Source of the DNA: Flavobacteriaceae bacterium
GTDB taxonomy: Bacteria > Bacteroidota > Bacteroidia > Flavobacteriales > Flavobacteriaceae
Direction of reading: 5' to 3'
DNA length: 39,409 nt
NCBI GenBank assembly: GCA_002697255.1
Contig: NZUH01000020.1
Span: 1 to 39,409 of the forward strand
The notes beneath the pieces are model-generated. The model saw only the letters and a program-made list of their open reading frames with translations, was not told where the DNA came from and did no database searches. Within the stretch, counting starts at the first letter, position 1. Each line of letters opens with the position of its first letter. Shown piece by piece: positions 1 to 39,409 of this stretch. The position numbers were made by a program, and so were the translations under genes.

Positions 1-1079
1 CCTTGTGAAGCATCACCAGCTTGTAATAATGACCAGTCAGACGCATCAGCATCTTCAAAATCATCAGACCAAGGAGCGACTACGGCTGTTGGACCTGTAG
101 GATTAATAGATTCTGAAGCAAATAAAATTTGTTGAATATCCATTGCACCTGCAGATGCAGTAGCCCCATCTCCAGGATTTTCAACTAGCTGAAACCACCA
201 GCTTGATTGGGTTCCTGACCAATTAGTAAAATTAGTCAAATCAATTTCAACAGTTTGAGCATCTGCAGAATTAACGGTCATGTCTGTTGTAGAAAATTCG
301 TTTCCACCACTTGGAGAAACAAATGTCAATTTATTTTTAGGAGAATTATTTACAAGTGTAACTTGAAGATATTTATATGTATCCGCATCAACACTATATA
401 TTCCACTCTGCTCTAATTTTGGATAAGGGCTTTGATCATCGATGTCCAAATGTAATTCGCCTGCAACAATCTGAGACATTGTAACGCCGTTTGCAGCTAC
501 AAATCCTTCTGAATCAGAAGTGTCATCAAAAGTATAATCAACTCTCGGAGTAGCTGGAATTGAAGCTACTATTTCAATATTATCAACTAATATATCACCA
601 GAAAAAACATTTTGGTTATTTGAAGCAGACTCTTTAAATCTAAAATTAATAGTACCTAAAGTTCCTGACCAATTAGCATTGCTACTCATATTTATATAGT
701 GAGTAACAAAACCTGTATCATTTGCAGTTAGTCCATCAAAACTTGTAAAAGCATTTGACCCATTAACAGTTGTAATAACTTGCACTCTTGTATTAGCAGT
801 AGTGTTCTGGATTGTTAATGCTATATAGTTTCCTACAGAGGTGTCTATCATAGCGTCAGTGTTTTTCATGTTTGGGTTAGCAGAACCACCATTTCCGTCT
901 CCATTTGGAGATGTAATTGTATATGTAGCGTATGAATTTCCGGCTACAATACTGGAATAATTTGAGCCTACAAAATTTTCTACAGTGCCGTTAAAATCCC
1001 ATGGGGGAGCAGTCTGAGAAAAAAGGTTAAGGTTAAAAAATAGCAAAATTGCTATAAGAATAGAGTAATTTTTTTTCAT
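1..1079 (-). CDS. Secreted multi-domain glycan-binding-like protein, C-terminus cut by window edge
   Basis: An open frame begins at ATG 1079-1077 and runs off the left edge, leaving 359 residues. Residues 1-22 form a Sec signal peptide (MKKNYSILIAILLFFNLNLF, then SQ before TAPPWDF). Two beta-sandwich-like modules follow: roughly 25-175, ending in DILVDNIEIVAS, and 180-335, ending in AMDIQQILFASES. A third starts at WSDDFEDADASDW. Both complete modules contain an NWSGT stretch and end in the D-I/V-hydrophobic strand typical of carbohydrate-binding jelly rolls. No catalytic motif is visible in the part seen. It is the last visible gene of the susC/susD operon, 34 bp downstream of the small CBM gene, which suggests a cell-surface glycan-binding protein or the binding half of a larger enzyme. 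A T9SS tail would be expected beyond the edge but cannot be seen. Confidence 0.8.
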   Translation of the reverse strand, partial: MKKNYSILIAILLFFNLNLFSQTAPPWDFNGTVENFVGSNYSSIVAGNSYATYTITSPNGDGNGGSANPNMKNTDAMIDTSVGNYIALTIQNTTANTRVQVITTVNGSNAFTSFDGLTANDTGFVTHYINMSSNANWSGTLGTINFRFKESASNNQNVFSGDILVDNIEIVASIPATPRVDYTFDDTSDSEGFVAANGVTMSQIVAGELHLDIDDQSPYPKLEQSGIYSVDADTYKYLQVTLVNNSPKNKLTFVSPSGGNEFSTTDMTVNSADAQTVEIDLTNFTNWSGTQSSWWFQLVENPGDGATASAGAMDIQQILFASESINPTGPTAVVAPWSDDFEDADASDWSLLQAGDASQ

Positions 1080-1113
1080 GTTAGTGAGTTTTAATTTAGG
1101 TTAATTTAATAAA

Positions 1114-1650
1114 TTATTTTGAAATAGATAAGTCGTCTAGGAGAAATTCAGTATGCTCTGTCATGTACCAAAATTTAATACCCTGATTATTACTATTTGA
1201 TTTTAAGTTAAATGTATGTGTATAACTTGTCCAGTCTTCTGACAAAATAAAGTCTTTACCCTGAAAGCTACCTTTAATATCAGACTGTAAAACAAGTTTT
1301 ATTTTTCCGTTTCCAGATCTATTTTTAGCATAAAAAGTAACCGTAATTTTATCTCCTTCTTGACCCTTGAATTTCTGATTAAATTGAGTGCTTAAAAACC
1401 ATCCTTTATCCCCAAGTTTATGTGTCTGAATTTTCAGCGCTCTAGAGCTCCCAGGATTTGTGTCAAAATCTTCAACCGAAAAAGTTGCGTCAGCTCCATT
1501 TTTTGCAACATTATTCCACCACCAAAACTTGCCCTCTGAGTTTACTCCTTCCAAATCAGAATTTTTTAATTCTATCGTTTTTTGAGAGAATAAGTAAGTG
1601 TGAAAAAATACTGTTAAAAGAGTTAAAATAAATTTATTTGTTAGTTTCAT
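1114..1650 (-). CDS. Free-standing CBM4/9-like carbohydrate-binding module, secreted
   Basis: This 178-residue protein has a signal peptide (residues 1-22, ending FSQ) and a single jelly-roll-like module. The module is clearly similar to residues about 25-177 of the GH30 protein encoded at 8463-10628. Shared blocks include GADAT/GGDAT, GSSRALK/GSSKALK, KGW/NGW, ITVTFYAK/YTVTFYAK, LVLQSD/LVFQSD, SFQG/SYQG, YTHTF, FWYM and LDDLSIS/LDEVSIS. There is no catalytic domain and no T9SS tail. The family (CBM_4_9-like) binds polysaccharide through a concave beta-sandwich face. It probably binds the substrate of this locus in the periplasm or after release. Ligand specificity cannot be read from the sequence. 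Confidence 0.8.
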   Translation of the reverse strand: MKLTNKFILTLLTVFFHTYLFSQKTIELKNSDLEGVNSEGKFWWWNNVAKNGADATFSVEDFDTNPGSSRALKIQTHKLGDKGWFLSTQFNQKFKGQEGDKITVTFYAKNRSGNGKIKLVLQSDIKGSFQGKDFILSEDWTSYTHTFNLKSNSNNQGIKFWYMTEHTEFLLDDLSISK

Positions 1651-1711
1651 TTTAGTTTTATTTAGTTAGTATAAAAAATATTAATTTTTGATTATATATT
1701 ATGTTTTAAAA

Positions 1712-3949
1712 TTATTTTTTTAGTAATCTTAAAATTTTAAATTCATTACTTATTGAATCCTCTATTCTGATAAAATATAAACCTACATTTAATTCCGAAA
1801 TATCAATTGAAATAGAGTTTGTGTCTCTAGTCAAAGTTTTTTTGGGTTTATATTGTTTTCCTAACATGTCAATTATATAAATATTATTTGTTTCAGAAAC
1901 ATTATTTAATGTTATTATGTTTTTAGCAGGATTCGGATAAAAATATATTTGACTTGATTGAATATTTTCATAATCAATAATCGACATAGAGGAGTCTATA
2001 TACTCATAGGCGCCTATATCTAGAATATTATTATTGGTTTCAAAATTAACCGGGGATGAGCCTCCAGGAACAAGTGAAAAATCATCAATGTAATAATCTG
2101 CCCCAGCTCCACCTTGAACAACAGGGCCCTTAACATAAAAAAAGAAATTATCAGAAATATTATGGGTGAAATTTGCGCTAAGTAAAGTCCACTCATCACT
2201 AGAAATCTCAACAGTGTCGGTTAAATTATAATATTCATTTAAATCAGTGTCCTTAATGGTTAGTTGTGCTGTTCCTGTTTCACCTTCTGGAAGTTTTACC
2301 CATACATAGAATGTATAAGTTTCACCTTGAATTAATAAATTATTTAAAACTATTCTAGGGCTATGCCAGTTGGCTGTTCTATCTGTTGTAAAAAGGCTTT
2401 TTTGTCCTGAAAGAGACTGATCATCTGTGGTCTCGACAGTTGATCCAAATTCAGTCCACCCACCAGTAGCATTTTCAAAACTTGTTGATGCAATTGCATC
2501 TCCTGCGCTTGGTCTTGGATTACCATCAATATCCAAAAAAGGGCTATAACTAGGGTTGCCAGCATCAATTGCAGGAGAGCCAGGGCTCAAAGAAAAATCA
2601 GTTCCATCAATTTCGATTGGTCCGTTTACATTTGGAGGAGCTGAGACAAAAAGAGGGTCAACATTTATTAAATTATTACTTTCAGTCGCTGGCCAAGCAT
2701 AAGTCCCATTTGTAATTATATTGTCTACAGCTACTCTTGTGCCTGAAACATTATTTAACTGAAGAGCTGAAAATTCATTATCTCTGGTCATAATGATATT
2801 ATTTACAACCGTTGCATTTAACACATTATTAGCCTTAATACCCCCTACTTTTTGACCTCTATGACCAGGATTTCCTTCGGCAACAGAAATATCTTGAATT
2901 ATTTCATGAACTCCATTATAATATACTGTGTTGTTTTGATAAATAGCAGAAGCTGATTGAGAATGATCAAAATTAATTCCGTTTTTCCCGTTATTTAAAC
3001 ACAGATTATTTTCAAACAAAAATGTTCCATTATATTCTGGATCACTTCTGGTTACATATATCCCCTGACCATCAAGAATATTATTATATGTGGCAGTTCC
3101 ATAATTAGGATTTGTATTACCAGAATTATCTGGTAGCTGTGTTACATAAAATGGAATTCTATTCCAATTATTGTAAACAATATTTCCACGTATAATCATT
3201 TTAATATCATTCGAGTTATCTCCAGAAACAGCAATTGTTTCAGCAAAAACAATTGCAGAAGATGCAGAAGATGTCCACCAATTAGAATTGAAAACAATAT
3301 TATTTTCTACTAAAATATGATCGCTATCATTAAATCTAATGGCAGACCCTGGAGTGTCATGAACAATATTGTTTCTTATAATTATATTATGATGTGCTCC
3401 GTATCCTCCCCAAATTCCTTTTCCTCCAAAATAAGTGTTAGAATAATTAGTAGATTCGTCTTCATCTTCCGCCATTTCAATTTTATAATTCCGGTCAGCA
3501 ATTGCTAAATCATAATTAATGGATTGAGATGGACCCTCTACTTCAAAACCTTCAACAATTATATAATTCATTCCGTTTGAAATAACAATCCCACCTCTTC
3601 CGTCAAATTGAATTTTTGGCAAATCCCCAGGATAATTTCGTAAAGTTATATAAGAACTCTCATCTCCAGATTTATTAATAGTTACAACATGCTGATTGTT
3701 CATATTGGTATTAGTTGATGGATCAACTGAGCCATAATTTTCATTTTGATAAACCCCCTGCATTACATATACTGTTCCGCCCGCACTTACCATTGAAATT
3801 CCTTTGTTAATCGTTTTAAAAGGAGCCTCCAAAGTACCAGCATAACTATCCGATCCGTTTGAATCAGACACATAATAATCCTGAGCTAACATATGCTGAA
3901 TGCTGATCACGAAACAAAGAAAGAATGTATAATATTTGAGTATTATCAT
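1712..3949 (-). CDS. Right-handed beta-helix protein with embedded CBM22-like module and T9SS tail
   Basis: The protein has 745 residues. A signal peptide covers 1-23. The N-terminal beta-helix signature (YYVSDSNGSDS ... APFKTINKGI ... GGTVYVMQGVY) covers about 24-68, and parallel beta-helix repeats with N-N-I/T-V ladders run to about 430. The usual helix-closing segment SPAIDAGNP ... DIDGNPRP (458-480) is interrupted by a CBM22-like module (about 487-627: FENATGGW, GQKSLF, ETYTFYVWVKL, DEWTLL, DDFSL). The helix signature then resumes as DIGAYEY (644-650). A type A T9SS sorting domain (YFYPNPAKNI onward, 668-745) predicts surface secretion. Beta-helix proteins in such loci are polysaccharide lyases or glycoside hydrolases, but I cannot assign a family or identify catalytic residues. 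It lies 9 bp downstream of a sulfatase gene in the same operon. Confidence 0.8.
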   Translation of the reverse strand: MIILKYYTFFLCFVISIQHMLAQDYYVSDSNGSDSYAGTLEAPFKTINKGISMVSAGGTVYVMQGVYQNENYGSVDPSTNTNMNNQHVVTINKSGDESSYITLRNYPGDLPKIQFDGRGGIVISNGMNYIIVEGFEVEGPSQSINYDLAIADRNYKIEMAEDEDESTNYSNTYFGGKGIWGGYGAHHNIIIRNNIVHDTPGSAIRFNDSDHILVENNIVFNSNWWTSSASSAIVFAETIAVSGDNSNDIKMIIRGNIVYNNWNRIPFYVTQLPDNSGNTNPNYGTATYNNILDGQGIYVTRSDPEYNGTFLFENNLCLNNGKNGINFDHSQSASAIYQNNTVYYNGVHEIIQDISVAEGNPGHRGQKVGGIKANNVLNATVVNNIIMTRDNEFSALQLNNVSGTRVAVDNIITNGTYAWPATESNNLINVDPLFVSAPPNVNGPIEIDGTDFSLSPGSPAIDAGNPSYSPFLDIDGNPRPSAGDAIASTSFENATGGWTEFGSTVETTDDQSLSGQKSLFTTDRTANWHSPRIVLNNLLIQGETYTFYVWVKLPEGETGTAQLTIKDTDLNEYYNLTDTVEISSDEWTLLSANFTHNISDNFFFYVKGPVVQGGAGADYYIDDFSLVPGGSSPVNFETNNNILDIGAYEYIDSSMSIIDYENIQSSQIYFYPNPAKNIITLNNVSETNNIYIIDMLGKQYKPKKTLTRDTNSISIDISELNVGLYFIRIEDSISNEFKILRLLKK

Positions 3950-3958
3950 AAATTAATT

Positions 3959-5398
3959 TTATTGATTTAGAAAAGGATCCTTATTTACATAATTTCTCAT
4001 TTCTTCTAATTTAATACTATATTTTTTAACCAACTCTTTATTTTCAGGTAGTTTTGAAATATCTATATTTTGCTTTTTATCATTTTTCATATCATACAGC
4101 ATATTGCCTAAATAGTTTTCACCCTCAACAAATTCAGTGTAAGAATAGTTATTATCGATAACTGCTTCACCCTGTTTATACCTCGTATAAATCTCGTCTT
4201 TTAATATCGTCTTTGGATTTTGAAGAACAGGCGTTAAGCTTTTTCCTTGTATAAAGTCAGGAGGATTAATACCTGCTAACTCACATAAAGTTGGATAAAT
4301 ATCAACCAATTCTGTAAATGAATCTGCAGAATCTTGGGCACTGAACTTTGGAGATGAAATAATGAGTGGGATTTGAATAGCTTCATAAAAAGTACTATGC
4401 TTACACCAGAAACCATGTTCGCCTAAAAAATATCCATGATCACTCCATAAAACAATTGTTGTATTTTCTCTAAGACCTGATTCTTCTAAGCCTTTAATTA
4501 GTTCTCCAATCATTGCATCCATATAGCTTACACTAGCATAATAACCATGAATTAGATCCCTGGATAATTTTTCATCCAGCAAACCTTCTGCAGTAATTCC
4601 AAGATAATTTTTTCTAAGCTCTGCTGAATTATGTTGTGCTTCAATCGCAATATAAGGGGAGTTTAATGGTTGGTATGTATTATTGGCCAGCTTAATACTG
4701 TCATGGTTATACATATCCCAATATTTTTTAGGTTGTATAAATGGTAGGTGGGGAGAAACATAGCCAATTGCCATAAAGAAAGGTTTCCCATTTTCACTAA
4801 ATTCTTTAAATTTCTCAATTGCTTTAAGGGTTATCTTCCCGTCATTATAAGAATAGTCATCAACTTCAGGATATTCAATAATGGGATTTTTTTTGCCGTA
4901 CTCACCAGTCTCAGCATTGTCTCTTAGCCTAATAGATTCAGGGTCCTGAAAATCTGCTTGATCAGCACCACTATCTTTTTCAGTCCAATGTCTCGCAAAA
5001 TCATCACTATGATGATATATTTTACCATACGAAATAGTTTCATATCCGTTTTCCATAAAAATTTGATTCAATGGAATCGCATTTGGGGCATCAACTGAGG
5101 CTCTTGTTGAAAAGTCATTAAATCTTTTCTCGCTAGGTCTTATGCCGGTCATAATACTTGCTCTACTAGCTCCACACACAGCTATGTTTGTAAAAGCATT
5201 ATTAAATTGTACGCCTTCTAATGCAAGCTTATCCATATAAGGAGTAATCATTTTCTCGTTCTCATAATTGTATGAATTAATAGTTGGTCTTAAATCATCA
5301 ATTGAAATGAAAAGGATATTATGTTTCCCCTCAACTTGATCATTGCATGATGTTATAAATATTGTCAAAATAATCGATAAAAAAAATTTCATTTTCAA
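3959..5398 (-). CDS. S1-type sulfatase, iduronate-2-sulfatase-like, lipoprotein
   Basis: This 479-residue sulfatase of the alkaline-phosphatase-like superfamily has a lipoprotein signal with Cys18 (FITSC). Metal ligands D34-D35 lie in ISIDDLRP. The formylglycine motif is C75-G-A-S-R79, a C-x-A-x-R form rather than the classical C-x-P-x-R. A second metal/substrate block SDHG (D320, H321) is followed by LGEHGFWCKHS with K333 and H334. The LGEHG...K block resembles iduronate-2-sulfatase-type S1 enzymes. It should remove sulfate esters from a polysaccharide or oligosaccharide in the periplasm or at the outer membrane, after Cys75 is converted to formylglycine by a maturase not found in this window. 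It lies 1 bp downstream of the next sulfatase gene. The exact sulfate position is unknown. Confidence 0.93.
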   Translation of the reverse strand: MKMKFFLSIILTIFITSCNDQVEGKHNILFISIDDLRPTINSYNYENEKMITPYMDKLALEGVQFNNAFTNIAVCGASRASIMTGIRPSEKRFNDFSTRASVDAPNAIPLNQIFMENGYETISYGKIYHHSDDFARHWTEKDSGADQADFQDPESIRLRDNAETGEYGKKNPIIEYPEVDDYSYNDGKITLKAIEKFKEFSENGKPFFMAIGYVSPHLPFIQPKKYWDMYNHDSIKLANNTYQPLNSPYIAIEAQHNSAELRKNYLGITAEGLLDEKLSRDLIHGYYASVSYMDAMIGELIKGLEESGLRENTTIVLWSDHGYFLGEHGFWCKHSTFYEAIQIPLIISSPKFSAQDSADSFTELVDIYPTLCELAGINPPDFIQGKSLTPVLQNPKTILKDEIYTRYKQGEAVIDNNYSYTEFVEGENYLGNMLYDMKNDKKQNIDISKLPENKELVKKYSIKLEEMRNYVNKDPFLNQ

Positions 5399-5399
5399 T

Positions 5400-7046
5400 T
5401 TAATTTGAGGTTATATCTGAAGCTTTATAGCCAATTCTAATTGCCCTTGCAACAATTTTTTTATTGTCTGGAATGATAATTGGTTGATGGTATAAATCCC
5501 AACTTTTACTTCCTATTTTTTCATCTATTTGATAACCTATTGATGCCCCATTAGTTAATGAAGTTAATTCATATAAGCCACTTCCAGTAATATTAAACTC
5601 AACATTATTAGTTTTAGGCTGAATCATATTAGGCCAAAATAATCGAACAATTTCATTCTCAGGCTTAAATCCTTGATCATTTATTTTAAGCTGCCAGTGA
5701 GCTAAAGCGTTTCTAAAATCATTTATTCTTTGAGAATGTTCTGGATTGTTAATAATATTGTTTACTTCATATGGATCATTATGCAAATCATAAAATTCCT
5801 CTATAGGTTTTGATTTCATAAATATATATGCAGCATCCCCGTCTAGCTTTCCTTTAGAATCCATCTCAATTAACTTTGAATTCATTGTAATTCTTTCCCT
5901 GTAATTATTACGATATATCAAAGGCAATTCTGGCATAAAGTTTTTAATATAGACATATCTACCGTCTAATACTGATCTTTGCATGTCGGTACTTTCGTCA
6001 AATCTGTCTGCAGTTCCAAATGCATATTTCCTGGGCTCTTTTTCAAATTTTCCCGCAATTGCTTTTCCGTCAAAATGATCTGGTGATTCAATATTTAATA
6101 AAGATAATACTGTAGGTCCTAAATCCATTAGAGAAACAATCCTATCATCAACTTTACCTGCATTTTGCTTATTAGGATACCTAATGATTAGAGGAACATT
6201 AAGGCCGCTATTTCCTACAGCTCTTTTTTGCCTCAGCAAGTTCCCCCCATGGTCGCTCCAAAACATAATTATAGTGTTTCCCAATAGTCCATCCTCTTCT
6301 AGTTGATTTATTAACTCACCAACTTTCTTATCCATAGCTTCAATATTAGAGTATTTTCTTGCAATATCATTTCTAACTTCTGGAATATCTGGGAAATAAG
6401 ATGGTATTATAACATCTTCAGGAAGTACTGTTAACGGTTCATTTTTTCTTTCCCAAATTCTGGATTCATGTGTTAAAAGAGTATTCCAAACATAAAAAAA
6501 TGGTTTGTCTTTTGGGGCATCTCTAAAACTTACCGTTGAAGATACTTCATCCCAAGCAGTAAACGGTGCATTAAATTGGTAATCACATTTAAAATTATTG
6601 GCACAATAATAACCTTCTTTTCTTAAAATCTCAGTGAATGGTTTCACATATTCCGGAGTCACAACTTCATATTCTGGAATATTTTTTCCAGCTTTATCTA
6701 AAACACCAATATTTGATCTATAAGTTACCTCTTCAGGTGTTTTGTAGTTATGATAGTCTCCGGTTCTCATATTATGAGCTCCTAGTCTGGCTGAATACAT
6801 CCCAGTTATAATTGAAAATCTACTCGGTGCACAAACTCCAGCTGTTGAGTAAGCATTTGTATACCTGACACCTTCTGCAGCAAGTTTATCTAAATTAGGG
6901 GTCTTAATTCTGTCATTACCGTAGGATCCTAATATAGGGCCCATATCTTCACAACTTATCCACACCACATTAAGCGGTTTTTGAGAAGTTTTTGAACAGG
7001 AATATGTCAATAAAAAAACTAGTATTATAATTCTTAAATTCAACAT
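5400..7046 (-). CDS. S1-type sulfatase, N-sulfoglucosamine-sulfohydrolase-like, lipoprotein
   Basis: I chose ATG 7046-7044, which begins MLNLRIIILVFLLTYSC and gives a good lipobox at Cys17. It starts one base after the TAA of the upstream sulfatase gene. An ATG at 7076 would add ten residues and spoil the signal peptide. The protein has 548 residues. E33-D34 (in ISCEDMGP) are metal ligands, C72-A-P-S-R76 is the formylglycine motif, and FWSDHGG carries the second metal pair. The ISCEDMGP/GVCAPSR pattern resembles heparan N-sulfatase-type S1 enzymes, but marine relatives act on many glycans. The last ~65 residues (from about ITGSGLYELTSLTNG) look like a small beta-sandwich of the chitobiase C-terminal type. 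It is the second of three adjacent sulfatase genes. Confidence 0.92.
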   Translation of the reverse strand: MLNLRIIILVFLLTYSCSKTSQKPLNVVWISCEDMGPILGSYGNDRIKTPNLDKLAAEGVRYTNAYSTAGVCAPSRFSIITGMYSARLGAHNMRTGDYHNYKTPEEVTYRSNIGVLDKAGKNIPEYEVVTPEYVKPFTEILRKEGYYCANNFKCDYQFNAPFTAWDEVSSTVSFRDAPKDKPFFYVWNTLLTHESRIWERKNEPLTVLPEDVIIPSYFPDIPEVRNDIARKYSNIEAMDKKVGELINQLEEDGLLGNTIIMFWSDHGGNLLRQKRAVGNSGLNVPLIIRYPNKQNAGKVDDRIVSLMDLGPTVLSLLNIESPDHFDGKAIAGKFEKEPRKYAFGTADRFDESTDMQRSVLDGRYVYIKNFMPELPLIYRNNYRERITMNSKLIEMDSKGKLDGDAAYIFMKSKPIEEFYDLHNDPYEVNNIINNPEHSQRINDFRNALAHWQLKINDQGFKPENEIVRLFWPNMIQPKTNNVEFNITGSGLYELTSLTNGASIGYQIDEKIGSKSWDLYHQPIIIPDNKKIVARAIRIGYKASDITSN

Positions 7047-7047
7047 T

Positions 7048-8466
7048 TTAGTAGTGAAGTTTAACGTAGTCATCATCCTTTAATTTTCCTAATAAATCAT
7101 CTGGAACTGTGTTCCACTTAGAACTTTTATCTAAGGGGTGCAAAGTAGGTTTTATGACCGATATCGGATTTTCCAAAATAAAATCTTCTTGTGCTAACAT
7201 CCAATTCTCCAAAGCGATAGACAATCGATTTCTGATATTTTTATATTTATTATCATTAATCAAATTTATTTTTTGGTATGGATCCTTCTCTAAATCATAT
7301 AATTCCTCATAAGGAATATTTGGAAAAGATTCTGCTCCAATTTTAGCAAAACTATTTACAAAAGGATTATCACCCAAATTAGAATCAAAAACCTCAATTG
7401 AATTAAAATTTCTGATTAATTTAAACCTTTTTTCTCTTACCATTCTTGAAGGGAATATTTTACACTCCCTTATATTTTGTTTTGTTGCCACCCCAAAAAC
7501 ATATTCGTTGATTTCTTCATCAGAACCCAATAAGGTCTTTACAAAACTTTTTCCATCAATATCCTTAGGGATTTTTGTTTTAGAAACCTCTAATAAGGTT
7601 GGAAGAACATCAACAAGTGTAAGTAGAGTGTTTGATGTTGAATTTGGTTTAATTTTTCCAGGCCATCTTACCACAAATGGAACCTGAAGGCCCTGTTCAG
7701 ACAAGCCCCACTTACCACTCAACCCATGATCTGAAGCATAAATAAACATTGAGTTTTCATTATGGCCATAGTTGTCAACCATATTTAAAACCTCACCTAA
7801 CTGATCATTATCATCTTTAATATTTTGATAATATCCTGGCTTGTGATTACCCATATATGAGGGGTCATAGGGTAATTTATATATGTCTTTTTTTGTATAA
7901 TTTAATGTTTTTGGAAATGGGCCATGAGGATAGTCAGAAGCAATTATTAAACAAAAAGGTTTTTTAACATTTTTTAAATAGTCGTCGATTTTTGCTAAAG
8001 GTAAAAATCTATTTTCTAGCTTAGGAAAGTAGTGAGTCCAATTAAAAACCTTATTTGGCTTTACATGGCTTTTACCTGCCAGCACAACTTCATAACCTGA
8101 TTCTTTAAGTAATGATGTTATACTTTTAATATTAGGCTTTACCCCTATGTGATTGGCCATACAGCCATTTTTTACCGGATACATGCCTGTGAAAATTTGG
8201 GATCTACTTGGGGCGCATATTGCTTGTCCAGTATAAAAATTTTCAAATTTAATTCCTTGCTTTACTAACAAGTCAACATTTGAAGTTTCTACATTTGGAT
8301 TGCCATATGAGCCATAATCCAACCTATCTTGATCATCTGCTAAATAAAATATAATATTTGGTCTCAAAGAGTTTGCTTTCTGAGAATATTCAGATTTTTC
8401 AAGAAGACTGGTTAACAGTAAGACAGAAAAAAATATTATAAAATAAGCCGATCTTTTTAAAATCAT
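7048..8466 (-). CDS. S1-type sulfatase, secreted or membrane-anchored
   Basis: The protein has 472 residues. An N-terminal hydrophobic stretch (8-22) lacks a clear lipobox cysteine, so it is a Sec signal or anchor. Metal ligands D44-D45 lie in YLADDQDRLDYGSYGNP, C84-A-P-S-R88 is the formylglycine motif, and a DHGLSGKWGLSEQGLQVPFVVRWPG-type block (read as DHG followed by QVPFVVRWPG) closes the active site. The start codon overlaps the GH30 stop as ATGA (8463-8466), so translation is probably coupled. It should desulfate the locus glycan after maturation. Sequence divergence from the two neighbouring sulfatases suggests different sulfate positions rather than recent duplication. Confidence 0.92.
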   Translation of the reverse strand: MILKRSAYFIIFFSVLLLTSLLEKSEYSQKANSLRPNIIFYLADDQDRLDYGSYGNPNVETSNVDLLVKQGIKFENFYTGQAICAPSRSQIFTGMYPVKNGCMANHIGVKPNIKSITSLLKESGYEVVLAGKSHVKPNKVFNWTHYFPKLENRFLPLAKIDDYLKNVKKPFCLIIASDYPHGPFPKTLNYTKKDIYKLPYDPSYMGNHKPGYYQNIKDDNDQLGEVLNMVDNYGHNENSMFIYASDHGLSGKWGLSEQGLQVPFVVRWPGKIKPNSTSNTLLTLVDVLPTLLEVSKTKIPKDIDGKSFVKTLLGSDEEINEYVFGVATKQNIRECKIFPSRMVREKRFKLIRNFNSIEVFDSNLGDNPFVNSFAKIGAESFPNIPYEELYDLEKDPYQKINLINDNKYKNIRNRLSIALENWMLAQEDFILENPISVIKPTLHPLDKSSKWNTVPDDLLGKLKDDDYVKLHY

Positions 8467-10628
8467 TCTTTTATTATTTTATGAGTTATTGCTTTAAAGC
8501 TACTTAAAGATTTTATGTTAATTAAATAAATTCCTTTTCCCAGCGATGAAATATCCAAAAGATGTTGTTTGGAATTGTCTATTTTAAAAGATAATATTTT
8601 ATTGCCTTTCAGGTCAAAGACTTCAATTAAATAATCAGAATATTCTGGAAAAATCAAATTAAGTTGTTCTTCAGATGGATTAGGGAAAAACTTAACCTGG
8701 AATTTATTATAGATATTATCCCTAAATGAATTATTTGAAAGTGATCCATCTATATTAAAAACAAAAGATGTTAGAGATAGCTCTGGAAATGTAGCTGTAA
8801 AATATCGATCTGAATAATCAATCTCATTAAAACCTTGTGAAGAAAAATTGTCAGCTGTGCTATCAGATGTTAAAAACCTTTCAAACGAAATTCCTCCAAA
8901 TGGAATATCAATCGAAAAATCTCTTTCATCTCCTTCGTTAAATACTTGTAAAACTATTTTTGATTCATCTTCTGATATAAAAGCGCCAACATAAATTTGA
9001 TCATCTTCGCTTGAGCTTGAATTTATCAAGCTATATCCCTTCTTGACAAGATTAGTAAAGTGTTTAAAGGTATAATATCTTTTAGGTAAAATTATCTGCC
9101 CTGTTGGGGTCCATGCTACTAAACTTGAATATCCATTATTATCAGCTTCTTCATAGAATAAGTGCAGCATATAAGCAGTCACGCCCCCTTCGTTAAAACC
9201 TCTTAATATCCATTTAATATAATTTGCTGCATCTGTCATAGATTGATCTGTACTTTGAAGATTAGCTGATTCTGTAACCCAAACTGGTTTACCGTTTGCA
9301 GCTACCCTTAAAGCATCCCAGTTTGCATTATGATTTGGATCTGCATATGTATGTGTGCCAACTATATCTACTGCTTCTTCGACCGAACTATTATTAAACA
9401 TTGAATTAATATAATTGGTTGCTGAAGTTCCAGTATTTTGAGACTCAACTCTAAAACACTCTGGAGATATGATTTTAATGTTATCTAAACCAGAATTGGA
9501 TAATCTTGCATTAAGATTTATAAGTATACTTGAAAGTTCTGATGGTGTTGTGTTCATTGACTCATACGAGACCTCATAATCTGGCTCATTTGTTGGCGAT
9601 ATTGCGGTAACTTCAACTCCGTATCTTGAATTCATTCCATTTATAAATGCAACTAAAAATTCACTAAACTCAGACTCTCCCCCACTTATCAAAGTTCCCC
9701 CATTATTATGCTGGCCATTTGTTTTAAGCCATGCGGGTGCACTGTTAGAGTTGCCAATAATATGATCAAATCCAAACGTGCTTAAAGCAAAGGCGTTTTG
9801 AAGGGCTTCGCCTACATATCTAGTTCTCCAATTACTAGGATCACTATCATATCTAGTCCAGTCTAATTGTGTTTCGTCTAAAACATAAGGATCGTTGTTA
9901 TCGTTTTCAGGCTCCAAATCGTGATAAACAAAAAATCTTATCATGTTTACCTCCAAGTCACCAAAACAATATTGCTCAACCTGCTCTCTAAAAGAGTCAT
10001 TTAAAATGTATAAATCCTCTGTTCTTCGTTTTATCCCTGCACCAAAACCATCAACTGTTTGTAATTTGTCATATGTATCAAATGTTATTCTTTCACCCGG
10101 AGAAATACTTACCTCATCTAAATAATATGATATTCCAGATTGCATATACCAAAACCTAACCCTATTATTATCGCTTGAATGATCAACCGTAAAGGTGTGA
10201 GTATATTTTTTCCACTGGTTAGTTATCCAAATATTTTGACCTTGATAACTACCTGAAACATCTGACTGAAAAACAAGTTTCATTTGTCTAGAATCAGCTC
10301 CTTCTATTTTTGCATAAAAAGTTACTGTATATTTTTGTCCAGCAATAACCTGAAATGGATACTCACTTTTAGAGCTTACATGCCATCCGTTGGCGCCAAG
10401 ATTATGAACTTCACTTTTTAGAGCTTTACTGCTTCCTTGAACTAAGCCCTCTGTTACAATTGAATATGTAGCATCTCCACCCTCGTTAGCCTGATGGCTC
10501 CAATATTCAAAATTATCCTCTTCATCAACATCTTCAAAAATACCATTAGCCAACGGTAGTTGGTTTTGTGACATTAAAGAACACAAAGACAAGTTTAGCA
10601 AAAGTATTATAATTTTTAATTTTCTCAC
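8463..10628 (-). CDS. GH30-family glycoside hydrolase with N-terminal CBM and T9SS tail
   Basis: The protein has 721 residues. Start is GTG at 10628-10626; no in-frame ATG precedes the signal peptide (MRKLKIIILLLNLSLCSLMS), so GTG is well supported. Residues about 25-177 form a CBM4/9-like module. From ~183 (DTYDKLQTVDGFGAG) a GH30 (beta/alpha)8 barrel with its side beta domain follows. E348 in SPTNEPDY fits the acid/base and E453 in VWVTESAN the nucleophile. A type A T9SS sorting tail starts around residue 645 (FFPNPSEEQLNL), so the enzyme is predicted on the cell surface. Family members retain stereochemistry and cleave beta-glycans, including xylans and beta-1,6-glucans. Substrate here is unknown, but three following sulfatase genes imply a sulfated polymer. 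It is preceded by a 66-bp gap carrying an RNA hairpin. Confidence 0.93.
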   Translation of the reverse strand: MRKLKIIILLLNLSLCSLMSQNQLPLANGIFEDVDEEDNFEYWSHQANEGGDATYSIVTEGLVQGSSKALKSEVHNLGANGWHVSSKSEYPFQVIAGQKYTVTFYAKIEGADSRQMKLVFQSDVSGSYQGQNIWITNQWKKYTHTFTVDHSSDNNRVRFWYMQSGISYYLDEVSISPGERITFDTYDKLQTVDGFGAGIKRRTEDLYILNDSFREQVEQYCFGDLEVNMIRFFVYHDLEPENDNNDPYVLDETQLDWTRYDSDPSNWRTRYVGEALQNAFALSTFGFDHIIGNSNSAPAWLKTNGQHNNGGTLISGGESEFSEFLVAFINGMNSRYGVEVTAISPTNEPDYEVSYESMNTTPSELSSILINLNARLSNSGLDNIKIISPECFRVESQNTGTSATNYINSMFNNSSVEEAVDIVGTHTYADPNHNANWDALRVAANGKPVWVTESANLQSTDQSMTDAANYIKWILRGFNEGGVTAYMLHLFYEEADNNGYSSLVAWTPTGQIILPKRYYTFKHFTNLVKKGYSLINSSSSEDDQIYVGAFISEDESKIVLQVFNEGDERDFSIDIPFGGISFERFLTSDSTADNFSSQGFNEIDYSDRYFTATFPELSLTSFVFNIDGSLSNNSFRDNIYNKFQVKFFPNPSEEQLNLIFPEYSDYLIEVFDLKGNKILSFKIDNSKQHLLDISSLGKGIYLINIKSLSSFKAITHKIIKE

Positions 10629-10642
10629 TGTTGTATAATAAT

Positions 10643-10677
10643 AATGCTACCATTATTTAAGATTTAATGGCAGCATT
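10643..10677 (-). promoter_or_regulatory. Strand-specific RNA hairpin between susD and GH30 genes
   Basis: On the minus strand the arm AATGCTGCCATTA (complement of 10665-10677) faces TAATGGTAGCATT (complement of 10643-10655) across a 9-base loop. All 13 positions pair in the operon mRNA, including one G-U wobble; on the opposite strand that pair would be an A-C mismatch. No U-run follows, so it is not a classical terminator. Hairpins behind susD are a plausible means of stabilising the susCD message or of attenuating the downstream enzyme genes. Confidence 0.6.
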
Positions 10678-10694
10678 TTAATAAAACTTAAAAA

Positions 10695-12218
10695 TTAGTC
10701 TATTAAATCGTTAGTGTTAATTTCAATTAAAGGTATAGGTAATGACATAACCTGTGATTCATCTGTGCTTAAAGTCAGATCAACTGTTGGGTTATGCAAT
10801 GGATTATTATTATGAAATAAAACTGTCTTATTTAAAAAATAATCAAACCCTCTTCTTCTATTATTATGAGCATCTTCACCTTCACCTAACATTTCAAACC
10901 TGTACTCGTACATAATAGCTTCTCTAAATTCATCCCTTGTTCCAAAGTAAGCTCCTTGAGGGCTCATTCCCACCCTACTAAGCAATTCTGTAATAAATCC
11001 TAATTGTTGCCCATTATCTAATTCATTAGAAATTTCAGCTAACATAATTAACACTTCTCCATATCTATAAATTATTACATTTTGGTCACCATACTGATTA
11101 CTATGCTGCGTATCTTTTTCTGTAAACTTAAAGAAATAAGGATGTGCTTTTGAAAAGTTTGGTCTGTTTGGATTAGAAGGATATACCGTGACTAAATTTC
11201 CGTTATCAGCTCTGTTATAGCTGTGCAAGTAAGTTGCTGCTAGTCTTGGATCATTTGGATATGTTGACGCATGATGATCATGAACATCAGCAGTAACCCT
11301 CAACCATCCAAAATGTTGACCTAACTTATATTTCCAAGGAGTAAAATTTCTGCCCATTTGTGAATTTGCTGCGTCTTGACTAATCTGTAATTCCCAAATA
11401 GACTCAGATGTGTTTTCATTAATATCTGTGAATAAGCTACTGTAATCTGCCACTAAACTATATTGGCCATAAACCTGCATAGCCTGATCATAAGCCATTT
11501 GCCAATAGTCCATTTCACTTACTCCGTCAGCTCTTAAATCAGAATTTGTTGCTAATGTCATATAAACTTTTGCTAATAGCATATTAGCAGCAAACTGTTT
11601 AGGGTAACCCATTCCATAATTCCCATTCATAAGTGTTATTGCCGTCTGAGCATCAGAAATTATTTGAGCATATACTTCTTTGGATGTAGATGTCGATAAA
11701 TGTAAATTTTCATTATTTGGCAAAGAGAGCCAAAGAGGTATATCTCCCCACAGTCTGGTTAACGAAAAATATGACCATGCTCTAACAAAATATGCTTGAC
11801 CGGCTATGTCGTTAAAACCTGTTTCTTCAGAAGATGATGGTTCAACAACAGTAATAATATTTTCAATAGCGCCATTACATCTGGCAATAACCGAATATAT
11901 TCCGCCCCACATTGCCTCGGTATCTGCATCATATGTAGGCTTAAGTGAGAATAGATTCGCATTATTAATATTATTTACATTATTACCTCCGTTTTTTCCA
12001 GCAGTAAATAAACCAGAAAATCCATTAATTGCAAAAATTCTTCTTTCCTGTGCGTTGTAGCTAGTTAACGCCTGGTAAATACCGTCGAGAGCTCCTTTAG
12101 CTACATTTATATCAGAGTATACTGAATTTGAATCCAAAAATATAGGATCTTCGTCAAGATCGCATGAAGTTGCAAAGAGGCCTATAATCGATAATAATAA
12201 TATTTTTAAATTTTTCAT
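10695..12218 (-). CDS. susD: SusD/RagB-family outer-membrane glycan-binding lipoprotein
   Basis: This 507-residue protein begins MKNLKILLLSIIGLFATSC, with a lipobox cysteine at 19, then acidic DLDEDP, which fits surface export. The N-terminal SusD region (LDGIYQALTSYNAQERRIF) and tetratricopeptide-like helices (GQAYFVRAWSYFSLTRLWGDIPLW) are typical. The C-terminal RagB/SusD portion (VIIYRYGEVLIMLAEISNE, AIMYEYRFEMLGEGEDAHNNRRRGFDY) is intact. SusD caps the SusC transporter and captures glycan chains for import. It lies 26 bp downstream of susC, the standard order. The symbol marks the family, not orthology to the starch protein. Confidence 0.96.
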   Translation of the reverse strand: MKNLKILLLSIIGLFATSCDLDEDPIFLDSNSVYSDINVAKGALDGIYQALTSYNAQERRIFAINGFSGLFTAGKNGGNNVNNINNANLFSLKPTYDADTEAMWGGIYSVIARCNGAIENIITVVEPSSSEETGFNDIAGQAYFVRAWSYFSLTRLWGDIPLWLSLPNNENLHLSTSTSKEVYAQIISDAQTAITLMNGNYGMGYPKQFAANMLLAKVYMTLATNSDLRADGVSEMDYWQMAYDQAMQVYGQYSLVADYSSLFTDINENTSESIWELQISQDAANSQMGRNFTPWKYKLGQHFGWLRVTADVHDHHASTYPNDPRLAATYLHSYNRADNGNLVTVYPSNPNRPNFSKAHPYFFKFTEKDTQHSNQYGDQNVIIYRYGEVLIMLAEISNELDNGQQLGFITELLSRVGMSPQGAYFGTRDEFREAIMYEYRFEMLGEGEDAHNNRRRGFDYFLNKTVLFHNNNPLHNPTVDLTLSTDESQVMSLPIPLIEINTNDLID

Positions 12219-12244
12219 ATTAAAATAATTTAGTTTTTAATTTT

Positions 12245-15200
12245 TTAAAACCCCACATTTAATCCTAAAATAAAAGTTTTAGCATTTGCTCTTCCGTTCC
12301 AGTCCACACCGTTTATAAGTCCGTTGTACAAGAAGCTTGAAATTTCAGGGTCATAACCACTATAATCAGTCCAAGTGATTAGATTTTGTCCCGCAATAAA
12401 CATTTTTAAATTACTTAGCCAAGTAATATTATTGACGTCAAAATCATAACCTATAGTTAAATTACTCAGCCTTAAATAACTCCCGTCTTCGATTATTCTA
12501 TCTGTCATTGCTGGTTGACCATTGGTTGAATATCCGATTCTCGGATAAATATTGGTTTGAGCATCAGGTCTCCAAGCACTATAATAAGCATCAGGTGAAA
12601 TATTTAAATATGATAAGCCTTCAGCATTATTCAATTGTAATAAATTTCCGTTTGCTATATCATTCCCATAAACTCCGTTAAATAATATGTTAGCAGAAAG
12701 TCTTTTATAACTTATATTAAAGTTAAAACCATAAACAAAGTCCGGATTAGGATTCCCGATAATGGTTCTGTCATTCAAATCAATGATTCCATCTCCATTT
12801 TGATCAACAAGCTTAACATCTCCTGGGACTGCAGGGTTTCCAAATACTTCAGGTAAAATATCGCCATTCTGATATATCCCATCAGTTTGTAAGCCATAAA
12901 ATAAACTTGTTTCCTCACCTTCGATAAATACATTGGCAGGGTACCTAAACAGGTTGCTTCTGGTTACCTCCGATCCAAAATAAAATCTTCTCTCCTGAGC
13001 TACCCCATTAATATAAAAGTCTTCTAATGGCTGGGAGGAGAGATCAGTTATTTCTGTCTTGTTAAATCCAACATTACCACCAACGGAAAAAGCGAAATCT
13101 TGTTTTGAAACTGCATCGAAATTAAAAGATATCTCTAAACCTTCATTCATAATTGCACCTTTGTTAACAAGTATGCTTTGGAATCCTGACGATGAAGGGA
13201 TGTTGGCTCTTTGTAATAAATCAGTAGTCTTTTTACTATAAATGTCAATTGTACCAGAAAGTCTTTGGTTCATAGTTTCAAAATCAATACCTAAATTAGC
13301 CTGAGTTGTTGTTTCCCATGTTAGATCTGGATTTGCAACATTCTGCAAAGCAATCGGAACATTTGTCCCGCCATCGGCATTCCCGTATAGGTTTGCAGAA
13401 ACCCCATAATTTGAAAGTGTCCCATATGATCCAATTCCATGATTGCCAATTTGTCCCCACCCAAATCGAAGTTTCAACTCGTTAAAATATTTTAAATCTA
13501 ATTCATTGTGCATGTTCATTGCAAAAGCAAATGAAGGGAAAATTCCGTATCTATTATTCTGGGCAAATTTTGAAACACCATCCCTTCTTAATGTTGCTGT
13601 AATTATATATTTGTCGTCATAAGTGTAATTAACCCTGCCCAAAAGTGAAAAAATTTGCTGATCACCTTTTATGAAAGTTAATGGTCTAGTAACAACCTGT
13701 CCATACGCAGGATTTTGTGTGGTAAATTGGGTAGTCACAAAATCCTCAACCGCATAAATATCATTAGAAACTTTTCTTACATCATATGTCAAACCCAATA
13801 CGCTATTAACTCTGTGTTTTCTGTCAAAGGTTCTATTGAATCTCAAAAAATTATTTACTTGGAATGAAGAGTTATTTAGACCTGTGATTTGCAGTGAGCC
13901 ATTAGCGTTATTACCCTGCCATGTTGTTGTGCCAAAAAACCTTCTTCTCTCCTTGGTTCTGATATTACCGCCAATTTTTACTTGGTACCTAAGGCCCTTA
14001 ACAGGTAGCTTATATGTTAAAGCAAGATTACCAATATATCTACTCTCTTTTGAAATATCTTCAAAGTCATTGACCCAAGAATAAGGATTAGAAATGTCAA
14101 GATCCTCACCAAAATTTTCAAATTCTTCTGTAATAATGGGTCTAAAAGAAATTACTTGTTTGATAAAGCTTTGATTGGACCCCCCTAATAAGTCTCCGCT
14201 TTCAGCAAAGTTTGTAGAACTTAAATATCCGCTCATTCTAGCTTCAAGAATTAAATTTTCATTTAGATCTTGATTAAAATTAATTCTCATATCTCCACTT
14301 TGAAAAGAAGAAGTTGGAACAATACCTTCCTGATTATCAAACCCAGCAGAGATATAATAATTTCCGTTATCACTACCTCCAGAAACTGAACCGCCAACTT
14401 TTCTGCTTATTCCTGTTCTGTATATTTCATCTTGCCAATGATAAGATCTAGCAGGAACATCTGAAATAGAACCATCATCATTAATTCCATATATAGTGTA
14501 ATCATCATCAATAAAATATCTCGGAGCTAAACCATTATTATTATTAATCTCATTTGCATAAGCTGCAAACCCGTAAGGGTCAAGAACATCATACTGCTTA
14601 GTCATAACTCTAACAGAGGTGTTAGAAAATGATTGAATATTTAACTTACCACTTTTACCTTTTTTAGTAGTTATAACTACCACGCCGTTTGCTCCTCTTG
14701 ATCCATAGATTGCGGTAGCAGATGCGTCTTTTAATACTTGAATGCTTTCTATATCCCTTGGATTTATACCGTTTAAACCGTTTTGACTTTCCTGGCCCAA
14801 GTTTCCAACACCAGCCGGGAGGACATCTTCTCCTGCAGAAGAAATAATAACTCCGTCTACAACATATAATGGCTCATTATTTCCTCTTAGACTATTAGTG
14901 CCTCTTATTTTTACGCTTATACCAGAACCAGGATTAGCGCCATTTTGAACAACTTGAACTCCAGCAGCTCTCCCCTGAAGTAATTGATCAATTGAGTTTG
15001 ATTGATTAGCAACTTCCTCTTCTACTTTGACAGATGATAATGAGCCTGTTAAATCTTTTTTTAATACTGAGCCGTAACCAATTACAACGACTTCCTCTAA
15101 TTGTTCTAAATCTGGGAGCATCATTATACTAATATTTTCGGTTGAAGAAGCATCAATCTCTTGAGTTGAATAGCCTAAATATGAAAAAATTAATACTTTG

Positions 15201-15394
15201 GGCTTATCTGAGGGTATAGTAATTAGGTAATTTCCATCAAAATCAGTTAAAGCTCCGATATTTGAATTTTCCACACTAATGTTCACTCCGACTAGGGGTA
15301 TATTATTCTCATCATTCACTGTTCCCGAAATCGTTTTAGTTTGAGAATAAACAAAAATTGGAAATAGAATAAATACTAAAAGCAGTTTTTTCAT
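12245..15394 (-). CDS. susC: SusC/RagA-family TonB-dependent oligosaccharide transporter
   Basis: The protein has 1049 residues, the usual size. Signal peptide 1-18 is followed by a carboxypeptidase-D-regulatory-like domain (ISGTVNDENNIPLVGVNISV ... GALTDFDGNYLI). Then come the SusC signature EEVVVIGYGS, the plug domain (QLLQGRAAGVQVVQNG, VKIRGTNSLRGNNEPLYVVDG, IQVLKDASATAIYGSRGANGV) and a 22-strand barrel ending in a terminal Phe (TFILGLNVGF). It imports oligosaccharides across the outer membrane with TonB energy, with SusD as lid. It is the first gene of the minus-strand locus. No sigma/anti-sigma pair or hybrid two-component regulator is encoded next to it in this window. Confidence 0.97.
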   Translation of the reverse strand: MKKLLLVFILFPIFVYSQTKTISGTVNDENNIPLVGVNISVENSNIGALTDFDGNYLITIPSDKPKVLIFSYLGYSTQEIDASSTENISIMMLPDLEQLEEVVVIGYGSVLKKDLTGSLSSVKVEEEVANQSNSIDQLLQGRAAGVQVVQNGANPGSGISVKIRGTNSLRGNNEPLYVVDGVIISSAGEDVLPAGVGNLGQESQNGLNGINPRDIESIQVLKDASATAIYGSRGANGVVVITTKKGKSGKLNIQSFSNTSVRVMTKQYDVLDPYGFAAYANEINNNNGLAPRYFIDDDYTIYGINDDGSISDVPARSYHWQDEIYRTGISRKVGGSVSGGSDNGNYYISAGFDNQEGIVPTSSFQSGDMRINFNQDLNENLILEARMSGYLSSTNFAESGDLLGGSNQSFIKQVISFRPIITEEFENFGEDLDISNPYSWVNDFEDISKESRYIGNLALTYKLPVKGLRYQVKIGGNIRTKERRRFFGTTTWQGNNANGSLQITGLNNSSFQVNNFLRFNRTFDRKHRVNSVLGLTYDVRKVSNDIYAVEDFVTTQFTTQNPAYGQVVTRPLTFIKGDQQIFSLLGRVNYTYDDKYIITATLRRDGVSKFAQNNRYGIFPSFAFAMNMHNELDLKYFNELKLRFGWGQIGNHGIGSYGTLSNYGVSANLYGNADGGTNVPIALQNVANPDLTWETTTQANLGIDFETMNQRLSGTIDIYSKKTTDLLQRANIPSSSGFQSILVNKGAIMNEGLEISFNFDAVSKQDFAFSVGGNVGFNKTEITDLSSQPLEDFYINGVAQERRFYFGSEVTRSNLFRYPANVFIEGEETSLFYGLQTDGIYQNGDILPEVFGNPAVPGDVKLVDQNGDGIIDLNDRTIIGNPNPDFVYGFNFNISYKRLSANILFNGVYGNDIANGNLLQLNNAEGLSYLNISPDAYYSAWRPDAQTNIYPRIGYSTNGQPAMTDRIIEDGSYLRLSNLTIGYDFDVNNITWLSNLKMFIAGQNLITWTDYSGYDPEISSFLYNGLINGVDWNGRANAKTFILGLNVGF

Positions 15395-15423
15395 GATTAG
15401 TTAATTTAATTTATCAATTATAA

Positions 15424-15437
15424 ATATAGTACTATAT
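15424..15437. promoter_or_regulatory. 14-bp perfect palindrome upstream of susC
   Basis: ATATAGTACTATAT is a perfect inverted repeat 30 bp before the susC start codon and in the intergenic region shared with the divergent T9SS gene. It could be an operator or part of the susC promoter, but such A/T-rich palindromes also arise by chance. Confidence 0.25.
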
Positions 15438-15563
15438 AGGATTTATTAAAACAATTTTTTAATAAATGAGAGTTATTATTATTAAAACCACAGAATATAT
15501 TTGCTTTGATTGTTAAATTCTCAAAATATTATTTACTTTAAAAATCAAGTTAAAAAACATTAG

Positions 15564-15596
15564 TTTGCTATGTGTGCATAGTATTTTGTACATTTG
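15564..15596 (+). promoter_or_regulatory. Bacteroidota-type promoter giving a near-leaderless message
   Basis: TTTG (15564-15567) and TACATTTG (15589-15596) match the -33 TTTG and -7 TAnnTTTG elements, 21 bases apart. The ATG at 15601 is only four bases past the -7 box, so transcription would begin at or next to the start codon. This argues against an alternative upstream ATG at 15565. Confidence 0.6.
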
Positions 15597-15600
15597 TAAG

Positions 15601-16914
15601 ATGAAAAAAATTGTTTGTTTTATTTTACTTTTTTTTAATCTGATACTTAATGCTCAGATTAATATGCCTATAGACTTTGAAAACGCGCAGGTCACATTTG
15701 AAGATTTTATAAATTTTAACGGAGGTGCTGGATATGTGGTTTATAACCCCCAGATTGATGATGAAAATGCTAGTGAATCCGTTGGACTTATAGTAAGAGA
15801 TGGGGGTGATATCTGGGCTGGAAGCTATTTAGAACTAGAAGATTATTTAGATTTTAGTACAAACACTACTTTAAATATGAGGGTACTTTCGCCATACCCT
15901 GGACTAATGGTAAAATTTAAAATTGAAGGTGACCAGGGTGATTTCCCTTCTGAGCCAGCAACAGAAAGAGATGCATATACCACAACTACAAATCAATGGG
16001 AAATTTTATCCTGGGATTTTTCTGGCGAGCCGTCAAATACCTACAGAAAACTGGTATTAATGTTTGATTTTGGAAATATTGGTGACGGAACAACTGATTC
16101 TACATTTTACTTTGACGATATTTTTCAAACCGATCCAAGCGGAGGACTTGCTCAAATAGATTTACCTGTAACATTTGAAGATTCGTCCGTATACTATTCA
16201 TTTACAGATTTTGGAAATAATGGGCCTACTACACTTGTTGAAACAGTTTCTGGAAATTATGCTAGAGTTGAGAAAGGCAGTGCTGCAGAAAATTGGGCTG
16301 GAGTAACTATTGGAACTGAGGCTGGATTTGCTACAAACATTCCGGTAACTACAGAGAATAACAAAATGTACATAGATGTATATGTACAAGGAAGTAATGC
16401 GCCAACCGGCTTACCCATTAGGCTTAAAATTGAAAACTCTAATGACCCAACACAATCTGTCGAAACAGAAGCATTTAATTCTGTGGTTAACGCCTGGGAA
16501 ACCTTAGAATTTAATTTTTCAAATGAAGCAGAAGGTACAGCTGCATTAAATCCTGATTACCCATTTGACAAAGCGTCTGTTTTTTTCAACTTTGGATCAC
16601 CAGGGTCAGGATCTGATACAGACGGAAACGGAGTTATATATTATTTTGATAATGTATCTTTTGGATCAACATTAAGTATCGAAGAAAATTTATCTGAAAA
16701 TTATAAAGTGTATCCAAACCCGTTTAAAAGTATCCTAAATATTCATGGTATTGAAGGGGGAGAAAAAATTTATATTCACGATATTTTAGGAAAGGAAATC
16801 TTTAAAGGAATTGGAACCGAAACAATTAATCTTGAAGACTTGGATAAGGGTAATTATTTTCTGGTTATAAGCAAAGATGGTCGGAAAAACTCATTTAAGA
16901 TCATAAAAAAGTAA
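15601..16914 (+). CDS. T9SS-secreted protein with two repeated jelly-roll-like glycan-binding domains
   Basis: ATG 15601 gives MKKIVCFILLFFNLILNAQ, a clean signal peptide. The upstream ATG at 15565 would place twelve residues before it and lies within the promoter. The 437-residue protein has two homologous domains, about 22-178 and 185-355. Paired landmarks are PIDFENAQVTFEDF and PVTFEDSSVYYSF, VKFKIEG and IRLKIEN, and MFDFGNIGDGT...FYFDDI and FFNFGSPGSGS...YYFDNV. A type A T9SS tail (VYPNPFKSILN ... GNYFLVISKDG) occupies about 369-437. There is no catalytic signature. Divergent orientation from susC and domain type suggest a surface glycan-binding protein of the locus. Ligand unknown. Confidence 0.8.
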   Translation: MKKIVCFILLFFNLILNAQINMPIDFENAQVTFEDFINFNGGAGYVVYNPQIDDENASESVGLIVRDGGDIWAGSYLELEDYLDFSTNTTLNMRVLSPYPGLMVKFKIEGDQGDFPSEPATERDAYTTTTNQWEILSWDFSGEPSNTYRKLVLMFDFGNIGDGTTDSTFYFDDIFQTDPSGGLAQIDLPVTFEDSSVYYSFTDFGNNGPTTLVETVSGNYARVEKGSAAENWAGVTIGTEAGFATNIPVTTENNKMYIDVYVQGSNAPTGLPIRLKIENSNDPTQSVETEAFNSVVNAWETLEFNFSNEAEGTAALNPDYPFDKASVFFNFGSPGSGSDTDGNGVIYYFDNVSFGSTLSIEENLSENYKVYPNPFKSILNIHGIEGGEKIYIHDILGKEIFKGIGTETINLEDLDKGNYFLVISKDGRKNSFKIIKK

Positions 16915-16918
16915 TTTG

Positions 16919-17098
16919 ATGGGTAATTTTTGGAATCCAAATAATTATAATAAGCTATTTAATATTGCTATTTTTTTAATTATTCTTGGCGGAATACTTT
17001 CTATTATTGAGTTACTAACTGAAAATAGCAGTTCGATATTTATGTCGGGAATTATTATACTTATTTTATTAGTTGTTTTTAAATCTCGGTTTCACTAA
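16919..17098 (+). CDS. Small two-helix membrane protein, unknown
   Basis: This frame encodes 59 residues from ATG 16919, four bases after the stop of the T9SS gene. A TTG just before it (16916) is a less likely start. Two hydrophobic segments, about 14-32 (LFNIAIFLIILGGILSIIEL) and 40-54, are separated by TENSSS, and the C-terminus is basic (KSRFH). It ends one base before the convergent DUF2179 gene. I do not recognise a family. The frame, length and tight placement favour a real gene, but AT-rich DNA often gives hydrophobic chance frames. Confidence 0.5.
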   Translation: MGNFWNPNNYNKLFNIAIFLIILGGILSIIELLTENSSSIFMSGIIILILLVVFKSRFH

Positions 17099-17099
17099 A

Positions 17100-17597
17100 T
17101 TATTTTCTTATTGAGGTTGGATTCGCTAAATCAGTTGTTACGTAAGCATCTGGGTTTACTGATTTTATTATTGATAGAACTTTACTAAGCTTTCTTCGAG
17201 GTACAATACACCATGAAATAGTAACAGCTCCGTCTCTTCCTTTTGCTTTAATGTCGGTAACCATAAATCCTTTCTCTCTAAGTGGCTTACTAATATTTGC
17301 TGATTTAGACGTAGAAAATACCCTAACAACGGCACTACCAATTCCAATAAATTTTTCTAACTGAATTCCCAAAAGAGTCCCTCCCGCAAAACCAAAAGCA
17401 TAGGCAGCAATTAAAACTGGATCATTTATGTCTTTGATTACTTGAGAAACAGCTAAAATCCAAATTGCTGACTCAACTAGTCCTATGAAAGCACCAAGAA
17501 CTGGTTTTTTTGTTACAACTAAAGCCCTAACCGTAGTTAAGGATTGATCTATCAGTCTTAATACAAAAATTAACAGGGCGGAAAGAAAAAGAGTCAT
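17100..17597 (-). CDS. DUF5698/DUF2179 membrane protein (UPF0316, YebE-like)
   Basis: The protein has 165 residues. The N-terminal part (1-80) has three membrane segments with the family motifs RLIDQSLTTVRALVV and ALVAYAFGFAGG-like AAYAFGFAGGTLLGIQLE. The C-terminal DUF2179 part (about 95-160) includes REKGFMVTDIKAKGRDG and a beta-alpha-beta fold typical of small-ligand sensing. Family members are found in Gram-positives and Bacteroidota; the function is not established. It is convergent with the small membrane ORF and divergent from the GNAT gene. Confidence 0.85.
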   Translation of the reverse strand: MTLFLSALLIFVLRLIDQSLTTVRALVVTKKPVLGAFIGLVESAIWILAVSQVIKDINDPVLIAAYAFGFAGGTLLGIQLEKFIGIGSAVVRVFSTSKSANISKPLREKGFMVTDIKAKGRDGAVTISWCIVPRRKLSKVLSIIKSVNPDAYVTTDLANPTSIRK

Positions 17598-17658
17598 AAT
17601 TTTAAAGTAATAAATTAGTATTATCTAAAATTAGATGATTTTATAAAGCATTTAATTT

Positions 17659-17666
17659 TAAATTTG
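17659..17666 (+). promoter_or_regulatory. -7 promoter box TAAATTTG for the GNAT-MATE pair
   Basis: TAAATTTG matches the Bacteroidota TAnnTTTG element exactly and ends 19 bases before the GNAT start at 17686. The same box and spacing recur before queD. A clear -33 TTTG is not visible. Confidence 0.45.
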
Positions 17667-17685
17667 TTTTTTTATTCACTTACTT

Positions 17686-18186
17686 ATGATAAAGACTGGG
17701 AATATTGCTGATATTGATTGTGTTTTAGGTATTACAAAATCTTGCGCAAGACACATGATTAAACAGGGCGTCTATCAATGGAATGAACAGTATCCAGACA
17801 GAGATTCATTTGTCAACGATGTAAAAAATAACGAACTACATGTTTACGTAGAAAAAGAAAAAGTAGTAGGCTGTATTTCTCTTTGTAATGAAATGGATGA
17901 GGTTTATATGGCAGTTCGTTGGAAAACTATAAATCTTAATAGTTTATATATTCATCGATTGGCTGTTCACCCTAATTTTCAAAAAAAAGGGGTTGGAAAG
18001 GCGTTGATGGATTTTGCTGAAAATTTTGCAAGAAAAAAAAATTATGAATCTGTTAGGTTAGACACATTTTCTAAGAATAAAAGAAATCTAAAATTTTATA
18101 AATCTAGAGGTTATCATCGTTTACAAGAAATATATTTCCCAAAGCAAAGTGAGTTTCCTTTTTATTGCTATGAATTAATCCTTTGA
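17686..18186 (+). CDS. GNAT-family N-acetyltransferase
   Basis: The protein has 166 residues. The acetyl-CoA pyrophosphate-binding loop is Q99-K-K-G-V-G104, preceded by the beta-4 strand LYIHRLAVHPNF and followed by the alpha-3 helix KALMDFAENFARKKN. The later N-x-x-x-x-x-FYKSRGYHRL block is the usual GNAT motif B. It transfers an acetyl group to an amine, but the substrate is not evident. The stop TGA overlaps the TTG start of the MATE gene, so the two are probably translated together. Confidence 0.9.
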   Translation: MIKTGNIADIDCVLGITKSCARHMIKQGVYQWNEQYPDRDSFVNDVKNNELHVYVEKEKVVGCISLCNEMDEVYMAVRWKTINLNSLYIHRLAVHPNFQKKGVGKALMDFAENFARKKNYESVRLDTFSKNKRNLKFYKSRGYHRLQEIYFPKQSEFPFYCYELIL

Positions 18187-19508
18187 AAAAAGCTATTAAA
18201 ATTTCCGACATTCAAAAGCTTGCAATACCTGCGCTAATTTCTGGAATTGCAGAACCAATCTTATCAATCACTGACACTATAATTGTAGGTAATATTCCAG
18301 AAAATGCAACTATATCATTAGGTGCAGTTGGTATCGTTGGGAGTTTTATTTCGATGTTGATTTGGGTGTTTGGTCAAACTAGAAGTGTAATCGCTTCAAT
18401 TATTGCACAAGCTGTTGGTCAGAAAAATTTAAAGGAAATTGAGACGCTCCCTGCGCAAGGTATTTTAATTATTATATCCAGCAGCTTTCTTATTATCATA
18501 CTTACTTACTTCAACTCTGAAAATCTATTTAAATTCTATAATGCAAGTGGTAATCTTTTACAGCTCTGTATAGACTACTTTAATATTAGAGTTTGGGGAC
18601 TTCCTTTCACTTTATTAACGATTGGAATATTTGGAATATTTCGGGGGTTGCAAAATACTTTTTATCCGATGATCATCGCTATTGTTGGTGCATCATTAAA
18701 TATTATATTGGATATAGCTTTTGTCTATGGAATTGATGGATTTATCAGTCCTATGTATATTAAAGGCGCTGCATATGCTAGCTTAATTGCGCAGATAACT
18801 ATGGCTCTTATTGCAGTTATATTACTATACAAAAAAACTAATATAAAGCTTGCTGTTAAATTACCTTTTAATCCTAAAATAAAATCATTTCTTGGGATGT
18901 TTGGAAATTTAGTAATTAGAACTGCATCGCTAAATGTAACACTATACTTCTGTAATGCATTTGCTACTAAATATGGAGATGAGTTTATTGCTGCTTATAC
19001 AATAGCAATAAATCTTTGGTTTCTCGTTGCGTTTATTATCGATGGGTATTCTAGTGCAGGAACAATTTTATCAGGAAAATTGTACGGAGAAAAATCATAT
19101 GGTGTTCTTATGAAATTTGGAAATGATTTGACAAAAATTGGAATTAAGATTGGAATTATCATGTGTGTTATTGGCTTTATTTTTTACTATCCTCTTGGAA
19201 AAATTTTCAATAACAACGCTGTTGTTTTACAAGAATTTTATAATATATTTTGGATTATACTTGCAATGTTTCCTCTATGCTCAATTGCATTTATTTTTGA
19301 TGGAATATATAAAGGTTTGGGATGGATGAAAGATCTAAGAAATGTATTGCTGTTTTCAACTTTTATAGTTTTTGTTCCATTTGTTGTTTTATTTGATCAC
19401 TTCAATTTAGGGCTTCATGGGATATTTTATGCATTTACTCTTTGGATTTTAGCAAGGTCAATTCCGCTAATAATTAAATTCAAAAAAACATTTAATAAGC
19501 TTTCATAA
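18183..19508 (+). CDS. MATE-family efflux transporter (TTG start)
   Basis: The protein has 441 residues and 12 predicted membrane segments. The N-terminal motif PALISGIAEPILSITDTIIVG resembles the MATE family, and two six-helix halves are apparent. It exports small cations or drugs by Na+ or H+ exchange. The start is TTG at 18183, overlapping the GNAT stop as TTGA. The first in-frame ATG would lie about 57 residues in, deleting helix 1, so TTG is strongly supported. Confidence 0.92.
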   Translation: MKKAIKISDIQKLAIPALISGIAEPILSITDTIIVGNIPENATISLGAVGIVGSFISMLIWVFGQTRSVIASIIAQAVGQKNLKEIETLPAQGILIIISSSFLIIILTYFNSENLFKFYNASGNLLQLCIDYFNIRVWGLPFTLLTIGIFGIFRGLQNTFYPMIIAIVGASLNIILDIAFVYGIDGFISPMYIKGAAYASLIAQITMALIAVILLYKKTNIKLAVKLPFNPKIKSFLGMFGNLVIRTASLNVTLYFCNAFATKYGDEFIAAYTIAINLWFLVAFIIDGYSSAGTILSGKLYGEKSYGVLMKFGNDLTKIGIKIGIIMCVIGFIFYYPLGKIFNNNAVVLQEFYNIFWIILAMFPLCSIAFIFDGIYKGLGWMKDLRNVLLFSTFIVFVPFVVLFDHFNLGLHGIFYAFTLWILARSIPLIIKFKKTFNKLS

Positions 19509-19514
19509 AAAATG

Positions 19515-19522
19515 TAAATTTG
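19515..19522 (+). promoter_or_regulatory. -7 promoter box TAAATTTG for queD
   Basis: An exact TAnnTTTG element, 19 bases before the queD ATG at 19542 and seven bases past the MATE stop. It suggests queD is not simply read through from the MATE gene. Confidence 0.5.
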
Positions 19523-19541
19523 AGGCTCATTAAAAACAGAG

Positions 19542-19991
19542 ATGGCAAAAATTAGAATCACTAAAAATTTTAGATTTGAAGCTGCTCATGCCTTGTACGG
19601 ATACAATGGCAAATGCAAAAATATCCACGGACACAATTATAAGTTATTTGTCACCATAATAGGCATTCCAATAAGTGAACCAACAAATGTGAAGTATGGA
19701 ATGGTTATGGATTTTGACGATCTAAAAAAAATTGTAAAGTCTGAAATAATTGAAGAGTTTGATCACTCTGTAATATTTAATAAAAATTCGCCACACATAG
19801 AATTAGCCAATGAATTAATTAAAAATGGTCATAAAGTAATCTTAGCTGATTATCAACCAACAATTGAGGAGATGATTGTTGATTTTGCAAAAAGAATTTC
19901 TTCCAAGCTACCTTCTCAGATTAAACTTCACTCACTGAAACTAGAAGAAACTGAAACTTCATATTCTGAATGGTTTTCTGCTGACAATTAA
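19542..19991 (+). CDS. queD: 6-carboxytetrahydropterin synthase QueD
   Basis: This 149-residue enzyme of the 6-pyruvoyl-tetrahydropterin synthase fold makes 6-carboxy-5,6,7,8-tetrahydropterin from dihydroneopterin triphosphate in queuosine synthesis. Zinc ligands are H16 (FEAAH), H29 and H31 (IHGHNY), with Cys25 as the catalytic residue. The region around DFDDLK and the acid/base segment EEFDHS follow the family. The C-terminal LEETETSYSEW block is a typical substrate-binding stretch. Length is normal for a single-domain member. Partner queuosine genes are not nearby. Confidence 0.92.
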   Translation: MAKIRITKNFRFEAAHALYGYNGKCKNIHGHNYKLFVTIIGIPISEPTNVKYGMVMDFDDLKKIVKSEIIEEFDHSVIFNKNSPHIELANELIKNGHKVILADYQPTIEEMIVDFAKRISSKLPSQIKLHSLKLEETETSYSEWFSADN

Positions 19992-20000
19992 TCTTTTGCA

Positions 20001-20008
20001 TATCTTTG
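20001..20008 (+). promoter_or_regulatory. -7 promoter box TATCTTTG for the LpxH-like gene
   Basis: TATCTTTG matches TAnnTTTG and ends 12 bases before the ATG at 20021. The predicted leader is only a few bases long. Confidence 0.5.
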
Positions 20009-20020
20009 ACCTTATAAGTC

Positions 20021-20773
20021 ATGAAAGTAACTGAAGGAAAAAAAATATATTTTGCATCTGACAACCACTTAGGTATTCCTGATACTAAGTCAAGCTTAAT
20101 TCGTGAGAAGAAATTTGTTAAATGGCTAGACTTAATAAAAGCTGATGCGCACTCGATATATCTTCTTGGAGATTTATTCGATTTTTGGTTCGAATACAAA
20201 ACAGTGGTTCCTAAAGGCTTCACTAGAGTTTTGGGGAAAATTGCTGAAATAGCAGATTCTGGAATTCCAATTTACTTCTTTACTGGTAATCATGACATGT
20301 GGGTAAGGGACTACTTTCAGTCAGAACTTGGAGTAAAGGTGATTAGTAAACCACAACAATTTAAGATTAACGAAAAGAATTTTTTCATAGGACATGGTGA
20401 CGGATTAGGGCCTGGGGACACGTCTTATAAATTGATGAAAAAATTCGTTACAGGCAATAGATTTTTTATGTGGTGTTTTAGATTAATTCATCCTGACATC
20501 GGGATTAAACTTGGTCAGTTTCTTTCAAAAGAAAAAAAGTTAATGTCGGCGAAAAAGGATATTGGTGATGTCGAAAATCAATGGCTAACCCAGTACTGTA
20601 GAAAAAAACTTGAAACAAGTCAATATGATTATTTCATCTTTGGTCACTCACATATCCCTCTTGAGGTTGAATTATCAGCAGAGTCGAAATACATAAATCT
20701 TGGGGATTGGATTACAAATTTTACCTATGCTGAATTCGACGGAGAAAACTTATTCCTTAAAAAGTTTGATTAA
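20021..20773 (+). CDS. lpxH: UDP-2,3-diacylglucosamine diphosphatase, LpxH-like
   Basis: This 250-residue calcineurin-like metallophosphoesterase carries D14-x-H16 (FASDNHLG), GDLFDFW with D51, GNHD (N90-H91-D92), H125 in GHGDGLG, and the C-terminal FGHSHIP pair. In lipid A synthesis the enzyme hydrolyses UDP-2,3-diacylglucosamine to lipid X and UMP on the cytoplasmic face. The GHGDGLGPGD block and PKGF in the lid are characteristic of Bacteroidota homologues. The stop TAA shares its TTAA with the convergent TonB receptor gene, so there is no room for a terminator between them. Confidence 0.9.
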   Translation: MKVTEGKKIYFASDNHLGIPDTKSSLIREKKFVKWLDLIKADAHSIYLLGDLFDFWFEYKTVVPKGFTRVLGKIAEIADSGIPIYFFTGNHDMWVRDYFQSELGVKVISKPQQFKINEKNFFIGHGDGLGPGDTSYKLMKKFVTGNRFFMWCFRLIHPDIGIKLGQFLSKEKKLMSAKKDIGDVENQWLTQYCRKKLETSQYDYFIFGHSHIPLEVELSAESKYINLGDWITNFTYAEFDGENLFLKKFD

Positions 20774-22755
20774 AAATTAGCTGATACGCTAAATATATAT
20801 GATCTCAAACTTGCAGGCTCATAAAACCTGTTTCCAAAAGCATTCAGACGAATATTGTCATAATATTTTTCGTCAAATAAATTTCGTATTTGAAATCCTG
20901 CTGTAACATCTAAATCTTTTATTCTGTAAGTGTTTTTAAAAGCAAGGTTTGATAAAAAGAATGACGGAACTTTAAATTGATTCATGTCATCTGCAAATAA
21001 TGAATGTGCATACTTCAGGTCAAGCTTTGCATAAAAGGTGTCTTTATTGAAAATCCATTCGATCGAAAAATTTGATTTTGGCACACCAGGTAGCTGTCCA
21101 TTAATAAGTTGATTTGTGAACTCATAATTTGCCTGAGTATAAGAAGCATTAAAAGTATTTAGCTTATTTAGTCTATAAGATCCCTCTAGTTCAATTCCAT
21201 ATCTTTTTGAAGTTCCCAGGTTTCTGTAATAATTCATACCCCAAATTTCATAACTCACAATTTCATCTTCAGTATTGATATAAAAAGCTGTTACATTATA
21301 AGATGCATCTTCTAAAGATTTTCTAAAACCTATATCTACCCCTTTTGAAATCATTGGAGATAGTTCTTCGTTAAAACCTGTTCCATTTGGGTTTGCTGAT
21401 AGCTCACTTAGTGAAGGTGTTTCATAAGCATGGCCATAATTAAGATAAAGTTCATCGTTTTTGGTTAAATTATATATAAATCCAAGATTGGGTGAGAAAG
21501 CACCCAGCGATTTTGAATAATCTATGTATTGTTGGTCTATCCCAATATCCACCATATTGTCATCCAATGAAATTTCATGAACATCATATCTAAGCCCAGC
21601 TTGTATGCTATATTTTAGTTTATTAAATGAGCCCAAAACAAATGCTCCGTAAGATTTGAAAGATTCTATTTGATCCATCACTTTGACTCCTTTTTGGCCC
21701 TCATTATTTTCAAATCTTTTTCTATCATCTTTTTGATTTTGAATTGACGCACCGACCATCCATTCAAAATTTTTAGATTTATCCTTGATGCTTATTTCTG
21801 CGCCGGAAAAATCTCTGTTTAATTCAACATAACCTCCATTTGTAAACGGTAGCAGCCCATTAAAATCTCGATTGCTATAATACACGTTTGAATTAACTAT
21901 ACCCAGTTTTGTATCCCCGCTTAAGACCATTCCTGTTTGTATTTGTTTGACAGATTCTTGTGAATTGTAAAGAATATTTCTGTCTCTAGCTTGAGATCTG
22001 CTTTCCTCGACTGATTCAATGTTTAATCCTCCTGGGTCAAAAGCATAGGGGCTGTCAAAATATAGCAAATTAAATTTCAAATCCATGTTATGAAATGCCC
22101 TTACGTGCTTAAAAAAAACCGACTTATTCAAGTGGCTACTGTGATCTCTATAACCATCACTTTCAGTTTGAAAAATGTTTAAAATAGTTGATGATCTTTC
22201 ACTATTTGTTGAATATGTTCCATTAATATTTTTATAACCATAACTTCCAAATCCAACTCCGGTAATTAACTTATCCGGAAGATTGGAAAAAGTATTTATG
22301 CTTACTACTCCTCCAGATGCATTTCCGTATCTGGTTGATGATAAGCTTTTCATTATCTCAATATTATCAATCAGCTGAAAAGGGATATTATCAACTTGTG
22401 ATTGACCGTCAGGTGTAGTGAGCGGTATCCCGTCAAGAATAATTTTTATACCTCTAATTCCAAAGGCAGATCGAGCGCCAAAACCTCTAATTGCCATTCG
22501 ATTATCCTGGGCTTGGTTTTCATTATTTGTAATCCATAATCCAGCTGAAAAATCAATCGCATCTTGAAAATTCACAGCCTTAATTTCATATTCGTCATAT
22601 GAAATTTCTGAAACTGTTAGGGCTGGATTATTCTGATTAATTAGTGGGCTCTTTAAAAGAATTTGATCAAGACTTATGGTGTCTGATTTAAATGCAGATA
22701 CATTTAAAAAAAATAGTAAAGTGACTAATAAAACAACTAACTTATGTGTTTTCAT
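20770..22755 (-). CDS. TonB-dependent outer-membrane receptor (siderophore/cobalamin-receptor type)
   Basis: The protein has 661 residues, signal peptide 1-22 and no SusC-type N-terminal extension. The plug covers about 50-160 with DNRMAIRGFGARSAFGIRGIKIILDGIPLTTPDGQSQVDNIP and STRYGNASGGVVSINT (read as two blocks), and the rest is a beta-barrel ending in a terminal Phe (SVSANF). These resemble iron-siderophore and FecA-like receptors rather than sugar receptors. It overlaps the upstream MFS gene by 14 bp and is the last gene of the rsmI operon. An uptake/export pair with the MFS protein is possible, but no ligand can be assigned. Confidence 0.9.
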   Translation of the reverse strand: MKTHKLVVLLVTLLFFLNVSAFKSDTISLDQILLKSPLINQNNPALTVSEISYDEYEIKAVNFQDAIDFSAGLWITNNENQAQDNRMAIRGFGARSAFGIRGIKIILDGIPLTTPDGQSQVDNIPFQLIDNIEIMKSLSSTRYGNASGGVVSINTFSNLPDKLITGVGFGSYGYKNINGTYSTNSERSSTILNIFQTESDGYRDHSSHLNKSVFFKHVRAFHNMDLKFNLLYFDSPYAFDPGGLNIESVEESRSQARDRNILYNSQESVKQIQTGMVLSGDTKLGIVNSNVYYSNRDFNGLLPFTNGGYVELNRDFSGAEISIKDKSKNFEWMVGASIQNQKDDRKRFENNEGQKGVKVMDQIESFKSYGAFVLGSFNKLKYSIQAGLRYDVHEISLDDNMVDIGIDQQYIDYSKSLGAFSPNLGFIYNLTKNDELYLNYGHAYETPSLSELSANPNGTGFNEELSPMISKGVDIGFRKSLEDASYNVTAFYINTEDEIVSYEIWGMNYYRNLGTSKRYGIELEGSYRLNKLNTFNASYTQANYEFTNQLINGQLPGVPKSNFSIEWIFNKDTFYAKLDLKYAHSLFADDMNQFKVPSFFLSNLAFKNTYRIKDLDVTAGFQIRNLFDEKYYDNIRLNAFGNRFYEPASLRSYIFSVSANF

Positions 22756-24004
22756 TCATGTCTTTGGTTAAGTCTAAACTTCTAAATTTTGGGAACTTAA
22801 TTGCAGTAAATCCAACGGTTAGTATTGTCATTACTCCTCCAAAAATAACCGCAGGAACTGTTCCCATTAATTTTGCTGTTGCTCCACTTTCAAAGGCTCC
22901 AAGCTCATTGGATGAACCAACAAAAATAGAATTCACAGAAGCAACTCTTCCTCTAAATTCATCAGGGGTTTTTAATTGTAAAATGGTTTGACGAATAATC
23001 ATTGAAACTCCGTCTGTTAGTCCATACATAAATAAGGCAAACACTGAAAGCCAGAAAATATCAGAGACGCCAAAAACAATTATTGAAATACCAAAACAGA
23101 AGATAGCAAAGAGCAACTTCTTGCCTGCATTTACTGTAAGTGGGATATGGGCAGATGCAATCATCATAAGTACAGATCCAACGGCAGGTGCAGCTCGTAA
23201 AATTCCAAATCCTTCTGAGCCTACATTTAATATATCTTGAGCGTATATCGGAAGTAGGGCGATAGCTCCCCCAAATAATACTGCAACCATATCAAGAGTC
23301 AAGGCAACTAAAATAGATTTTGTTTTATAAACAAAATTTAATCCCGCCTTCAAGCTTTGAAATATTGGCTCTCCAATTTTTGGATTAAGAATTGGTTTTT
23401 TCTTAATAAAACCTATTAAAAAAAGACCAATGATTATTGTTCCCAGCACTATTCCCATAGAGTTATGTACGCCAATCCATGCGATTGAAAACCCTGCAAA
23501 AGCAGGGCCTAATACAATAGCTAATTGCCAAGTAGAACTGCTCCAGGTGGCTGCATTTGGATAAACCCCTTTTGGAACAATTAATGCAACTAACGAAAAG
23601 ATTGTAGGCCCAATAAAAGCCCTAATAAAACCCCCAAGAAAAACTAGTATATATATTCCTGTTAAAATTTGAGAGTTCTCATAATTATCGTACACGTGTG
23701 GGCTGGTGATAAAATAATAACCAATAGCGACAAGCAAAAAAGCTATTATGCATCGGACAAAAAGCATCTTCTTTTCGCGCTGATCTACGATATGACCTGC
23801 AAATAACGCCGTTGATATTGCGGGGATGACCTCAACTAGACCAATTAAGCCCAGTGACAAGGGGTCCTTGGTTAGGCTGTATACCTCCCACTCAATAATT
23901 ATAAACTGCATTGACCAACCAAAAACAAGAATAAATCTTATGACAAGAAAAAAATTAAATTCCTTAAATCGGAGCGCTGCATATGGATCTAATTTCTCTT
24001 TCAA
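22742..24004 (-). CDS. MFS transporter, EntS/MFS_3-like exporter
   Basis: The protein has 420 residues and 12 predicted membrane segments. The start MKEKLDPYAALRFKEFNFFL and the loop AGHIVDQREKKMLF (motif A-like D-x-x-x-R-K) resemble the enterobactin-exporter branch of the major facilitator family. The EFRGRVASVNSIFVGSSNELGAFESG-like segment is typical of this branch. It exports small molecules with proton coupling. It starts one base after the nuclease gene and overlaps the downstream TonB receptor gene by 14 bp, suggesting co-expression. The substrate is not evident; the receptor neighbour hints at a metal-chelate compound. Confidence 0.88.
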   Translation of the reverse strand: MKEKLDPYAALRFKEFNFFLVIRFILVFGWSMQFIIIEWEVYSLTKDPLSLGLIGLVEVIPAISTALFAGHIVDQREKKMLFVRCIIAFLLVAIGYYFITSPHVYDNYENSQILTGIYILVFLGGFIRAFIGPTIFSLVALIVPKGVYPNAATWSSSTWQLAIVLGPAFAGFSIAWIGVHNSMGIVLGTIIIGLFLIGFIKKKPILNPKIGEPIFQSLKAGLNFVYKTKSILVALTLDMVAVLFGGAIALLPIYAQDILNVGSEGFGILRAAPAVGSVLMMIASAHIPLTVNAGKKLLFAIFCFGISIIVFGVSDIFWLSVFALFMYGLTDGVSMIIRQTILQLKTPDEFRGRVASVNSIFVGSSNELGAFESGATAKLMGTVPAVIFGGVMTILTVGFTAIKFPKFRSLDLTKDMNENT

Positions 24005-24005
24005 A

Positions 24006-24785
24006 CTATTTAGTTAATTCTTTTGCTTTACTAATCAAAAATTCTGCCTCTTTTTTCATCTCAGGTAATTTTACGTGCACATAGTTTTTGTAATCTGGGT
24101 GAAGCACAAGTAAATTCATTGAACTTATATTTTTATCGTAATAATTTTCAAGAATAAATTTATACACATTTTGCTGCAGAGCATACCTGTTAAAACTGTT
24201 ATCTGCTATGTGTGATAATTTATCGAATCCATAATTAAAGTCTTTTAATATAACCTGGCTATTTTTATCAACCAATTTTGACGTTCTTTTCCAATCAAAA
24301 ATAAAAAGATCCCCATTCTCTTTTTCGTAGACCATATCAACTGTCCCTGCCAAGGAAAAACTCTCGTCAAAGATCCTCCATTCTGTTCTATATGGTTTTA
24401 ATCTTTTGTATTTATTATGAAAATTTTTAAAGTATTCGAATTCCTGGGGGTAATTCTTATGAAATTTAGAATTATAAAAATCTTCTATTTTTTCATGTAA
24501 TATTGTTCCTTTTGTGGCGGCATCAATTCTCTTTGTTTCCCAGCCCCTTAAAATCTCTTTTATTGTTTCTTGCAGTATTTCTGAGTCAAATTCAATTTGG
24601 TCCTCATTTAATTTTTGAATTGCCTTTCGTTCAGCCCAATAATTGGCATCAAATTTTGGGAAAAAATGATCAATAATTTGTGTTACCGAGAATTTAATTT
24701 TTTTCCCATTAATAAAATAACTATGCTCAGCTTCGTCAAAACTTATTCTATGGTCTTTGGTATGTTTATTAATTTCAGCTAACAA
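24006..24785 (-). CDS. PD-(D/E)XK nuclease, RecB-type, free-standing
   Basis: The 259-residue protein carries the RecB-like nuclease set: H97 in KGTILHEKIE, E135, D150 in AGTVDMVY, D164-W-K166, and Q204-x-x-x-Y208 in YALQQNVYK. This is the full motif order of the RecB/AddB/Cas4-type nuclease clade. There is no helicase domain. It cleaves or resects DNA if active, but its role as a stand-alone gene in an rsmI operon is unknown. Gaps to its neighbours are two bases upstream and one downstream. Base composition matches neighbours, so there is no sign of recent transfer. Confidence 0.85.
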   Translation of the reverse strand: MLAEINKHTKDHRISFDEAEHSYFINGKKIKFSVTQIIDHFFPKFDANYWAERKAIQKLNEDQIEFDSEILQETIKEILRGWETKRIDAATKGTILHEKIEDFYNSKFHKNYPQEFEYFKNFHNKYKRLKPYRTEWRIFDESFSLAGTVDMVYEKENGDLFIFDWKRTSKLVDKNSQVILKDFNYGFDKLSHIADNSFNRYALQQNVYKFILENYYDKNISSMNLLVLHPDYKNYVHVKLPEMKKEAEFLISKAKELTK

Positions 24786-24787
24786 TT

Positions 24788-25204
24788 CTAGTTGTATTTT
24801 ATTTCTGTTTTCACTTTTGAAAAACCTCTGAACATCTCCATTACACCACAGTATCTTGTCACAGATAAGTCGACTGCTTTTTCAATCTTTTCTTTATCCA
24901 GTTCAAGTCCAAAAAAATGATATTCAACCGTCACCTTATTATAAAATCGTGGGTGGTCATCTGTTAAAAATGCTGTTGTATTAATTTTAAAATCTTCTAA
25001 CTCAACTCTCATTTTTTTGAGAATTGCAACTACATCTAATCCTGAACATACAGCAAGAGATCCAAGCATAATTGCTTTTGGTGAAGCTATTTTTTTCTCA
25101 CCCTCAACCGTAGTGCCAAGAAAGGTTGAAACGCCATTAGGGTTAATACACTCAAATTCTGTAGTTCCTTTTTTCCAATTTGTAATAACTGTGTTTGTAT
25201 CCAT
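24788..25204 (-). CDS. OsmC-family peroxiredoxin-like protein
   Basis: The start is ATG 25204, four bases after the rsmI stop, giving 138 residues beginning MDTNTVITNW. An ATG at 25228 would overlap rsmI by 20 bases and add eight residues. The two OsmC cysteines are C53 (LAVCSGLDVV) and C119 (RYCGVMEM), as in the family, whose members reduce organic hydroperoxides through these residues. The SPKAIMLGS and ILKKMRVELEDF stretches are typical of the YhfA-like branch. It sits between rsmI and the nuclease gene, and likely acts in the cytoplasm. Confidence 0.9.
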   Translation of the reverse strand: MDTNTVITNWKKGTTEFECINPNGVSTFLGTTVEGEKKIASPKAIMLGSLAVCSGLDVVAILKKMRVELEDFKINTTAFLTDDHPRFYNKVTVEYHFFGLELDKEKIEKAVDLSVTRYCGVMEMFRGFSKVKTEIKYN

Positions 25205-25208
25205 CTTT

Positions 25209-25877
25209 TTAATTTGTTGAAAGGACAATTACGAATTCTCCTTTAGGTTTATGTTTTTCAAAATAATCAACTGACTCTTTAATTGTCCCACGGAAGGTGT
25301 CCTCATAAATTTTTGTTAGTTCCCGCGAAATACTAATTTGATTTTCAGGATTAAAATATGAGTTAAAATCTTTCAAAGTTTTTAAAATCCTGTGAGGAGA
25401 CTCATAAAATATTACTGTCTTTTTTTCATTTGCTAATTCTTTTAATCTCTTTGTTCTGCCTTTTTTCACTGGCAAAAAACCCTCAAATAAAAACTTGTCA
25501 CATGGTAAGCCAGAAATCACCAATGCCGGAATAAGAGCCGTGGCGCCTGGTAAGCATTCAACCTCAATACTACTTTTGATACATTCACGCACCAATAAGA
25601 ATCCAGGATCTGAAATGCCAGGGGTTCCTGCATCACTAATAATTGCAACTTCATGTCCATTCAATAGTTTTTTTATTACTGTAGCTAATTTCTTATGCTC
25701 GTTATGCATATGGAATGATTCTGTTTTAACATCAATGCCGTAATGATTTAATAACTTAGAAGAAGTCCTTGTGTCCTCTGCAAGAATTAAATCAACTGAT
25801 TTTAAAATTTCTACTGCTCTGTAAGTAAAGTCTTTCAGATTCCCTATTGGAGTAGGGACAACAAATAGCTTGCTCAT
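25209..25877 (-). CDS. rsmI: 16S rRNA (cytidine(1402)-2'-O)-methyltransferase
   Basis: The 222-residue tetrapyrrole-methylase-fold enzyme methylates the ribose of C1402 in the 30S decoding region with S-adenosylmethionine. Landmarks are LFVVPTPIGNLKDFTYRAVEIL, LAEDTRTSSKLLNHYGI, SDAGTPGISDPG and FYESPHRILKTL (separate blocks). The length fits the shorter Bacteroidota form without an extended C-terminus. It is the first gene of a five-gene minus-strand run and is divergent from tdk with a 91-bp intergenic space, in which I saw no clear promoter box on this strand. Confidence 0.95.
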   Translation of the reverse strand: MSKLFVVPTPIGNLKDFTYRAVEILKSVDLILAEDTRTSSKLLNHYGIDVKTESFHMHNEHKKLATVIKKLLNGHEVAIISDAGTPGISDPGFLLVRECIKSSIEVECLPGATALIPALVISGLPCDKFLFEGFLPVKKGRTKRLKELANEKKTVIFYESPHRILKTLKDFNSYFNPENQISISRELTKIYEDTFRGTIKESVDYFEKHKPKGEFVIVLSTN

Positions 25878-25968
25878 TAAAAAAATCTTTAAATTAAATT
25901 TAAGTTGCGTTAATATAAGCTTGTTTTTTATTAAATTTATAAGCTATCAACTTTTCTAAATTTACGAA

Positions 25969-26562
25969 ATGTTTCTTGAAAATACTTTAAACTTTAGCAA
26001 ACAAACTGGATGGATTGAAGTAGTTTCTGGATCCATGTTTTCTGGAAAAACCGAAGAGTTAATTCGTAGGATAAGAAGAGCTCAATTTGCAAACCTTAAA
26101 GTTGTCATTTTTAAGCCTTTTATTGATACTCGAGACAAAAAAGATTATGTTGTCTCTCATGATAATAAATCAATCAAATGCAAGACTGTCAAAAACTCCA
26201 AAGAAATATATAAGAATGTAAAGGGATATAAGGTGGTTGGAATTGATGAGGCTCAATTTTTTGACGACGAAATTACTGCAGTTTGTAATGAATTGGCAAA
26301 TCACGGAGTTAGAGTAATTGTTGCGGGCTTAGATATGGATTATAAGGGCAAGCCTTTTGGCCCAATGGCAAATTTAATGGCAACTGCGGAATATGTGACA
26401 AAGGTACATGCAATTTGCCCAAAAACAGGTGGTTTAGCCCAGTACAGTTACAGAAAAACAAAAAACAAAGACTTAATACTTCTTGGGAAAGAAGCTGAAT
26501 ATATGCCCTTAAGCAGATCTGCATATTATAAAAAAACAAATAATAAAAAGAAAGGTAAATAA
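25969..26562 (+). CDS. tdk: Thymidine kinase, type II
   Basis: The 197-residue enzyme phosphorylates thymidine with ATP. The P-loop is G21-SMFSG-K27-T28, the Walker-B/catalytic block is VVGIDEAQFFDD with E94, and the lasso region is GPMANLMATAEYVTKVHAIC. Three of the four usual zinc-ligand cysteines are replaced (CPKT for C-x-x-C, SRSA for C-x-x-C), as I recall for Bacteroidota homologues. A near-consensus box TAAATTTA (25957-25964) lies four bases before the ATG, hinting at a near-leaderless message. Alanine racemase follows after 23 bp. Confidence 0.95.
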   Translation: MFLENTLNFSKQTGWIEVVSGSMFSGKTEELIRRIRRAQFANLKVVIFKPFIDTRDKKDYVVSHDNKSIKCKTVKNSKEIYKNVKGYKVVGIDEAQFFDDEITAVCNELANHGVRVIVAGLDMDYKGKPFGPMANLMATAEYVTKVHAICPKTGGLAQYSYRKTKNKDLILLGKEAEYMPLSRSAYYKKTNNKKKGK

Positions 26563-26585
26563 GGGTAAAGATTACATGTAAAATT

Positions 26586-27677
26586 ATGTTAAGAAAAACA
26601 GTCCTAGAAATTAATCTCAAAGCTCTTGAATATAATTTTAATCAAATTAATTCTAAAACAAGACCTTCTACAAAATTAATGGCTGTTGTAAAGGCTAATG
26701 CATATGGTTCTGATATTATTAGGGTTTCTAAAAAACTCGAGTCTTTAAATGTAGATTATTTTGCTGTTGCATATGCGCCTGAAGGGGTTATGTTGAGAGA
26801 AGCTGGTATTAAAACACCTATACTTGTTTTGATCCCTCAAGTAAATTCATTTAGTCAAATCGTTGATAATAATCTAGAACCAAGTTTATACTCGTTTTTC
26901 TTTTTAAATAATTTTATTTCTTTCCTAAAAGAGAAAAATATTAAAAAATACCCTTGCCACTTCAAAATTAACTCAGGACTTAACAGGGTTGGGTTTAAAA
27001 AAGAGGAGATTGGAAAGGCTATTGATCTTGTTAAAAAATGTGAACTCATCCATATTGTAAGTGTCTATTCACATCTAGCAGCCAGTGAAGATATTTCAGA
27101 AAATAAATTTACAGTTAAACAGATAAAAACATTTACAGATTTAGCCTCAAAAGTTAGCTCTCAAGTTTCTTCAAGACCTATGCTTCATATGTCTAATACA
27201 TCTGGTATATTAAATTATCCTGAATGTGAATTTGACATGGTTAGGTGTGGAATAGGGCTTTATGGGTATTCAAATTTTTTAGATAAGAGTTTAGTGCCCG
27301 TACATAGACTAAGAACTGTTATCTCTCAAATAATAAAAGTTAAAAAAGGGGAAACAATTGGGTATAATCGTTCCTTCAAAAGCATAAAGCCATCTGTTGT
27401 CGGAATTATTCCTTTGGGTCACGCAGATGGGATAAGCAGATCCTTTTCCAAGGGAGGATTTGTAATAATTAACAATTTCAAAGCAAAAATTATAGGGAAT
27501 ATATGTATGGATGTTTTTATGGTAGACTTAAATGGGATACCAGCAAAGGAAGGAGATGAGGTAATAATTTTTAATCAAACCCACACCGCTGAAGACTTTG
27601 CTAAAGAAGTTGGAACTATTTCTTACGAAATTCTCACAAATTTATCTCCAAGAATATCAAGAAAAATAATTGATTAA
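26586..27677 (+). CDS. alr: Alanine racemase
   Basis: The 363-residue PLP enzyme interconverts L- and D-alanine for peptidoglycan. The PLP-binding lysine is K36 in MAVVKANAYGSD, the other catalytic base is Y260 in IGYNRSF, and the family block CGIGLYGYSN follows. The C-terminal domain ends LSPRISRKII. Length is normal and there is no MurF fusion, which some Bacteroidota carry. It follows tdk by 23 bp and is probably co-transcribed. Confidence 0.95.
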   Translation: MLRKTVLEINLKALEYNFNQINSKTRPSTKLMAVVKANAYGSDIIRVSKKLESLNVDYFAVAYAPEGVMLREAGIKTPILVLIPQVNSFSQIVDNNLEPSLYSFFFLNNFISFLKEKNIKKYPCHFKINSGLNRVGFKKEEIGKAIDLVKKCELIHIVSVYSHLAASEDISENKFTVKQIKTFTDLASKVSSQVSSRPMLHMSNTSGILNYPECEFDMVRCGIGLYGYSNFLDKSLVPVHRLRTVISQIIKVKKGETIGYNRSFKSIKPSVVGIIPLGHADGISRSFSKGGFVIINNFKAKIIGNICMDVFMVDLNGIPAKEGDEVIIFNQTHTAEDFAKEVGTISYEILTNLSPRISRKIID

Positions 27678-27709
27678 TTATTGAAATTAAGGCTTTAAAT
27701 TGAATTTTG

Positions 27710-27717
27710 TAGATTTG
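27710..27717 (+). promoter_or_regulatory. -7 promoter box TAGATTTG for the cytochrome-ASPIC pair
   Basis: TAGATTTG matches TAnnTTTG, 33 bases after the alr stop and 47 bases before the cytochrome ATG at 27765. It gives a transcript of about 40 bases before the start codon. No clear -33 TTTG at ideal spacing. Confidence 0.4.
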
Positions 27718-27764
27718 AAAGCATTTAGGAATATTTCTTGTTTAATATATATGTTGATATATAA

Positions 27765-28832
27765 ATGAAAAAGTTAATAAGCTTATTATTATTATTATTT
27801 ATACTCGGTGGCAGTTGTTCAGATGAGCCTTACGAAATATTAGAGTTTTCGCCTGTAAATTATAATATAGAAGATATGCCTTACGTGAGCCTATCTGAAT
27901 ACAATTTTTTTGAAGGTGAACTGAAAAATTTAACCCCTGTATATGGCGTAATACCTTACGAATTGATAAGTTCACTTTTTACAGATTATTCCATTAAAAA
28001 CAGATTCCTTTGGATGCCAGATGGGGCATCAGCTAACTACATTTCAAGCTCTTCAGTTTTTGATTTTCCTGTTGGCACAATTTTAATAAAGAATTTCTCT
28101 TACGACAATGTTTTACCGGATCTTGAAAGAAAAAACATTGAAACAAGGTTAATGATAAAGAAAGAGTCTGGTTGGATTTTTGCAGATTACATCTGGAATG
28201 AAGATCAAACAGAGGCCTTATTTAGCCTTGATGGAAATATCGTAAATATTAACTGGCTTCAAAACGGAACTGAAAGAAATATAAATTATAGAATCCCAAG
28301 TGCTAGTGAATGCTTAACTTGTCATAAAATTTCTGATGGTGCAATTCCAAATGGGGTAAAGCCAAGAAATATATATAAAACTTTGGATTACAACAGCTCA
28401 TCAATGAACCAACTTGATAAATGGATGGAAATGGGATATTTAAATTCATATCCTGAAAATCTTGAGGCTGTTGCTAATTGGAAAGACTTGTCTGAGCCTC
28501 TTGAAAAAAGGGTCAGATCATATATTGATATAAATTGTGCTCATTGCCACTCTGACAATACGCATTGTGAATATCGACCAATAAGATTAAGCTATGAGGC
28601 TACTGAAGACCTTGCAAATATGGGGGTCTGTTTAACCCCTGACACAAACCTTGGAAATGGAACAGATTTGATAATCAATCCCGGAAATATTAATAGGTCA
28701 GTGCTTCATTTCAGAATGAACAGCAATGAAGAAGAGTATAGAATGCCTTTAATCGGCAGAAGCATAGTACACGAAGAAGCAATAGAGATGATTGAACAAT
28801 GGATTAGCTCTTTAGAAAATAATTGTAACTAA
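27765..28832 (+). CDS. Diheme c-type cytochrome lipoprotein, SO2930-like
   Basis: The 355-residue lipoprotein (lipobox GGSC18, then SDEP) has two heme-binding motifs, C183-L-T-C186-H187 and C258-A-H-C261-H262, and a likely distal Met327 in YRMPLIG. The N-terminal ~180 residues form a beta-rich domain with ILIKNF, RNIETRLMI-like and GWIFADYIWNED blocks, as in the SO2930-type diheme family. It should transfer electrons in the periplasm or at the outer membrane. The next gene starts 10 bp after its stop and encodes a surface FG-GAP/ASPIC protein, which suggests a functional pair. Confidence 0.85.
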   Translation: MKKLISLLLLLFILGGSCSDEPYEILEFSPVNYNIEDMPYVSLSEYNFFEGELKNLTPVYGVIPYELISSLFTDYSIKNRFLWMPDGASANYISSSSVFDFPVGTILIKNFSYDNVLPDLERKNIETRLMIKKESGWIFADYIWNEDQTEALFSLDGNIVNINWLQNGTERNINYRIPSASECLTCHKISDGAIPNGVKPRNIYKTLDYNSSSMNQLDKWMEMGYLNSYPENLEAVANWKDLSEPLEKRVRSYIDINCAHCHSDNTHCEYRPIRLSYEATEDLANMGVCLTPDTNLGNGTDLIINPGNINRSVLHFRMNSNEEEYRMPLIGRSIVHEEAIEMIEQWISSLENNCN

Positions 28833-28842
28833 ACATAAGAAT

Positions 28843-30957
28843 ATGAAAAAAATATTATTCCTTTTAATAATTGGCTTACTTGTAACCCTAAATACATACT
28901 CTCAATCTGGAGATTCATGTAACAATGCAACACAAATAACAGCGGGAACTTACAGTGTTGACGGAATTAGCGGAGAGTCATTTGACCTAAACTGTACTGA
29001 GTATGATGCTGCAAATGGAAGCCTATTATGGTATTCTTATACGGCATCTCAAGACTACTTAATTACTGTTTCAACTGATTATGCAATCAATGACAACCTT
29101 GATACTAGATTTCATGTTTATCAGGGAGATTGTGAAAATTTAGCGTGTGCGGGCGGAGATGATGATAGTGGAGATGGTTATCTTTCCTATAGTTCCTTTT
29201 ATGCCGATGCTGGGAGTACATACTATATTGCATGGGATGATAGGTGGGGAGATGAAAATTTTGAGTTTACTGTAGAAGAAAATGATCCACCACCACCACC
29301 GCCTTTTGAATTTACTCAAGTAAATGTGAACTCTATTGGTTCTGAAAGAGGCATGGTTGATATGAATGGAGATGGTTTAGACGATCTTGTTTCAGTTCAA
29401 TCAACCAATATTAACCTTTTAATTCAAACAGAGGAGGGTGGATTTGAAGAAGTAAATATATCAACGGATCAGGCTAACTACACGCCTTCATGGAGTATGG
29501 CTGCTGGAGATTTCGACAGAAATGGGTATAATGATTTACTTTATGGTGGGGGAAGCGGTGTTACTTTTATGAAAGCAAATGATAACGGAACCGGATACAC
29601 AGAAATTTCTGGAAACGAGTATGTTTTCTCACAAAGATCAAACTTTGTAGATATTAATAATGACGGTCATCTAGACGCTTTCGTTTGTCATGATGTTCAG
29701 CCTACAGTTTATTACATTAACGACGGAAACGGAAATTTACAGTTTTTTCAAGGCCCTGATGAAGACGGTGTTCCTTCTGGTATAGGAGGTGTTGAATTAA
29801 GTTTAGCTCCTATAGGAAGTGCCCAAGAAGGAGGAAATTATGGGTCAGTCTGGATTGATTTTGATAATGACAGAGACATAGACATGTTCATTGCTAAGTG
29901 TAGAGGAGGAAATGTTCAGTGGAAAAACAATGAGCTTTGGAGAAATAACGGAGATGGAACTTTTTCTAATATTGCAGATGTTACGGGATGGTATAATTCT
30001 TATTACCCTGACGGTGGTCATGATAATAGTTCCAATTTAGGAGATCCTGTTCAAACATGGTCATCTGCTTGGGGAGACTTTGATAACGACGGATATATGG
30101 ATGTTTATGTAGGTGCTAGCGCTACCGGGGACGGTGGACATAAACTAATGCAGAATAACGGTGACGGAACATTTAGTGATAGAACAAATGGATCAGGCTT
30201 AAGTGAAGCTAACTATGGAATTGAAAACGATTCTGGAGATTTTAATAATGATGGATTTGTTGATATTCTTTCAAACGGCAGTATTCTGTTAAACAATGGT
30301 GATTTTACTTTTACTATTTATAACCAAAATACGCCTGGCCCGGGAGCTATAGGAGACGCAAATAATGACGGATTTTTAGATGTGTTCAATGGGAGTAATT
30401 TATATCAAAATAATCCTAACGGAAATAATTGGCTAAAAGTTATTACCATAGGTACTACCTCAAACATTAATGGAATTGGGGCTCGAGTCGAAATTTCATC
30501 CCCTGGGATTGGAACTCAAATCAGAGATGTTAGAAGCGGTACAGGTTTTAGATATATGGGAAGTCTTAATACGTATTTTGGGCTTGGACAAGATACAATG
30601 GTCGACACAATAACAATTTACTGGCCATCCGGTACTATTGATGTTTTAAATAATGTAAATATTAATTCAACGTTAACCGTAATTGAAGGTCAAACACTTT
30701 CAGTAAGCTCATTGGAGCTAAGTGAAATTAATATTTATCCAAACCCCGCTGATGATTTTATCACTATTGATACAATAAACAGTTTAGAAGGGGCAATCAT
30801 AAGCATATTTGATATTAACGGAAGAAGAGTTTTAAATTATAAGCAAAATGCTAACTCAAATAAAGTTGATGTTTCCAGTCTAAGTATTGGTGAGTATATA
30901 ATAAGGGTTGTAACAGCTGACGGGTTGATGGCCTCTAAAAAACTTATAAAAAAATAA
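28843..30957 (+). CDS. FG-GAP/ASPIC-UnbV repeat protein with T9SS tail
   Basis: The 704-residue surface protein has a signal peptide (1-20), a PPC-like N-terminal beta-sandwich (about 22-145) and a Pro-rich linker (PPPPPP near 150). FG-GAP/VCBS-type Ca-binding repeats run from about 155 to 520 (D-x-N-x-D-G blocks; RNNGDGTFSN). An ASPIC/UnbV domain follows (IGARVEI, QIRDVRSGTGF, FGLGQ, ITIYWPSG), then a type A T9SS tail (IYPNPADDFITID). Such repeats form beta-propellers binding calcium; the ASPIC domain often occurs near cytochromes, but its role is unknown. It ends just before a strong terminator. Confidence 0.88.
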   Translation: MKKILFLLIIGLLVTLNTYSQSGDSCNNATQITAGTYSVDGISGESFDLNCTEYDAANGSLLWYSYTASQDYLITVSTDYAINDNLDTRFHVYQGDCENLACAGGDDDSGDGYLSYSSFYADAGSTYYIAWDDRWGDENFEFTVEENDPPPPPPFEFTQVNVNSIGSERGMVDMNGDGLDDLVSVQSTNINLLIQTEEGGFEEVNISTDQANYTPSWSMAAGDFDRNGYNDLLYGGGSGVTFMKANDNGTGYTEISGNEYVFSQRSNFVDINNDGHLDAFVCHDVQPTVYYINDGNGNLQFFQGPDEDGVPSGIGGVELSLAPIGSAQEGGNYGSVWIDFDNDRDIDMFIAKCRGGNVQWKNNELWRNNGDGTFSNIADVTGWYNSYYPDGGHDNSSNLGDPVQTWSSAWGDFDNDGYMDVYVGASATGDGGHKLMQNNGDGTFSDRTNGSGLSEANYGIENDSGDFNNDGFVDILSNGSILLNNGDFTFTIYNQNTPGPGAIGDANNDGFLDVFNGSNLYQNNPNGNNWLKVITIGTTSNINGIGARVEISSPGIGTQIRDVRSGTGFRYMGSLNTYFGLGQDTMVDTITIYWPSGTIDVLNNVNINSTLTVIEGQTLSVSSLELSEINIYPNPADDFITIDTINSLEGAIISIFDINGRRVLNYKQNANSNKVDVSSLSIGEYIIRVVTADGLMASKKLIKK

Positions 30958-30977
30958 ATTTTTTATACTTTCTGGTA

Positions 30978-31007
30978 AAAAAAGACCGTCAAACGACGGT
31001 CTTTTTT
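30978..31007 (+). terminator. Intrinsic terminator after the ASPIC gene
   Basis: A perfect 13-bp stem (AAAAAAGACCGTC / GACGGTCTTTTTT) with loop AAAC, ending in a T-run. It lies 20 bases after the stop and separates the cytochrome pair from the CotH cluster. The A-run on the other arm would let it work on both strands. Confidence 0.93.
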
Positions 31008-31029
31008 ATACCTTTCATGAAATCACATG

Positions 31030-31063
31030 TTGAAAGTAAAGATTTTTAATAATATTAAATTCG
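31030..31063 (+). promoter_or_regulatory. Possible promoter for the CotH-YHYH-MORN-SCO1 cluster
   Basis: TTG at 31030-31032 and TAAATTCG at 31056-31063 resemble the -33 and -7 elements with one mismatch in TAnnTTTG, 13 bases before the CotH ATG. This is the only place between the terminator and the cluster where such a pair fits. Confidence 0.35.
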
Positions 31064-31076
31064 AAAAATTTTAAAA

Positions 31077-32501
31077 ATGACACTTTTCAAAAATATATTT
31101 AAAATTATACTTATTCTATTACTGGTGCTCGTTTCATGTTCTAAAGATGATGATTTGGTGGAAGTAAATAATGATGATAATTCTGATAACAATTCTGACA
31201 ATAGTGGTTTAGACATTGCTGACTGGTCAATAGAAACCCATAGTAATGATGTTGACCCAAACTATGCAGAAGTATATGATGATAACAATTTGGTTAGACG
31301 AATAGATCTTGTGTTTGACCCTAAAGATTGGGAGCTTATGCTTGAAGACATGTCAGGATTATATGGAACCTTTGGCCAAGGTGGTGGTGGCCCCGGAGGA
31401 GGTGGCGGAGGTTTTGCAGATGAAAATCCAATTTTTAGACCGGCTAAAGTGTTTTACAATGGTGTTGAGTGGTATAAAGTTGGCGCCAGATTTAAGGGCA
31501 ATTCAAGCTTATCTTTTTCTTGGAGAAATGGAGTTTGGAAAATGTCCTTTAAACTTGATTTTGACGAATTTGAAGACGAATTCCCTGAAATTGAGAATCA
31601 AAGATTTTATGGTTTCAAACAGTTAAGTTTAAAAAATAATTTTGACGATGAGTCTCAACTAAGAGAAAAAGTTGCATCAGATATTTTTAGAGAATCTGGA
31701 ATTCCTTCACCTAGAACACAATTCTACGAAGTTTTCGTTGATCATGGGTCTGGCCCTGTATACTTCGGCCTGTATACAATGGTTGAAGAGCCAGATGACT
31801 CTCTTATAAAATCTCAGTTTAGCAATAATGATGGAAATTTGTATAAGCCTGATGGGAATGGCGCTACGTTTTCCAATGGAAGCTTTAATCAAAATCATTT
31901 CATTAAACAGACAAATGAAAATGAGGCTGATTGGACAGACATCCAATCAATTTTCTCTATCCTACACAGCGAAAATAGAAATACAAACCCAGAAGAATGG
32001 AGGAACAATCTAGAATCTGTTTTTAACGTTGAAGGATTTTTAAATTATCTGGCAGTAAACACGGTAATACAAAATTGGGATACCTATGGAAGAATGACTC
32101 ATAATTATTATTTATATGGAAATCCGGATAATGATTATAAATTAACTTGGATTCCTTGGGACAACAACGAAAGCTTGCGGCTTGGTAAAATGGGTGGATC
32201 GCTGCCTTTAAATTTTAACGGAGTTGGGAATAATTGGCCTCTAATCAGGTATTTATATAATGACCCTGTATACCGCGGCGTATATGATGAATATGTGTCA
32301 AGTGTAATTGTGGGGGCTTTTGAAACGTCACACATACAGTCTGTTTATTCACAGTATTCAAATCTTATAGAGTCTTCAGTTATAAATGAATTAGAAGGGT
32401 ATACTTTTTTAGAAACACCTGGAGATTTTCAAGCTGCTGTATCCATACTTAATAATCATGCCCAAAACAGATCAAACGCGGTTAATAACTATTTAAATTA
32501 A
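31077..32501 (+). CDS. CotH-type kinase-like lipoprotein
   Basis: The 474-residue protein has a lipobox at Cys21 (LVLVSC) followed by SKDDD and an N/D/S-rich linker to about residue 45. The CotH-family domain covers about 75-400: the Gly-rich loop (101-112), GARFKGNSS, FDEFEDE, RFYGFKQLSLKNNF, LREKVASDIFRESGIP, PVYFGLYTMVEEPDD and LTWIPWDNNESL. CotH of Bacillus phosphorylates spore-coat proteins using ATP; many bacterial homologues have no known function, and how an outer-surface lipoprotein would get ATP is unclear. It starts a cluster of four lipoproteins; the YHYH gene follows in five bases. The usual VTC/DUF4956 partners of CotH are absent here. Confidence 0.88.
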   Translation: MTLFKNIFKIILILLLVLVSCSKDDDLVEVNNDDNSDNNSDNSGLDIADWSIETHSNDVDPNYAEVYDDNNLVRRIDLVFDPKDWELMLEDMSGLYGTFGQGGGGPGGGGGGFADENPIFRPAKVFYNGVEWYKVGARFKGNSSLSFSWRNGVWKMSFKLDFDEFEDEFPEIENQRFYGFKQLSLKNNFDDESQLREKVASDIFRESGIPSPRTQFYEVFVDHGSGPVYFGLYTMVEEPDDSLIKSQFSNNDGNLYKPDGNGATFSNGSFNQNHFIKQTNENEADWTDIQSIFSILHSENRNTNPEEWRNNLESVFNVEGFLNYLAVNTVIQNWDTYGRMTHNYYLYGNPDNDYKLTWIPWDNNESLRLGKMGGSLPLNFNGVGNNWPLIRYLYNDPVYRGVYDEYVSSVIVGAFETSHIQSVYSQYSNLIESSVINELEGYTFLETPGDFQAAVSILNNHAQNRSNAVNNYLN

Positions 32502-32506
32502 ACACT

Positions 32507-33337
32507 ATGAGAACTACATTATTTTATGTTTTGACATTATTAGTATTCACTTTTTCATGCAATAATGATGATATTGAATCAAATAATGAGTCTAATAACA
32601 CTGATAACAATGACAACTCAGACAATAATGATGAGTCTGCGCTAGTCCCATTTGAATTTTATGAGCTAATATATGGTGTGACATCAGAAATAACATCTGA
32701 TGAAAATTGGGTTTATATAAATACCAATGCAATGCCTGATCATGTCAGTCCCTACTATCTAGGAACACAATGGGAGAACAGTTTATATCAGCCTTATGAT
32801 GGGTCTAATCCATTTGTGTCAAACTTTCATTTGAACCCAAATAGAATCTCTGAGCTAGATATGTCTTTTAAAATTCCTAGACATCCTGAACAGTCTACAG
32901 ATAATCATCCTACCTCAATGGGGCCTATAGGAGTTTCCCTGAATGGTGTCCCCTTCTACAATCAATATGCTGGGGGTGGAGCCGCTTTAACACAAGAAAT
33001 AAATTCGTTTGATCAATTTAACGGACATCCTGCGCCAATGGGGCCAGGCCAAGAAAATGGATCAAGCGGTAAATATCATTATCATATGGAGCCATTTTGG
33101 CTTACACTTAACGCAAGCAAAGAAGCTTTAATTGGATTTTTATTAGATGGATTTCCAGTTTATGGACCTGAAGAAAATAGTCAAATAATTAATTCTTCAG
33201 ATTTAGATGCGTTTCATGGTCATTTTCACGCAAATGATGATTTCCCTGAAGGGATTTATCACTATCACGTGACCTCAGATGACCCTTATATAAATGGAAG
33301 TGGATATTATGGTTCGCCAGGTACAGTTACTGAGTAG
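32507..33337 (+). CDS. YHYH-domain lipoprotein, histidine-rich
   Basis: The 276-residue lipoprotein has Cys18 (FTFSC) and an N/D/E/S-only linker (residues about 19-44). The YHYH domain covers about 60-270, with two YHYH motifs (190-193 and 251-254), FHGHFH (236-241) and FLLDGFPVYGP between them. Repeated histidines suggest metal binding, but no ligand set is proven in this family. It starts five bases after the CotH stop, and the MORN gene start lies inside its end. The adjacent SCO1-like copper chaperone makes copper a reasonable guess only. Confidence 0.87.
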   Translation: MRTTLFYVLTLLVFTFSCNNDDIESNNESNNTDNNDNSDNNDESALVPFEFYELIYGVTSEITSDENWVYINTNAMPDHVSPYYLGTQWENSLYQPYDGSNPFVSNFHLNPNRISELDMSFKIPRHPEQSTDNHPTSMGPIGVSLNGVPFYNQYAGGGAALTQEINSFDQFNGHPAPMGPGQENGSSGKYHYHMEPFWLTLNASKEALIGFLLDGFPVYGPEENSQIINSSDLDAFHGHFHANDDFPEGIYHYHVTSDDPYINGSGYYGSPGTVTE

Positions 33338-33881
33338 GGCTTGCATTGCTTTAGTCTTGGGGTTTTCTTGCAATAATCTTGTCCAATATCCCCATGTTTT
33401 AAAAAGCTCAAAGGAGGTTAATACATTTAACAAGCTAGTTAAATATAAAGGAGAGGTTTTCACTGGCTATTTATATGAAATGTATCCAGAATCCAAAGAT
33501 ACCATGTTTGTAAATTTTTACAATGCGGGGGAAAAAGATGGAGTTTGGAGAAAGCTTTACCCTTCAGGAAAATTAAAAGAAATTCGATATTATAAAAAAG
33601 GTATAAAGGAGGGGAAATATATTGGGTTTTTTAGAAATGGAAATAAATCATTTGAATATAATTTTAGAAACGGGGAGTATAACGGGGAGTATAAAGTTTG
33701 GAGAGCTGATAAAATGCTATTAAGAGTTTCTAATTATAAAAACGGGTATGAGCATGGCCAACAAAAAATATGGTACCCCGATGGGAGAATAAAGTCAAAT
33801 TATATTATTAAAAATGGTAGAAGGTATGGTCTACTTGGAATTAAAAATTGTATAAATGTATCGGATAGTATTATTAACTAA
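33309..33881 (+). CDS. MORN-repeat lipoprotein
   Basis: From ATG 33309 the 190-residue protein begins MVRQVQLLSRACIALVLGFSC, a plausible lipoprotein signal; ATG 33294 is an alternative with five more residues. About four MORN-variant repeats follow (GVWRKLYPSGKLKEIRYYKKG, EGKYIGFFRNGNKSFEYNFRNG, GEYKVWRADK, GQQKIWYPDGRIKSNYIIKNG; each shorter than 21 residues when split). Such repeats also appear in proteins annotated as YwqK-family antitoxins, but no toxin gene is adjacent. The start overlaps the YHYH gene by 29 bp, and its end overlaps the SCO1 gene by 26 bp, so the cluster is translationally packed. Its role is unknown. Confidence 0.75.
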   Translation: MVRQVQLLSRACIALVLGFSCNNLVQYPHVLKSSKEVNTFNKLVKYKGEVFTGYLYEMYPESKDTMFVNFYNAGEKDGVWRKLYPSGKLKEIRYYKKGIKEGKYIGFFRNGNKSFEYNFRNGEYNGEYKVWRADKMLLRVSNYKNGYEHGQQKIWYPDGRIKSNYIIKNGRRYGLLGIKNCINVSDSIIN

Positions 33882-34485
33882 TTTATTGTTTGTTTTTGCT
33901 TGCTACGAAGAGCATAAAATACCCTATTACAACAACGCTGATTTTAGCCCTCTTTTTGTTTCAAATAAAAGTGATGTTGATAATATTATAACTCATAAAA
34001 TTGGTGACTTTTCATTTGTAGATCAAAACAAAAAAGTAATCTCACAGAATGACATTGAGAAGAAAATTCACATTGCTAATTTTATTTTTACTTCTTGTAC
34101 AAGTATCTGTCCTAGTATGACAAATAATATGAAAATAGTTGATAGTGCTTTTCACAATAATTCAAGGGTAAAAATTTTATCCTATAGTGTTACTCCTTGG
34201 ATTGATACTCCAGATCGATTTAAAAGTTATACCAAAGAATACAATATATCGTCTGAAAATTGGCATTTTTTAACCGGTAGCAAAAACGATATCTATAAAC
34301 TTGCGCGCGAATCTTACTTTGCTGAGAAGAGCTTGGGTTTTTCTAGGGACAGCACCGATTTTCTGCATACAGAGTTTTTTATCCTTGTTGACGGAAATAA
34401 AAGAATCCGAGGTGTTTATAACGGAACTTTGAAGCTAGAAGCATTGCAGGCTGTAGAAGATATAAAAGAGTTGCTGAATAATTAA
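33856..34485 (+). CDS. SCO1/SenC-family copper chaperone lipoprotein
   Basis: The 209-residue lipoprotein (lipobox VFAC16) has a thioredoxin-like fold. The copper ligands are C81-x-x-x-C85 (TSCTSICP) and H171 (LHTEFFILVDG), all conserved. SCO proteins deliver copper to, or reduce, the CuA site of cytochrome oxidase; others serve in redox defence. ATG 33856 lies within the MORN gene. The stop TAA (34483-34485) shares TTAA with the convergent saccharopine-dehydrogenase gene. No cox genes are nearby, so it may serve the CotH-YHYH cluster. Confidence 0.93.
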   Translation: MYRIVLLTNLLFVFACYEEHKIPYYNNADFSPLFVSNKSDVDNIITHKIGDFSFVDQNKKVISQNDIEKKIHIANFIFTSCTSICPSMTNNMKIVDSAFHNNSRVKILSYSVTPWIDTPDRFKSYTKEYNISSENWHFLTGSKNDIYKLARESYFAEKSLGFSRDSTDFLHTEFFILVDGNKRIRGVYNGTLKLEALQAVEDIKELLNN

Positions 34486-35591
34486 TACTTGTCTACTTTA
34501 TAAATGACATTTCTTTCTCTTAAATACTCGTTAATTTCATTAAAATGGCTGCCTAAAAATTCGGGCGGTGATATTCCTTTTTTAGAAAATTTATTTTGCA
34601 AAACAAGATTTGCAACTGCTGTACATGTAAATCCTGTTGTTCTAGCCATAGAAATTGTATTTTCTTGATAACGATCTAAGAGCGTATACTTATATAATCT
34701 TTTTTTGTCGTTTTCTAAACCTGAAATTTTAATTCTCATAATTGTAAAATCTTCATCGCCTTCTTTCATTTCCCATTTTGGGAATAATAGCTTAGATGTT
34801 AAATCGATTGGCCTTACTTTATTTCCATTTATAGTTATAGGATCGTAGGAAAAATATCCACATTCACGCAAAACTTTTAAATATTCTACACAGCCCGGAT
34901 ACCTTAACGTCTTTTCAATCATATTAGGGACATGATTCATTGTTTCGATTAAAGTTCTTAGCCCGTCAGAGTTCCAACTTTCTAGAGTTCCAATTTCATC
35001 AAATTCAACTAGCTCGGTATCTGAAAGAGCCTCCTTAATGACCAAAGATTTATTTTGAACATATCTAGCTGGGCGTATGTATTCTTCAATCACATCAATA
35101 GGAGAAAAAACAGCCTGATATTCAAAGGGCCATTCTCTTTTCTTGGGCAATCCCCCAACTAAACATTCGTAATTATGAATTTTCATCAAATTATCATGAT
35201 GGGCAAAAATAATATTTCCCATCCCTGGTGCTACTCCACAGTCCATGACAGCTGTTACGTTATTTTCTTTTGCTAACTGATCTAATTTAAAAGGGTCTTC
35301 AGGATAAAAAGAAATATCAACAATGTTTTTTTTTGCTTTTATGACATTTTTCATTGTCTCAAACCCCATAAAACCTGGAAGTGCGCCAACAACTAAATCA
35401 AAGTCCTTGATTAAATTCTGTAAAACTTTTACATCTGAAACATCTAACGATTTTTTTGTAATATTTGAAGCTTGAAGCTTGTCTAAATTTTTGCTCGAAA
35501 TATCTACAGAGGTTACATTATGACTTTTAGAAAGATCTTCAGCCATAACTCTTCCAACTAAACCACAACCTAAAACAACAATTTTTTTCAT
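34482..35591 (-). CDS. Saccharopine dehydrogenase-family oxidoreductase
   Basis: From ATG 35591 the 369-residue protein begins MKKIVVLGCGLVGRVMAEDL, an N-terminal Rossmann fold with GxGxxG. An ATG at 35600 would overlap the accC stop. The C-terminal saccharopine-dehydrogenase domain has DCGVAPGMGNIIFAHH and TGFTCTAVANLVLQ. Members act on amino-acid or glutamate adducts with NAD(P); the substrate here is not known. The start is one base after accC, so it is the last gene of an accB-accC-this run. The stop shares TTAA with the convergent SCO1 gene. Confidence 0.88.
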   Translation of the reverse strand: MKKIVVLGCGLVGRVMAEDLSKSHNVTSVDISSKNLDKLQASNITKKSLDVSDVKVLQNLIKDFDLVVGALPGFMGFETMKNVIKAKKNIVDISFYPEDPFKLDQLAKENNVTAVMDCGVAPGMGNIIFAHHDNLMKIHNYECLVGGLPKKREWPFEYQAVFSPIDVIEEYIRPARYVQNKSLVIKEALSDTELVEFDEIGTLESWNSDGLRTLIETMNHVPNMIEKTLRYPGCVEYLKVLRECGYFSYDPITINGNKVRPIDLTSKLLFPKWEMKEGDEDFTIMRIKISGLENDKKRLYKYTLLDRYQENTISMARTTGFTCTAVANLVLQNKFSKKGISPPEFLGSHFNEINEYLRERNVIYKVDKY

Positions 35592-35592
35592 A

Positions 35593-36933
35593 CTAGTCAT
35601 CCATTGAAAAATCTTCCATAAATTTAGTGGTATAGTTTCCTTCTAAATAAGCCTCACTATCCATTAATTTTCTATGAAAAGGAATTGTTGTTTTGATGCC
35701 ATCAATAACAAATTCATCCAAGGCTCTTTTCATTTTATTAATAGCCTCATCCCTAGTTTGAGCCGTTGTTATTAACTTGGCAATCATAGAATCATAGTTA
35801 GGCGGAATTGTATACCCTGAATAAACATGTGTGTCAATTCTAATCCCGTGGCCACCTGGTAAATGAAGATTTGTAATTTTTCCAGGTGAAGGTCTAAAAT
35901 TATTGTAAGGGTCCTCAGCATTAATTCTACATTCAATCGAGTGTAGTTGCGGTAAATAATTCTTCCCTGAAATTTTTTCGCCTGAAGCAACTAAAATTTG
36001 TTCCCTGATCAAATCATAATCAATAACCTGTTCTGTAATTGGGTGTTCCACTTGTATTCTAGTGTTCATTTCCATAAAATAAAAATTTCTGTTCTTGTCC
36101 ACCAAGAATTCCACCGTTCCAACACCTTCATATTTTATATATTCTGCTGCCTTAACAGCTGCCTTACCCATTTTCTCTCTAAGCTTATCTGTCATAAATG
36201 GTGAGGGAACCTCCTCTGTTAATTTTTGATGTCTTCTTTGAATTGAACAATCCCTTTCTGAAAGATGACACGCTCTTCCCTTTGAATCTCCAACAATTTG
36301 AATTTCAATATGCCTAGGCTCCTCAATTAATTTTTCCATATACATGTCGTCATTGGCAAATGCTGCTTTTGATTCAACTCTAGCTGAATTCCAGGCATCC
36401 TCTAATTTGGATTCATCCCAAACCGCTCTCATTCCTTTACCGCCTCCACCGGCGCTGGCTTTTAACATCACTGGATATCCAACTTGTTTAGCGAGTTTTT
36501 TGCAGTGATCGAATGATTCAATGATTCCTTCACTTCCCGGAACACATGGGACTCCTGCTTCAATCATAGTTGCTTTGGCCGTAGCCTTATCCCCCATTTT
36601 ATTTATCATTTCGGCAGATGCGCCAATAAACTTGATTCCGTGTTCTTGACAAATTTTTGAAAACTTAGCATTTTCTGAAAGGAATCCGTAACCAGGGTGA
36701 ATACCGTCAGCATTTGTAATTTCAGCGGCAGCGATAATATTAGAAATTTTTAAATATGAGTCAGAGCTTGGCGCAGGGCCAATACAAACTGCTTCATCAG
36801 CAAATTTAACATGTATGCTTTCAGCATCAGCTGTAGAATAAACCGCAACGGTTTGAATCCCCATCTCTTTACAGGTTCTAATAACACGTAAAGCAATTTC
36901 ACCTCTATTGGCAATTAATATCTTTTTAAACAT
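35593..36933 (-). CDS. accC: Acetyl-CoA carboxylase biotin carboxylase subunit
   Basis: The 446-residue ATP-grasp enzyme carboxylates biotin on AccB with bicarbonate and ATP for malonyl-CoA synthesis. Blocks are [67 protein letters not shown] and [15 protein letters not shown]. Length and motifs are complete. It starts 12 bp after accB and ends one base before the next gene, so it is a bicistronic or tricistronic message. Confidence 0.97.
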
Positions 36934-36945
36934 AATAAATTTAAA

Positions 36946-37419
36946 TTAAGAAGGGTCAACTAAAAATAAAGGCTGGTCGAATTCAACGGGGCTGCTATCT
37001 TCAACTAAAATTTTAACAATTTTACCTGAGACTTCGGATTCTATATCATTAAAAAGCTTCATGGCTTCAATAACACAAAGAACAGAGCCCTCAGAAATAG
37101 AGTCTCCAACCTCAACAAAGACTGGCTTATCAGGAGATGGTTTTCGGTAAAAGGTCCCAATGATTGGAGAGTTAACAGTAATATATTTAGAATCTTCAGA
37201 AGCATCTTCAGCCTCTTGTGAAACAACAGGTTGAGCGGACACAATTGGAGGCGCCGTGGGTACTTGTTGAGGAACAACAACGGGCTCATGCATAATCACC
37301 TGCTGGTTGCCATCACTAGTTTTAATAGTGATTTTAACATCTTCCATCTCAAGCTTAACTTCGCTAGCACCAGATTTTGCAACAAATTTAATCAGGTTTT
37401 GAATTTCTTTTAATTTCAT
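36946..37419 (-). CDS. accB: Biotin carboxyl carrier protein of acetyl-CoA carboxylase
   Basis: The 157-residue protein carries biotin on K121 in EAMKL and presents it to AccC and the carboxyltransferase. An N-terminal helical region (1-40) and a Pro/Val/Gln-rich linker (42-70) lead to the biotinyl domain (about 80-157), which includes VNSPIIGTFYRKPSPDKP. Leu rather than Met follows the biotin lysine, common in this phylum. It is first in the acc operon and follows an unusual AT-rich intergenic region. Confidence 0.96.
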   Translation of the reverse strand: MKLKEIQNLIKFVAKSGASEVKLEMEDVKITIKTSDGNQQVIMHEPVVVPQQVPTAPPIVSAQPVVSQEAEDASEDSKYITVNSPIIGTFYRKPSPDKPVFVEVGDSISEGSVLCVIEAMKLFNDIESEVSGKIVKILVEDSSPVEFDQPLFLVDPS

Positions 37420-37962
37420 AATCAGTTAATTATTGAGCTAAATTGAGCACTTTTTATAAAAAAAACAATAAAAAAGACTAAAAATTGATAAAAAAGAGGA
37501 ATAAAAGAGCTAAAAATTGATAAAAAAAGAAATAATAAAATCTAAAATAAATTATGATATTAACAATGGGTGTAAATTGACAACTTAATTGATCAAAATA
37601 TTAATAAAATGAGAAAAAATGAAGAAAAATCATAAAAAAAGAGCTTTTTGAGCCCAAAATATAGTCTTTTTAAAACGTATAATATATAAATAAAATTAAG
37701 AATAATGCAATAAAAAAATTAGAGTATTATTTTATTCAAAAATCCATAAAACTGTCTTAAAATTCACTTTTTTGATATAAAAATGATATAAATTAGGCAT
37801 AAACTGCTCAAAAATGAGCAAAAAATATTTATATATTTTTATATAAAAATTACGAAATTCATAAAATTTTAACATTTTAACACGTTTAAGCGCGCTTTTC
37901 GCTAGCCACAACAGCAATTATGGAAAAATACAGTATATTGATGCTGAACAAATATTTATACT
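37420..37962. other. 543-base AT-rich gene-free region with phased A-tracts
   Basis: No convincing gene lies here. Seven A-tracts of 4-8 bases sit at 37458-37528 with centres about 10.6 bases apart, and a second set of four at 37606-37640 has about 10-base spacing. Such phasing bends DNA. An 18-base direct repeat (CTAAAAATTGATAAAAAA at 37478 and 37510) is part of the first array. A short inverted repeat TGCTCA-AAAA-TGAGCA is at 37805-37820, an AT palindrome at 37836-37849, and a GC palindrome AAGCGCGCTT at 37888-37897. The region must hold promoters for accB and the divergent 135-residue gene, though no clean consensus box was found. Confidence 0.7.
37478..37527. repeat. 18-base direct repeat, two copies 32 bases apart
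   Basis: CTAAAAATTGATAAAAAA occurs at 37478-37495 and 37510-37527, a spacing of 32 bases or about three helical turns. It lies within the first phased A-tract array upstream of accB. Confidence 0.8.
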
Positions 37963-38370
37963 ATGAAAACTAAATTCAAAGATTTTTTGCTTTACTCTTT
38001 AGCTTGTGTTGGCGCTTTATCACTGTTAATTTCTGCCAATAACTCTACGAATGATCAGCTGGAATACCTATCATCATCTGGAAAATATCAAGTTATAATG
38101 GCGGATAACAATAGAAGCATGGCGGCACTAAACAACAGAACTGGAAAAGTGAAGCTTTTCAATCTTGAAAAAAAATATTTTTATAAGGAGTATTCTTCAC
38201 CACTATCTTTGCCTTCTGGGAAACATCAGCTTTTAGATTTTGATAATGGTTTGCGCATATTAAATGTTGATACTGGGGCTATCACTTGGAGGCTTTATAG
38301 TCCTGAAGACAATAAGTGGCTGGACGCAAATAAGATGTCCGGAATTATTCCGTTTAGACTAACTCATTAA
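37963..38370 (+). CDS. Unrecognised membrane-anchored or secreted protein, 135 residues
   Basis: ATG 37963 begins MKTKFKDFLLYSLACVGALSLLISANNS, a signal peptide or single membrane anchor (about 8-26) with an uncertain cleavage site. The rest (about 30-135) is beta-rich: SSSGKYQVIMADNN, LNNRTGKVKLFNLEKKYF, HQLLDFDNGLRILNVDTGAITWRLYSPED (as short strands). Repeated T-G-K/A turns resemble propeller-like or LysM-free envelope proteins, but I do not recognise a family. It is the only plus-strand gene between accB and rpmF and is isolated. Codon usage looks normal. Confidence 0.75.
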   Translation: MKTKFKDFLLYSLACVGALSLLISANNSTNDQLEYLSSSGKYQVIMADNNRSMAALNNRTGKVKLFNLEKKYFYKEYSSPLSLPSGKHQLLDFDNGLRILNVDTGAITWRLYSPEDNKWLDANKMSGIIPFRLTH

Positions 38371-38440
38371 AAAGAGGCCTACTTAATTTGATAAAAGTGG
38401 AGATCGATAAAAAAATATCGACTGAATATAAGCGAGAGCT

Positions 38441-38635
38441 TTAAGCTTCTGTAGGTGCGCTGTCAAGCAAAACCTTTCCTTTATAGTAAAGTTTTCCTTC
38501 GTGCCAGTAAGCTCTGTGATATAAATGGCTTTCACCTGTTTTTGAGCATACTGCTATTTGAGGCATCTCAGCTTTATAGTGAGTTCTTCTTTTGTCTCTT
38601 CTAGTTTTTGAGATTTTTCTTTTTGGATGTGCCAT
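38441..38635 (-). CDS. rpmF: 50S ribosomal protein L32
   Basis: This 64-residue protein has the L32 signature [20 protein letters not shown] and the Bacteroidota-type remainder [25 protein letters not shown], given here as two adjacent stretches. The second zinc cysteine pair is missing, as usual in this phylum. It follows the DUF177 gene by 11 bp, the standard pairing. Confidence 0.97.
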
Positions 38636-38646
38636 TTTAAACTATT

Positions 38647-39165
38647 TTATTTTTTAAACTTTTTTAACTCTTCCCATCTAGGATCAGCTAAATTATTACT
38701 CAATTTTGGTTTTAGATTCTCTAATATATCTAACATTTCTGATTTCAAGCTGCCGTCTTCAACGCCAGGATGAATTCTTTTAGAAGGCAAAGATAATACA
38801 ATCATCTCAAATATATATTGATCAACATATAACTTATGCTCCCCATGTGGCAAAACCAATATCTCATCATCTTCATCATTGAATTCTTGTCCAAACTTTA
38901 CAACCAAACTATTAGAGCTATTAATTTTTAAATCAAAAGGCTCATTAGTTAAGTCGCAATTGACATTAACTGTTCCCTTAATTTTAAAAAACAACTCCAA
39001 AAGTGTAGTTTTCTTTGTAAAATCAATATCAATTTCAACCTCAACATCGTTAAAATCAGAAAAACTAAATCTATCAAAGAACTTATTGTCAACCTTAAAA
39101 TTAAACTGATGTGGTCCAATTTTTAAACCCGCAAATTCAATTTTATATTTGCTTTTAGACTTCAT
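38647..39165 (-). CDS. DUF177 (YceD-like) protein
   Basis: The 172-residue protein belongs to the YceD/DUF177 family, usually encoded just upstream of rpmF and linked to 23S rRNA or ribosome maturation. The central LFFKIKGTVNVNCDLTNEPF core and the conserved C-terminal IHPGVEDGSLKSEMLDILENL, DPRWEELKKFKK stretches are present. The second Cys of the C-x-C pair typical elsewhere is lost. A TATATTTG promoter box lies 18 bases upstream. Confidence 0.9.
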   Translation of the reverse strand: MKSKSKYKIEFAGLKIGPHQFNFKVDNKFFDRFSFSDFNDVEVEIDIDFTKKTTLLELFFKIKGTVNVNCDLTNEPFDLKINSSNSLVVKFGQEFNDEDDEILVLPHGEHKLYVDQYIFEMIVLSLPSKRIHPGVEDGSLKSEMLDILENLKPKLSNNLADPRWEELKKFKK

Positions 39166-39183
39166 CTCTTAATTTAAGGTCAG

Positions 39184-39191
39184 CAAATATA
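39184..39191 (-). promoter_or_regulatory. -7 promoter box for DUF177-rpmF
   Basis: Read on the minus strand, TATATTTG matches TAnnTTTG. It ends 18 bases before the DUF177 start codon and lies between it and the pdxA stop, so these genes need not depend on pdxA read-through. Confidence 0.5.
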
Positions 39192-39241
39192 TAAATTTTC
39201 TTATTAAGTGTATATTATTTTATTGCAGAATTAAACAGAGG

Positions 39242-39409
39242 TTATTTAACCAATTTGTTTTGTAAAAGTTGATCGTAAACTTTTCTTCGTTTAAAAATGT
39301 CAACTGCGAGATAGATTGAAGATAGAAACGAGTCTTTACTGGCAATACCCTTTCCTGCTATACCATATGCGGTCCCGTGATCGGGCGAGGTTCTAATTTC
39401 TCTAAGCCC
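39242..39409 (-). CDS. pdxA: 4-hydroxythreonine-4-phosphate dehydrogenase, C-terminal fragment
   Basis: The last 55 residues are visible before the TAA at 39244-39242; the N-terminus lies beyond the right edge. [20 protein letters not shown] is the PdxA substrate/metal-binding block, with Asp and His of SPDHGTA. The C-terminal helix [20 protein letters not shown] also fits. PdxA makes 3-hydroxy-1-aminoacetone phosphate in pyridoxal-phosphate synthesis. The gene order pdxA - DUF177 - rpmF is common in flavobacteria. Confidence 0.92.

Follow-up and report, generated by a model that had tools for sequence, protein, structure and literature searches.

Four successive genes of a Flavobacteriaceae contig, analysed here over a window of 39,409 nucleotides, encode a CotH-family protein, a YHYH protein, a MORN-repeat protein and an SCO1/SenC protein (Table 1), and the question they raise is whether they form a single envelope system and what such a system might do. 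The preliminary description of this DNA had proposed a cluster of four lipoproteins, and the layout itself is borne out by the open reading frames, by the Pfam matches and by a lipobox cysteine in all four products, followed by SKDDD in CotH, NNDDI in YHYH, NNLVQ in MORN and YEEHK in SCO1. With the MORN start placed at 33309, the intervals between consecutive genes are 5, -29 and -26 bases. The hairpin upstream of CotH has a GACCGTC/GACGGTC stem lengthened by A-T pairs and is absent from the output of a pattern scan; its position after the FG-GAP/ASPIC gene suggests that CotH may be the first gene of a transcription unit. The upstream diheme cytochrome and FG-GAP/ASPIC genes are lineage-specific neighbours outside the core: a diheme cytochrome gene is also found at loci L060, L069 and L068 (the same as L223), and the last two carry the order diheme-ASPIC-YHYH-MORN-SCO1 without CotH.

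Table 1. Features of the four-gene locus and of its upstream flank
Feature	Position	Strand	Length	Supporting evidence
Diheme cytochrome lipoprotein, upstream	27765..28832	+		TIGR03806 297.9 bits, slightly below cutoff 313.3
FG-GAP/ASPIC protein, type IX secretion tail	28843..30957	+		PF13517 5.5e-35, PF07593 6e-17, Por_Secre_tail 4.8e-14
Terminator-like hairpin, ASPIC gene to CotH	~30978..31007	.		seen in the sequence itself
CotH-family lipoprotein kinase (predicted)	31077..32501	+	474 aa	PF08757 7e-68; PDB 5jd9 7e-12
Compact YHYH lipoprotein	32507..33337	+	276 aa	PF14240 4.5e-22
MORN-repeat lipoprotein	33309..33881 (start alternatively 33294)	+	190 aa	PF07661 (MORN_2) 4e-9
SCO1/SenC lipoprotein, YHYH-linked clade	33856..34485	+	209 aa	PF02630 (SCO1-SenC) 4e-24

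Conservation of the YHYH-MORN-SCO1 triad

YHYH proteins are present in many Bacteroidota. Among the best 80 of 524 candidate GTDB loci, ranked by similarity to the window, YHYH, MORN and SCO1 occur in the same order and on a single strand at 73, SCO1 is present at 76, and neither MORN nor SCO1 is found at two (L080 and L147). Echinicola pacifica (L118) and Spirosoma panaciterrae (L139) are among the species with the triad. The MORN and SCO1 calls come from profiles built on the first loci, so that a diverged MORN gene may escape them. CotH was found at none of these 80 loci, in flanks of up to 10 kb, many of which are ended by contig ends. The triad is likewise complete at 18, and SCO1 present at all, of the 20 loci taken as the first from the 42 Flavobacteriaceae genomes that have YHYH without a window-type CotH; two of these loci (L206 and L223) are duplicates of loci already counted in the 80, and a third (L216) carries a larger CotH-like gene. 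The named and unnamed locus sets overlap at L033 (= L105), L075 (= L206) and L068 (= L223).

The association appears to be particular to the compact YHYH class. SCO1 or MORN lies within about 1.5 kb of all four compact YHYH genes of a control, and of none of its 26 long YHYH loci, three of which are shortened by contig ends, two of which lack a YHYH frame by profile and one of which (L018, from genome G256) has the triad SCO1 of its locus just past the 1.5-kb flank. This lack of a nearby SCO1 in the long class suggests that the compact class needs SCO1 specially. On the other hand, two genomes of the same genus as the window (71% and 65% complete) keep CotH and YHYH, and neither MORN nor a triad-type SCO1 was found in them, suggesting that YHYH may function in the absence of these two. 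Random gene combinations in homologous clusters, which the preliminary description had named as the outcome contrary to its proposal, are not what is seen, the exceptions being these same-genus genomes with CotH and YHYH only and the loci L068 and L069, which lack CotH. The arrangement is far from chance and the four genes are genuine. Contrary to what had been proposed, they are not one inseparable system, and the conserved unit is YHYH-MORN-SCO1.

A separate SCO1 clade and a candidate copper protein

The window SCO1 matches its Pfam family with 85.6 bits (cutoff 22.8) and aligns with the PDB entries 4hde (6.5e-21) and 1on4, a Sco1 protein (1.3e-20). Its copper ligands, which had been described as intact, are indeed so: the CxxxC cysteines C81 and C85 and the distal H171 are each conserved in 94 of 97 rows, a set that includes two frames of L157, a locus without YHYH. 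In a tree of 51 rows, two of them identical, which samples 20 of the 76 named triad SCO1s and leaves out nine of 40 SCO1 places that had no locus (one of them a triad member), all 31 triad rows fall into a single clade (support 98/94). The window protein belongs to this clade and lies outside the oxidase-type clade, in which DUF420 is found at 9 of 11 loci; it is not beside oxidase assembly genes. The window genome encodes its oxidase-type SCO1 separately, on contig C12, adjoining COX3, DUF420 and a UbiA-family gene. The triad SCO1s are paralogues of a clade seen here only beside YHYH. The broader notion that each SCO1 paralogue stands beside its own cuproprotein was rejected: a further paralogue of the window genome, on contig C13, adjoins a PF10634 protein, and this neighbour is found at none of eight relatives in loci of 3.4 kb.

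The MORN protein is a repeated beta-hairpin sheet by its PF07661 match, by its AlphaFold2 (AF2) model (pLDDT 92.1) and by Foldseek, with MORN4 (6jle, 1.8e-4) as best match, and is likely to be a scaffold on the periplasm-facing side. Its C-terminal Cys181 is conserved in at least 90% of 52 rows. The YHYH protein matches PF14240 in two pieces (79.4 bits, cutoff 25) and yields a confident AF2 model (pLDDT 87.4), for which Foldseek found no similar solved fold in the PDB; a VIA alignment gave no match of Z >= 2 among 118 chains, sequence searches of the PDB returned nothing real, and no NCBIfam family matched more than one of 64 YHYH members, so that no useful name could be drawn from them. A phage search gave weak matches only, in 48 Synechococcus phage records (about 25% identity in the 15 listed). 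Six histidines (H79, H174, H191, H193, H252 and H254) are invariant both in the 17 rows of alignment A1 and in the 64 rows of alignment A2, and H239 is conserved in 17/17 and 63/64 rows, respectively, with D214 conserved alongside. Alignment A2 consists of the window YHYH and 63 of the 80 proteins described above, among which a second compact sub-group, about 27% identical to the window and included in A1, is barely represented. Judged by these residues, compact YHYH is a candidate copper protein. No experimental report on YHYH function was found in the literature searched, which left most subscription journals and bioRxiv outside, and PF14240 is counted among diatom-prevalent families in PMC11992049.

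The copper-linked envelope system of the preliminary description remains the best reading of these data, with copper itself inferred. In particular, we consider that YHYH may be an envelope protein that is loaded with copper by a dedicated SCO1, with CotH phosphorylating surface proteins of the module, a reading whose probability we place just short of even. A different role for SCO1 can also be envisaged, since SCO proteins are able to act as thiol reductases. YHYH would then be a zinc-dependent envelope hydrolase and SCO1 a thiol-disulfide reductase for MORN or another partner, instead of a copper chaperone; the near-invariant Cys181 of the MORN family is congruent with such a role. Moreover, the significant viral fold matches of the YHYH model are YHYH proteins wherever they are named, and phage YHYH domains are predicted to hold a zinc site and to act as zinc-dependent hydrolases (PMC7824862). 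Such a hydrolase would be expected to have three conserved His and an Asp. However, H171 would not be required of a pure reductase and is nearly always kept, and no SCO1 lies close to the long YHYH genes, which makes this reading, on balance, unlikely.

A third reading starts from genes that accompany the locus in other species. A Spy/CnrX-like gene occurs at 13 of 32 CotH loci, a set of 28 loci found by CotH plus four reached through YHYH (genomes G119, G256, G304 and G313) and hence biased to linkage, and at 14 of the 80 YHYH loci, with sigma genes nearby. In relatives it lies upstream, next to a sigma gene and to a short gene that presumably encodes an anti-sigma factor and has no Pfam match, and 9 of 15 of its products match PF13801 (Metal_resist). 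CnrYXH is a metal-sensing system and the set resembles it in these three genes; however, the PDB profile match (Spy family, 4.6e-6) is nearer Spy than CnrX, so that general envelope stress fits as well as metal. The module might accordingly answer metal stress, with the His-rich YHYH taking up or buffering copper at the surface, SCO1 as donor, the CnrX-like sensor and sigma factor as a switch in some species, and no catalysis. Profile searches of the window detected neither a sensor nor an HK/LytTR or EF-hand gene, and the single invariant residues and compact, confident fold of YHYH resemble an active site, not a sponge; to our knowledge, EF-hand, sulfatase and CotH partners are also atypical of metal resistance. 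This reading appears very unlikely.

CotH as an optional partner

The window CotH matches its Pfam family with 229.9 bits (cutoff 23.8), and its PDB match is the B. cereus-type spore coat protein H. With a broken gene at L172 left out, D335 is conserved in 31/31 and D362 in 29/31 rows of its subfamily, and both align with aspartates of that structure; from spacing and motif they appear to be the equivalents of D228 and D251 in the B. subtilis protein, the catalytic aspartates according to PMC7821199. The active-site residues of both SCO1 and CotH are thus intact. The CotH lipobox is followed by C-S-K-D-D-D, which fits the published lipoprotein export signal C-X-K-(D/E)2, and the protein is predicted to face the surface at the outer membrane. 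The mean number of acidic residues at +2 to +6 past the lipid cysteine is 1.66 for CotH (29 rows) and 1.39 for YHYH (93), against 0.77 for MORN (65) and 0.60 for SCO1 (82); for some rows the lipobox search put this cysteine at a wrong position.

The CotH subfamily of the window was seen only in a sample of 299 genomes, inferred to be Flavobacteriaceae. Compact YHYH is present in 24 of the 28 genomes with a window-type CotH and in 42 of the 271 without it (Fisher p 4e-14), or, by genus, in 21/24 versus 34/212 (p 2e-12); the 28 include G467, the gene of which has three stops, and three YHYH places hold one stop each. The two genes are physically linked in 16 of the 24 genomes. The Fisher and binomial values assume independent genomes, and the linkage expectation a genome of 3.5 Mb. 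The families are therefore co-conserved, as had been suggested, and CotH is a true yet optional partner of the triad. That triad and CotH are two independent modules, adjacent without shared function, is likewise very unlikely: CotH is missing from the 80 best YHYH loci, linkage is lacking in 8 of the 24 genomes with both, and either part is lost in close relatives, but co-occurrence and linkage far exceed expectation and the pairing recurs across genera in varying gene orders.

The preliminary description had also noted that the VTC and DUF4956 partners of CotH are missing. VTC was indeed not found in the whole assembly, although at 84% completeness its absence is not certain; DUF4956 is lacking at the locus itself and has one copy elsewhere in the assembly (C13:82878-83225). 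Nor do these genes define a rival CotH context: of the 28 loci that were reached through CotH alone, 8 have VTC and/or DUF4956 next to a window-type CotH, and CotH, VTC and DUF4956 occur along with the triad at L168 and at L039, the second of which was reached through YHYH. DUF2490 joins VTC/DUF4956 beside some relatives of the window CotH. Some species add VTC-DUF4956, EF-hand proteins, a sulfatase, the sigma/Spy-like set or a second YHYH protein, the last lying near the triad at some CotH loci. The idea that VTC supplies polyphosphate outside the cell as a donor for CotH was dropped as a general answer because no more than 8 of the 32 genomes with a window-type CotH were found to carry VTC, and the window genome was not among the eight.

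A proposed envelope module and its relation to known systems

Under the copper reading, the locus would be a pared-down form of an envelope module of Bacteroidota, with compact YHYH, the MORN-sheet lipoprotein and the SCO1 paralogue as its core. SCO1, on the periplasmic side, would most likely pass copper to the His-rich YHYH, or set the redox state that it needs in order to take up metal, with the MORN protein as a putative docking or scaffold piece, and the copper-loaded YHYH would probably act at the outer membrane, on its surface side. CotH, joined to the core here, would be a surface lipoprotein kinase, the targets of which are most likely the module's own surface proteins, including EF-hand proteins where present. 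The triad counts, the separate SCO1 clade with its copper ligands, the YHYH histidines, the Spy/CnrX-like gene upstream in relatives, the co-occurrence of CotH with YHYH and the acidic residues past the lipid cysteine speak for this reading. The same-genus genomes and the loci L080 and L147, the CotH-less YHYH loci, the unlinked genomes, the long YHYH proteins without an adjacent SCO1, the published zinc-hydrolase prediction, the reductase activity open to SCO proteins and the closer match to Spy were counted against it. A bolder proposal, possible but rather unlikely, is that compact YHYH represents a new class of copper enzymes, of a fold outside the PDB, matured by SCO1 and MORN and displayed on the surface, where with CotH and calcium-binding partners it would act on the envelope or on polymers outside the cell.

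No description of this grouping was found in the literature searched, again with most subscription journals and bioRxiv outside, and each known system shares only part of it. Cytochrome oxidase assembly provides the same SCO1 family, with CxxxC and His ligands and lipoprotein anchoring; the clade differs, however, its neighbours are YHYH and MORN instead of DUF420 or COX genes, and the presumed client, YHYH, is not a known cuproprotein. The accessory clusters that comprise CotH, PPP(VTC), DUF4956 and DUF4832 in pel loci of Gram-positive bacteria (PMC7112168) involve the same kinase family, and some relatives of the window CotH have VTC, DUF4956 and DUF2490. The window itself does not belong to such a CotH-VTC-DUF4956 cluster: no VTC was found in the assembly search, the partner is the YHYH triad and the setting is that of Gram-negative envelope lipoproteins. 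Both catalytic aspartates of the CotB/CotG/CotH spore-coat phosphorylation module (PMC7821199) are kept, with different gene partners. Phage-tail YHYH domains (PMC7824862) share PF14240 and the fold of the viral models, whereas the class described here is a compact lipoprotein with SCO1 and MORN partners. As to CnrYXH, its counterpart set was not found in the window.

A dedicated SCO1 paralogue points to a metal and a partner for YHYH proteins, and the pairing with a presumed copper-delivery protein provides a handle on the role of YHYH. If the copper reading is true, the clients of SCO1 would reach beyond respiration and CotH kinases would gain a Gram-negative surface setting.

The YHYH-MORN-SCO1 core

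The window sequence confirmed four reading frames at the spacing proposed in the preliminary description (5, -29 and -26 nt), and each encoded protein carries a lipobox, as expected of the lipoproteins postulated there. CotH, YHYH and SCO1 gave strong Pfam-type family matches and MORN a clear one; the window belongs to contig 15 of the genome assembly, which spans 1.5 Mb and is 84% complete. Delimitation of the unit started from YHYH (PF14240), which was found in 38 of 296 genomes of the same order and includes a distinct compact class (~250-290 aa), that of the window. Of 17 regions taken around compact-class matches, 14 have the genes arranged as YHYH-MORN-SCO1. MORN was not called at L045, where YHYH and SCO1 are present, and the YHYH proteins at L041 and L044 are of other kinds and lack both MORN and SCO1 beside them. 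Scanning GTDB species genomes gave 524 YHYH candidates, and among the best 80, examined as loci, the complete triad is present in 73 and SCO1, at its usual position, in 76. Among the incomplete triads, L070 and L096 are cut off where their contigs end, L079, L090 and L094 have SCO1 with no MORN called, and L080 and L147 have neither gene.

Flavobacteriaceae YHYH genomes lacking the CotH subfamily of the window present the triad in 18 of 20 loci and SCO1 in all 20, two of these loci being records already among the best 80. In a control on long YHYH proteins, SCO1 and MORN are absent from the ~1.5-kb flanks of all 26 loci, one of which (L018) has a triad just beyond the flank, whereas both genes are found in 4/4 compact loci of the same size. 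The four-gene unit originally proposed is a real conserved module with wrongly drawn boundaries: its core comprises three genes, and CotH is optional.

Triads occur in tandem, two per locus, at L113, L138 and L164 (Hymenobacter, Pontibacter and one further genome). Long YHYH genes accompanied by a gene for a ~210-aa protein, which in its L046 copy gave no match in a Pfam scan, possibly constitute a second YHYH pair; at L046 and L124 this pair directly precedes the triad.

Coordinates of the features discussed
Feature	Record	Position	Strand
CotH	window	31077-32501	+
YHYH	window	32507-33337	+
MORN	window	33309 (or 33294)-33881	+
SCO1	window	33856-34485	+
Three successive sulfatase-profile genes	window	3959-8466	-
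Adjoining long frames	window	up to 15394	-
Diheme cytochrome lipoprotein, FG-GAP/ASPIC pair	window	27765-30957	
Saccharopine-dehydrogenase-like and two further genes	window	34482-37419	-
Third-type SCO1	L175 (G000, C13)	59958-60536	
Disrupted CotH	L172 (G467)	about 9097	
Long YHYH, ~210-aa protein	L046	8790-10506	
Long YHYH, ~210-aa protein	L044	8320-9975	
Long YHYH, ~210-aa protein	L124	8189-9188	

CotH and neighboring genes

CotH was not seen in any of the best 80 of the 524 YHYH loci. Across 299 Flavobacteriaceae genomes, its window subfamily occurs in 28 and compact YHYH in 66; both are present in 24, in 16 of which they are linked within a few kilobases. Gene orders vary by genus (EF-CotH-YHYH-MORN-SCO1, CotH-EF-YHYH2-YHYH-MORN-SCO1, YHYH-MORN-SCO1-CotH-YHYH2-VTC-DUF4956, among others), and VTC and/or DUF4956 lie by CotH in 8 of the 28 loci found through it. 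CotH is therefore coupled to the triad, yet losable or movable. In the window's genus, where only 3 of 21 genomes yield a strong compact-YHYH match, G304 and G313 keep CotH-YHYH, with no MORN found and SCO1 of other types only, and two loci (L069 and L068, the same record as L223) keep the diheme cytochrome, ASPIC, YHYH, MORN and SCO1 genes without CotH; these are genuine exceptions. At L172, stops disrupt CotH, and EF-hand, YHYH, MORN and SCO1 genes are called alongside.

Small EF-hand proteins, a sulfatase and a DUF2490 protein join the locus in relatives. Possible regulators there are a set of sigma, presumed anti-sigma (without match in a Pfam scan) and Spy/CnrX-like genes, or a histidine kinase/LytTR pair; profile searches of the window did not find Spy-like, histidine kinase, LytTR or EF-hand genes. 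The diheme cytochrome and FG-GAP/ASPIC type IX cargo pair, upstream of YHYH, is known in this lineage from the window, L060, L069 and L068. L060 also shares the order of the saccharopine-dehydrogenase-like gene and its two neighbors, which we take to be biotin-carboxylase-like and biotin-carrier-like. The sulfatase genes and adjoining frames may form a polysaccharide-use cluster.

SCO1 types, predicted topology and copper

The window genome encodes three SCO1 proteins, one assigned to the oxidase type because its gene adjoins COX3, DUF420 and a UbiA-family prenyltransferase gene. In a 51-row tree, 31 triad SCO1s form a single clade (support 98/94), separate from the oxidase type and a third type. 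DUF420 lies beside 9/11 oxidase-type genes, and MORN and YHYH beside 11/11 triad genes checked, including that of the window. The copper ligands, described earlier as intact, are each retained in 94 of 97 SCO1 rows (Cys81, Cys85, His171). The third-type gene adjoins one for a PF10634 Fe2+-transport protein, a neighbor absent from the 3.4-kb loci of 8/8 relatives.

The AlphaFold model of the window YHYH is confident (pLDDT 87.4, pTM 0.80). Foldseek found no match to it in the PDB (best E 2), and seven among viral models at E 0.001 or better (best 7e-11), five named YHYH or YhyH and two without name. For phage versions, a 2021 comparative study predicts a zinc-dependent hydrolase (PMC7824862). 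Across two YHYH sub-groups, seven His residues show little or no variation. The MORN protein was modeled as a beta sheet resembling known MORN structures, and Cys181, close to its end, is conserved in the family.

After its lipobox, the window CotH reads C-S-K-D-D-D, fitting the C-X-K-(D/E)2 form published as the optimal surface-export signal (PMC5080379). YHYH has acidic residues at similar positions, MORN has none, and SCO1 has them in the window, less so across its family. Because of these residues, we expect CotH and YHYH to be outside and MORN and SCO1 inside, as a prediction.

Since SCO1 is its fixed partner, the putative metal of the compact YHYH class would be copper. The copper reading of the module, which we still infer, is strengthened by this analysis. 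In our view, this module gives SCO1 a presumed client of a new kind, and there is a real chance that it represents a new class of copper enzyme.
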